Assembly (NCBI GenBank): GCA_021234155.1
Contig: JAJEKV010000011.1
Span: 14,733,255 to 14,797,254 of the forward strand
DNA: 64,000 nucleotides
Direction: 5' to 3'
From: Isoetes taiwanensis
Lineage: Eukaryota > Streptophyta > Lycopodiopsida > Isoetales > Isoetaceae
Position numbers and translations under genes: made by a program
The notes under the pieces: model-generated
Database searches by the model: none
Told to the model about the DNA's origin: nothing
Seen by the model: the letters and a program-made list of their open reading frames with translations, nothing else
Shown: positions 1-64,000 of the stretch, piece after piece
How positions within the stretch are numbered: position 1 is the stretch's first letter
Layout: every line of letters starts with the position of its first letter

Positions 1-185
1 TGCCTCGGCCGATTAACACGAGAATGCAAAGAAAGATGATTACCACGAACCTCTCAGGCCCTTTTTCCACAGTAGTCGCAAAATACGACTGCCATATATC
101 ATATAAGACACCATTTGTGACTCCAGGGCTAAAAATGAGACACACAAATTGAATCTTGCACTAAAATACTAGTGGAAAACCATGA

Positions 186-329
186 AAAAATAAGACATGT
201 CTTATTTTTAGTTATAATTCAAATAAGACTAGGTGTCTTATTTTATGGCGGGGGAAATCCCCCGGAATAAAATAAGACTCCATTAACAATCCAAACCTAT
301 CCCGAACCTAAATAAGACATGTCTTATTT
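186..329. repeat. Cluster of three AAATAAGAC palindromes
   Basis: Three short palindromes with the same arms (AAATAAGAC / GTCTTATTT) lie at 186-209 (perfect, 24 bp), 221-243 (imperfect) and 310-329 (perfect). A separate GGGGGAAATCCCCC palindrome lies between the second and third, near 249-262. No open frame or transposon end could be tied to them. They could be the core of a decayed foldback element or protein-binding sites. Confidence 0.6.
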
Positions 330-834
330 TTATAGTGGAAAAGTAAAATGTTTTTAAGACAATAGGTGGCCAAACATCATTTGATAAAATATGTGACATT
401 TAGAAATAAGACTACCGTGGAAAAAGGGCCTCATCATTCCTCGTTCCTTGTTCCCCTAACCTTGAACTTCATCTTCAACGATCGAGATGAAAAGCCCCAA
501 ATTCACATCCAATTTCAACGGCCAATGTCAAAACCCCTCTTTGCATCCCCTGCTCAAACACTCCATCCATCCCCTGCTCACAACCAACCGCCAAGATTTG
601 CTTCAATATTTTCATCCAACGGTTCACAACTATCGCCTATGTCCCCATACACCTGCAACAGATGATACATACATAAATCCCCCATGACCTGTCATCATCT
701 GGACCATTGGCTATTAAGCAGACGGCGGGGATTCAAGGGAGTCCATGGGGTATGCATGCACATGGGTTGTGGATGAGGGGGCATGAGAAACCCCCCTCAT
801 GCTATATAACTATAATAATATTAGGATATATACC

Positions 835-1610
835 CACCTTTTCGCTAAGTGCAACCTTATCGCTAAGTGCAACCTTTTTTATTTTTTTTTTAAATTTTAA
901 CCATTATTAGACCATCGAATTACCACATATAAACAATGGATACACCGAAATGTGCAAATACATGCACATATCAGTGGTTCGATCATGCAAAATGTGCAAT
1001 CTGATAAGCAAAATGTGCAACCTGATAAGCTCCGGTGAAGGCAGCACATGCAGCTACATCACACAGAGGCAGGAAAATAGAGAAAGGACACAGACGACTG
1101 ATCTGGCCTGAGATAAGAATGTGAAATCCAGAAAGAAATCTAGACAGAGGCATGCAAAATCGTCTGCTGGTGCCAGGAAGATCATTTGAAGCAAAAATCG
1201 AACCCCGATAAACACTTTACCAGCAGTAACCACCTAGGCATGGGCTCTGTGGCCCATTCTACTCTATTCTGGTGGCAGCCAGATCCACATAACGCCAAAT
1301 CCCGAGTAGAAGCAGCAGATGCAAGACCCAGATGCAACCGTAAATCAGATGCCCTGTAAAGCAGATGGAGCCCTGCACAAAACTAGAAGCAACCCAGCCA
1401 ATTCTGGCAACTCTGCTGCAGCCACTTCCAGATCCATGAATCTGGCCCCCGTCCCGCGAGATCATAGGAAGGAAACTAAGAAATAGCCAAAATCGAACCA
1501 TTGAAATAAAAGCCACTAAAAAAAAACAATCTCCCAACCCAACCTTTGGCCAAAATCTTAGAAACATCTACAGCAAACCTTCTGCAATAGGGTTTGCAAT
1601 AATCCCCTTT
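835..1610. repeat. Diverged interspersed repeat, partner near 23.64-24.3 kb
   Basis: Both places start with the same string (AAGTGCAACC followed by a T-rich run and TTAACCATT) and share later short blocks such as AGGCATGCAAAA and GAACCCCG. The two copies are otherwise poorly alike, so a common origin is likely but not proven. No domain is recognisable. The open frame on the minus strand at 1,259-1,567 has no recognisable features and is probably chance. Confidence 0.35.
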
Positions 1611-1736
1611 GTGAATTTTTATATTAATATCCTCTTATTTGAAAATATATTCATTTGTACCATGTATCCATAGGCCATGCGTTCATACCAGTTTTTAGCA
1701 AGAATTCCACGTTTGTATTTTTATAAACTAATAATA

Positions 1737-1881
1737 TGTAACGTTCCTAACCGACATGCCCTTAACTAACTGGGCAAAACCGTCTAGACGTTTATGAGTA
1801 GTCGCTTCTACCCATTTATGCCGGTGTCTCGGGAACGCGACACCCAGATCCACTTGAGGAATTTTCCATGGGTTCGTTACA
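1737..1881 (-). repeat. 145-bp segment equal to the TRIM LTR
   Basis: On the minus strand this segment runs from TGTAACGAACCCATGG to GTTAGGAACGTTACA and closely matches the 145-bp LTRs at 59,568-59,712 and 60,895-61,039. It forms the 3' end of the large solo LTR in its own orientation. Either the miniature element took its LTR from the end of the large LTR, or a solo TRIM LTR sits exactly at the edge. The first is simpler because the flanking TAATA duplication belongs to the whole 2.68 kb. Confidence 0.7.
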
Positions 1882-4417
1882 ACAACATAATCCAAGGAAA
1901 TATCAAACTCTGAGCGACAAAAGCAAAGAACATAGCCAAAATAACAAAACATCAGAAACATAGCTCCGGGACAATGGGAAGCTCAGCCAACCTATATGCA
2001 GGCCCTGTTAGCAGAGAAATGCCCAGCCAGCTCACATTCCGAGCCCCGTTGGCGGAGTTGGTGGGGTAAACCTCGTATGCACATACCCTTCCCAGCCCAC
2101 GTCTGGCGCTGGAGGACCTCTTACCATGGAGTCACCGGAGTTGACATACAACCTTACTGGGAAGCTACGCCCATGAGGAGGCCACGCCCGGTGTCACAGA
2201 GCATAGATACAAAGAACACAGATGACATGAGAATGGCGGAATTACCCAGGCCACCGAACGTGGAAGTCTGACCCCGGAGGATCCAATAGACATCAAGTTA
2301 CCAAAACAACATGCAAAGACCATGACATGTGATGTGATGTTCATTAGAATATTTACTAAACACATGTGCCTAGATCATAATCTGCCCCTTGCTGAAGTTG
2401 CCCATATATGTTGAAGTAGCTTATCCAATGCTCCATGTTTACCTTCATGTAATTCCCTTGCCAAAGTTATTCATACATCCTAAACCATGTTGAAGTAGCA
2501 ACTCCATGATGAAGCACTTGATAGCAATCCAACCATCGATGTTGAACCCTGCCCTTTTGGCAGCAAATCTATGACCTTACCAACATATCAAGAGCACTAT
2601 GATCACAATACAAACATGTCGAGGAAGTCACAAGCATGGTTGTCATATTGATGTGAATCCAACACCTATGTACTTCATCGGTTACGCCAACACTGCTCCA
2701 TGCCATAGCCATTCTTAAAAGCCTCCATAAGCTTCATATGACTCTCTTGGCCAAACTATTCAATCCCAGATCATGCCTTACCTTCAAAGTTCCATGTCAA
2801 TAGCTATAATTCAATCATGAGCTATGGTTTTAATACATTTTAATAAGCCTACTTTCCATAACTAATGAAAAATCTCACAACCCAGCACTTTCACTTAAGA
2901 ATCAACGTAACATGATGATCGCAACTGCATGTAATCCTTGCCACATTACTTGAATCATAGCTCCGCCTTTAGGAGCCAAAACAACACAGATGGCACAATT
3001 CTTGAGCTTCAAGCTCAACTCACCGATTAGCTACCCAGATGCTCATATTCTCCTTTACTTCTATCAAGGAGGATCTACTTAAGAGCCATCTCATAGGTCA
3101 ATCTGTCAGGTTCTTTACCATAAAGTTATCAACCTTTATATTTCATACTAATTCAATTAGATTATAATCATTCAAAGTATATTCTTGTGACTATTCTGAG
3201 CAATCGGTGGCAGTCTTCACTGGTTCCATCCACATACAAGGCAACTGAGCCCCATCCAAAAGGTTTATTTCTTAATTTAACTCCTTAGATTAGCAACAAA
3301 TACTAAACCAAAGCAACATAGAGACCAGTTAGTTCTAAACTTGTAGATGTCCAGCAAAGAAGATTCAAGACATACCAAATCCGTTGATTCAAGCCCACAT
3401 TGGCACTTCTGTAGAGGATCATTTTTGTTTTAGACTGCGACCACAGTTTCTTTTGGATTTTATTGGAAACCCACTGGCTCAAATTTTTTTCCACTGATAA
3501 TGCCTCATCCCAATGGATATCCCATCTCCCCAGCCATGTAGTAACATCCTGAGCCCATCCTTTATCCTTGCTAGGTAGAAAAGCCTTATGAGGGAGTCGC
3601 ATGTCATCCATTAGGGATATTTTTTTTAATATCTAATACATCTGATCATGGCTTCTCCTTCTAATGGCAACATGCCACTTTCAATTAACATCATCTGATA
3701 TGGTGTCTGAGCCTTAACTCCCAATTCCAGACGTATAAATTTTTTTTGTATTTGCTCAAGGTCTTCGCATAGTCCTCGTGTGAGACTAGGACCCCATATC
3801 TCGTTAAAGCATTTTCAGATCTTCTTGCCTCTGAATCAGTCCTTCTAGATATGTTTCTACTCACTTATCTTCCGTAGCCTTATGAGCCTCTAACAAATTC
3901 ATAAATATTCGCATGCGAAAATCATGTACAGACTAATCATGGCAACTCATAGCATCTCAATTGATCAATAGCAAAACCCACCTGATAATTTCTTCATTCA
4001 TAGACCTCTGGACCCCTTGCAATTGATTGCACCTCCAAAGATCGTCTTCTAACTCCAAGAATCAACCTGCAGAAGAACATATATAGTGCAGTCAATTCTG
4101 ACTCATCATCACTATTTGTGTCATAACTTTTGCATACGGATGAGTTTCGACCTGATCAGATCCATTCCGGAATGCTTACTTCAAGATATTTCCAGAAAAA
4201 TAAAAATCACCTGAAAAGGATCTCGGGTTGCCGAGATATGATGCTTCCAAGGTCGGGCTCCAAAACTGCCCAGAATTGCTCCCTGCCTTCATGCTCTGCA
4301 ACAATCCTTTTGCCAAACAGACAAAACCCTGAACTCATGCTGGATACATGTTATACATGTGTACATACGTACATAAGTACATATATACTGGCCCATCAAG
4401 TGCCCAGGTCTGTTACA
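1737..4417 (-). mobile_element. Solo LTR, 2.68 kb, TSD TAATA
   Basis: The stretch begins TGTAAC and ends GTTACA, and is bordered on both sides by TAATA (1,732-1,736 and 4,418-4,422), the 5-bp target duplication expected of an LTR insertion. Its middle (about 1,890-2,400) aligns with the LTRs at 7,380 and 10,942 (shared blocks such as GGACAATGGG and CTGGAGGACCTCTTACCATG), so it belongs to the same or a sister family. No internal region is left: it is a product of LTR-LTR recombination. Orientation follows from its homologues, which carry gag on the minus strand. Confidence 0.8.
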
Positions 4418-4509
4418 TAATATCCTCTTTATTTAGATTTTTTTCATTTGTACCCCATTTCCACATATAAAGTTGAATCCCACGTTTGTATTTTTATAAA
4501 CTAATAATA

Positions 4510-4830
4510 GGGTAAAAGCATGCTACGGTGTACCACTTTTGGAACCCTCAAAAGTACCTACACTGGGTACTTTTAAAACTGGCACTTTCTGTTTTTCTTT
4601 CCATTAAAATCAATCGAAATTTTTTGAATTGAAGGTCAATAACATGTCAATCTATAGTATTAGAGGATAACAATACTATTAAAGACTAATATAAATGGAT
4701 TAACTCTCAAACTTATTATTTATTGCAGCATTTATGCAAGTTCCCAGTACCCAGTGCTGGGTACTTTTCTGGGTAGTTTTGCACTCCCTAAAAAGTACTT
4801 TAGATGGTACACCCTAGCATGCTTTCACCC
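4510..4830. mobile_element. MITE-like foldback element, 321 bp
   Basis: The ends are inverted repeats: GGGTAAAAGCATGCTACGGT on the left, and GGGTGAAAGCATGCTAGGGT when the right end is read in reverse. Inner arms carry GTACC/GGTAC motifs and a TACCCAGTGCTGGGTA palindrome near 4,750. AATA borders both sides, but so does a larger duplication of about 53 bp (4,421-4,473 and 4,831-4,883). No coding capacity. The superfamily was not identified. Confidence 0.7.
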
Positions 4831-4883
4831 AATATCCTCTTTATTTACATTTTTTTCATTTGTACCCCATTTCCACATATAAA

Positions 4884-7379
4884 GTTGACCCATGGCACAT
4901 TAACTAGATAATTAGACATTAGGAACTTTTAGATAATGAATTCATTATAGATCAATTAGCCTTACCATTATAACATAAAGGCAATGAATCGAAATCCCAC
5001 TATCTCTTCAAGTTGTGCATGGAGATTCTTCAATTCTTTAGAAGTTTGGATCTCGAAGCAAACTTAATGGAAGTTGCACCTAAGAGGTAGTTTTTCTCAA
5101 ATTCCAAATATCCTGCTCTGAATAATATATGGTTTCAACATTTTGCTTTAATAGGGTTTCCAGCGACAATCTAACATACTTGCTTAATGACATGCTTTTG
5201 CGCATGCACTTAGAAATGGAGGAGTATTTAATTTCAAAAGACATTGGGTTTCAGAATAAAGTTCTGACCACTGATTTAGGGTACTGTCCAGGTTCAATAG
5301 CTTCCAATTTGCACAAGTTATTGCTTGCTTCATAGCCTTGTTGTTATGATGGCACAAATTTTGAGAGCTAAAATTGTGTTATTGTGAGTACTCTGGTTCT
5401 TTTGTTGCAATACCACAATTATTCACATAGTACATGTCGCCAATCCAGCTATTCACAAGCAAAAAATAAAAATAGATTTCCACTATAACATACACATATA
5501 CAAAAGACACGAAAAATTAAAAACAATAGAAACAAGTCACATTATATATTTTTGAATTCCTGGCCTTTCATATATAAGATCACAAAATACTCACAAGAAA
5601 GGAAGAACCAATACCCATTACTTGGCTGCAAATATCAGCTAAAACTTGAATATCAGTCTCTTTTATTATTTTAGTGGCAGAATATCGGAGCCACTATCGA
5701 ACATGCACGATAAATCCTATGCAGATTATTATCGAACCATATGCCCTTGTGAAATCTAGTAAGCCCACAACACAATCCACTCCCATAAAAATCTGTTCAT
5801 GCATGCTTCTATCTCTAGACAAAATTATCCAACATATGTTATCCTATAGCATCCAACCTAGATCGAGACTTGGACTCTATCTTAATAATCTTCACTTGCA
5901 CCTATGCTCTATATATATATTTCTAAGTAAGCCTCCTTCCCTAGCACCAACCAAGACAATAATTTGGTGCTATCAATATCTAATACACAGCACCAAGCAA
6001 AACTTATTCTACCAAGCAGGCAACAGTCCAACCAAAACAACTGCACCATCTTAAGACCTATAGAGAACAAAACTTCAACATTGTACTTGGCAAAGAACCA
6101 TCGATTATAGCCACAGCTGAGGCCTAAGACATCTACACTACTACAAGACACCTAAGAAAAGCGTGCACATATCTTTCTGTGGTGGATTCCTTTAGCACTT
6201 ATCTATCAGAAGCAAAGATTCAACTTTCTTATTTTATAAGCAGCACAACAAATGAGACACAAGCAATCTGATCTCAAAAACCCTAAAATCCATCCAAAAC
6301 AAGCAGATTTGATCTCTAAGCAACGTAAAATGCCTTCGAATCATCCAATTTCGAGCCTAAAATTGACTTCAGGTTTTCACGACATGCGAGACCTTGAGGG
6401 TGAGGGGAGGGGAGGAGAGGGGAAGGGATGTAAAACGGATGCTCCAATGAACTCAACCTGCATGCAAGAAAGATAATCAACTCAACAATTTGTAGAAACG
6501 ATTATTCAAAGGCAAGTGTTCGCTTTATAAACTTTAAATTTATTGTTCATGTAAATGGCAATCTAAGTTTTTGCTTGGTTAATGCCTCCTGTTTGATTGA
6601 ACATCCTTGAAAGCTCTGCCATATTTGATCACTACGGTTCCACAAGCTGCACATTAGAAATGATTACTGGAATAGAACAGTGGCAAATAGCATTAAGGAC
6701 TATTTCTAGGATGGGTCTTATGATACAACCAAGTGGCCAAGAAGCAGTGTGTTCTCATTGAGCGTTGTAAAATCATTGAGTACAAATCGCTTCCCCTACT
6801 ATGGGTAGAAAATTTAGAAGAACTTGAAAATTAAACTAGTAAAAGGTGTGCCCAGCGTTGCTAGGCTAATATCCAAGCATGTGTTTTTACTCGGCCTAAC
6901 GCCCTAGTAAATGTGTCCCTGGGCTAATGTCACGGCACATGTTTTTACTCTGCCTCGGACGTTATTTGCTTTTGTAATTATTTTTGTTATTGAAATTGTC
7001 TAATGTCCGTGGGCATATGCATTCATGGATTTCAACAGAGAAAACAATGCTTTATAAGGAATATGGGGGACAGTTAAATCTACCTTTAGAGACAAAAATC
7101 TAGAAAGACAAATCCAAAGTTGATGTTGAAAATGTCATTCTTAGAAGTAGTTAAGTATATCAATAAAAATAAATACAAAAATATAAAACACAAAATCTTG
7201 TCCTGGCTCATTGATGTATTTTAGTTCATGATGGAACTCTAAATATACATCTCCACATGACGCATATCACCAAGGGCCTAATATTTTACTTTATTGGATG
7301 CTCCCGTGATATCTTCACTTCTCTGACAAATAACATCTTAGTCGGGGTAAAAATGAAATGCATGGGCGAGTCATTGATT
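4884..7379. other. No recognisable gene
   Basis: About 2.5 kb of AT-rich sequence with scattered short frames, none with a recognisable domain, conserved motif or convincing splice structure. A G-rich purine run lies at 6,400-6,430. Nothing further could be supported. Confidence 0.5.
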
Positions 7380-9090
7380 TATGACAAGCCTGTCGAGTTG
7401 ACCCTCTTGACAACTTGTGATCTTGTCAAAACTTTACGAGATCGAGGTTGGTGTGGAACTTTAATCAACTTAATGTTGATGAAGAATTTAATCTTCTGAT
7501 GGACAATTGAAAATGATTCACTTTATGTATATAACTAATATCCAACTATTGTAATATAGTCTCAAAAAAAATACATCTATAATGGATTTATCAACACCAA
7601 AACTAAGATTCGGCTTCTAGAAAAATCCAAACTCAGCCACGATCCTGAGCAGTATCGCTGCTACTGGCCCGAGCACCACCTTGCTCAATCATTGCATGCA
7701 CTCAAAGGGGCTAGTCCTCGTGACTCAGTGGGGATCACATAACTGCCTCTGCATGCATAGAACATCTTGAAAGTCTTGGACAACAAAATATAAACATCTT
7801 AGAACCTATGGTTCAATGCTAGACAATGACAACAAAGTAAACATCATGAACATCCAGAACAAAGAACATAACCAAAGTACTAAACCATCATAAACAAACT
7901 ACGGGACAATGGGTAGCTCGGCCAGCCTACATACATGCCTCATTAGCAGGATAACGCTCAGCCAGCTTATATTCCAAGCCCTGTAACGAGGTGGTGAAGT
8001 GAACCTCGTATCCGCATACCCTTTCAGCCCACGTCTGGCACTGGAGGACCTCTTACCATGGGAGTTCATAAGAGTTTACTGAAGTAGCATCCTCGACCGG
8101 AGAACCATGCTCGGTGTCACAGAGCATAAATACAAGGAAGATAGAACATGATTCATATCGAAGCAACCCAGGCCACCGAACCTGGAAGTCCGCCCCCAGA
8201 GGATCCAAGTACATAATAAAATACCAAGATACTGTGACACAATGACTAAAACGATGAAATGTATTGTTCATTAGTTATTTACCATATACATGTGTCTAAA
8301 CCATACCCTTACCACTTGCCGAAGTTGCCCATAGAACCTGCCCATGTTGTAGTAATTTCGGTGATGAAATCCCGATAACCAACCAACCCAGGTGATATAG
8401 CAAGCTGGAACCACTTCTTTGGTGTAGATATAGTCCACTTCAGACATTAATTTCTTAAGCCATCTTTAACTAAGTTTTTAATGTTTTATAATTTAAATAC
8501 CACTTCCTTAGCTAATAAATTTAATAGCACAATTAATATAAAGCCTCAAAATTATGTCTTTCCAGCTTAAATTCCATAGGGTGTCTTGACCGCAATTGTC
8601 TGGAACACTTCTCAAGTAGCCCCAAGGCTAGCCTCATCTCCATGAGCAAGCCCATACAATTATCTGAGTTGTTTACTTATAAAAGAGAGATTTATTCTTT
8701 CTTAGCGTGTTATATTCAAGCAATGCAGAGCACATATTATTTCCACGTGTTTCATCCAAATCTCTTGCAGGGGGGCCTGGGCGTACTCTGTGGATGGTCG
8801 GTCCTCAATCCAAGCCGTTGAACTTTCTATTGTTTTCCTTTGAACTACTAACATATTTATTTGCAGCTAAATATGAATTAATTAACAAGCAATGAACAAA
8901 AGTAACAATTAGGATAGAAATATAACAAACAAAAAGCAAGGAACATTCCAAATCCGGCGCTGTGGCAGTTCCCAAAACACATCGATTCATCAAATTTGAG
9001 GCTCTTCCCAGGCAAATTGGCCCTACCTTCTCCAAGCAATTTCAAGCTGTTTTCAAATGATTTTGTTGTCTCAACCAAATAGCCAACAAG
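7380..9090 (-). mobile_element. 3' LTR of a Ty3-like element (truncated)
   Basis: Aligns along its whole length with 10,942-12,019 plus 13,201-about 13,860 (the latter interrupted by a LINE). It begins TATGACAAGCCTGTCGAG where the other LTR has TGTGACAACCCTGCCGAG. The right side stops matching near 9,090, so about 600 bp of the LTR are missing. The element reads on the minus strand, so this copy is the 3' LTR. It holds the pre-insertion (empty) version of the LINE target at 8,446-8,459. Confidence 0.8.
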
Positions 9091-9171
9091 GCTATAGTCT
9101 CTCCTTCTAAAATTTAACCCATGTCCTCATGGGTCGATCCCATGAACTATCTTGCTTACTTAGTAAGTATA

Positions 9172-9708
9172 CTAACAATCTGAAGCAAAATAGACAATTG
9201 TTATAGGCGATGAGATAAAATCAAAGCTATTACCAATCTTACCTAGGATTCGCACTATAGAAGCTTCCTGAGCACCGTCACCTGGAGCTTCTGCGATGCA
9301 AATAGTCATTTGATGTGGCAGCTCTAGCTTCACCACTTTGCGACCTTCAAACAATAGTCCTATCATCTGAATCCCATCTTTCTTTTGGCTAATGCTCCCT
9401 TTGATTCCATCGAGGCTCTCCACGGCTTCTACCTCTGCCAACATTTGGATTACGATTAAATCTTCCTCCTCCCATGGGCAATTATTCCTTGAGTGTCCCA
9501 CTTCTCTACAACGGAAACAACGCCTCTCCTCAAGGTCCTGTTTTCTTTCCTCATCAGTGAGTGGTAGTAGCAACTTACTTCCAGTCTGGATACTACTTGT
9601 CCAATTCCTGTTATTACTTTGAACTTCCACAGATAAACTAGCATATGGCTCTTCTCTAAATGATCGTCTCCGGCTATATGAATTCTCAACTGACCAAGAG
9701 GACGCCAT
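9172..9708 (-). pseudogene. Gag C-terminal part with CCHC zinc knuckle
   Basis: A minus-strand frame of about 178 codons belonging to the gag protein of an LTR retrotransposon, which packages the element's RNA. It contains CFRCREVGHSRNNC, a perfect CX2CX4HX4C nucleic-acid-binding knuckle. The N-terminal part of the same gag lies at 10,199-10,835; a LINE fragment separates the two. Protease, reverse transcriptase and integrase are absent: only about 80 bp lie between this frame and the 3' LTR, so pol has been deleted and the copy cannot move by itself. Confidence 0.8.
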
Positions 9709-9710
9709 AA

Positions 9711-10198
9711 GGACGGGTTCCCATTACCTCAGAATTGAGACAGGTCGTTGGGGGGTGAATGGCGGGCACGGGATCCCCAGGGAGGAGAGGATATGTCAGT
9801 GTTGTGAGATGCACGTGATAGAGGATGAGCACCATGCCCTCCAGCGGTGCCCAGCATATGCCCATGTCCGAGCAGTGCACACTGATCTTAGATGCTCTGA
9901 CACACCACTACATCAGTTACTCGCATCACCTATGGTAGCGTGACTGGGAGCTTACATCCTGCAGATTTCGGCCGTCAGACTTGCTCTTCTGGGGCATGGT
10001 ATTTGAGAGCCTACTGTTAGGGTTTTTCCTCCCAAGTGGGGGTTTTTTCATCCCGGTAGTAGGGTTCTACTGTACAGTTACATTGTTTGTTTTTTGTGTT
10101 GGGGTTTTTGGTTTTTTTGCCTGTTCTGTGCCGTCTCATAGGCCTCTGGCCTCCGTGGACGTTAAAATAAACTTCCTTCCTTCCTTCCTTCCTTTGAG
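9711..10198 (+). mobile_element. 5'-truncated LINE fragment inserted in gag
   Basis: Encodes the last part of a LINE ORF2 with the C-terminal zinc-knuckle pattern CQCCEMHVIEDEHHALQRC, the same as in the LINE at 42.2-43.1 kb. The 3' end has the shared tail seen in other copies (CTCCGTGGACGTTAAAATAA) followed by a (CTTC)n run at about 10,172-10,196. The gag sequence continues on either side. No clear target duplication was found. Confidence 0.75.
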
Positions 10199-10835
10199 TA
10201 CCCACTGCAACTTTTTCTGCTAAATCTGCTTTCCGATTTTTGGCAATTCTTACTACCTCCTCTAGATCCGTATATGCCACTCCAGACATAGTACTTTTGA
10301 TATCAACATGGAGTCCTTTCACAAATCTAGCACACATCTTAGCTTTATCAACAATAGGACAATGTGGTTGCAATCTTCTAAACTTTTCATTGTACTCTGT
10401 CACGGTCCCCGTTTGCGTCAAATCTAAGAACTCATTCATTTTATCAACTTTATATCCTAGGGGCGTAAAATGTCCCTAAAAGGCCTTTTTGAACTCTTCC
10501 CACGTTGCTTGGCTAGGTCTCTTATTCATGTCAGTTAGGCAAGTCTCCCACCGGACTCTTGCAAAACCTACCAACATTGCTTGAGCAAGAAGAGCTTTTA
10601 CGAAATCTTGTGCTTTGATCAAATAGAACACTCCACAGAACTAGGCATCGGCATCATCTCCTGTTGTAATCTCTCCTATAAAAAATTTCCTTTTGGCGTC
10701 CTTTAACACCTTCTCAATTGTTTTCTCATCCTCAGTCTTTTGATGTGACATGCTTTGTTGCAGAGATTGCTGAATAGCTTGCAGGATATTAGTTGCATCT
10801 TGAGGTCCATCTCCTCTTTCTCCACTAGCATCCAT
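10199..10835 (-). pseudogene. Gag N-terminal part, Ty3-like
   Basis: Starts at MDASGERGDGP (10,835, reading left) and includes a Retrotrans_gag-like block around YNEKFRRLQPHCPIVD and FVKGLHVDIK. Two in-frame stops interrupt it, one near 10,641 and one near 10,480, so this is a dead copy. The start lies about 100 bp inside the primer binding site, the usual position for gag. Confidence 0.75.
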
Positions 10836-10926
10836 GATCTCCTATTACTCTGCATTTAGACAACAAGAGCATTAACAAACCACCTGAAGAACACGAATCA
10901 TTTCCAAATTCCCTCTAAATCAACTT

Positions 10927-10939
10927 GGCTCTGATATCA
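10927..10939 (-). promoter_or_regulatory. Primer binding site (tRNA-iMet type)
   Basis: Read on the minus strand, TGATATCAGAGCC directly follows the LTR end (TTGTCACA GT). It matches the initiator-tRNA-Met primer site TGGTATCAGAGC used by many plant LTR retrotransposons, with one mismatch. It fixes the direction of the element and shows that 10,942 onward is the 5' LTR. Confidence 0.8.
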
Positions 10940-10941
10940 AC

Positions 10942-13900
10942 TGTGACAACCCTGCCGAGTTGACCCTCTTGGCAACTCGAGATCTTGTCAAAACTTTACT
11001 AGATCTAGGTTGGCGTGGAACCTTAATCAACTTAATATTGGCGAGGAATTTAATTTTCCGATAGACAATTGAAAATTATTCTTTTTATGTATATAATTAA
11101 TATCCAACCATTGTAATATAGTTTCAAAAGAAATACATCCATAATAGATTTATTCAACACCAAACCTAAGATTGGCCTTCTAGAAAACTTCAAACTCAGC
11201 CACGATCCTGAGCAGTATCGCTGCTACTGGCCCGAGCACCTCCTTGCTCAATCACTACATGCACTCACTGGGGGTTAGTTCTCGTGACTAAGTGGGGTTG
11301 CCTCTGCATGCATAGAACATCTTGAAAGTCTTGGATAACAAAATATAAACATCTCAAAGACACAAGAACCTATGGTTCAATGCTAGACAATGACAACAAA
11401 GTAAACATCATGAACATCCACAACAAAGAACATAACCAAAGTATTAAACCATCATAAACAAACTCCGGGACAATGGGTAGCTCAGCCAGCCTACATACAA
11501 GCCCCATTAGCAGGATAACGCTCAGCCAACTTATATTCCAACTCCTGTAGCGAGGTGGTGGGGTGAATCTCGCATGCGCATACCCTCTCAGCCCACGTCT
11601 AGCACTGGAGGACCTCTTACCATGGCAGTTCACAAGAGTTTACTGACGTAGCATCCTCGCCAAGAGAACTACACCCGGTGTCACAAAGCACAAATACAGA
11701 GAACATAGAACATGATTCATACCGGGCAACCCAAGCCACCGAATCTGCAACTGACCCCAGAGGATCCAAGTACATAATAAAATACCAAGACACTGTGACA
11801 CAATGACTAAGACGATGACATGTGATGTTCATTAGTTATTTACCATATACATGTGTCTAAACCATATCCTTACCACTTGCCGAAGTTGCCCATACAACCT
11901 GTCCATGATGAAGTAGTAGTTTTAGTGATGAAATCCCGATAACCAACCAACTCAGGCGATATAGCAAGCTAGAACCACTTCTTTAGTGTAGATATAGTCC
12001 ACTTCACAACATTAATTTCAGTGTCTCCCCTTTCACAAGGCAACTATCAAGCCTAGTCTCCCATGGGCCTTGTTGTATCCCCTGCATCCATATCCAAATG
12101 CTTCCCCATTCCTTAAAGGTCTGCTTGCTTCCTGGGATGCGGTTAGATCTTTATTCCATGTTAATCCCCAAGCGTGTGCTTCATTGTCAATGTCATGTTG
12201 GTGGCTTCCCCTGCAAGGTATGCATGATCAGCAGCCTTTATGTGCACTTGTACATCCAAAGACCCAACGGCGTTGGCGGCTAGCTGGGGTTTCAACGATT
12301 GCAGCTTGGTATGATTCTGGTCATCTTTTGTCATGGGAGGCTTTTCAGACGAGATTTATGTTATACAGATGGGATCGGCAAATGGGGCTAGGGTGGCTGA
12401 TTTTTGCCATCCATGTGTGCAAAGAACCACAGGCCGATGTGCCTATTTGGATATGTGATGCACGCTTAAGCCGTAAAAGTTTGTTTCTTCCACGCATGTG
12501 CCGCTTTTAGATTGTGAGCCTCTTCCCCATCCCAAAGATCGGCATCTTCGTGTTCCTCAACCACGCGGTGGAGAAGTGTTTGGATGTGGACATGGGATAA
12601 ATTGCTCCACCCTAAAGTGTCAGCGCGTTGCGATGGCAAATTCTCCATAGATGTGTTCGAGTGAATGTTTTGGTTCACAAGATGAATCCTAGAGTCTCAG
12701 ATCGTTGCCCTCTCTGTGGCCAACGTGTTGAAACTATTGAACACTGCTTCTTCTTGTGCGATCATCTACGGCTTGCTTGGGAGTGGTTGTTCACTCTTTT
12801 CAATGTGTCTCTCACTAGCCGAGATCCTACTTGCACTTTATCCCCCCCTGCTTGGCCTAGCTTGCGTAAGCGGCATTTCATCTTGCTTCTAGTTGGATTT
12901 TGTGGTCTATCGGTGAGGCGCTGACGGTTGTGGATTTTCCAAGGTGCACACATCTCCGATCGAGCGGACTTCTCCATTGTGCTCAGCAGAAGATCACTAA
13001 AGCTTATCGTTGCTCATCTCTAGCTGATGATAAAAAAGAGATAATTTGGCAGACGTATTTACGGTGTTCTTCTTATGCATAGACGGGTGTTTTTGCCTAG
13101 TTGGGTCAGCCTATCCACTAGGGTTTTATTCCTGTCTGTGCATTGTGTATTGTGCCTTTGTTCTTGTCAATAAAAAGAGCCTCACGTCCTTCAAAAAAAA
13201 ATTTAATTTCTTAAGCCATCTTTAGCTAAGGTTTTAATGTTTTATAGTTTAAATCCCACTTCCTTAGCTAATCAATTTAATAGCACAATTAATATAAAGC
13301 CTCAAAATTATGTCTTTCCAGTTTAAATTCCATAGGGTCTCCTGACCGCAATTTTCTGGAACAGTTCTCAAGTAGCCCCAAGGATAGCCCCATCTCCATG
13401 ACCAAGCCCGTACAATTATCTGAGTTATTTACTTATAAAAGAGAGATTTATTCCTTCTTAGCATGTTATATTCAAGCAATGCAGAGCACATATTATTTCC
13501 ATGTGTTTCATCCATATCTCTTGCAGTAGGACCTGGGCATACTCTGTGGATGGTCAGTCCTCAATCCAAGCCCTTGAACTTTATTGTTTTCCTTTGAACT
13601 ACTAATATAGTTATTTGCAACTAAATATGAATTAATTAACAAGCGATGAACAAAAGTAACAATTATGACAGAAATATAACAAACAAAAAGAAAGTAACGT
13701 TCCAAATCCGGCGCTGTGGCAGTTCCCAAAACACATCGATTCATCAAATTAAGGCTCTTCCAAGGCAAATCGGCACTTCCCAACCCCAATCGATCTTCTC
13801 CAATCAATTTCGACCTGTTTTCAAATGATTTTGCTGTCTCAAGCCAGCAGGGCAACAAGCCTCTGATTTATCAACAGTTCTGGCCTGGCAAAGGATTAAT

Positions 13901-14486
13901 CAAGGTAAGTCGGCCACTCTAGAGTCCCAGTCAACCTCTTTTATTCTATTTCAAACTCTAATTGGAGCATATAATTCATTGCTCTATGTTTCCCAGTAGC
14001 TTTCTAGTGAAAGATTACTTTCAATTTACCTTACATAAGCTCAAATCAGCACTTTGCCAATAAATTCGACCCATTCCAGATCAATTCATGGAGTTTTCCA
14101 GAGTGCCCATTCTTGGCTCAGACGATTTTGATACAGAAGACTAATGTTTTACCACAATTCCAAATTTTGATATCAATCCTTAATACTAGCATGCACAAAT
14201 CAATTCTGGACAGCTTATGCAATTCTCAATAAATTCATGACCCTGAAAATTAAGAAGATCAATGCTGAATCTTCAAGCTTTGGCTTCTACAACTCTGATG
14301 CAATTCCTCCAAAAAGCGTTGTCTCTACTTCACGTCTCCAAAAAGCTTCTAAAATTTCTTTTTCAATTTGCTTCTCTATATCATATGGCCTAAACCTATT
14401 TTTAAATCTATCTTGCATGCATGTCAAACATGTATATACGTACATGAGTACGTATACTGGCCTATCAAGCGGCCAGGACCGTTATA
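10942..14486 (-). mobile_element. 5' LTR of the Ty3-like element, split by a LINE
   Basis: Begins TGTGACAACC and ends near GGCCAGGACCGTTATA, similar to the end of the solo LTR (GCCCAGGTCTGTTACA). Without the 1.18-kb LINE at 12,020-13,200 the LTR would be about 2.36 kb. It aligns with 7,380-9,090 and, more weakly, with 1,890-4,417. The flank to the right begins GATTC and the flank left of the 3' LTR reads GATTT, a possible but imperfect target duplication. Confidence 0.75.
12020..13200 (+). mobile_element. 5'-truncated L1-type LINE inside the LTR
   Basis: Carries the reverse-transcriptase zinc-binding region (zf-RVT): CPLCGQRVETIEHCFFLC followed by LAWEW, in the frame at 12,628-12,924, with an upstream frame at 12,070-12,510. 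The 3' end has AATAAAAAG about 45 bp before a short A-run (13,193-13,200). The flanks ATTAATTTC (12,011-12,019) and TTTAATTTC (13,202-13,210) look like a 9-bp target duplication with one change. The uninterrupted site survives in the other LTR at 8,446-8,459. At least one stop separates the frames, so it is inactive. Confidence 0.85.
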
Positions 14487-15638
14487 GATTCAAACTGCCC
14501 ACGATGCCTCATGACTATCAAGCACGTGAGACAACTCATCCTGAAGGTAGGCTTGTATAATGGAATCAGACACCCCTCAGGAAGAAATGATACATATTCC
14601 AACAAGAGTGAGTTCTTTTGCTACCAAAATACCAATTCGCCAGTGCAAGGTGTCGTTTCTCATCTGATAAGAAGGTTAGTCAAAGCACAACAATGAAGGT
14701 TAGTCATACATTATCCAATAAATAGATACATGTACTCTATCCTCGACCTACCTCTCTCAAAGCACATCCGCGTAAACAACATTCCCTCGGGTAGACTTGA
14801 GCAAATAGGAAGTCATCAATTAGTTGGATAAAGCGCTCCCACTTGACAATCTCGTCAGTGCTATTCTTTGAGCTTTGCAATGAGCTCCTTAATTTCCACG
14901 CTTGCTGCCTCATGTACATGAGCATGGTATTTTCGTTCCTAATCATATCATGACCCAAGAGCGCGTATGACAAAAGTAACACTGGGTTTGTGGTAATCCC
15001 TGTCATCCTTTAGGCATTTGGCGACATAGTGGCCAAAGACATACCAAGGGACCAAAATACGCATCATCTACATGGATGAAGAAGTAAGTAAGTAAGTAAG
15101 ATAAAAATAAAAGGAAGAAAGAAAGTAGAAGGTATCAATGAGAACAAAGATAAATTAGTAGTAGTGATTTTTAAGTATCAGACTCACACTTATAGTTCTT
15201 CGTATATAATATTTGTTGTATATCTTGATTTGTCGACATTTGCAGAAGCATCTCCATCCTTCAATAGAATGAGTACCTCTATGCTTTAGATTCCTTGAGC
15301 TCTTGAGAGTGCCACGTAGAGTTGTCTGTGACTGAATATTGGATTTGGCAAATACAAACAAGCACAATTTCATTAAAATGAGAAATTTCATGATTTCAAT
15401 TCGGGACGAAATTATTTTCTAGTCTTTTTAATGACCAATTTTTGAGCTATTATGGCCCCATTATATGTATTCGCGCACGTGAAGTGCCATTATCTGGCGC
15501 CATTAGAAACACAACAATGCAGAAATTATAGCTAACAACAAGATTAATTCTATAACAAGGAAGATTTGCATATCCATATACACTTAGAGACACGAGCAAT
15601 GTGTGAGCTCGATAAATTTATATACAAAAATATTGCTT
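14487..15638. other. No recognised gene; AAGT microsatellite
   Basis: Contains a short (AAGT)n run at about 15,082-15,101. The minus-strand frame at 14,737-15,006 has a coding-like composition and may be a fragment of the decayed gene that follows, but no domain was recognised. Confidence 0.4.
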
Positions 15639-18600
15639 TTACATTTGAGGCACATATAATTTCTCTCTCCGTTGTATCAGGCTCCTTAGTGCCAGCAAGA
15701 GGACTAGATGGCCCAGCACCATTGATGGGATCAAAATCAAATGCATGGATAGTGAGGTCAGCCTCGTAGTCAACATCAGCAATCTCAGGTGATTTAAGTG
15801 CTTGGCATGTTTGTGCATATTCCTCACCTCCATCTTCAACAACACCTTGATGCTAGGACATAAGGATAGAGCCAGGATAGGATTGAGCACGCAGTCTAGC
15901 CTACCAGGAATCCCCTTCAGGCACTGTTGTTTGATCGGATGATGTTCGAACACGATGCAGAACCTTTCATGAATCAACGTAGCTCTGCCAAAAGCACCAC
16001 AATAGAAGTAATCACACACTCCTGTATCTGGCTATACCAGCTCGTGCATGAGGTAGGAACAAGTTGTAGGACTCAGCTGACTTCTCATTATGATTTCTCT
16101 GGGCAAGCCTTTCCAACTGTACCTGAATCTGTTGCAAAAGATTTGTTCAGTCATGGCCTCACTCTTCTCGTCCATCTCTTCTTCAATGTGAATAGGAAGT
16201 GGTGGAAGATGTTGTGGGTGATCGGTATAGGAAAATCTGAGGTCAATCTCTTCGACAATAGTCAGGGCAGAAGACTGGATCTTCGTGGCATAGACGAGTG
16301 CGTGCGGTTCCAACACCACTGTCGGTGCCGAATTCTTGTCCTCATCCTCGTACATGCCAGTATAAACTCTGGATCTAGAGTCTAGGTTATCCAACACTGA
16401 GGAGACAACAAAATTGTGTTCTGGGCATGCAAAACAAACTATCCAAAAAGATTCAGCAGTGGCGTTCTTGACGGTAGTGTCAAAGAACTTCGATAGTGTC
16501 GATTGGTCCCATATTGGAGTTAGACTCCGCTATCCAGAACAATCAAAGAGGCTAGCACAGCAGTGCATTTGCTTTGCCCTCTGCTATCAGTGACCTCAAC
16601 CACGTAACGAAAGTCTTCAGTGTCATCACTCTACATAAGTTTATTTCCTATGACCCTTGCCAAGGCTGGAGGTATATTTCCAAAAATTCCCTATTGTTGA
16701 CCCATTTATTATGCAGTGTCCCTATGGCCTTTAAGCTGTCATCGTCAAAGCCTGGCACAGTGGAACATAAGTCTTCGAAAGAGGTGAACTTTCTTGGGAA
16801 GTTATCCTAACATATTCAAATATTTCCTTCTTCAAGAACGCTAATGTCTTAAGAGTTCTAGCCCTCATCTTGAAGAAGTGGTCACCTATGTAATCAGTGG
16901 AGACCTTAACATATACCTTCTCGTCAACCACTTCCTGAAAGAAGACCCTGCAGTCCTCATAGTGCATGCCTCTGAGGCACTGTAGATAAGTCTGACTGAA
17001 GTAGTCACTATCCTTGGCCCAGATACATACTATAGGCTGGCATCTGTTGTCTTTGAGCTTGCCAGTTTTCCATTGGTTCCACAAAGACTGGAACAGCTAA
17101 AAGATATCTTCTGGCATGAAGACCCACCTGACTGAAGTCTTTGGGCTGCTTACCATGTATGGTAACTTCTGTTAGAGCCAGATACCGCTGAATGCAAAAG
17201 ACATGTGTTAGCAATAAAATGCAAAAGGCGTTGTGGCGCCATTTCAAAGGTAAAACATAAAAGTCATTAGTACACTTATGTACTGAAGCCTAGGAAACCT
17301 CAAATAGTGTCACGATGCCATTTGAAGGGAAACGATAGAATCCTAACCTACAGAATTCGAAATGGCGCCACGGCACCATTTGATTTAAAAACACAAACTA
17401 TAAAATGGCCAACAGAATTTGAAATGGCGCCGCAGTGCCATTTGATATAAATATCATACCTGTAAGGTTCAGATCGAGTCTGCCCATGGCCAAATGGACC
17501 AGACTTGCCACAAAGTCTGCATTGATGCCTCAGGTGGGTGATCTTGTCAATGAAAGATTCTTTGAAGATAGTCTTTGCCGCAATGTCATTCACCTCACAA
17601 CTGAGTTGTAGGCAGTCCTGCTCGTTCACCTCTCCTGACAACACCCGACATGTCAGGAACTCATAGATTTTGAATATCTGCTCTTGGGACTTTGCAGTGC
17701 CCAGCTTTCTGAAAATCAACTACGCTGCAAGTACCGAATGATTACCACGCACTATGTAGTGGTCCAACCCATTAGATCGTCCTCGGTTTTCCAAGGAACT
17801 AATTTCTTAGTGACGGGGTTGAACGGGATCACGTCGGCGGGTGTGTATACCGGGTGAGGGTCACTCTGGAAAGATTCTAGTAGAGTCTTAACGTGTTCCA
17901 TATTTCTTGGCCTTAAAGTTAAAAATTTGGAGGGCCCTGGTATAAACTGAACACGTTAATTTTCTTTGTGAATGTAATGCCGAGAAGGAAAAGATGAAGG
18001 TGGTCATAAATCTTATTCAACGTAGCTTTTGCCATCTTTTCCTCCTCGGACCTTTCGGCCATGAGGCCTTGGGGCACCTCTAACAAGTGCTGGGCTATCT
18101 TCAGCTTTACCAATTGGGATGGCACAAAGCCCTGGACTTGTGGTGTCGAGGTAACCCCCCTCCACCCCCCTCCCTCCTGTCGTGCTTGCAGTGGCATGCG
18201 AGGCACCACCACCACTACTGGCCTCCTCACGCTCTGGAGAGGCCACCGGAATTACAGGAGGACTAGGCACAAGACTTGGTCGAGGACTTCGTCTTCTTTG
18301 TTTCTTTGGACTGCCCTTTACATCTGACGTGCCATGTCGATGTTTCCGGTTCTTCGTTTTCTCCTTTTCTTCCTCTCCTTTTGCTTCTGGCCCCTTCCTT
18401 GCACTACCTTCCATCACATCCTCTTCCTTTTTTTCTTTCTTCTCCTTCTTGCTAGATTTCATGCTTCCCTTTCCATCACTTTCCTTCTTGCTTCCCTTCC
18501 CCTCTTTGTCCTTCTTTTCCTTTTGATGTTTCTCTGCTGCTTTTGCTTCTGATTTTTTAACCTCTTCATCTATATCAGAAGAGGACTTACTTTTTTTCTG

Positions 18601-19108
18601 AGCTCGAAGCTAAGCAGTGTCCACTAAGCGAGGTGGGTTCTGCGAGTTCAAGGCCTTCACATACGAAGAATGTTATATCCCCTTAAAATCTCGACAGGGC
18701 TTTGTATGTCTGCCTCTTGAAAGCTCTTGTAAGAGGGAAGAGCCCGTCCCTGTTGCTTAGTGGAGCGACTGACATTGGAAATACTTGCGAACATCATTGT
18801 TGGATTAGAACTGCCAATCCACATAGGTAAATGCTTATCTTTATTTCTTCTGTGTTCTCAACAACTATGCGCATCCAGTCCTCGCACCCGTTCTTGAGAG
18901 TTGTCCTCATGTTAATGATGATGCCCGGCTGGTAAACTCCTTCTGTGTTGTCGAACATCTCCTTTGTAAGTAAACACAGCTCTCTCTTGGTGTCACCCTT
19001 TGAACGCGAAGGAGCAGAAGTGCTCACCCTCATTATCTCCATGCACCAGGCCCGTTCATTCAGTAGAACAGACCTCTCGCACTGGAATGTTGTTTCTGCA
19101 CGTAGCAC
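15639..19108 (-). pseudogene. Unidentified broken multi-exon gene
   Basis: Several minus-strand frames have plausible protein composition and sit next to splice-like sites: 18,794-19,108; a lysine-rich, probably disordered block at 18,013-18,462; 17,460-17,708 (acceptor TTTTCAG, donor GTATGA; contains HQCRLCGKSGPFGHG); 16,731-17,190 (frame change near 17,030); and 16,032-16,397. The order suggests one long gene read leftward, with introns that carry the GGCGCC repeats. Frameshifts make it a likely pseudogene. No domain was recognised; a transposon-borne gene is as likely as a host gene. Confidence 0.4.
17224..17440. repeat. GGCGCCATTT repeats, left group
   Basis: Several copies of a motif built on ATGGCGCCAC or TGGCGCC followed by ATTT, in both orientations (for example 17,232-17,246, 17,361-17,376 and 17,422-17,440). 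They lie in presumed introns of the unidentified minus-strand gene. The same motif recurs many times at 19,264-21,510. Confidence 0.65.
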
Positions 19109-19361
19109 AGCTGAAAGGAAAGATGCACATCAGGCAAAGAGAACGAATGGACCGTACTGGTTTTCAAGACACAAATGCACCTCTCCAGATGCAAATGATG
19201 CCGCAACGCGTCTCAGAAAACAGATGGACATGTCTCAAAAACAACTATGCAGCTCTCATGATGCCAATTGCGCCGTGGCACGATTTGCATCATAAGAGCT
19301 GCATATGAGTTGATGCAAACTATCAGAAAATTATTGCACATGATGGATCAAAAACAACTAT

Positions 19362-19579
19362 GCAGCTCTCACGATGGAAATGGCATTGTGGCGCTATTTG
19401 CCCTTCATAAGGGCCAACACAAGTCTCGTAAACAAAAGGCAGGCTGCCTCGTGAGCAACGATGCAGCCCTCGTGATGCAAATGGTAGCTCATGAGGCAGC
19501 CTGCCTTTTGTTTACGAGACTTGTGTTGGCCCTTATGAAGGGCAAATAGCGTCATGCGCCATTTCCATCGCGAGAGCTA
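19362..19579. repeat. Strong foldback, about 94-nt arms
   Basis: Left arm 19,362-19,456, loop 19,457-19,486 and right arm 19,487-19,579. The inner half (about 19,400-19,450 against 19,493-19,545) is essentially perfectly complementary; the outer part has a few mismatches. Stem length and loop size fit a plant MIRNA or siRNA-hairpin locus, or a very young foldback element. Fragments of the outer arm (AACTATGCAGCTCTCA) recur at about 19,239 and 19,356. Confidence 0.85.
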
Positions 19580-20160
19580 CTAGTTTGGACCGGACTCCTA
19601 TTTGCAAACTATTGTGTATGCGTTGATGCATCTTAATATTCTATTGTGCAAATAGCGCCACGACGCCATTTGCCTTTCCTACAATGTCTATGAATCAAAA
19701 TGAAATGCAATTGGCACCATGGCGCCATTTGCACTGCTTGGCATCCTTTAGGACCTAAACATTGTAATTAGGCAAATAGTGTTGTGGCACCATTTGCCCC
19801 TTATAGCTGCCAAGCTTGGGATCAAAACAAAACAGAAACATACCTGAGCCTTGAAGGGCGCTAGCTCCAACTTCTGGATCTCTTGTAGCCTCCATTTTTG
19901 CCTTGAACTCTAGGCGCTAGAGAGAATGCATGTTCTGATGGATAATGCAGAAAAAAAATTAGAATTGGAAGGCAGCTCGTTGAAAATAGATTTGTGAGAA
20001 GGCGCTGGCAGAGGGCGCTGGGGCTGGCTGCTAGGAGGAAGGCGTTGGCGTCTAGAAGCTGGCGGGTGTAATTACAAATGACGTGGCCTCCAATAAATAC
20101 AAGTAATCTATCTCCACCCAGCTGGCGGACCAGCCAGCGTCTTTCCGGCAAGTTGCGATC

Positions 20161-20262
20161 TTCCGCCCGCCCACCCACCCAAATGTTAAATTTCAAATGC
20201 CCGCCCGCCCAAATTTTGAATTTCAAACGCCCGCCCGCCCAAATTTGAAAATTTTAACGCCC
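20161..20262. repeat. Minisatellite, about 30-bp unit
   Basis: Three to four copies of a unit of CGCCCGCCCGCCC followed by AAATTT-rich sequence. It lies about 50 bp upstream of a CTATAAATG TATA-like box (about 20,317), so it may be part of a promoter region for plus-strand transcription. Confidence 0.7.
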
Positions 20263-20821
20263 GTCCAAATTTGAATTTTAAAATTTAAAACGGTCTTGAC
20301 TATTTCTTCGTCTTCTCCTATAAATGCCCGTCTTTTGTCGCCGATTGCCCTCATAAATAGAGATGGTCCGACAAAGATGCCGCCATCGACGTCTTAGGCA
20401 TTTTCGTCTCCTCATTGTTGCGTTTGCTGCCGCTTGCTTTCAGGTGCATTGGTAGATCTCTTGTAAGGCAGATGCGTGCTGTTCGGGGAATACTTCTTGG
20501 CAGGCGCTAGCAAGATCGGATCTTTGAGCGCCCAGACGATTCTAATAGTGCTTAGAGCAACATTTTTAGTTGAAGTTTCTTGTAACCATTTCAGTCTTTC
20601 GTTTCAGCAGTTTCAATTGTAATGGACTTGAGCAACATCAAGTAAGCCTACTGCAGTTAGTGAACGTGTTGTATAAGTTTTATTTCAAAAATATATTCCG
20701 ACTCTTAACATTTCATGATCTGGATGAATCCTGTTCTCACCTGGTTGAATCCAAGAACATTACAAAATTTATGCTATTGGTGCTAAATTGCGCCAAGGCG
20801 CCATTTGAGGAATGTTAATGC

Positions 20822-21230
20822 GGTGCTGTTGTTATGCATACTTGCTCATACTGACACGTGTTTATCAATATGAGCAAGAATACATAACATAGGCACCTCA
20901 TTCATATCCTTCAATGGCGCATTGGTGTCATTTGTACTAATATTGTTTTTTATGGCAGTTATTGCAATTAGAGGATGTTAATGGGGGTGCCTTGTTATGC
21001 ATACCTGCTTCTATTGGCACACGTTTACCAATACGAGAAAAAATGCATAACATAGTCACCTCAAAAATATTCTCTAAGAAAATGCTCATGCCACGTTAAG
21101 CCCAATCCTCCATATAGCGCCATGGCGCCATTTGCTTCCATTCCTAGTTAATGGGGGTTCCTTGTTATGCATACCTGCTCCTATTGGCACATGTTTACCA
21201 ATACGAGCAAGAATGCATAACATAGGCACC
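20822..21230. repeat. Three tandem hairpins, about 170-bp spacing
   Basis: Each unit folds back on itself. The left arm contains GTTATGCATACCTGCT and CTATTGG, and the right arm CCAATA, GAGCAAGAATGCATAAC and GGCACC. Hairpins occupy 20,822-20,898, 20,985-21,060 and 21,153-21,230. The second and third are also followed by identical 3' flanks (TATTCTCTAAGAAAATGCTC). GGCGCC repeats lie between them. Confidence 0.8.
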
Positions 21231-21763
21231 TCAAAAATATTCTCTAAGAAAATGCTCATGCCATCCATATAGCGCCATGGTGCCATTTGCTTCCATTCTT
21301 ACTTAAATGGCTAACACGTTGGACGTGTCACCTCATGCCACTTTGGATCAAATGGTGTAGCTAATGTCCACAACCTGGAGTGTCACCTGATGCCACTTTC
21401 AAATGGTTCCATGGCGCCTTTTGGTGGAAGACAGCCACAACCTGGGTGTAAATCCAAAATTTGATGGCTAATCCAAAATTTTAGATGTGTAAATGGCGCC
21501 ATGGCGCCTTTAACTCCCAAAAAGTCCCAAAAAAGGAAAAAAAATCTACAATATGACGCATTTTTATTTATTTTTTTTTTTTTTTTTTTTTGCATTTGAT
21601 ATGCTGTTCTAATTTTTTTTTTGGTGTTAAATGCAGGTTCTAGTTTCCTCTGTACAATCTGTTCGTTGGGAGGATAATTGTTGCTAGGGGCCACATTTCG
21701 AAAAGAACATCTCTTCATGGCAAGATGTGGACCCTATGAATGTGTCAATAGAAGTGACAAAGC

Positions 21764-22554
21764 ATGTGGTTCCCTCCATCATCTCCCCCAAATCCCATGG
21801 GGGAGGGGGGCGATAACATTGGAGAAGCAGTAGAAACATTTATTCAGTGGCCAAAAAAGGATGTAAAACATGTTGAGTGCCCTTCAAGTGAAGATACGTC
21901 TTTGGGAACATCCCTTCATTTGCTATCTTCAGAAGAGGATTCATCTAGCAGCCCACCATCTGTCAGTAGCCCGCCAGACATCAGTTTCACTACCCACTTT
22001 GGTAAATCAAGCAACACTATAATGGCAGAGGAGGATGAGATAGTAGAGGAGATTGGAGCAGGGGAGAATTTAGATGTCCGTCTTGGCCTCAAAATGTTCA
22101 AGCCTGAAGTTGAGACAGTCAACTATTCCAGAATAGATTTAATTCCCGCATCGGGTCTAAATATTCGAAGGCAAACATAGTCTTTAATGATCATCAGGAT
22201 GCTATAGACGATGAGTTCTTGAAGGTATCAAAGGTCGGGCTTTCAGTGGGTAAGATAATGGATCCAATTGGGAACCAAAATATGAGATCATGTCACGCTT
22301 GTGCAGAGAGGCCTCCAGCTGCAAGTCTATTACCTTGGGAGAGTTGTGATGTTTTGCTTAGTGATGGTAGGACAGTTTCACAACATTTACAAGCTCGAGC
22401 TGCACTTGAAGAGGATGACTTGGAAGATGGATGTCTGGAAGCTGATGTTAAGAAGCAATTCAAGAGGAAAAGGAAATATATATATGTGAAGAAGGTCAGG
22501 AGGGAACCAAAGGGGGATAGCAAGGAGAAGAGGCCGTGCTTCCAAGTCAATTAA
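21764..22554 (+). pseudogene. Unidentified acidic/basic protein gene, frameshifted
   Basis: An acidic, serine-rich frame (21,764-22,180) gives way, near 22,145, to another frame that continues without a stop to 22,554 and ends in a lysine/arginine-rich block (KKQFKRKRKY, KKVRREPKGD). The join could be an intron or a one-base lesion; no convincing splice pair was seen, so a frameshift is preferred. A CHAC motif lies near 22,293. No family was recognised. The upstream TATA-like box (20,317) and repeats may belong to it. Confidence 0.45.
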
Positions 22555-22730
22555 GAGTGCTCTAAAATCAACATGATGCAAGGAAGAATGTATCAAAAAA
22601 CTGAGCCGAGAACAAGTATGTGCCTTAAGAATTTTATTCTCAATCAAGCAGTGCAAGGATTACGCTTGTTTTTTATGTGTTAAGTGTAACTTATACAGGG
22701 CATTCGGAGGTGAATGCAGTGGTCTCTGGA

Positions 22731-22850
22731 GCAGAATGTTGTCAATTCGCATGGCACGTGGCGTTGGGAGTTGCTCAGTCTACGTTTTATAATTGGAGGA
22801 AGAGGTTCGAGTTAGGTGGGGAGCATCGTAATACAGGCTCTAAGACTTGA
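22731..22850 (+). pseudogene. Possible helix-turn-helix fragment
   Basis: A short frame reads ALGVAQSTFYNWRKRFELGG, which looks like the recognition helix region of a transposase-type helix-turn-helix (compare 'GVS.STVYRW'). It stops after 40 residues. Downstream frames to 23,400 do not clearly continue it. It may be the remnant of a DNA transposase. Confidence 0.35.
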
Positions 22851-23306
22851 TACCTTCATTAGTGAGAATGCGAAGAGCATTCCAAATAGAAGCAAGAAAA
22901 AAAAAGTGGGTACCGTGGTGGAAGAATTGACAGGAAAGAGTGTAACCTTGCCCTCTTTTTACAATATTTGAAAGAAAGAGTGTCCAGACGTCGTGTCAAG
23001 ATCCACAGAGTGGCAATTGTTGCTGCTGCAAAAAGTCGGGAGGAATCCCCTGGCAGTTAAAAGGCTTTATAACATCCACATCCTTATTCGAAGCAAAATC
23101 CGATGCTCAAATACCTTCGTTAGTGGAATCACAGAGAAGAAGATACATTTTGGATGCTCGAACTACATTGGCCCATATTCAACTTCCAGGCATCAATTGA
23201 CGCCAGTGGAATCTGGGCCTAAGCCAAGAACAAATTACAGGGGAAGCCAGATTAAAGGAAGGCTAAGGAAATTTGAGGGTTTGCTAAGGTTACGGCGGGA
23301 AAATAT

Positions 23307-23402
23307 CATGAGCAAGGAAGTTCCATTGAGAAACTTGCTGGCGGCGACGCCACTCGTGGCTGACGCCGCTAGCAAGTTTCTTCCTGGAACTTCCTTCTCA
23401 TG
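23307..23402. ncRNA. MIRNA-like hairpin candidate
   Basis: Left arm 23,307-23,346, loop 23,347-23,363 and right arm 23,364-23,402. The arms pair over about 39 nt with few mismatches, and the stem continues outward through GGGAAA (about 23,298) and TTTCCC (about 23,407). Total length and a compact 17-nt loop are typical of plant MIRNA stem-loops. No known miRNA was recognised in either arm. A small foldback transposon is the alternative. Confidence 0.4.
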
Positions 23403-24395
23403 AAAGTTTCCCCTTCCAATTTGATTCTATTAATGGCTTGAACTTTTCAGAATTATCGTGAAAAAGTATGGCGCTGTATTAATTATTTGAACTCTAAAAT
23501 TAATATGTGTGAAGCTTTTCAGAATTATCGTGATCTATATGAAGCTTTTCAGAATTGCCATGGAGAAAAAAAGAAAGTTTCCCCTTTCAATTTGATTTTA
23601 TTAATGGCTTGAACTTTTCAGAATTGTCATAACCTTTTGTCTAAGTGCAACCTTTTTTTATTTTTTTAGCTTAACCATTGGATTATAACCATTGAATTAT
23701 GAAAGATAAGCAATGAATACATAAAGCTGTAGAAATACATGCGAAAACCCATAGCTAGCTGCCGCCACCGTAAACCGGCGTGACAGCAAGCAGTCCAAAT
23801 CTGAAGCGGGCAAGGTTTGTGTCTGGAATGGAGACGACTGGCCAAAAATCTAGAGAAATAGAGGTGTAGAAGATAAAAAAAACCTAGAGAACAAACTAAG
23901 CATATGCGGGATTGATATGCCTCAGGTGCTAGATTCATCTACCTCCAAACAACAACTACAGCGTCATCCGGAACAAAATCCAAACTGGTCTTGCAGCACA
24001 TCTACTGCTTGGGGAGTTGAACCCCGGTGAAACCAAAATACAGGCTCTGTCCGAGAGCCGCAACCTAAAATAAAAACCAGAGGCATGCAAAACCAAACCA
24101 GACTCCCAACGCATATTGAATCTGCTCCTAAATCCACCGCCATCTCTCGGGAAGAAGATTGGATTCTGTCAAGAAAGGAAGTTCAGACTCTCCAAAAATA
24201 AACCTTAGAAAGCACACTAAACAAAGCATACAATATTGAAAACCCTCCCAACCTTTAAAAAAACAAGCAAAAGATCTTTCGGGGCCGTGGAAGACTCTAA
24301 GATTAAGTTGTGTGAAACTTTTCAGAATTGTCGTGATGTGTGGAAAAAAATAAAGAATTGTAAGAATTGTCATGATGCGTGAAAAAAATAAAAAT

Positions 24396-24467
24396 TCCGT
24401 TGCCGGGACTCGAACCCGGGTCGCGCGGGTGAGAGCCGCGTATCCTAACCAACTAGACTACAACGGA
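24396..24467 (-). tRNA. tRNA-Glu (anticodon CTC)
   Basis: On the minus strand the 72-nt sequence folds into a full cloverleaf. The acceptor stem is TCCGTTG/CAACGGA, the anticodon stem CGCGG/CCGCG with loop CTCTCAC (anticodon CTC), and the T-arm CCGGG TTCGAGT CCCGG. Compared with the usual plant tRNA-Glu, the anticodon stem has changed on both sides and still pairs, which suggests a functional gene. No intron and no encoded CCA, as expected for a nuclear gene. Confidence 0.95.
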
Positions 24468-24619
24468 ATGATGAAAAATTTTGCTCAAGTATTATACTTA
24501 TCTTCAGAAAAAGGAAAATTTCAGAGTTCTGGCCGCATGGCCATTTTGCAACACTATGGCTGTCCTGCGCTCTTGTTTATGGCATTAACAGTGAAGTTAG
24601 GATCAGTTGCAGTTCTTCT

Positions 24620-25861
24620 ATGGTTGTGTCAAGCTCAAAAGAGTCAAATCTTGTTCGCCTACAAGGAGCTGGTGTGCAGAAGCTTCCAATAATTGAATCA
24701 AAATATGCAGACGGATTGAACAGGCCCGACATAGCTTCCATCGCTTACCTCCTGCGACGCTGTGGCAACGCTAAAAATCTTTTCAGAGGTAGGCTAATCC
24801 ACGAGGACATCGTAATAAATGGTTTGCAAGGGAATAGGTTTTTAGAAAACCATCTTATTGAGATGTGTGGCAAATGTGGAGCTCTGCATTAGGCAAGGGC
24901 AGTCTTTGACAATATGCACAGGCCAAATTCTTTCTCATGGAATATTATGATTACAGCTTATACCAGACACAATAAACTGCATGAAGCTCTTCGAATCTTC
25001 CAACAAATGCCGGAGAGAAATGTGGTGGTATCTTGGAACGCTATGATTTCAGCTTATGTTGAACAAGGTCAGTTCTTTGAAGCTCATTGCTTTTTTAAAC
25101 AATTGCCTCATCCAGATGTGGTGTCATGGACTGCAATACTCTGGGTATATGCTAAATTAGCTCAATTTGAGGAAACAAAGAGACATTTTGATGTAATGCC
25201 TGCCCGTAATGTGGTTTCCTGGACGATCATGCTTTGGATTTATGTCCAGCAGGATTACCTGAAAGCTCTTGAATTCTTTCAAGAAATGCTAGAGAGAGAT
25301 ATGTTTTCATGGAATATTATGATGTCTGCATATGCTCAATATGGTTGCTTAGAGCACGCTTTCTATTTTTTTAGGAAAAATGCCACATAGGGATGTTGTT
25401 TCTTGGAATGCCATGATTTCTGTATATGCTCAAGAAGCCAGCTGAAGCTTTTTAGGCACATGTCTGAGCATAGTCTGCCATCATGGAACGTGATCATCAG
25501 TGCATATTCTCAGCATGGATATGGCATTGAAGCACTCCAATTCTACAAAAAAATGCATCTATTTGGCATGATGCCCAATGGGCGTACTTTCAGCAGTATT
25601 ATGGTTGCATGCAGCCATGAGGGACTCATTGATGATGGCTGTCATTGTTTTGTTTCCATGAGTATAGATTATTTCATCTCACCAGTGTTGCAACACTTTA
25701 GCACCATGGTTGATCTTCTTAGCTGTGTAGGATTTCTAGGCATTGCTGAATCACTTATCAATAATATGCCTCTTGAGCCTGATGCAGTATCATGGACAGC
25801 ATTATTATGCTCACACAAACTTTTTGCCAGATGCAGATGCAGGCATGATGTTTGCAATTAG
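24620..25861 (+). pseudogene. Pentatricopeptide repeat (PPR, PLS-type) pseudogene
   Basis: PPR proteins bind organelle RNA, one 35-residue helix pair per base. The frame shows a run of such repeats (motifs SWNIMITAYTRHNKLHEAL, VVSWNAMISAYVEQGQFFEA, DVVSWTAILWVYAKLAQFEE, PSWNVIISAYSQHGYGIEAL) followed by the PLEPDAVSWTALL signature that precedes the E domain. An in-frame TAG at about 24,890 falls in a GALH-ARAVF repeat core, and frame changes occur near 25,375 and 25,435. The E/DYW tail is missing. It is a degenerate copy of a nuclear editing-factor-type gene. Confidence 0.85.
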
Positions 25862-28779
25862 TTACTAGGAGGCCATTATTCAGTACAACGATGGTGCGAG
25901 GAACAAGCAAAGTTCTGAACCTCAGGTTGTTTACCTTCCATTACTAACTACTAAGATTTTTTCATATATTCGCAAGAATTGCTACCTTGGCATAGTTTAC
26001 ACCAACTTGAGCTCCTACAAGATGATTGATCTAGCCATCTGGGGCACATGGGCACGCCTTCTTAGGCATACCTTGCTAGTATAAAACATAGAGACATCTT
26101 CCCGTAGTTTGTAGTTCAATAACGATTTGTAGTTCAATAACTTGTTGGCTGACATAGAGATTTGAATGGCAACATAAAGTCTATTGGAATTTAGTAGTAA
26201 AAGTAGCTTCTCGTGCAGTATAGGCATTTCCCAAGAACACATCTTGTTGAAGAAATGTAGGACCTCAATACCACCAGTCCCACCCACAAATAAAAGAGAG
26301 ACTTTGTAGTATGTTTTGTGCTATGTTCTCAGAATTCACACAGAGCTCTTGGTTCATTGCGCAGGCATAGCTTCTAATATGTGAAGGTCTCCCAAACAAG
26401 AAATAAATCATCGACTGGGCAATATTCTGCATGCTAAATCTAAATTAAGCTATTGCTTTTAGGTGTCTGTGTTACATCAATAACAACTCCTGCTATAAAC
26501 TCAACTCAGACAACCCCCGACACTTGCCAATTTGTCTCATGTTCCTTAAGAGTTGTGATTGGCTCCTTTGGGTGCCACCTCAAATAAATGGCATCAGCCT
26601 CCTATCGTGACTGCCCCTCGGGGCACGGGTCACCCCCCGTTGTGCCGGTGCAACATCGCCATGTGTCATGCCGACCGGGCCCTCTACCGTGGGATGGTGG
26701 CAGGGCTTCACCACGTGTGTGATTAGTTGATGTTTTGTGGATGTCCTCTAACTAGTGTCTGCAGTTGTGCAACAAAGCTTCGCTATGCGTTAGCCCCGTT
26801 GCCAGCTGTCGTGTAACTGGTGTCCATAGTTGTGCAACAGAGCTCCATTATGCGTTAGCCCCCATGCCTGCATGGAAGCATTCAAGGTTGCACAGAGCTT
26901 TGGAAGAGGATGCTATCTTCTTTAGTAACCACAATCTGCCAAGACATTAGGTATCCAACACACCTAGAGGACGCCTAAGCGCGCGAATGTATCTCGACTT
27001 ACAAGAGTTTGCCTCTTAAGTGTGTGAAACATGGCGACCATACCCTACCTGATGTTATTTCTTTTGTGTGTCTTGCACTTTAGATGACTCACGCCTTTCT
27101 GCCAAACCGCTTTTAACTTGCAAAATTCTCATAGTTGTAAGCATGATAGCAATACATCTAGAATAATTACAACCAAGTAGATTTGAAGATGATAGAAGAA
27201 GCATCCCATGGATGATGTAGGCATTATGTAGGCAGCTGAAAACACATTAAGCTAATGTATTTCTTGACATAGGTAGACCTGTAAAATGACATGCTTGACT
27301 AGGTTGTTTGATCGAATGAGAAACTCTAAGGTAAAATCCATTGCTCAGCTTCTGCATCTAATATATTTTAGAACATTTTATAAAGATGAAGAAATTAGAT
27401 ATAGAATTTGAAAGACCACTTTCATAATCAGGTTATGCAACAACCTAGCTACCCAAGCTTACGTAATCTCAATAGTGAAGGTCCATATCTATCTACAAAA
27501 GCGACACTATCATTTAATGCTTGCTACCCCATGCATCCTAATCGCTATACTCATCCTAACCGCGTATTCAAAAACATTAAAAAACAAAAACCACCATTCA
27601 TTCCACAACCATTGAAATGCATAAAAAATGTGGCCCGTACACATGGCGACATATTCCCAGCCCAAGGCAGCATTGCCCTATTCCAAATTCGGCAAAGGAA
27701 GAGAAGATAAGATTAGTTGCAAACGCAGCTCCGCATCGCAAAAGATTATGATGCACAGAAACAGAGAGAAACAAAGAGAACCAAGCAAAGAAGGTTGTGC
27801 AGCTTTGAAAAATATGAAATAAGAAGTACAGAAACACAAGAAAACATGGAGAGGCTTCACTGCAAAACTGACGTCCCAAACTGGACAGATTAGTGCCATA
27901 TCCAAAAACTGCATGACCCATCCTAATCGGATATTTTGGATTTCTAATATTGCAGGGCTCCAACAATCAATCCAGTGATTATGAGTCACGATTTGGGAAA
28001 CCGATTCTTCAACCCTGGCTGCCCAAACCACCAGCTATAAAATCCCAACTAAATCTGTTCACCCAATCTCATCGCACTCAATCTGATCTGATCGTGCCTC
28101 TTCTGTTGGAGCTTCTATGCACTGCAAACTAATGACAAAGGCTGGCTCTCCTTGAGCCGATCCACACCTGCGCCCAACCACATTGCACCAAGCCGTAGGC
28201 CTCGAACAAATTCGGCCAAATTCTGGCAATTCCAATTCTGTTGGTCCTCATATCGCGCCATCAACAACAGACCATAATCCAATCCAATGGCCTATAATGT
28301 TTTGACCCAAAGGAAATCACACAAACGCTCGATTTCATTCGTTGGGAAACCTACTAGCTCCTGACAAAAGGTAGTCTATTGTCTCCAAGGTGTTGATGGA
28401 ATGCTGATTTGAGAAGACTCAGCTTATCATTCTACTAAAACAATGAAGCATGTCAGAAAAATAATAAGCATCTAGGAAATCAAAACATCAAAAATTTTTG
28501 CCAATGCATAGAACAGCATGATCTTGTGGGCAAAGAATCTTCCAATGAGAGATTGGAGCTTATGAAGTTATTTCAGCACAATCATCAAGTGCAAATGAAC
28601 ATCTAGCATTGCCACCATTAGCTCCATGGCCTATAATTATCAGCAATTGGCTCCCAAAATTGACTAGAGCAGCCAGGTATTTAGCGAATCCTCACGCTTA
28701 AAATGCTCTTGATGACATGGCCTCCACCTGTTGTTTGAGCTAAGCAAATTCTCAACCGTGGTTAAAGAAAAATTAGTGG
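25862..28779. other. No recognisable gene
   Basis: About 2.9 kb with only short, featureless frames. A repeated segment (GCAACAAAGCTTCGCTATGCG / GCAACAGAGCTCCATTATGCG) near 26,768 and 26,835 is a short local duplication of about 67 bp. Nothing else could be supported. Confidence 0.5.
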
Positions 28780-29085
28780 CTAATCTCCCGCATTTATTGC
28801 ATGCATTTCGCATGCTTAGGAGGATTCACTTCAATGAATCCTCCCCTCATTAATTGCAGCAATATGAATTCCTCACACGCTTGACTTCCCATGCTTGGGG
28901 AGGATTCGCTTGAGTGAATCCACCCTCATAAATTTAAAATTCTCATACGCTTGAAAAAATCCCCCTCATTAATTGAAGGTTGACTTCTTCGCATGCTTGA
29001 GGGGGGTTCACATGGGTGAATCCTTTCTCATAAAGATGCACTTCCCCCCATCTTGAAAACTACTCTTGAGGGGGATTCATAAAGA
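28780..29085. repeat. GGATTCA...TGAATCC palindrome cluster
   Basis: Four units, spaced roughly 60-100 bp apart, each hold an inverted pair such as GGAGGATTCAC / GTGAATCCTCC, at about 28,829-28,856, 28,900-28,926, 28,998-29,024 and 29,058-29,070 (half only). Units also share GCATGCTT and CCCTCATTAATT. It lies 0.85 kb outside the large Mutator-like element and is a distinct motif from that element's own repeats. Confidence 0.65.
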
Positions 29086-29918
29086 CGCTCCAACATCTTC
29101 TTCCCCTCGTTTAAATGCTCTGTTAGCTTGGTTGAGGAAACTTATTAAGCATAATCAGCACATTTCCTACTGGATCTAGCCCAGTCTACTAGCCACATAC
29201 TCGCACTCCATTCCTACCAGAAGTAACAAGAAAAATTACTATTTTCAGCAAGAATTTTTCTTGCTATTTCTAAACTATAGTGAATTTTCAGTTTTACAGA
29301 TGCAGTTGCAAGGGTTCCTCGAAATTTCCCCAACTAAGTCTGTCAGCATCCGAAAATAGTAAAAAGGTTCGCGTAAGGCATTCACATGAATGTTTTTTTT
29401 GAGGCAGCGGGAGCTCATCACAGCAGGCTTCAACGCGGCTTCAAGCTTGTCCACCACCACGCTGAACCCATTATGTGAATTTGGCTGTTGCATCTAGAGC
29501 ATGGTTGTTCTTGAAATGGCTGCTGCGTTTAGGGTTTTTTGAAGCGGCATTGCAGCTAGAACCAAGCATCACCGAAACCCATGTGAGCATAACCAGCAAA
29601 TAAGCCAGTCTGATTGCAGCGGGGTGGTTGCAGCAGTGGCAAATTCGCATGTCCATGTGAATGCTGCATAAGAGGGCAAGGCTAAAAGCTATGTATAAAA
29701 GACCTTCGGCCTCTACAAATCATTGTCGTAGCCCGGCCTTCGGGAAGTGACTTGAACACAAGGGTAGTTTCTCTTTCTTCTCCCCCTCCGATGCCAATAG
29801 CATAAATGCGCTGCTTACAGACTAGGAGCTGCAAAAGAATGCTTTGAATAAAAAAGAAGCCAAAAGGCTTACCTTGTAATAGTTGGTTCGATAATAAGTG
29901 CAAGAAGAAGCCGAGGGA

Positions 29919-29927
29919 GTTTAAATC
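29919..29927. other. Target-site duplication, left copy
   Basis: GTTTAAATC directly precedes the left terminal inverted repeat and is repeated exactly at 41,026-41,034. A 9-bp duplication is the hallmark of Mutator-superfamily insertion. Confidence 0.95.
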
Positions 29928-29993
29928 GGAACAAAATATTTTTACCCCGGTTATTGTGATTCCTTCGCAAAATATTCCTTGCCGCAGAATCAC
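29928..29993 (+). repeat. Left terminal inverted repeat, 66 bp
   Basis: Matches the reverse complement of 40,960-41,025 at about 59 of 66 positions; four of the seven differences lie in the outermost six bases. Beyond position 66 the two ends diverge. The TIR ends in AGAATCAC, itself a half-site of the subterminal repeat. Confidence 0.95.
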
Positions 29994-30830
29994 CAGGCCG
30001 CAACCCCGTTATCCGTGCCAAAACCGTTTTCCGTGCACCGACAGAGGTCGCTTCGGGGGATATATACCTTCCGGTGGTATCACAGCCGTATTCTCCCTTG
30101 CGACAGAATCTCCCCCGAGTTATTCCACGAGACGGAATCACTACGCAAATGTATTCCTCCGGAAGGTATCACGAAGGACGTGATTATTCCGCCAGACGGA
30201 ATCACAACCATGCTATTACGCGGATGGAATCTCGAAAGTGTCGATTCCGTGAGATGGAATCACAACTTACGATATCCGCCGGTGGAATCCTGGCGTGACT
30301 ATTCCACCGGATGGAATAACGACCACGCGATTCACTCCTGTGGAATCACAAATGTCCAATTCTTCGAGACGGAATCACCACGAATATATTCCGCCAGATA
30401 GAATCACAACATCATGGCTATTCCGCCGGATGGAATCACGACCATGGATTCAGCCCCGTGGAATCACAACTGCGCGATTCTTCGAGATGGAATCACGACG
30501 ACTTCATTCCGCCCGACGGTATCACAACAGCGCTATTCCGTGAGACAGAATCACAGTTTAGTGACTCCGTCGAATTGAATCAATCCGGAACGATTCTGCC
30601 GGATGGAATCAATCCTCCGTGATTTCGCCGGATGGAATCACTCCTCCATGATCCCGCAGGATAGAATCACTCCCCAGGTGATTCCGATACAGGTGATTCC
30701 GACACAGGTGATTCTGCAGGACGACAGGTGGATGCATCCGGTCCGTTCGCGGAAACCGGTTGACGGACATTGTGGCGTCGTGAGTTCGTCTGGCCTGCGG
30801 ACGTAAGTGTGTCGATTCCACCGGACGGAA
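29994..30830. repeat. Left subterminal array of ATTCCG/GGAATCAC quasi-palindromes
   Basis: At least 20 units of the pattern ATTCCGCCGGATGGAATCAC (arms ATTCC and GGAAT round a G/C-rich centre), spaced about 25-45 bp apart. The centre varies while the two half-sites are kept. Such subterminal repeats bind transposase in CACTA and some Mutator elements. The last unit lies directly upstream of the transposase reading frame, so the array may also act as its promoter region. Confidence 0.9.
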
Positions 30831-30898
30831 TCACCTGCGTGAGTTTGGCACTGGAACTCCTCGATCACAGCGACCAGGAGTCCTCAGCGGAGCTTGTC

Positions 30899-33682
30899 AT
30901 GGACCTCGAAGAGAAGATTGAGGAGGCAAGTGCGTGGAACACTTTCCAGTTCCGTCTCTTTGTTGTGGCTAAGCTCTAATTACGCTTCTTGTGGCAGGTG
31001 CAAGCAGAGATTTGGCAAACAAACCCTGCAGAAGGGCATTTTGACCACAGTCGGCTGCCCTGGACGGTTCTAGAGCACCAGGATCCTGATCTGGATGGAG
31101 GAGGCACTCAATTGGTGTGGGTTTCCTATATTCCCACCTCACGAGTCCCGAATTTCATTGCTGGGGAGCAAAAAAATGGGGATGCACCCTGCAACTTCTA
31201 TATAAGAAGCTCTCAAATGAATAAGGGGCTATCAAAACCAGGCAGCCGGACATATCTTTCTCTGAAAAGGTATGCAGTTCTTTAGTTTTGTAGATTACAC
31301 ATGGAAAATAAAGCATGGCTGATTCATCCTCAATGGTGGAAAGCAGGTACTGGTGTAGTTTTGGGCCCCAAGGCAATTCTGGGAACACCCATGTTGTGGA
31401 AGATCGACCTCCTCCTCCAGGGCAAAGGAGGATGAGGGTTCAAAGGGGGGAGAGTGTTAGAAGGGGATGCCAATGTCATTTCACTTTGAGACAACTCTAC
31501 CTTCTTCCGGAAACCACTCAAATTACCTACCACAAATGGGATCATGTGAACCAGCAAGGTCAAATTTGCCACGGTAAAGCTTTAGCTGCTGAGAAAGGGT
31601 TGAGGTATAGGCTGGCTCCGTGGCTCACGGATGAAAAGAGAGAATGGATCAAACAAAAGCTATTGCATTACATTGCACCTAGAATGGTGATGAATATCCA
31701 CCAAGAAAGAGTGAGCTTGAAGAAGGAACTACTTGGTTTGGAGGGGCTTTCGAGAGATGACATGTTAAAGATGCATGAAATCTACAACATTGAAAAGGAA
31801 GTGACCCGAAATGTTTGGAAGTTGCATGAAGATGAAGCTACAAGCACTCATATGTGGGTGCAACAACACCTTGACAGTGTATTCCATTATGAGCAAGGTG
31901 ACATCTTCCAATTGGGGGTTATGACTCCCACGCAAAGAGGAGCCTTGTTGAGATTTGGAAAGGATAGGGCATTGTGTCTTGACTCCACCTACAAGACGAA
32001 CGGGATGAGGTAGGGTTGCACCTCTTGCATTTCAATGCTCATATAAGACTTTAGCTTCCTTGCTAACATTCTTAAGTTGTGTTGCTACTTTACATTAAAG
32101 GTACTACCTCTTCACTATCATTGGATTCGATGAGTACTTCAATGGGATGCCTTTGGCTTGGATTATCACGAACTCCCAGAAGAAAGATGCAATTGCAAGA
32201 TGGCTAGAAGCCATGAAAGTGTGGGTTGAATGCCATGACTCAACCTGGAAGCCCTCATGCTTTATCACCCATTCTTGTGATGCTTAAAATACATGCAATT
32301 AAAAAGGTAACAATGTTTCCACTATGAGCAATTTTAAGTGGTTCATTTTGCACACTCTATGAGCATGTGGCATCTCTCTACACTTCAGGTTTACCCTAGC
32401 GTGCGCTTGAACCTTTGTATCTGGCATGTGAGAAGAGACTGGTTGAAGTGGTTAGTCAATAACGTGAAGAACAAGGAGATAAGGAACCAAATGTTTAAGG
32501 AATTGGGTGAGATCATGTATGGAATCAAGTGTCCCCCAGGTAACAATGACTATGGAGAGGATTACAATGAGGCTGTTAAAGTAGAAGCTTTGAGAAAGTT
32601 GGAAACCCTGAAAGGAAAGTATCCTCAGTATCCCAGATTGGCCTCCTACATGAGTCGTGAGTGGACTCGCAATATATGTGAATGGGTGTTGGCCACAAGA
32701 ATGTTCCCCCATTCAAACCAAGAAACCAATGCTGCAATAGAGGGTTGGCACAAGATACTAAAAGATGCTTTGGGCATCTCCAAATCTGTCTGAAGGGGCG
32801 GGAGGATGGACCGGCTACTACATATGCTTGTCAATGAAGTTGAGGCACATACAACATACTCAAGGTAATTTGCAAAAGATAACGTGTTTTGTATACTTAC
32901 GTGTGCACTAACACACCACGTTGTTTCATTTACAAGCACACAGGGGGATGAAAGAGGCTGGTTTTGTCATAAACACATCACAAGAGAAAATTATAGAATC
33001 GGCTATTCGAGGGGCGAGGCGCATTCGGGATGATGCAGTCACCTTTGTAGACCTCGAAGGAGGCGAGGCATATGTCCAGACTCTTGATCTCAACCGCCAA
33101 CCGTACTTTGTGAGTGGGGCACACAGGAATTGGGCGAGTTGTGATTGCCCATGGGGTGCCAAGGGTAACCTTTGCAAACACCAAGCTAAGGTTATCCAAC
33201 TAATGGACAGTTACAGAGAGCAGGACATCTTGAAGGTTCTAGGTTCCGATTATGGAAATGCAAGTGGTGGCATGGAGCACTTGCGCCCTTGTACACCTGG
33301 GGTCCCCCCTGGAGATTCACTTGAAGAGATAGTTAGTCTAGAGGATGACATTCTCCCTATGAAGAAAGTTGGGTTGACCGTAGAGGAAGCTAGGGCCTCA
33401 CTAGAATCGTGTGTTGCAAGGGTTATGGGACGGGCCTCCAAGGATCCCAGCCTCCTCATAGCCACAGAGGCGATGATGAGACAAGTCGACACCCGTGCTT
33501 GAGAGGATGGATCGAAGAGGATGGACCATACAAACTATATCGCCTTTGTCGATCTTTCTTTGGAAGAGGAGGCATATGGAACGAGCCTTGCAAGGATGAA
33601 GCCATTCTTGGAAATAGGGAAGAGGGGGCCAAAGGACAAGAAACGGAGTTGGAAGGAAGTTGAGATGGAGAGCCTTGCTTAG
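30899..33682 (+). pseudogene. MULE transposase (mudrA-like), broken
   Basis: The transposase would cut and move the element. Probable exons: 30,899-30,925 (GC-AG intron possible), 30,998-31,269, 31,347-32,009, 32,101-32,306, 32,389-32,864 and 32,944-33,682. The N-terminal zinc-binding region contains RRGCQCHF and CHGK. The DDE domain begins LCLDSTYKTNG (first Asp); the second Asp position reads CFITHSCDA, where His replaces it; the Glu region is NAAIEGWHKILK. A SWIM finger CDCPWGAKGNLCKH follows. Stops: TAA twice near 32,284-32,300, TGA near 32,791 and TGA at 33,500, after which 60 coding-like codons continue in frame to 33,682. A one-base frame change lies near 32,290. It is clearly inactive. 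Confidence 0.9.
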
Positions 33683-33718
33683 ATGGTTTGTAATATCTTG
33701 AGTTTTGCACAAATACTA

Positions 33719-34650
33719 TGGTTTTTAATTTGATGAGTTTAGCATATGTACAAAATACTATGAGTATAAATACTCTGTGTACAAGTTCACAATGTATTAA
33801 TACTCTATGTATAAGTACTCTATTTTGTAAAACTACTCGTATAAATACCATTTGTACAAAATACTATAAGTATAAATACTCGGTGTACAAATACACAATG
33901 TATTAATACTCTATGTATAAGTACTGTAATTTGTAAAACTACTCGTATAAATACCATGTGTACAAAATACTATAAGTATAAATACTCGGTGTACAAATAC
34001 ACAATGTGTTAATACTCTATGTATAAGTACTGTAATTTGTAAAACTACTCGTATAAATACCATGTGTACAAAATACTATAAGTATAAATACTCGGTGTAC
34101 AAATACACAATGTATTAATACTCTATGTATAATGTACAAAATACTATAAGTATAAATACTCTGTGTACAAATACACAATGTATTAATACTCTATGTATAA
34201 GTACTCTATTTTGTAAAACTACTCGTATAAATACCATGCGTACAAAATACTATAAGTATAAATACTCGGTGTACAAATACACAATGTATTAATACTCTAT
34301 GTATAAGTACTGTAATTTGTAAAACTACTCGTATAAATACCATGCGTACAAAATACTATAAGTATAAATACTCGGTGTACAAATACACAATGTATTAATA
34401 CTCTATGTATAAGTACTATAATTTGTAAAACTACTCGTATAAATACCATGTGTACAAAATACTATAAGTATAAATACTCGGTGTACAAATACACAATGTA
34501 TTAATACTCTATGTATAAGTACTGTAATTTGTAAAACTACTCGTATAAATACCATGTGTACAAAATACTATAAATATAAATACAATGTGTAGAAATACAC
34601 AATGTATTAATACTCTATGTATAAGAACTCTATTTTGTAAAACTACACGT
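33719..34650. repeat. 106-bp satellite inside the element
   Basis: Eight to nine head-to-tail units, marked by GTACAAAATACTATAAGTAT at 33,854, 33,960, 34,066, 34,134, 34,240, 34,346, 34,452 and 34,558. The period is exactly 106 bp except for one 68-bp deleted unit (34,066-34,134). It begins just after the transposase. Units are very alike, so the array expanded recently. It is itself composed of shorter AATACT/GTATAA sub-repeats. Confidence 0.95.
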
Positions 34651-34688
34651 CCAATGGTTGAAATAAATCCCTAAAGTCGTCAACTGTC

Positions 34689-34718
34689 CGGTGGAATCAC
34701 CAATTGGTGATTCCACCG
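34689..34718. repeat. Perfect 30-bp palindrome
   Basis: The two 15-bp halves are exactly complementary (left half CGGTGGAATCACCAA). The arms contain the same GTGGAATCAC half-site as the element's end arrays. It lies between the satellite and the small two-exon gene, about 265 bp upstream of that gene's start. Two more half-site pairs follow at about 34,832-34,884. Confidence 0.95.
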
Positions 34719-34981
34719 AATGGAAACGCCTCCGCCATCATTGCATGCCGCAGGCAATGATGCTCCTTCAAGTCAGATGTCAAGTCAGTTGTATGCCATT
34801 ATGAAGGACGGCTAACTGACGTACGCAATGTGTGGTGATTCCACTGAACAGAATCAGAGGTGGTGATTCCACCCCACAGAATCAACCTTGGGCATCGGAC
34901 CAGCACCATCCTCTTAGTATTCACTCATAATTCTCTGGAAGACGCTCCGGTGAGGCGCTTCGATCTTCGTCTGTTCCAGTT

Positions 34982-35529
34982 ATGGCCGACTGCCCCCCAG
35001 TAGCCATACTCGACGGGGTCCTAGTGGTGGACCTCGGTTTTCTGGAGGCCCTCAAAGATTGCAGGCTCGAGAATCTGCAGGAGCGCCTCCGGAGTCGAGC
35101 ATTGGTAGACGTCCCGCCCATTCCTGTCGCCATACCTTCGGGACAGGGTTGTGAATGCATCAGGATTCCTGTAAAGGTTTCCAACGTTTCACACATCCCT
35201 GGGCACGAGACACTTAATGAAGAGTGGGCAAAGAATCTGTTTGCCTACGTTAAGGAAACGGAATTGCCGAATGAAGAATCTGCTGGTTCAAAGCCAGTGA
35301 AGGTGGAGTGCAAGGATGAGCCAGATGACGGTGAATTTGCTTTCCCGGTTCCCTGCTGCAAGGAGACAAGTTTTGGGAGGGTTGACTGGTCTACCAACAA
35401 GGTGTGAGTTCATACACCTAATCGCTTGTTCATTTGATGTTACTCAGATTGTTGCTGCAACTAATGTTCTTTATTGCTGCTGCATGAACTACGCAGAAAA
35501 AACGAGCCCGCCCCAGTTACAGTGCATAG
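34982..35529 (+). CDS. Small two-exon gene of unknown function (150 aa) in the MULE
   Basis: Exon 1 34,982-35,401 ends ACCAACAAG before GTGTGAG; exon 2 35,497-35,529 follows TACGCAG. The join is in phase and gives a protein ending NKKKRARPSYSA, a classic basic nuclear-localisation-type tail. No stop interrupts it, unlike the two larger genes of the element. The body is mildly acidic with two Cys residues (CECIR and PCCKE regions) and has no recognised domain. Position, orientation and lack of damage suggest an element accessory protein (MuDR carries a second gene, mudrB, of obscure role), but there is no visible similarity to it. Confidence 0.6.
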
Positions 35530-35739
35530 CTCGCGACTATCAATGATGGAGGACCGTCCTTTTTTTGGTTTCTGTTCAGACAGTTCTGTTGATTTTTGAT
35601 TTCCTGGTAGCTACCTTGCTGCACGCCTTCTTGTGAAAATACAGATTTAAGTTAATTGATGTGCATATTTTGAATGTGCATATTGTAATTTTTGATGAGT
35701 TTTGCACAATATGAGTTTCTGATATGATATGTTTTGCAT

Positions 35740-36450
35740 AGATACTCAATGTACAGAATCTAAGGTTGAAGATGAATACTCAATGCACAGAATACTATGT
35801 ATATAGATACTTTGTGGCCAAATACACAACGTATACACACTCCATGCACAATCACAGAATGCATGAATACTCTTATGTGTACTGTGTGTATAAATACCCT
35901 GCAAAATACTCGACGTATAAATACTCTGCAAAATACTATACGTATACATACTATGAGTACAAACACACAATCTGCAAATTACTATAGGTTTGAATACTAT
36001 CTGTATAAAATACTAAACGTATAAATACCATGTGTAGAAAATACCGTAAGTATAAATACTCTGTGTATAAATACCATGTGTAGAAATACTCTGTGTATAA
36101 ATCTGCAAATTACTATAGGTTTGAATACTATCTGTATAAAATACTAAACATATAAATACCATGTGTAGAAAATACCGTAAGTATAAATACTCTGTGTATA
36201 AATACCATAAGTATAAATACTCTGTGTATAAATACCATGTGTAGAAATACTCTGTGTATAAATCTGCAAAGGAGTATACATTTGAATACTATCTGTATAA
36301 AATACTAAACGTATAAATACCATGTGTAGCAAATACCACAAGTATAAATACTCTGTGTAAAAAAACATAATATATTAATACTCTGTGTAGAAGTACTCGA
36401 AGCATGCAGACAATACTCTATGTATAATACTTGAAGTATAAATACTCCCA
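35740..36450. repeat. Second, degenerate AATACT/GTATAA repeat array
   Basis: Same vocabulary as the 106-bp satellite (AAATACCATGTGTAGAAA, ATAAATACTCTGTGTATAAA) but irregular, with local duplications of roughly 85-165 bp, for example 36,000-36,110 against 36,115-36,260. It lies downstream of the small gene and looks like an older relative of the same satellite. Confidence 0.85.
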
Positions 36451-36976
36451 TGTATATCACGTTTATACTGCGTATGGAATCACGTTCAATCCTGCGTATG
36501 GAATCACAACCAGAAGCCATAATCTCGATTCATAGTTATAAATAAGCGTCGCACCAAAAAAAAAAAAGCGGGTTTAACGACAGGTTTAACAAACAGGTTC
36601 AACCAAAAAAACACCGTGGTTTAAATGGGCATGCTGAATCTCAGACATGTATGGATGCTCAAAAGGAAACTGCCAAAAAGACGACAGTGTCCGCTTCATT
36701 CGTTATCAGCAGCTAGCCAGTGGAGGTGTGGGAACGCTTCCTCTGGATGAAACATGCAATTAGTTACATCCAGCAAAAAAGGAAAATCGTGAAGCAAGAG
36801 GCGCAGGAAACCACAGGAACTATCGCAAGGATATGGCGCCTAACAATCGGATCGAAGCGCCGGAGCTGGAGCTAAGCACCAAAGCCAAAACATATGATTG
36901 AATTGGAAGCGCCAGAAGCTTGTCCGTCGGGGCTCTGAGAAATTCCCCCTGACGGAATCACCGACTAGGCTAAATT

Positions 36977-37150
36977 CGCTATCAGTCTAGGGGCCAACGT
37001 GGCACCCTGACATTCGTCGACGTCGCGTCACTTCAGTTTGGCACGAATCCATGCAGTGAAGCACTAAAATCGCTGTCAGTGTAGGGGCCAACGTGGCACC
37101 CTGGCATTCGTGAACGTCGCGTCAGCTCAGTGTGGCACAAATCCTAGTAG
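36977..37150. repeat. 94-bp direct repeat, two copies
   Basis: CGCT(A/G)TCAGT starts at 36,977 and 37,071, and the copies stay alike through GGGGCCAACGTGGCACCCTG and CGTCGCGTCA. It is GC-rich and lies beyond the 3' end of the minus-strand gene. Confidence 0.85.
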
Positions 37151-37224
37151 TGAGGGCAATAGATGGCGGCGGCTTGGTATTTATTACGTACGTCGCTCCA
37201 CGTCACCGACTCGCGCAATGATGA

Positions 37225-37412
37225 TTGAACCACAGACTTGTGATTCCACGGAAAAGAATAACGCAAACGAGTGATTCTACGGAGTTGAATCACGAAAGTG
37301 TGATTCTACGGAATGGACTCACCATGGTGTTGTGATTCCACGGTTTGGAATCACCGTGGGGGTGATTCCACGGAGTTGAATCACGAAAGTGTGATTCCAC
37401 GGAATGGAATCA
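37225..37412. repeat. Internal quasi-palindrome group
   Basis: About five units of GATTCCACGGAATGGAATC or GATTCTACGGAGTTGAATC, the same family as the end arrays, 250 bp past the stop of the minus-strand gene. Spacing is about 35-45 bp. Confidence 0.85.
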
Positions 37413-37666
37413 TCGAGCATGCAACTCAAATTCAAATTCAAAAAAGTTCCCGCTCCAAAATCTTTCAATTTCAAATTCAAAAAACTTCATCAGATCATAT
37501 ACAGTGGTATGGGAATTAAAACCAGCAAAGCTGGGAATTTTCGTTCTTTGTTCAATAGCAAGGTTGAAATCATGGGCCATTTTTCCTCAGACGGGTAACC
37601 AAACCACCCTCCTCAGTCCAATCTCCCTGGGGTAGATGAAATGTGCTTTTCCTTTGCTGGACGCAG

Positions 37667-39983
37667 TCAAATAACTTCGCAAAGATGACAAAGAAATGTC
37701 GACCTTGTCATGTCGATTTCCCTCCGCCCAAACCATTTGGATGTGTCAATGACCTGCAAGCGCCAGAAGTTTAGAATGAAACATCACGAAATTAAGTAAA
37801 ATTTGCATACATAACACTCACAGAATGATCTTTCGAGTTGCAAATGTCCAGCAAGAACCTCTTCACAAAACAAATTGTGTATATCCCACAATCCTGGGTA
37901 TTCTCTCTCCAAGCACATTCAAGGGGACACAGGGGGCATTGTGAAGGCTTGAGGATTCAAAATTCCATCTCTTCATAATGTCTGCTATGAAACTGAGCAC
38001 AAACATAGCAATCAGGGAAGGCAAATTCGATAGGAAAGCTGTAAAATTCATCTTACATGGTCGCGAAAGATCTTAAATTGGAGTGCATGGGCGCCATTGA
38101 ATCCGATCTTGCGACACCACGTGGGCCGGGGGTTTGAAGCCTCCCCGCTTGCCTCTTCGTTGGATACCAATATAAACAGGCTCCGATGGTTGCTTTGCAA
38201 AACAAGTTTATGAAATCGAATTGCCTACCAAGTAACTTCGAAATCGAATTGTATACCTGCTCATAACTGGGAAGTAGTAGAAACCGACATTTTGCATCCG
38301 CCAATTCTGCCTGCTAAAAGGTTTGGGTGGGATTAGATTACTGAAAATTTCATAGGCACCTGACTGACCCTCCAAAGAGTTTTGCAAGAAGAGGCCGAAG
38401 GCCGCGGGATGGATGAAAACATGCTGGCACCTCTTATTCTGGGGGATGGCATGAATTAAGGCTCTGTGAAGGGCATTCTACAGTCAGTGAATGATATTGT
38501 CAAACCAAACGAAAAATCAGCTTTGAACTTACAGAAGATAGGCACCAACGCATTCCTCGTTGATTCTGCAGTCCACATCGTCTTCTACACCGGGCACTGT
38601 CATGAAAACCTGGGCAAAATTGGCATAGATCCGAAATTCAGATGCTGCCGATTTTTTCCCTACTCGAATTGCTGTGCTGCAGATTGTTAGTGGATACTTG
38701 AATGTAAAATTACAGGTCCAATTCCTGGAAACAAGGCCTGTTTGGTAAGCAAAAACAGAATCAAAAAATGTGGCCTCCAGTCTATGCATCATGGGAATGT
38801 CAATAATTGTCCCCTCCTCTTCCGACAAAGTGGAGGAGTCGGGAAGACCTGCTGTTTGAATAGCATCGCGCAGACCCTGAATGTAGCTGGACGTCTCAAA
38901 AACAATGTGATTAGGAGCTATGCAATCTTCTGTTTTATTTGCACCCCTCTTTTTCCCCGGTGTTTTCGAAGCTTCGGCCGACCGGAGCTTGCATGCTCTT
39001 TTGGGAGGGGGGGGCGGAAATTCCCCCTCTGTTTGTGCAGCTTCCATACTGAAATCATCTCGGTCGACCTGTTCCTGCTCTCTAGCCAAAGACATGTCGG
39101 CCCTCAACTCTTCAACAGTAACATTGAACCTTCTAGCAATGTTATTTCTTATTGCTGCCCTCTTCTGTTCCTCCAAACTCTCCTCCACCATCCGCCTTAT
39201 CTCCACCTGCTGCATGACCCAAGCAGCCTTGTTTGCCGGTTTGAGAATCCCATGCTCTATTTGCTCCTCTGCCATGGCTTCGGCCCTGCGCCTGGCCCTT
39301 GCCAAAATCCGTCTCAGATTGTGTTGCCACAGGTAATCCTCATCTACACTCCGCTGCAGCTTCACCAATTCAAAATCCCTCTTCTTCTTCGCTAACTCAG
39401 GGGCATTGGGTTTCCTTCCCCGAATTGCTGCTGGCAGCTTGTAATCCCCGCTCATGTTGTGCTTGGCTAACCTGTGGATTTCCAAATCCCACTTCTTGGA
39501 GTAACTTCAATCACAGTTGTCGAATTGGCAGTACCACTGACCATCACCCGCATCGAATTTCCAGTTGGGAATATCTGCCATGTTTCCGGGATTCTCCCAG
39601 GGAGCGTTTTCCATGGCATCGTTGCATAAATCCAGTTCGCACTCTATGCTGGCTTCTGCATCTTTGCAATCAACATCCTCTTGAGGCACTGGAACAGACA
39701 TTTCGCGGGCATCTGCAACCCCCCAAATATTTGGAAAAAAACGAGGAGCTTGAGCAATGAGCTTAGCACGAACAGAATCCGGAGAATCCGGTTGCGGCTC
39801 CAAACCTGCGCCTGCAGCTGTCCCAAAACCATGAACTGCAAAAGCCTTACCGGGAGGGGAGTCCACCTCCGAATCAATAGGCTCTTCTTGCAAGGGATTG
39901 TTCACAGGGAACACAAAAGCCGAATTTGCATCGGATTCAACCTGGAAGTTCTCGCCCTGCGAGGTTTCAAGACTCTGCGCCAT
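37667..39983 (-). pseudogene. C2H2 finger + coiled coil + Ulp1/C48 protease-like gene, broken
   Basis: Ulp1-family proteases remove SUMO from proteins. From the start at 39,983: an acidic N-terminus; one C2H2 finger with correct spacing (CQFDNC, 12 residues, HRLAKH) at about 39,465-39,535; a long charged helical stretch (39,420-39,080); a linker with a basic KKRGANK; then the protease domain. Exon ends are GTAAGT at 38,532 with acceptor at 38,464; FYYFPVMS joins NHRSLFIL across an intron at 38,256-38,193 (the catalytic His is kept, the usual Trp after it is Arg); DSMAPMHS is the Asp region; QDCGIYTICF is the Cys region; the last exon 37,753-37,667 holds KWFGRREI. A TGA (39,509-39,507) sits inside the finger, and frame changes occur before DSM and before QDCG. 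No active protease can be made. Confidence 0.8.
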
Positions 39984-40389
39984 CTGGAAACGGATTGAAG
40001 CGACAAAAACACAAGAACAGACGCTAGCAGGAACGGGGGCGCCGGGAAGAACGGAGCGCCAGAACGGAGCTGTGAGAAATCGTATGTTGGACGCTAACAG
40101 AAAAGGGGGCGCCGCCGGAATGAACCTCCGAGAAAACGAATGTTTCGAAAGAGAGAAAGGGAAATTTCGGGGTGATTCCTTCGGATGGGCGCAGTTCATG
40201 CAAGGGCTTGACGTGGAGGACGATGATACGCGGAGCCGGCTTCAATCATGACAAATGTCAGGGTACCGTGTACGGTGATAATTATGAGTCGCCAGAATTC
40301 AAAATATCCGTAGGACATAATTAAAATAGCCAAAATATCTACGACAAATCGAGCGGTCAGGATGCGTCACGACAAATCGAGCGGTCAGG

Positions 40390-40959
40390 ATGCGTCGCCC
40401 ATTTGGAGTGATTCCGTCGAATGGAAAATCAAAAAACTGTGATTCCGTCCCCCGGAATCTTCATGTCGTGATTCCACGGAGTTGAATATCACAGAATGTG
40501 ATTCCATCTTGTAGAATCGCGTTCACGTGATTCCTTCTGTTGGAATCAGAATTTGGTGATTCCGCGTTGCAGTATCCTATGGTTGTGATTCTGTCGAATG
40601 GGGAATCAAAAAACTATGATTCCTTCCCCAGAAATCTCTATGTGGTGATTCTGCCACGTTGGATAACACAGAATGTGATTCCATCTGGCAAGATCGCGTC
40701 ATAATGATTCCTTCTAGTGGAATCAGGATTTGGTTATTCCGCGGCGTGGTATCCTAAGGTCGTGATTCCTTCTAGTGGAATACAAGAGTTGTGATTCTAT
40801 CCGACGGTTTCTACCCGTGGTGATTCCGCCGGAAGGTTTTGTAACCGACGGCCAGGATAGACCCGACTGACCGACGACTGGGATGCGTCAGATGCTGCAC
40901 GTGGCGTTGTCAGTGTACGGTTACGGGGTCGCCAGAACGGACCCCGTTTCCCCGGGCTC
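40390..40959. repeat. Right subterminal array of quasi-palindromes
   Basis: About 15 units of GTGATTCCGTCGAATGGAAT-like sequence, mirror images of the left array, running up to the right TIR. Half-sites (GTGATTCC, GGAATC) are kept while centres vary. The region also has a short direct repeat, CGACAAATCGAGCGGTCAGG, at about 40,342 and 40,372. Confidence 0.9.
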
Positions 40960-41025
40960 GTGATTCTGCGTCAAGGAATATCTTGCGATGGAATCACAAT
41001 AACCGGGGTAAAAATATTTCGACGC
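40960..41025 (-). repeat. Right terminal inverted repeat, 66 bp
   Basis: Reverse complement of the left TIR at about 89%. It is followed directly by the second GTTTAAATC (41,026-41,034). Confidence 0.95.
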
Positions 41026-41069
41026 GTTTAAATCAGCCAAAACGAAAGATAAAGATAAGGTTAGGTGGG

Positions 41070-41840
41070 AATACTGCGTTCTAATTAAAAGTAAGAAGAG
41101 GGCATATTTGAGTGCGAAGCAAGAGGAATTAAAACTGAATTATTAAAAGATCCTCGCAGATTTTGGGCACACTTAAAAGTAAGGAAACAATAGACAAATA
41201 ATTTGGATGTAATTGCGCTCCTATCACAGGTTCGTAAGCTTTATCATATTGATGGGTTAGATGATAAAATGCAAAAGCAAGGTAATGTTTTCTCTCTCAG
41301 TGAAGATGATGTCAAGGATGGTATCAGAAAACTGGCATATGGCAGGGCAGCTGATATAGTTGGCTTGGTATGGGAGATGCTAAAGTGGGCAGGTCCCACA
41401 GTGTTTGCAATAGTGACTAGCATGATAAATGATGCACTATCTAATAGCTTTCCATCCTCGTGGCAATTGAATAGGATTGCGCCACTGCATAAAGCAGGTG
41501 ATATACACGATCTTGAAAACTATAAAATAATTGTATGCAACAATAATAGAAAAGTAGATTAGCACATGGGTAGACAGAAACCATATTCGGGCCACAGGGC
41601 AAGCGGACTTTAGATCGAAGAGATTCACCATTGACCACATCAGGGCCATTATGGATTCAATCAAGAAAACAAAAAAGCTGTTATTTGCACTGTTTGTAGA
41701 TCTAGCAAAAGCATTTGACACAGTAAATCAGGGAATTTATGGACCTACGTGGAAACGATAGGGGTTCCAACAGAAATGAGAAATGCTGTTGCGGAGTTAT
41801 ATGAGGTCGTGATAGTACAACTCTCTTTCCCATTTTCAAA
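41070..41840 (+). mobile_element. Outer LINE, reverse-transcriptase part 1
   Basis: Frames encode the start of a LINE reverse transcriptase: a region ending SSWQLNRIAPLHKAGD (41,203-41,562), then FVDLAKAFDTVN (motif A with its catalytic Asp), then GVPTEMRNAVAELYE. Stops and frame changes interrupt it. It begins 36 bp outside the MULE. The continuation lies at 43,375, after an inserted second LINE. Confidence 0.8.
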
Positions 41841-42097
41841 ACAGGATTCGTGCTCTTGTTTACTTTTCCTGCTTCAACAAGGGTTGTTCAAGAGTATTTT
41901 GGTGTGTATATTTCCTATTTGACTCATTAGGAGTTTAAATAAGCACGCCTGGAGGAGATGAAGAAGTTGAGGTGTAAGCTCCTATAGTAATCTCCTCATG
42001 TGCTGTTGCATGTACTCTTATTTCAGAAAATAAAAAAGTGGTACCTCCGTTTCCTCCCCACCCCTCCCTCCCCCTTCCTCCCCCAAAAAAAAAAAAC

Positions 42098-42212
42098 TCT
42101 CTTTTCCATTCAACCAACGTTGCCAAGAGACTGCTGTCATCAATAGCGATGTCCTCTCTCTTTTCCATTCAACCAACGTTGCCAAGAGACTGTTGTCATC
42201 AATAGCGATGTC
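42098..42212. repeat. 59-bp tandem duplication
   Basis: CTCTTTTCCATTCAACCAAC and about 40 following bases occur twice, 59 bp apart (from 42,101 and 42,160), next to an A-run (42,085-42,096). Confidence 0.85.
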
Positions 42213-43372
42213 AACTACCACCCATTGGGATGCGGCTATCAGGTTGCGGGTCACGGCGGGTTGGAAAGCACTATATGCTATGCAGAACAACAGCCACAAG
42301 GCAGAGTTGTATGCCTGGGGCCACCAGTCACATTTGTTTCGGGGCTTGGTTGAGCCGGTCCTTTTGTATGGGGCAGAAGTGTGGGGTCCGGTGATATCCC
42401 TCAACACCTGGAATGACCTTCGAAAGCGTGTGCGAAGGCCTTCTTGGCACGGGCCCCGGGGTGAAGTCCACAGTTCGCACTGCATCCTACTCCAGGAGAC
42501 AGGCTTTCTACCCCTTCAACGGGTTGCATTGGAACGCCATATCGTTTACTTCCAAAAGGTGGTCGCAATGGCTGATACACGCTTGCCCCACCTTGCTTTG
42601 GCCACGGCGATGGGCCCCCAACGCCTGAAATCCCTTTGGAAAAGACAAGCAAGCTCATTGGTTCTCATCTTTGGGGTGTCAAAGGGCAAATCGATCGCCC
42701 GTGTCGGACAAAGAAAGATCGCGAGGCACTTAAACTGTACCTAGATGCTACTCTCCTTCGCAAGCTCTGGGATGCAGAGGCTCTGACGCACGTTAAGCTG
42801 GCACACTATCAGCAGCAAGTCAATCCTAGGCTCACAAGAGGCCCACACCAGTACTTGTACACCCAGCTGCCCATGAAGAAGCGCAGACTTATAGCTTCCA
42901 TTCGCACGGGTGCACATCGCCTCCACATTGAAACAGGGCATTGGGCCCGGGAAGCACGAGAGCAAAGGCTTTGCCAGTGTTGCCACCAGGGCACGATCGA
43001 GGATGAATGTCATGCCCTCCAGATCTGCCCAGCATTTGCCCATATCCGAGAGCGATATGTTCGATTACTAGTGCCTGGGGCCAGCCGTTGCATCAGTTAT
43101 TGACTACGGCGTTAGTGGGTTTGTTGGGGTCATACCTCCAGGAGGTTATGGATGCATGGACTCGTTTGTGTCCTACGGAACGATATTGAACTGTCCTATG
43201 CAATTGTACAGTGTGCCAGCATGCTTATTACTGCTAAGGTTTTTCCCTCGAAAACCCTTCGGGGCGGGGGTTTTTTAATCCTGTAAGTAATATGCTTGCT
43301 GCTCTCTTTTTGTTTGGGTCCCATAGGCCAATTGGTCTCCATGGACGCTAAAAACCTATTCTATTCTCTCCC
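42190..43372 (+). mobile_element. Inner LINE, 5'-truncated
   Basis: Encodes the C-terminal half of a LINE ORF2 with a knuckle CQCCHQGTIEDECHALQIC near 42,975-43,031, split over three frames (42,193-42,420, 42,490-42,650, 42,636-43,103). The 3' end carries the family tail (CCAATTGGTCTCCATGGACG, then CTAAAAACCTATTCTATTCTC). It interrupts the outer LINE between RT motif A and the YxDD region, so it arrived later. Confidence 0.8.
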
Positions 43373-43374
43373 AC

Positions 43375-44299
43375 TTTATTTGGTATTTAAATTGATCAAT
43401 TAGAAAAATGGATGCAGGAATATAGAGGATGGGTACGCCATTAGCAAGGTACATAGTGTTGCTACTATTATATACTGATAATATTGTAATATTCACTAGA
43501 AATGCAGGAGATATGCAAAACCATTTAAATGCATTGGCTCGATTTTGCGAACCAAGTGCGATGAAAGTGAATCTCTCCAAGACTAATCCCGAGATGGATT
43601 TCATTTTTATTATAATTTAGAAGAGGTAGAAGTCATGAGCACATATAATTATTTCGGGTTGATTATTGATCACAATCATAGCTGGAACAGAGCGGTTAAA
43701 CAATGCACAAATGCTGGGATCAAAGCACTCTATATAATGCAATGCCAATGTAAAAAGACAGATATTATTGATTGGGAACTGATAAAAAAGCTACATATAA
43801 CACTTGTTAAATCTGTAATTTTATACGGTTGTAAAGCTTGGGTTAAGATTATCAGACGACATCTGGAAGAGGGTAAAAAAAATCCAAAAAAGAGTGCTCC
43901 AAAAGGCACTTAATATGTCGAATGTGCATGAGCTCCCACTGTTTGGGGCTTGAAGTTGGAAGATCGGGCAACTTTTCTAGGCATCGCAGGGTATGCAAGG
44001 TATGTGGTAAAGACAAAGTAGAAGACAAGGAACATGTAATACTGCTTTGTCCTGCATATCAACTAGATAGAGAAAGATTTGGAATTTCTGCAGTGTCCAT
44101 GCTAAGTGCTTTTTTCATGCTTCCTACTGCTACTATAGGATATTACTTCACAGAATTTATGAATATGAGAGAGGTGTCAATTAAGAACTACAAATGTTTA
44201 CTTGATATGTATGATGAACATGAGAGAGACGAGGAATTTGAGTTGGATGATGCTCTTGATGAGAGCAACATCAAATTTGACAAAATTGATATTATATAA
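43375..44299 (+). mobile_element. Outer LINE, reverse-transcriptase part 2 and C-terminus
   Basis: Resumes with IDQLEKWMQEYRG, then LLYTDNIVIFTRNAG (the YADD active-site position reads YTDN), MKVNLSKT, then a C-terminal region with CKVCGKDKVEDKEHVILLC (CX2CX9HX4C), ending with an acidic tail at 44,299. Stops separate the frames. It matches the minus-strand LINE at 59.0-59.4 kb in the IDQL and NLAKAK/NLSKT motifs. Confidence 0.8.
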
Positions 44300-47200
44300 T
44301 TGTAATTGTCATATAGACCTCATGGTGACGATGAAAACTTCACAAACATTTCATTCCATCTCCCTCCCCCTCCCCCCAGGTAGAGGTGAGCGATGACCAG
44401 AGTCTAATACGATGTAGGTACCTGAATAATTATTGGCTCAGATGGTAAATGGCAAAGACACAAACATATGTTCAACCGTGCTAACATTGGTACCAAAAAG
44501 CTACGTGGAATCACACTGGAGGGTATTGAAGGCCCAAACCTTACAATGCAAAATTAATATAAGGATGTACATGCCTGTGTCTCATCTCATAGGCTTTCCA
44601 GATGGGACATTGTCAGCTGGAAGCATAATCTTGACTCATTGCCTAGAAAGCTCGAGTCTTGGTATGTATACCATGTGTAATGTGTTAATTTATGGGATGA
44701 TACAGTCTTACCACTCGTTTTCTCTCCAGCTAAGTTTGGACATTATAGTACACGCTCATCCAAGGGGGTCCAGTGAAAACTGTCTCGTGTCTATATAAGG
44801 TAAAACTGTCTCGATAGAATGGTTTTTTTGCTTCTTTTCATTATTTTTGTATTTTCTGTAGAGAGTAAATACACTAAACCCGCACCTCAATCCGAGATCT
44901 GGGAAGGGAGATAGGATCATTTCAGAAAACTGTTCCCAAATCAAATCAATACTTGGAAATGAATTTTAGACTGAAATTTGGAATATAAGCAATAGACAAG
45001 TATGCAAGCACCTCATCGTGGGAGACTACTCCTTTGCAAGCCATCACCCCATGTTGTACAATGAGTTATAACCCAATTGGCACCTGCACCGGTAAACGTC
45101 ATCTCTGTTCTAATACCCCTGCTACATGAATGGGATGCATTGCTCATGGCGAAACACCAGACAATACAAGTTTATCTGCAGAATGCAGGTGATCTTGCTC
45201 TAGCCGAAGTGCGTGAAATGGTAACAAATGTCCGTAGACATATCTGCGCGCAGGAGTTCACACATGGCATGCATCACCTGCCATAGCGAAAGAGCACCTC
45301 CGATATGGGTTGTGCTCCCATGTCACCATCTTCTCGTGGCCTTCCATCACGTCGTGTTGAGTAGCAATTGAGCACATTGTCAGTATTCACATCAATACTT
45401 TTTCCATACTTTTTCATTGTATGAGATCATACTGTGCGATTATATGATACGTGATAGGCTATATAATATATCACGCGACAATTATAATTATACAAATCAC
45501 TTACACAAGAAATGTCCAAACAATTATATGAAAGAGGAGTACGTACTTTGGGTACAATAGCATACAACATGTACTACCACAGGCCGCTAAGTCTCTAGTG
45601 GTACCAAAACTCGGATGAGCTGTTGTATGATGTATCCAATGTGCTGCCACAGGTATTATTATCAGTCTTTAGGGAACACTAAGCAACTCGTACGTATGCT
45701 CTCAGACTCCACTCAATGTATATCGTAGGTGCCCGCAGTCTAGTGAATACCCGAGCTATCGCCTTGCGAAAAGAGAGTTCTAATGAGATGGACATACCAA
45801 GGAGGATATATCGTTGGTCAGTGCCAATGAACTGGGCACATACAAGTGGAAGTACAAGGTCACAATAAATACTCACGAGCTAAGTACGTCGAGGTTTATA
45901 TAGGAACTCAATTGATATAAGGCATTATTAAGTTAATAGCGTAAGGCATATAGTAAATGGTCTAATTAAACCATTGAAACAAGAGGAGTGAGCACCCAAA
46001 TATTATATGTCACCAACGACGCTGCAAGAAGCAGCAGTCAAATGTGGGAGATTAGTAGGCTGCCGGATTCACTTATGGCAAAACCGATTAGAAAAAAAAT
46101 AGTAGATCCCCGCAACAAAAAAGCAGACAAAAGAACTAAGAACAGAAAACTATTGAGAGAGAACCATTGCGACTGAACGAACCATGGATTGAGAAGTAAA
46201 AAAAAAAAAAAAAAAAAATAAAACAAAGAATCACCCAAAAGATTTCCTGTGGGATTTCCTGCAAGTTGAATGGAGGATTCACTTGCTAGATGCCTAAAAA
46301 CTGCCATAGCAAAATAATTGGAAGACCCGGCTAATTAAGCATTTATGCATCCTTGATGAAATAATACGCAAAGATAAAAACGCGACCAATGATTCCACAT
46401 GAAAGCAAGTCTATAGCTTTTGAATATGAAAAGAATCATGCACCATAATCTAAGAAACGGTATCATGGCATAAAACAAATAACAGACACAACTATCCTTC
46501 TTTAGTGACAACGAAGTCCATCATGGTTTAACAAACCACATTTGTTGTCTGCTGAGCATTATATGAAAAATCGCACAAGCCATATCTGCACTGATTTTCT
46601 GCTATTTCAAAGTATGTTCTGGATTAAGATGCATGGAATATATCTTTTGAAATATATTTTGCCCTTGTGTGCAAGAAATGCTTCATTTGTCCTTAAATGA
46701 AATTTTGCCAAGATAAGGATATCTATAATAGCAAGGGAGGTGTCTTTTCTGACAAAGAACGTATTATCTAAACTCAACGTACACCTTATCAACATATTAT
46801 CTAAACTCAACGTACCCCTTATCAGCATTAAACAATACCTTGAATGCCACATAGTTGTCTGTTTTGGGACCTTGTCTACATGCTATGATATGATAGAGTT
46901 TTCAAGGGTGTATCCACATCAGCAACATCCATTTCTTTCACAATTGTGCTCTGCTTTTCTTTAGGTGATGCATAGAATGATTCCAGCAATTGCGTGCTTA
47001 TTAAATGCCCTCTTTCATTCTGTCTTCTTCCTGACATCCCCCTTCTGCCTTGAAGTTGAAGAAACCTCACTTTCATCACAAACGGAGCTCCTTGCATCAG
47101 AACCATTTAGAGTAATCTTATTCAGTGTTTCCATTTTGTTACCTTTTCTTTAAGAATTTCCAGCTCCATTTCAAGGCTATACTTTTCCCTTTCTGATTTA

Positions 47201-47469
47201 AACAGCAGATCTTCCAACATAGCAATAGCCTCGCGATCATGTAATTCCAAGAGATTTTCCTCTCTGCAATCCAGATAGAATAATCTTAGAAATAAATGAA
47301 GCCAAACCTCTCCTGAATCATTCCCTGTTTCATGATTTAGGTTTATGCCCTATCAAGGCTCTTCATGAACTGATTGCAAACTTGATTTTTCTTCTTAACC
47401 ACAAAGCCTGAAATTTGAGTAGTTTAAGAAAACTTTGAAAAGCTCCATACTTAACTCACCTATTGTATC
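44300..47469. other. No recognisable gene
   Basis: AT-rich intergenic sequence. Notable items are a run of about 24 A (46,197-46,219) and a 41-bp direct duplication, TATTATCTAAACTCAACGTA, at 46,763 and 46,794 (31-bp offset). No frame shows a known domain. Confidence 0.5.
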
Positions 47470-48191
47470 AAGTGTTGGCATAGAACGGCCGTTCTGTTGA
47501 AATTATAGAAAGAACGTGTTCTATACTGCCAAGTGTTCTCAACTTGAACGCTGAACGCACGAAATCAGAAACTTATCCATGTTGGCAAGAACGGTTGTTG
47601 GAACCGCGTTCTGCCCCAATTTGATCATTCAGAACAGTGTTCTATGCCAAGCTCCGCCGAAATACATAAACATTCAGAATTAGAATGAAAAAAAGGGAGG
47701 GAAATCCACCGCCATCAAATTTTTGGCAGCCCAAAAGCACAGTAGACCTCAGCATAGAGCCTTTTGGCATTTTCTTGACAGACTTGGATGAGCTAAAGCA
47801 TCCGAAAACTTGGAACTTGAATTCCTGTTCTTTTCTTTATAGATTGCATTGTTCATCAGCATCGTTATTGAGATCGGATCATACAGCACCAAAGCATAGA
47901 GAAGAGGTCTTGATTTCTTGGATCTTAACAGGAATAGCCTTTTACTTCTTACAGGGAGCAACAGAGGGTATTCGATTCCATGCTTGCAGAGGTTTGTGTG
48001 ATTATTTTGAAATTGTACATTCCTATTGGATCCAGTTAGTATTTGAAGGCCATATTCTGATAGATTATGATCATTCTGATAATTTTAAGTGGTTTTTCAA
48101 AAAATACCGTTCCGTTCCATACTGAAGCCTGGCCGTACCCGTTCTTTCGAGGTCATCGTTCCTAAAAACGTTCCGTTCTATCCCAAGTATG
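47470..48191. mobile_element. Small hAT-like element, 722 bp
   Basis: The ends form imperfect inverted repeats sharing TTGG(C/G)ATAGAACGG (left AAGTGTTGGCATAGAACGG, right in reverse CATACTTGGGATAGAACGG). An 8-bp direct duplication ATTGTATC flanks them (47,462-47,469 and 48,192-48,199), the length made by hAT transposases. Many internal GTTC/GAAC blocks (GAACGG, CGTTCT) cluster near both ends, as subterminal binding sites do. The only long frame (47,685-48,125) has no recognised domain, so the copy is non-autonomous. Confidence 0.75.
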
Positions 48192-48199
48192 ATTGTATC

Positions 48200-49690
48200 A
48201 ACTGTGGCTCCTTCTTCAGCTCACTGCCTTTCTAGATAAAGATAATTGCGACTGAGCAAGCTACAGATGGCCAAGTGTAATGCCAAGTTCACTAAAGGAA
48301 AATACAACCCAACTGAGTACAAAGCTGGAAGGAATACACTATTACCTTGGGAAGAATTCTACAGCGAAATTCTGGGCAACATGATGGCGGGAGTTCTACA
48401 GTGGAATTTTAGGTAACAGTGCGTGGAGTTCTGGGCAACAGAGCGGCCTCCAGTTGTGGAGCAGACCAATTTTAGGGAGCCTGGTAGAATTAGGTTAGAT
48501 CCATTGTTATGCTGCTCTACTCTACTCTAAGCGACCTGAGGGCTCTGCTATGGGAATCAACTAGGTCTTTGTTTTGGGGCTTGTGAGCCGAGCATGAATC
48601 AAGGAGTCATAAACATATGTGGCCGAAAAGCAAGCATGATAAGCTTCTGCAAATCCCATAATTGGTACAAATGAATAAAGCTCCAAGGATTAACAAAGGC
48701 GTAAGAAAAAAATGTCTAAGCTCTTCAAAAACTACAGCCTATTTTGAACACAGATTTGGTGAGGAACCTGCCGTCAATTGCATGCATGAACAGAATTTCG
48801 TCAATTGCTGGCAGATTTAGAACTGCAATGCATGAACCCGGTAGAATTCCATCTCCAGCCATGTCCACATTGGCGAGAATGTGCTTATGTTGATCCTGCA
48901 AACAATTTAAACAAACAAAGCTATTGCGGCACATTTTCGCTGAAGTCTGGTTGAGCTCTCTAATAATTTTTTGCCCTGAACACAACCTATCACCCGTAAC
49001 TTTGTGCCTGGCCATCTCGCTGTACCTTGTAGCTTAGATCCGTCACCTTATAGCTTAGATCCAGAGAGCTAAGAGGCACCGAAAGAAAGACGGATCTGCC
49101 ATAGCCAGAGCAGAGCAAGGAATCAAAGACTCAAGAACGGAAAAGAGGAAACCTATTGAGCAGGGCCGGATTGCTTGCTATGCAGGGTTGCACGGCAAGA
49201 GAAAGGGACGTCAGTTTTTTTTTAGCACACCAGCCTAACTAACCAAGCCTACAACCTTTCTTGCAAATTCTAGCCTATCCACCTAGCAGTTCCACCTAAG
49301 CCACATTTAAGTGGAGGGAAATTAGAAATGGCACAAATTTCGACACGGGGATATGAAAAGACATCCCGTGCCGTGAGCATTCTCCCTTACGGAGGCTTTG
49401 TTTTTGGCATGGCTTCGATCACAACTTCTATAGGCCTTTCTGCACCCTCCTTAGTGTTTCTCAAAACGACACAATATAAGATTGATTTCTATCGAGGTTT
49501 TGATTTCACAAAAAAGTAGTAACCATGCCATTCTTTCAATCTTTGAACAATTTTTCTTTACAGGAGATATTCCTCATGTTGCCGTGGTCCAGTGTTCTGG
49601 AATCCTATGTTGGACGGGACATTTGCCCCTGGTTTGAGATATAGGTGCTTGTCGGCCGCTTGTACTCTGGTTAGTCAAACGTAAGAAGAC
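48200..49690. other. No recognisable gene
   Basis: A minus-strand frame at 48,725-49,015 has coding-like composition but no known motif. A related phrase, GTAGCTTAGATCC / TAGCTTAGATCC, is duplicated near 49,028-49,062. Nothing else was seen. Confidence 0.4.
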
Positions 49691-49771
49691 CTGATGACTG
49701 CCTTGATTCCCTGCTTTTATTTCACAGCAGCGGCGAGATTTGCCCTGTACTTCGTGCAAATAGGCTTTGCT

Positions 49772-50070
49772 TTTGAAGGCTTTTGTGAGGAATGGATGCA
49801 GGTAATTGTCTTAAGCATTTGGTTCTGTACTCATTTTTCTCTTCTTCTATCTGATTTATGCGCTGCAGGAACCCAATTTACCTTCTGGAGCTTGCTTTTG
49901 AAGGCTTTTGTGAAGAATGGATGCACGTAATTGTCTTAAGCATTTGGTTCTATACTTTTTTTTCTCTTCTTCTATCTGATTCATGCGTTGCAGGAACCCA
50001 ATTTACCTTCTGGAGCTTGAACCAATTGAACCGTGTTGCATGTGCAAATTTATCGTCAAAAAGGTTAGCT
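49772..50070 (+). repeat. Tandem duplication of an exon-intron-like block
   Basis: The block TTTTGAAGGCTTTTGTG(A/G)(A/G)G, AATGGATGCA, then GTAATTGTC...TGCAG and GGAACCCAATTTACCTTCTG occurs twice, 125-126 bp apart. Each copy looks like exon end, short intron (GTAATT...GCAG) and next exon start; the second copy runs on to a further GTTAGC donor at about 50,063. The encoded peptide includes EPCCMCKFIVKK. It may be the remnant of a small gene with a duplicated exon; no family was recognised. Confidence 0.55.
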
Positions 50071-50519
50071 TCTCACATTAGATAATGCCATCTCTTTCTC
50101 TTCTTAAATTTCATATAGTCTGGCTTATTCACAAAGTTATAATCACAAAGAGGTCAGCCCTTGGGAGGTCAGAATTACTCCCCTTGATCCATGGTTCTTG
50201 CCATCTCGATTCTTGAAGCTGTCAAAACATGATACAATTTACTATTTTGTCCTATGGGGTGTAGAAGCCTTCTTCTGTGAGCACAATCCAGCAGAGCTCC
50301 TTGGATCAAGGTTAAAAATATTTGTACCAATGTCTTGGTCTTTCTGTTTGATAATGTCTTACTTTGTAAATTATTGCCATCTCTACATAGTTTTCTTTCC
50401 ACCTGTTAAAGAACAAATATACTAATATTTACTTTTGCCCTTTATTGCACATGTGTGTCTCTATGTTTATCTTTTTAAGTTTGATAGTGGCATGATGTGT
50501 GTCTTCCTGCCTATTACAT

Positions 50520-51300
50520 TAAGCTCTGCTAAAAAATTGGCCCTCTGCATATTCGCTACTTTCTGCCAAGACCTTTACTGCCATAACAGATCCATCTTTT
50601 GGAAGTGCTGCTTTATAAAACTTGCCAGAGCCTCCTCTTCCTAGACATTTTGTTTCACTAAAATTCTTGGTTCCTGCTTTTAGTTCTTTGTAGGTGAACT
50701 GTGTTAATGAATAAGTGAATATTATAGCCACACTTGAAGGATGAGCCTTCCATAATATACTCTTGTCTTCTGATCATAAGAAAAGTACCTATTGCACTGG
50801 CTATGACAAAAAGAATACCTGCTACTGGAAAGGCAATAAGGAAAACATCCATTCGAGAATGAGAAGAAGATCCACCATCAATTCCTGAAGAATTAAAAGC
50901 CCACGAATTCCATGCATTTGGGCATTCCGTCCTCCTATTGAGGCAGAAAATCCAATATATGCCTTATCTTGGAAAATGTGTGAAAGATCTACTACATAAC
51001 AAATGACAGACTCAACTGGCTTATATTCACTGTCATTTGATATACGAACCTCCACCGTTTTATTCAGTCCAGCATAATCAATCCATACTCGCAAGGTCTG
51101 ATTCTTGGAGAAAGATATATTAGCATTATTTGGAATGCTGTAGACATAAGCAGACTTTATGCTGTTGATGTTGAAACCAACATGCTCAGGATCAAGGTCC
51201 TCGAACTCTGTATTTTTATGTCCATCAAACTTGACGGCAAATAAACGGTTGCTGGCCAGGTATTTAGGGATGAATTTAACAAAACCAGATATCCGCCTTT
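50520..51300 (-). pseudogene. L-type lectin receptor kinase pseudogene
   Basis: These plasma-membrane receptors join an extracellular legume-lectin domain to a cytoplasmic kinase. Reading leftward: lectin strands (LFAVKFDGHKNTEFEDLD, RVWIDYAGLNKTVEVRISN, GFSAS), a transmembrane segment (FLIAFPVAGILFVIASAIG), then the kinase start (FTYKELKAGTKNFSE, the glycine loop LGRGGSGKFYKA, and MAVKVL with the ATP lysine). It ends just after the lysine region. One-base lesions are visible near 50,909 (lectin end) and near 50,529, with another frame change near 51,245. The rest of the kinase and the lectin N-terminus are missing. Confidence 0.85.
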
Positions 51301-51309
51301 GCTATTATA

Positions 51310-53539
51310 AGGAGGGGTAGAGTTTTCGGTTTTAACATAAAAACCATGCAATATAAGAAGTAAGGGCCATTGTTGCATTTCTGTGGTTCAATTGCTTAGC
51401 TCCTTTACGAGTTCTATTCCATTTTCTGGTCTTATCTGATCGGTCAAAGATAGGTAAATAATTTATAACATTTCTACAATATGATGATGTCAAAAACTTC
51501 CATAAATGGGTAGCTTTTGATTGTTTAAATGGTTCTTCAACATACATATTCCATTCAAACCAAAGGCAGATACATAAAGTGAGGATGTGCTTAATAAAGC
51601 TTCAACCTTATGCTTGAGGGGTGTGACCTTTCAGATTGAACCATTTGCCAGGATTAAAAAATCCCCACTCATGACGGGTTTAAAGAAAGAGCTTTATAGT
51701 GTTTCATTCTATGTGCTATGCAAATGCAACAAGAGAGATTCATCTGAATACTCTTTGGCTATACAATTGCCAATCAGTGCATTATTGAAAGCATTCTAGC
51801 ATTTTCTCCCTGTCTCTCAGAGAAACTTTATTGTCGGTAGAACAGGTACCGCTTGAACATTTGGGATGTTGGTTGACAAAAGACCTTACGATCATATTGG
51901 AGAAATTAGTATGAACAAACAAATGGTCTTGTCTGGTGACTTGATGATTGCAGAAAAGAACTCCAGGGTCTTCTAAAAGAGGAGGTACTCTCTAATAACC
52001 ATATTGATGTGTTCTTGTTGATAATGCAACTTTTGTGCCATTCTGTTGTCACAGTTTATCATGGTGTACTTTGTATGCCACTCTCTAAGATGATTCCTCA
52101 ATATTTGCAGGCAACCAGAGATGCAGCAAAAAGGAGATCCAACTAAGGAATCACAAAAAAGATTAGGGTCACATGTACAAGAAAGGTGAACTGGAAACAT
52201 TTTTTGTTTTGAAACATTTTGAAACTTTAAGGCTGGAAATGTTGACACTTTAAACATTTTGACACTTCGGTTGTTCTACGCTGGCCATTAAAGGAACTTT
52301 CGGCTCCTACATAAATGGGCATTTCTGTTGAAATATGTACAAAAGCATCATGGCAAAGACGAGATGCCTTACCGCCCCTTGAAACACTTTGTCTGCTTTC
52401 TCTACCACATAGTGTTATGGCAAAAAGAAACCCGAAAAGGTAATCAAAACAGAGGCATTAGACATTGAAGGGCAAATTTTACATAAAAACAACACTGCAG
52501 CTCATAGCAGAAAAATACTAACTTTAACATGATGCATCTGTGGCTCATCCACTCTTCTCCTATTGCTATGGAGTTTTATATTTGACTGTTAGAAAGTGAA
52601 TCTATATTGGCCCTAAATAAGAAATAAGATGAAAAAACACTTTCCGCTTAGAGCAAGCAATATTCCTCATATTATTGCTCGCTCTTAAAGTTTTAACCTT
52701 GTTCTACATGTAATGCTCATTATATTACCTGGTTTTAACTTTGTACCAAAAATGAGAAATAATCTTCCCATATATAATGCATGTCTTGTGTATTGCACGT
52801 CCTTATGTGTTGATGTGTATAAGGATGGTACATTATCGTGCAACACACTCATCTACTACACATATCTACATCCCTTTTAACCTTATTTTCTATTTTGTAT
52901 TTTGTATTTCCCATTAATATTATCATAATGCAATATAAGATTGCATGTAATGAAGGTACCAAACAAGGAAAAATAAGTAAAACAACTCAAAGTACACTCT
53001 AACTACCTTTTTGAAGGATGCAATTCTTTCATAAGTAAAAGAAGAGAGATAACACGATTATACATAAACTAAAGATCATAATTAACCTTCTAGACCTTCT
53101 AGACATGGTAAACCATTGCAAGATAAAATAGCAAAATGTTCACAAACACACTTTGTGCATATGAAACTTTAAACTCGAACTAAAACATAGACCACACTAT
53201 AAATATACATTGTATAGAACCATATGACATGAAGCAAAATTTCACAACTAGAAAATGCTAAATAAAATGAAATACAAAAACAAGAAATATTGCTTCTAAA
53301 TGAAATACAAAGGAAGAAGCTTAGCTACCAATCGCAGTCTACTAATACCAAGCCTAAATAAAAACCTAACAAGTCTTTTAAAGCCTTCTAAAAAAAACTA
53401 ACAAGTCTTAGCTAAAGCCTTCTCGTGTGCCTTTTGCTAGTTTTAATTTTCATTTTTTTTTTTTAAAGATACGTGTCGTGCTCATGCGTTTTCCTGGGAC
53501 GAAAATATTACAAACAAACAAAAAAGGAAGCTGGCTTAT
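51310..53539. other. No recognisable gene
   Basis: About 2.2 kb of AT-rich DNA without a supportable frame, repeat or splice structure. Confidence 0.5.
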
Positions 53540-54550
53540 ATATGTTGTGATAGGAGGATATATATTTACCTATGGATTGCATTGAACTTTCAAAGAATCG
53601 AAGTTTTAATGCCTTTATCTAAAAGCAAAGACAATGGCATTATCATGGGACGTATATCGAAGTTTAATCATGTCAATCCTAAGATGTCTCGAGAAAAATT
53701 ATTTATATAAGATTTTATGCCTACTTGCAAAAGCAAGGGACCATGACGTTGCCACGTTTACATAGGTCCGTAAACCACCAATAGGTGGAAATTCCTAGAA
53801 GTTCCACTAATTGTTTGTGTTAGGTTATTTTTTGGATTGTAGGTTTATGTCCTCGTTGCTTAGAATGCCACCACAAGTTCTTAACATTGAACACGTTACA
53901 AGTTTTAACACTTCCATACACGGAAATTTTCATTCACATTTACTTGGAAATATGCTTTCTTGTATATGCAAAGGACTATGTAGTGACATTACCCTCGGAC
54001 ATGCGTATATGGGAGCTTGTCCGACTACTCCATCTTTTAGAAAGAAAAAAATCATAGGCATTTGTTCCTATAGGTCCATTTTTTTTGAAAGATTTTATGC
54101 CTCTTTTCAAAACAAAGGACCATGATATTATTTTAAGAGAATTTACGTTTTTTTTTATCCTAGGACGTATCTATGGGAGTTTGTTTTGCAGGTCCATCAA
54201 GCGTTCTTGCAGGAGATGTGTATTTGGAACTCTAGTCGGTATTCTATCTTTATTTGAAAGATTTGTAACCCATATGCATCTCTTAGGAAAGGCAAATGAC
54301 CATGACATAGACCTGTATATGCTAAGCGATATCTTATTTCAGATAGACCCAAACTACTCTTGTAGTGTTGCATTGTCATGGCATCTTATAGCATCTTTAT
54401 GTAGCTGGCCTAGAATATACAGCAGGAATCAGGCAAAACAGCGTACAAGATAGTGATTGTTTATCCGATGATGTGCAGTTTTAGCTCATAGATGGATTTC
54501 AGTGTAAGAAAGCATATTCGAGACTAGAGATGTATGTCGTTTTAACGGTA
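53540..54550 (+). repeat. Interspersed repeat family R, copy A
   Basis: Aligns with 60,063-60,833 (copy B) and 61,670-62,610 (copy C) in the same orientation. Shared blocks include GCATTGTCATGGGAC-type text, GGACCATGACATT, TAGAAGTTCCACTAATTG and TTTATTTGAAAGATT. The repeated phrase 'CATGGGAC...AAAG' makes each copy internally repetitive. No coding capacity or ends were recognised. Confidence 0.8.
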
Positions 54551-55799
54551 ACTTGTCTTTTCAGCTTGGCATGGAGTTAGCATTAAAAATTCTAACATTC
54601 AAGCATGGTCAGCTCAACTCTAAATTTACCTGCCCCAACTATTTGGAAAGGCTAGCATGATGTAAGGTAGTATACCCAGATCGTATGTTGGAGCCTCTAG
54701 GCACCTCTTGTTTTGCTTATAGTCATTTATGATTGGCGACGCCTATGATTTTGAAATATGAAATACGATTCTGCCTAAGGTTTTGAAGGAATATCGAACC
54801 TCTATACGATTTTGTCTAAGATTTTAGAATATGAAATACGGGGGCTCGAACCTCTACCAAAATAACTCAATGCCTGAATAACACTGTTTTAACCAATGTA
54901 CTCGGTAAGCTAATGTGATTATATTTTATCTTGAATCTATGTGTTTTTTTATAACAACCCATTCAATTGTTTTAGGGATATATGGTCTATGATTTTGGGA
55001 ATTGTTATTTCTACATCCATATCAAATCCCCCTGGACCTCTGTTATTTTGCTACATATTGATGCTACAATAAAAGGGCAACAAAATAATTCTCGTTTCCT
55101 TACTGAAATATGACCATTAAGTCCATCGATCAAGTTTATCTAATTTGTGCCACATTGCGATTCTGGCTTACAATAAGAGACGAACTCTTATATTACAGAT
55201 TATGTTCCACTATGCCCATGCATATAGATTTGCAACACCAGAAATAGCAAAGGAGGTGCACTTGTATTATGTGCATAAACCATCTAGGTGTAGTCAAAGG
55301 GGTTGCATAGAAGATACACTAATGGAGCTTTATATAGTAGCTTAAGGCTTTACTTTACATAGATTATATTGTTCATTGTCCCACATAATTGCAAATTTAA
55401 TGTTTAAATGTCCAAAAAATCACTAGAATGAGATATTCATGACAACTATTAAAACCAAAACTTAATTATAATTTTAGTTTATACAAATTATCTTTTTGTA
55501 AAAATACTTATGGCTTACATGTGCGGAGAATTGAATTGAACCGAATTAATTTTCCTGAAAACCAAATGGTCTATGGTATCTAATACAAGAAAGAGCACAA
55601 CAAGCGCATTGCTGTACAGGTTTAAGAAGCCCCTGCTCCAAAGAGTTTTTCAGGGAAAAATCTCAGCAGTAATGAGCCCTCTAATGAATTGTACATTTTT
55701 AGATATCAATGTGTTGATGGACATAATTGGTATTGCTTGTCAAAGAACTTACAGGGTTAGGATGTTAGTGCCATCACTGCAGATATCTGCAAGAGCACA
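54551..55799. other. No recognisable gene
   Basis: AT-rich. A short direct repeat, TTTTG(A/T)(A/C)(A/T)TATGAAATACG, occurs at about 54,751-54,770 and 54,825-54,840. Nothing further. Confidence 0.45.
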
Positions 55800-56400
55800 T
55801 GTAATAGTTGATTAGGCGTAATCAAGTAGACACATCGTGCTTGGATAGTTGCAAATGCTGGGTGAAACTGAAGATATGGCATTCATCTTCAATCACTCTC
55901 ATTTGGCAACATTGACATTTCCTGTTTGCATGCTACTCATGGGCCCATTTGCATGTTACAATACTGAGATGGCAGTGCGCATCGACTCAATTGTCCTACA
56001 TCTTTTCATGGACAAATGTGCTAATAGATATTATTGTGGACCATAGGCAAGTAGGGGATTAATCTAATTCTTGTATTGTGATGTCCTGACCATCTCCAAG
56101 ACACTAGCATCCCAAGCTTATTGAATGAAGCATGTATCGAGTCACTGATTTAATTAAACGAGTGTGATCTTCATTGCCCTGCTTTGCACTCGTATACATG
56201 TATGTTCCTCCAGGTTCCATCTAAAAAACAAACATGTGCATTTCTCCTTCCAGCAGGACTTAAGATGTTGTGGACCAATGGCCATTGTGCAGGCAAGGTT
56301 TGGACAATAGAGCATATTCCATTCCAGCATCACATAGTGTAGGCCATATACATATAGAATCATGGGGGCTTTAGATGCAATCTAGTGTAATATATATACA
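55800..56400 (-). mobile_element. Degenerate LINE C-terminal fragment
   Basis: The minus strand shows the same pieces as the LINE at 42.5-43.0 kb: LACTMAIGPQHLKSCWKEK (compare ALATAMGPQRLKSLWKRQ) near 56,240-56,310, and CQCC followed by VIEDECH at about 55,870-55,910. Many stops are present, so this is an old copy. Confidence 0.7.
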
Positions 56401-56999
56401 AAAAGAGTTTTATTTTCTGACCCTAGATAGAGCATATATAACCGAGTTTTTATTGACCACATTCATTCAATAGGAGAACCCCCCGGAAGGCCTGGACGTT
56501 GAAGAGGAAAGAATCTTGTCTCTTGCAAAAGAATTTGATAGGGAAATATGGTCTTGGCTCCAACAGCTCGAGTGAGAAAGGCTTTCTAGACACATTTCAA
56601 GTCTTCCTGAGTGGCAAGTGATATCATTGGACCCTACACTCCACTCCATATAGAAGAAGAAGCTCCATTAAAGCTCGAAATAATTGTGCCTGATAGGACC
56701 AGACATAAAGTTCTACTTCATGGCAAATGTTCTGCATGGCATATAAAGCTTCCAGCCTCCAGTCATCCATTGTTCAATACATGTGGTCTAGCATGTGGTA
56801 ATATGTAGCATAATAACAGGGGGTTACTTTTAGATTTTTATACGTTTTTTCACATGGTTTTTCTATGATTTCGTTGTTGTATTCGTTGAGGTGTACTAAA
56901 TAGTATTTCTAGAGTGCACCCTTTATGGGCCGTTGATTTTCGTTGGTTGGAACAATCCGAGGGTTGTTGTCTTTCTCTGCATGTGTTTGTGCATGAACA
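56401..56999. other. No recognisable gene
   Basis: A phrase, AATATGTAGCATAATAACAG, at 56,799 is repeated in the arms of the large inverted repeat (57,697). Otherwise nothing was seen. Confidence 0.4.
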
Positions 57000-57000
57000 C

Positions 57001-57168
57001 TGCGCATGTGTATGCATGTGCATGTGTGTGCATGTGCATGTTCATGTGCATGTGCATGTATATGCATGTGCATGTGTATTGTGCATGTGCATGTGCATGT
57101 GCAAGTGCAAGTGCAAGTGCAAGTGCATGTGCATGTGTGCATGTGTGTGCATGTGTGCATATGCATGT
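57001..57168. repeat. TGCATG / GTGCAA microsatellite
   Basis: A run of GTGCAT units with local variants (GTGTGC, GTGCAA) over about 165 bp. The long frames on both strands here are a by-product of the repeat and not genes. Confidence 0.95.
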
Positions 57169-57618
57169 GTACTTGCCCTCTTGGATTCTTATTGCGGAGT
57201 GGATTTTACTACCACGAGATAGATTTTTTGCTCACACTTACAAAGGTATTTGTTTTTAATGTTTCTTCAGCTTAGCATAATGTTTTTTTTACAAGGTATT
57301 GGTTTCCCCGATTCTACAATGTAGTGCTTTGCAAAAAACCTCCTTTTGTTTCCTTCCTAAGATTTGTCAAGCAGATTCAAGTTTAGGCCCTCTGTTTGCT
57401 TCCAACTCTTGGATATTCTTGGCTTCCGGATTGTTCATAGCAGCCAGCCTTTAGCTTCAATCAACAAACGGATTCTTATGCACACAACAGGCGGATTATT
57501 CCACGCCTTTTTCCATGTCACGCAGATCACCAAACAAAGGACCACAAGAATGCATTTATATTGTAGGAATGGAACTTTAATCGAACCATAAGGTGAATCA
57601 TGCATTACCTTTAAGCTA

Positions 57619-58902
57619 GAGATGGAGCATCCAAAATCATATGGATTGATAAACAATGGTGTCATTGTGAAAGAGAAATAGTTGTAGCGGAAGTAACAAT
57701 ATGTAGCATAATAACAGGGGGTTTTCTTTGTGTTGCAAACTTTATGACTTTCAGAATAATGGATCAATCTGCTCTATCTTTATGGTAACTTTTACTTATG
57801 TTCTATTTGTTTTATTGTGATCAAATTCAAAAGCTACAGGTGATGAAAGCCTCAAATGAATTCTAGTTTTTTTCTGGTTTGAATTCTAAAATTTTTGTCA
57901 CGCCGGGGGGCATGACGTCCCTAAGGCCCCGAAGGGGCCAAATTTTTTTTTTTGCAACACAAACCATTAACATCCAACATATAAAAATTAAATCCCCCAA
58001 CACATAATAACCAACACATAACAACCATTGACATTAACAACTAACACATAATTACCATTGACATTAATTAACACAACCATTGGGTCCAACACATTTAAAT
58101 TAAAATCCCCCTTAAACCCCCTTTGGTTTGGGTGCATATTCACACGGGGGGTGACATAGGGCAGCGAGAGCCCTCATAATTGTATTTTGCACGTATGAAA
58201 TCAACACCATATAGTATTCTGCTTGAAATCTTATAGTATTTTGTGAATCTTAGTATACAGTATAGCAAATTTTGTATTTGCATACCCCACAAACGAGGAA
58301 CTTTACGTACGATATAGATTAAGGAATAAGGAGTGAATATGCCTATCCAATGTACTCTCTGTTGCTGAGTCACCCCCGTGTGAATATGCACCCAAACCAA
58401 AGGGGGTTTAAGGGGGATTTTAATTTAAATGTGTTGGACCCAATGGTTGTGTTAATTAATGTCAATGGTAATTATGTGTTAGTTGTTAATGTCAATGGTT
58501 GTTATGTGTTGGTTATTATGTGTTGGGGGATTTATTTTTTATATGTTGGATGTTAATGGTTTGTGTTGCAAAAAATTTTTTGTTCCCTTCTGCCTTTAGG
58601 ACGCCACCCCCTACAAGGACGGACAAAAATTTTAGAATTCAAACCAGAAAAAAACTAGAATTCATTTGAGGCTTTCATCACCTGTAGCTTTTGAATTTGA
58701 TCACAATAAAACAAATAGAACATAAGTAAAAGTTACCATAAAGATAGAGCAGATTGATCCATTATTCTGAAAGTCATAAAGTTTGCAACACAAAGAAAAC
58801 CCCCTGTTATTATGCTACATATTGTTACTTCCGCTACAACTATTTCTCTTTCACAATGACACCATTGTTTATCAATCCATATGATTTTGGATGCTCCATC
58901 TC
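57619..58902. repeat. Large inverted repeat: 537-bp and 534-bp arms, 213-bp spacer
   Basis: The left arm 57,619-58,155 and right arm 58,369-58,902 are near-perfect reverse complements (outer end GAGATGGAGCATCC, inner end CATATTCACACGGGG). The main divergence is at 57,900-57,955 against 58,570-58,620. A transcript through it would be a hairpin of more than 500 bp. The right arm continues outward into a LINE fragment, so the left arm may be the copied one. No target duplication was found at the outer edges. Confidence 0.95.
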
Positions 58903-59430
58903 CACTCCAAAGTATTTTTATGCTTGCACCACTTCCAGGTTTGGCCCTGATAAGTGAAAAGAATTTGTCTATACTACCTAGAAGATGATACCGAGAGAAC
59001 CTTGGCCTTGGCCAAGTTGACTTGCACTCCAATGCTCTAATAGAAAGTACTAAGTGCGTTCAGATGCTGTTGCATACTTGCAGTGGTATGGGCTAAGAGA
59101 TCTACATCAATTGCATATATCAGCTGCCCAAGGATGTGCCCCCTCCACCTCCATGCTTAGTAAGCCAATCATTGAGCTGATCAATATATAGTCCACAACA
59201 TGGTAGAGAGTGAATACCCTCCTTGGCGCACTCTCACGCTATTATTAATAGGCACACTCGATGACGGCATCCGGGTTGAGACTGTTTCATACATCCAATT
59301 CCAAAAATCTCCTCCATCTATAGCTTCTCCCTAGCAACCGTCTCGAAAGCCTTTACAAAATTCACAAAGTAGCAATAAAGATCTTGCCATTTATTTCGAC
59401 TGATATCATGATCTAAGGTAGCCACATTTT
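58733..59430 (-). mobile_element. LINE reverse-transcriptase fragment
   Basis: On the minus strand: RVRQGG (the motif before the active site), LYIDQLNDWLTKHGG, a degenerate active site (YAIDVDLLAHTT), MQQHLNALSTFY and VNLAKAK, then a non-catalytic stretch that runs into the right arm of the large inverted repeat. Order and spacing are those of a plant LINE RT. Stops are present near 59,045 and 59,190. Confidence 0.75.
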
Positions 59431-59567
59431 TTAGATTGTATTGCATAACTTTCATATGTTTTTTTTTTTTTGATATTTGCTTTATCTTAAGGCAATGTCT
59501 ACTATTTCATCAAGGTAGGAGATCCCATTTGATACCGCTCTTAACTATTTTCTTAGAAGTAATAAAA

Positions 59568-59928
59568 TGTAATGGACCCATGGCAGACTGCTCGAGTTGA
59601 TCTTGGTGTCGCGTTCCAGAGACATCAACATAAATGGGAAGAAGCGACTACTCATAAACGTCTAGACGGTTTTTCCCGGTTGGTTAAGGACATGTCGGTT
59701 AGGAATGTTACATTTCGTATCAGAGCAGGGCTCGAGTTCGAGTCTCCATGGGGGCAAGTATGACCCAGAATACCGTTGGATGGTAAGTCATGACTTGGTC
59801 TTGGACACCATGGGATGGTGTGGTCTATGGTTTGTGATGCTCGAGGACCAACATAGTTCTAATTCTAGTGGGAGAGATTGTAACGGACCCATGGGAGACC
59901 GCTCAAGTGGATCTTGGTGTCGCGTTCA
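59568..59928 (+). mobile_element. TRIM (miniature LTR retrotransposon), 3' LTR truncated
   Basis: The 5' LTR is 59,568-59,712 (145 bp, TGTAATGG...GTTACA). A primer site follows within 4 bp: CGTATCAGAGC (tRNA-iMet type). The internal region is only 166 bp (59,713-59,878) and ends in the purine tract AGTGGGAGAGAT. The second LTR starts TGTAACGGACCC at 59,879 and breaks off at 59,928. Terminal-repeat retrotransposons in miniature have no genes and depend on larger relatives. Confidence 0.85.
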
Positions 59929-59954
59929 ATAAGCTCATAATGCTCATAACCTCA

Positions 59955-60833
59955 ACAATCCAACCATGTGCTAATTTTAAATCGTGGTTCACACATGTGA
60001 AAAAATGGGAAATGAGAATGGCATGGAAGATACAGTCACTTTGGGAAAATAATTTTCTATGTTTTTTTATCTTATAGGAAGATATATGCATATTTACCTA
60101 TGCATTGCATGGAACTTTCAAAGAGTCGAAAGTTTTAGTGCCTCTATCTGAAAGCAAAGGCAGGGGCATTGTCATGGGACATGTGTATATCAAAGTTTAA
60201 TCATGCCAATCCTAAGATGTCACGAAAAAAGTTATTTGTAAAATTTTATCCCTTCTTGCAAAAGCAAGGGACCATGACATTGTCATGTTTACATAGGTCC
60301 GTAAACCACCAATAGGTGGAAATTCCTAGAAGGTCCACTAATTGTTTCTTTTAGCTTATTTTTTGGATTGTAGGTTTATGGCCTCGTTGCTTAGAACTCC
60401 GCCACGACTTCTTAAGATTGAACACGTTACAAGTTTTAACACTTCCATACACGGAATTTTCATTCATATTTACTTGGAAATATGCTTTCTTGCTTATGCA
60501 ACGGACTATGTAATGACATTACCCTTGGACATGTGTATATGGAAGCTTGTCCGACTACTCCATCTTTTAGAAAAAAAAAATCGTAGGCATTTGTTCCTAT
60601 ATGTCCATTTTTTTGAAAGATTTTATGTCTCTTTTCAAAGCAAAGGACTATGACATTATCTTAGGAGAATTTACGTTTTCTTGTTTATCCTAGGACGTGT
60701 CTGTGTCTATGGAAGTTTGCTTTGAAGGTCCATCAAATTGTTTATGCGTTCTTTCAAGAGTTGTGCTTTGGAACTCTGGTCGGTAGTCTATCTTTATTTG
60801 AAAGATTTGTAACCCATATGCATCTCTTAGGAA
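59955..60833 (+). repeat. Interspersed repeat family R, copy B
   Basis: Matches copy A from 60,063 onward and copy C from 59,962 (CCAACCATGTGCTAA) onward. It lies between two TRIM fragments and stops abruptly at 60,833, where TRIM internal sequence begins. Confidence 0.8.
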
Positions 60834-60835
60834 AG

Positions 60836-61039
60836 GATAGTGTGGTCTATGGTTTGTGATGCTCGAGAACGAACATAGTTCTAGTGGGAGAGATTGTAAT
60901 GGACCCATTGGAGACCGCTCGAGTGGATCTTGGAGTCACGTTCCAGAGACATCAGCATAAATGGGTAGAAGCAACTACTCATAAACATCTAGACAGTTTT
61001 GCCCAGTTGGTTAAGGGCATGTCGATTAGGAACGTCACA
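60836..61039 (+). mobile_element. TRIM fragment: internal end plus complete LTR
   Basis: Contains the last 59 bp of the TRIM interior (GTGTGGTCTATGGTTTGTGA, the purine tract AGTGGGAGAGAT) and a full 145-bp LTR at 60,895-61,039. The LTR differs at several positions from that at 59,568, so it is a separate or old copy. Confidence 0.85.
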
Positions 61040-61551
61040 TAAAATCTTCCCTAACCTATAAAAAAAAAAGGTTCTCTGATACTATATTTTTGATAACTTG
61101 AATGTTCAAAAAATTAGTTATCACCATGTGGTCATGCCGAAATCGCATCTTCAAGAGCCCAACAAGAAGATGAACCCAATAGCACCATGACAACCCCTCT
61201 TAAATAATGCAAACAAAAGGTACAAGTAGTGATTCATTACAAGTTGTAGTGTGCTAACTATTTGTCTACTTCTCAACTTATTGTAGACTTCCTATCTCAT
61301 CTCGTACATAGCAGTATCCAATTGCCATCATAATTGTAGTTTGGCTTTAGTATCCAATTGCCATCATAACTGTAGTTTGGCTTTATCTATCACGCCTCTA
61401 AGGTGCACGTTTGAATGGTTTTACCTTTAAATAGACCTCAACGGGGAAAAATTTAATTCAACTCAATTCTTTAAGGTCACAATGCCGTAATGGAACAAAA
61501 CATGCTAATTTAGTATATTTATTTGAGGGGATGTCCTCCAAACCAACATTC

Positions 61552-62610
61552 CAACCATGTGCTAAGTTTAAATTGTCGTTCACACACGTGAAAAAATAAA
61601 AAATGAGAATGGCATGGAAGATGCAGTCACTTAGGGAAAATGGTTTTCTATTTTTCTTTTTTCCTTACAGGCAAATAAGAGGGCTGAGATAAAGATATGT
61701 ATATTTACCGATGCATTGCATGGAAGTTTCAAAATGAAAGTTCTGAGACCTCTATGCGAAATTAAAGGTTATGCCTCTATGAGAAAACAAAGGACAATGG
61801 CATTATCATGGGACATGTATATCAAAGTTTATTCATGTCAATCCATCTTTGTTTCTAAGATTTCAAAAAGAATCTTTATTTCTAAGATTTTATGCCTCCT
61901 TGCAAGGGCAAAGGACCATGGGATTCTCATGTTTACATAGGTCCATACTTGGCAACTATGCTTCCTTGCATACGCAAAGGACCATGAAATGACATTATCC
62001 TAGGACATGTGTATATGGAAGTTTCTTCAAGTAGTCCATCTTTTAAAAAAAAATTATAGAATTTTGTTCCCATAGGTCCATCTTTTTGAAAGATTTATGC
62101 CTCTTTTCGAAGGAAATGACAATGACGTAAGATGGAAATTTATGTTTTCTTGTTTATGTGTCTATGGCAGTTTGTTTGTGCAGGTCCATCTAAAGATTTA
62201 CGCGTCCTTGCAAGAGATGTGTATATGTATAAGTATATGGAACTGTGGCCGGCAGTCCATCTTTATTTGAAAGATTGGAAACCCATGTGCATCTCCTGGC
62301 AAAGGCAAAGGACCATGACATAGACCTGTGTATACTAGGGGGTATCTTATTCAGATAGACTCAAACTGCTCTTGCAATGTTGCATCGTCATGGCATCTTG
62401 AGCATCTTTATGCAGACGGGAATATACGACGCGAATCAAGTAGCATCTCAATGCAGATGGTCTGGAATATACAGCGGGAATCAAGTAAAATAGCTTAAAA
62501 GACAGAGGTTTTTTGTTTGGAGATGTGAAGGTTTAGGTTATGGGTTGATTTTAGGTCATGGGTGGATTATAGAGTAAGGAAGCATATTCGAGGACGGAGA
62601 TATATGTCGT
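61552..62610 (+). repeat. Interspersed repeat family R, copy C
   Basis: Begins CCAACCATGTGCTAAGTT like copy B and continues past its end with text shared with copy A (GACCATGACATAGACCTGT, GTTGCAT.GTCATGGCATCTT, AGCATATTCGAG). With A and B it defines a family of about 1 kb. Confidence 0.8.
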
Positions 62611-62679
62611 ATTTGAGATTGAACCATGGGAGAAAAAAAATGAAAAAAATTGCTTGTGGTGTTGTGAAGATGGAGAATA

Positions 62680-62745
62680 GGTAGAATAGAATAGATTTTT
62701 TAGCGTCCACGGAGACCGATTGGCAAAGGTTACATAAAATGTCAC
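62680..62745 (-). mobile_element. LINE 3'-end stub
   Basis: On the minus strand it reads CCAATCGGTCTCCGTGGACG, then CTAAAAAATCTATTCTATTC, the family tail seen at 43,330 and 10,140. Only this end is present. It lies about 200 bp upstream of the IRG-like gene. Confidence 0.7.
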
Positions 62746-62882
62746 ATCTATGAAACCAAAAAAGTCTATACCTAAAAATTGCAAAGTAACATATTCTTGA
62801 CTTAATCTAAGCGATCAGATTAGACACGGGAGCACCTCTGCGCTTCAGAGGAAGCCGGCTATGGGGGCCAGCCGATTTGGAC

Positions 62883-62892
62883 TTAAATAGCC
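62883..62892 (+). promoter_or_regulatory. Possible TATA box of the IRG-like gene
   Basis: CTTAAATAGC lies about 65 bp upstream of the ATG at 62,951, in a sensible place for a short 5' leader with a C/T-rich stretch (CTCCACTTCCTTCCCC). Position only; no other promoter element was recognised. Confidence 0.4.
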
Positions 62893-62950
62893 TCTAATCT
62901 ATACTCCACTTCCTTCCCCGCCCTCTAGCACAATAGCCCACTGGCTGGCT

Positions 62951-64000
62951 ATGGCGAATGAAGCTCTCCTCCTGGATGTTAAGCACGAATTCGGCATCGA
63001 CCCTTTCAACAATTTTAATGTCGCCGTTTGTAGTCGCAGCCCTTCCTGCAGATCCGCCTTTATCAACGCCATTTTTCGAAGATATCAAAACGGTATTTCC
63101 CCTTCTTTTTTTAATCTCTTTCTAATTAGCTTAGGACTCAAGCAAATTTCTAATTGTTCTTCAAATCCGGCGCATTCACAGCAGTTGATTTGGAGAAGAA
63201 ACAGGGCGTTTATGGTATGGTTAGCTACAGAGATAGGAATCTGCCTTCTACTGTTTTTTGGGATATTCCTTTTAGCAGCATAGCGATGCCGGACTACTTT
63301 ATCCGTTACAGGCTGTTTGCTTTTGATTGTATTTTCATTGTCTCAAGCAACACCTTCACAGAAATGGAAAATGAATTAGCGGTGCAAGCGAAGAAATGGA
63401 AAATGCCCTTTGCGATGGTAAGAATAAATGGCTATAAGCTTGTAAAGCACATAGCTTTGAAGCTAAATCATAGTATGAAGTCTTCCTCCATCATTCTTCG
63501 CCGAATAGTGTCTAAAACCACACCTCATCCTGTGTTTATTATAAACTGTGCGGCTTTAGGGGCTGCAAAGCTCTATCCCTACAGATTGTTCAGAAACAGC
63601 AGGAGTGATGATTCACTTTCTGGATTAGATGAAGAACGTCTTGTACAATTCTTGGATGCTTTGGTAGATTTCAAATACTCCAATTATTTCATGAAGAGGA
63701 AAGCTGAAGATTTAAAAAATCAACAGCCTAAGGATGAGATGCAGAAGAGTATTGAAGGATACCAAGAAGAAGATAAGAAGAAAGCTGGGATGCAGAAGAA
63801 TGTTGAAGGATACAAAGAAGAAGATAACAAGAAAAATGGGATGCAAAAGAATGTTGAAGGATACAAAGAAGAAGATAACAAGAAAAATGGGATGCAAAAG
63901 AATGTTGAAGAATACCAAGAAGAAGATATTAAAAAGAGGAATGCTGAAGGATACCAAGAAGAAGATATTAAAAAAGATGGGATGCAGAAGAATGTTGAAG
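62951..64000 (+). CDS. IRG-like pseudo-GTPase with C-terminal repeats (partial at window end)
   Basis: Exon 1 62,951-63,092 and exon 2 from 63,182, joined in phase over an 89-bp GT-AG intron (GGTATTT...ATTCACAG); open to the end, at least 320 residues. The order of motifs follows immunity-related GTPases: a P-loop strand NVAVCSRSPSCRSAFINAI (residues about 22-40), the switch region ending VFWDIPFSS, then FIVSSNTFTEMENELAVQA and PFAMVR, a hallmark IRG block. Yet GxxxxGKS reads SRSPSCRS, DxxG reads DIPF, and TKxD after MVR reads INGY. Nucleotide binding is therefore unlikely. After a helical part a charged tandem repeat begins near 63,733. No lesions, so probably a living gene. Vertebrate IRGs act on pathogen vacuoles; the role here is unknown. 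Confidence 0.8.
63733..64000 (+). repeat. 51-bp coding repeat in the IRG-like gene
   Basis: Five units so far of a 17-residue motif GMQKNVEGYKEEDNKKN (51 bp); the third and fourth differ very little, one later unit is shorter, and the array continues off the window. Every unit keeps the frame. The peptide is strongly charged and should be helical or disordered. Confidence 0.95.

Follow-up and report, generated by a model that had tools for sequence, protein, structure and literature searches.

A gene for an IRG-type G domain without intact GTP-binding motifs in the lycophyte Isoetes taiwanensis

Introduction

The genome of the lycophyte Isoetes taiwanensis contains a gene, denoted here as gene A, that by homology carries the G domain of the immunity-related GTPases (IRGs), best known as cell-autonomous immune GTPases of vertebrates, in a form in which none of the GTP-binding motifs G1, G3 and G4 is intact. 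Computation places gene A in a clade of four genes in which the loss of the motifs probably occurred once, finds its branch to be under selection after that loss, and reveals a hydrophobic segment at the end of the encoded protein. We put at about an even chance the proposal that gene A is a plant "quasi-IRG", that is, a non-switching, tail-anchored G-domain fold that acts by protein contact, probably with its canonical paralogues. Plant entries of the Pfam IIGP family may well exist in protein databases. No report of an IRG in a plant was found in the titles and abstract openings of the open-licence papers searched, which represent a partial coverage of the literature, and a term search of the main texts of two Isoetes genome papers retrieved neither "GTPase" nor "immun".

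Structure of Gene A

The stretch of DNA analysed (the window) comprises 64,000 nucleotides of contig JAJEKV010000011.1. Gene A is an intact two-exon gene on the plus strand, and its 5' part occupies window positions 62951–64000, a segment for which the sequence and coordinates given in a preliminary description, made from the letters alone, were borne out by re-reading. Exon 1 (62951–63092, plus strand) starts at the first ATG of the open frame, at 62951, and encodes a segment preceding the G domain, the first strand and the altered P-loop; it scores 76.8 bits against the exon-1 profile of the family, gene A being among the ten seeds of that profile. The intron (63093–63181, plus strand) is of phase 1 with GT..AG borders, and its position, just after G1, is common to the modelled paralogues. 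A second possible acceptor lies 3 bp further on (its AG ends at 63184), and its use would drop a single residue (Ala). Exon 2, whose window part spans 63182–64000 on the plus strand, scores 133.2 bits against the family exon-2 profile, gene A again being among the training sequences. As to the extent of the gene, the part within the window is as had been described, but the gene does not end at the window edge: exon 2 continues for 827 bp beyond it, to a stop that ends at position 2082 of the locus (L001:2082). The frame, which had been called clean outside the motifs, indeed offers 595 open codons with usable splice sites, corresponding to a product of 595 residues.

In this product, the G-domain-like part (about 210 residues) is followed first by a charged array of repeats and then by a stretch rich in Ser, and the C-terminal end is strongly hydrophobic, so that about 385 residues lie C-terminal to the domain. 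The array starts in frame at 63734, its first part occupying 63734–64000 (plus strand), with a unit of 51 bp, equivalent to 17 residues; 3.8 copies are found at 63734–63928, and diverged units follow up to the window end. When the family profiles were run across the window, no further trace of the family besides gene A was found (next best score, 7.8 bits).

Homology to the IRG G Domain

The preliminary description had identified the product as an IRG-type protein in a plant and had pointed to a search with the Pfam IIGP profile (PF05049) as a check. The spliced N-terminal 257 residues of gene A score 31.7 bits against this profile, above the curated cut-off of 24, and exon 2 alone scores 21.6 bits, below it. 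A single-sequence search with gene A against 177,635 PDB sequences retrieved mouse IIGP1 (1tq6 and others) with an E value of 2.8e-7, aligned over IIGP1 residues 69–183. With a profile built from eight family members, half of which belong to gene A's clade, the IRG structures came first (E 1.8e-29) and the next family followed at E 4.8e-7, while a profile of nine motif-bearing paralogues matched IIGP1 over residues 69–235 with E 3.6e-39, the first non-IRG match standing at E 4.4e-10. Likewise, a motif-bearing paralogue scored 109.9 bits against Pfam IIGP, and MMR_HSR1 was its next family with 30.5 bits. Within the clade, genes B and C also match IIGP (31.3 and 26.7 bits, respectively). No Pfam match was obtained for gene D at E up to 0.01; it was joined to the group via the search with gene A (E 1.7e-10), the exon-2 profile and the tree. 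AIG1, GBP/dynamin, septin and MMR_HSR1 were considered as alternative assignments for gene A and rejected: only IIGP was listed for it in a search admitting E values up to 10, in which the filters drop most matches above about 0.1.

The IRG assignment, therefore, holds for the G domain and does not extend to a full IRG. IIGP1 has helical domains on both sides of its G domain. The Pfam IIGP match of gene A spans profile positions 35–149 of 375, and that of a motif-bearing paralogue ends at 198, so that the C-terminal helical domain of true IRGs goes undetected; indeed, the Pfam profile detected none of the helical domains that flank the G domain in true IRGs, although a diverged one could be missed. 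A single-sequence structure model, of exon 2 only and built from the unaligned sequence, was of low confidence (mean pLDDT 44, pTM 0.42). Foldseek returned 257 matches for it at E up to 10, none of them at 0.001, with Bit1 as the best (E 0.12) and no IRG or G domain among the best 50 of the 257. Since a low-confidence model gives meaningless matches, this result counts neither for nor against an IRG fold.

A contamination of animal origin was also considered and rejected, since gene A lies on a contig of 24.3 Mb, with PPR repeats in the window, and the family is spread over many contigs. The plant host named in the preliminary description is supported, PPR repeats such as those of the window being usual in plants.

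The Family in the Isoetes taiwanensis Genome

The genome searched comprises 1,658,258,908 bases in 1110 contigs. The IIGP profile produced at least 50 matching stretches, which is not a gene count, and a search with gene A gave 41 matches, some of them new with respect to the IIGP search; the matches are distributed across many contigs. Paralogues such as those at L009, L017 and L013 share the two-exon layout, with the intron after G1, and fit the same family profile as gene A.

Seven IIGP-type loci are apparent kinase fusions, their joins being predicted ones. In six of them (L022, L024, L031, L035, L037 and L038) the kinase sequence and the G1 exon lie in one open frame; for L024, L035 and L038 the sequence read contains only an incomplete kinase part, and L037 and L038 are near-copies. 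In the seventh, L028, the kinase comes after G3 and G4, in the frame of the second exon, and looks degenerate around the DFG position.

A divergent member was observed outside the clade of gene A: locus L033 (contig C907) has GNRGDGRS at G1, with Arg for Lys, EFPE at G3 and SKPD at G4, and combines a shortened domain with a long charged tail. A match of similar score was found on a second contig, at C1043:9909479-9909709. Finally, a contig scan for prokaryotic relatives yielded 56 stretches fitting a pattern, none of which was confirmed.

Loss of the GTP-Binding Motifs

At the G1 (P-loop) position (63032–63055), gene A reads SRSPSCRS; at the G3 position (63262–63273), DIPF; and at the G4 position (63424–63435), INGY, all on the plus strand. 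The corresponding sequences in the L009 paralogue are GASGVGKS, DFPG and TKAD. The motifs were compared in an alignment of 36 G domains of this genome, four from the clade of gene A and 32 others, and were considered intact when they conformed to GxxxxGK(S/T) for G1, DxPG for G3 and (T/S)KxD for G4. This survey of paralogues for canonical motifs, which the preliminary description had suggested, gave the following counts: of the 32 other rows, G1 is intact in 30, G3 in 21, G4 in 30 and all three in 20, whereas none of the four clade members has an intact version of any of the motifs. The absence of all three is found only in this clade (0 of the other 32 rows), although G3 is loose elsewhere too.

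The four members coincide in much of what they have lost. None of them has the P-loop Lys, which is replaced by Arg in all four, or the G1 Gly before it, and each also lacks the G3 Gly and the G4 Lys; the G3 Asp is retained by all four, gene A included. Consequently, the earlier claim that the key residues of G1, G3 and G4 had been lost is correct for G1, G4 and the Gly of G3, but not for the G3 Asp. Genes C and D still have the first Gly of G1, and all members but gene A still have the G4 Asp; gene A lacks both residues. The G1–G3 interval (switch I) is shorter in C and D. In gene A, seven of the nine conserved motif columns have changed (two kept), compared with 24 of 36 other conserved columns kept (Fisher p 0.024). 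Gene B, which keeps three of nine motif columns and 26 of 36 others (p 0.05), shows the same tendency, whereas genes C and D have diverged throughout, with no concentration of changes in the motif columns (p 0.13 and 0.71).

From what is established for G proteins, a protein that lacks the P-loop Gly and Lys, the G3 Gly and the G4 Lys and Asp, as gene A does, would not be expected to bind GTP in the usual manner. Because its G1, G3 and G4 are not intact, gene A is not filed here as a functional IRG GTPase. The residue following the G3 Gly, at the position of Ras Gln61, is a Ser in gene A (DIPFSS), and not a large hydrophobic one; it is Ala in L009 (DFPGAG), Ser in the minus-strand gene of L017 and Ile in IIGP1 (DLPGIG). 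According to PMC1297648, a large hydrophobic residue at this position is far from diagnostic.

A Clade of Four Genes

The search for relatives showed that gene A does not stand alone as an altered copy. Genes A, B and C are neighbours within 5 kb, B (266 residues) at L001:2766-3638 and C (230 residues) on the opposite strand, at L001:4952-4175, while D (311 residues) is found on a different contig (L034). The four form one clade with support 100/99, which stays at 100/98 when the G1, G3 and G4 columns are removed and mouse IIGP1 is used as the outgroup. The clade is nested within the plant family, adjoining the motif-bearing minus-strand gene of L017 (93/84), although its exact placement is less sure than the clade itself on account of the long outgroup branch. 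This topology indicates that the loss of the motifs in A–D is derived and probably of single origin.

Twelve spliced models were left out of the tree. Four were replaced by the hand-checked A, B, C and D, and the other eight were broken or truncated (L007p_726, L044m_698, L043p_782, L041m_681, L010p_6559, L006p_177, L016m_784 and L032p_731). Also outside the tree are L029, a near-copy of L002 in which no splice sites were found; L030 and L036, each a broken copy of part of gene C; and loci whose exon 2 had no exon-1 model to go with it, among them L019, L025, L039 and L040. L021m was kept, although a poor choice of donor left a stop in its model, read there as X. L002p contributes to the tree and to the 32 other rows of the motif counts, but is missing from the 31 models of the hydropathy table.

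The copies at L030 (contig C1030) and L036 (contig C911) correspond to part of gene C exon 2, to which they are 95% and 97% identical, respectively, and both are broken in frame. They begin at the same place, and share upstream sequence that is absent from gene C.

Selection on the Coding Sequence

Selection was evaluated with a codon model of seven sequences, implemented in our own script, that allows a separate omega on a terminal branch. It was applied to the 211 columns that A and B have in common, with the stalk and the tail outside, and synonymous sites were near saturation. On the terminal branch of gene A, which postdates the loss of the motifs, omega is 0.126, and fixing it at 1 costs 24.1 units of 2dlnL; the largest value in 22 simulations under omega 1 was 5.35. 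Gene A thus shows signs of purifying selection after the motif loss. The gene D branch is constrained as well (omega 0.201, 2dlnL 14.37), and no significant constraint was found on the branches of B (omega 0.449, 2dlnL 2.39) and C (omega 0.61, 2dlnL 0.58). Pairwise, A and B, which are 50% identical in amino acid sequence, give an omega of 0.176 (2dlnL 44.2), and the other pairs tested range from 0.045 to 0.518, with 2dlnL of 6.6 or more. A and B also differ less at codon positions 1 and 2 (0.355 and 0.289) than at position 3 (0.498).

A dN/dS comparison among the copies had been proposed as a check in the preliminary description, which regarded the gene as a pseudo-GTPase kept for another job, perhaps that of a decoy or scaffold. 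The comparison speaks for constraint on A and D but is not significant for B and C; the idea of a gene that is kept agrees with the selection on A, with the amendment that the loss is common to a clade of four rather than proper to a lone copy.

The Hydrophobic C-Terminal Segment

Every clade member reaches, after the domain, a best 19-residue Kyte-Doolittle mean of between 1.68 and 3.47, located at or near the C-terminus. Gene A provides the highest value, 3.47, at its C-terminus, its best mean before the G domain being 0.24. Among the 31 non-clade models, the 14 with a testable tail reach at most 1.12 (all are below 1.2) and none has a hydrophobic segment after the G domain; instead, 12 of the 31 reach 1.6 before it (one at the threshold as printed). 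Since the start codons of the non-clade models are not fixed and further exons are possible, it is only suggestive that this segment sets A–D apart from the other family models. The hydrophobic stretch of gene A has about 40 residues, a length that makes one or two membrane passes possible; its hydropathy suggests that the protein may be inserted in a membrane, perhaps as a tail-anchored one.

Possible Function and Comparison with Known Systems

The mechanism that we favor for gene A would be as follows. Its IRG-type fold would no longer bind GTP in the usual way, the domain would be borne on a long flexible stalk, and the C-terminal segment would hold the protein to a membrane. Acting through the surfaces with which IRG-type GTPases pair, it would dock at an endomembrane on canonical paralogues, or on whatever targets these, and would then hold, block or report them. 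The fold, the absence of nucleotide binding, the membrane insertion and the canonical partners are what we infer in this proposal. Contact is considered the likeliest job because much of the conserved frame has been kept and is selected, while the motifs have been lost. A point against it is that the helical domains of true IRGs were not detected, and any pairing surface located in them would be missing.

Several other explanations have to be weighed. Stalk and anchor might be what matters, with the G-like domain as a cargo-binding head unrelated to the regulation of GTPases. The roughly 385 residues that gene A carries after the domain, made up of repeats, the Ser-rich stretch and the hydrophobic tail, are consistent with such a structural tether, but B, C and D have retained both domain and hydrophobic tail without a long stalk, and we regard the tether as unlikely. 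A slightly smaller chance is given to an unusual nucleotide binder, in which the conserved Arg and its neighbours would provide a novel mode of binding for GTP, ATP or some other phosphate ligand. An Arg at the Lys position in four of four genes represents more order than free decay predicts, and the G3 Asp kept throughout, the first G1 Gly of C and D and the G4 Asp of B, C and D point in the same direction. However, the four residues missing from every member, the shortened switch I of C and D and the additional loss in gene A of two residues, the G4 Asp and the first Gly of G1, argue against it.

It could also be contended that gene A is a pseudogene or relic whose frame has stayed open by chance. 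Decay does occur in the clade, as the broken copies of part of gene C demonstrate, and constraint is not significant on the branches of B and C. For gene A itself, the 595 open codons with usable splice sites, the rejection of omega = 1 on its branch and the lower divergence from B at codon positions 1 and 2 make this explanation improbable. The least probable of these readings is, in our opinion, that of a decoy, a mimic of canonical IRG-type GTPases that binds a pathogen factor aimed at them: the family shows the expansion and divergence that are common among immune families, and the loss of motifs in a retained frame would fit, but decoys under attack often evolve fast and the branch of gene A is conserved.

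The pseudo-GTPase domains pG1 and pG2 of p190RhoGAP, as well as CENP-M, belong to other families and exemplify a G fold that lacks nucleotide binding and is used for protein contacts. The closest parallel within the IRGs is provided by the vertebrate IRGQ quasi-GTPases (human and mouse IRGQ/FKSG27 and zebrafish irgq1-3), whose GTP-binding motifs are modified or lacking and which the authors of PMC1297648 suggest to regulate functional IRGs. Like IRGQ, gene A is an IRG homologue with altered GTP-binding motifs that exists beside motif-bearing relatives. In contrast, its clade falls among motif-bearing paralogues of the same plant, which points to a separate origin; its match is limited to the G domain, while mouse and human IRGQ are described in that source as colinear with IRGs over the terminal parts; and the clade has a hydrophobic C-terminal segment, to which gene A adds a repeat stalk. 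With canonical IRG GTPases such as mouse IIGP1, Irgb10 and Tgtp2, gene A shares the G-domain sequence, and differs from them in the missing motifs, the undetected C-terminal helical domain and the plant host. The motif-bearing plant paralogues (L009, L017, L013) differ from gene A in their intact motifs and, as far as the 14 testable tails are concerned, in having no hydrophobic segment after the G domain.

A broader notion, which we find doubtful but not far-fetched, is that this lycophyte runs an IRG-type GTPase system comparable to that of animals, with an expanded motif-bearing family, kinase fusions and an independently evolved, tail-anchored quasi-GTPase clade that regulates it. If this were true, GTPase-dead IRG regulators would have arisen at least twice, in animals and in plants, and the kinase–GTPase fusions could couple the plant system to signalling. 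A large plant IRG-type family with apparent kinase fusions and a selected, motif-less, putatively tail-anchored clade makes the repeated evolution of quasi-GTPase regulation in this fold testable, as well as whether IRG-type GTPases serve immunity outside animals.

Other Features of the Window

The PPR repeats of the window, of plant type, are located at 24893–25390 (Pfam PPR, 106 bits). Two open frames at 31312–33502, the second of which weakly matches a SWIM zinc finger (19.9 bits for a cut-off of 19.6), may be what is left of a Mutator-like transposase. An inverted repeat of about 535 bp, with arms at 57619–58155 and 58369–58902 that are 95.5% identical and about 210 bp apart, is perhaps a mobile element of the foldback type (57619–58902). 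Upstream of gene A, diverged direct repeats, 74–88% identical, are found at 53550–54292, 59953–60836 and 61544–62305, and a tandem array of the hexamer TGCATG, in about 32 copies, occupies 56978–57169.
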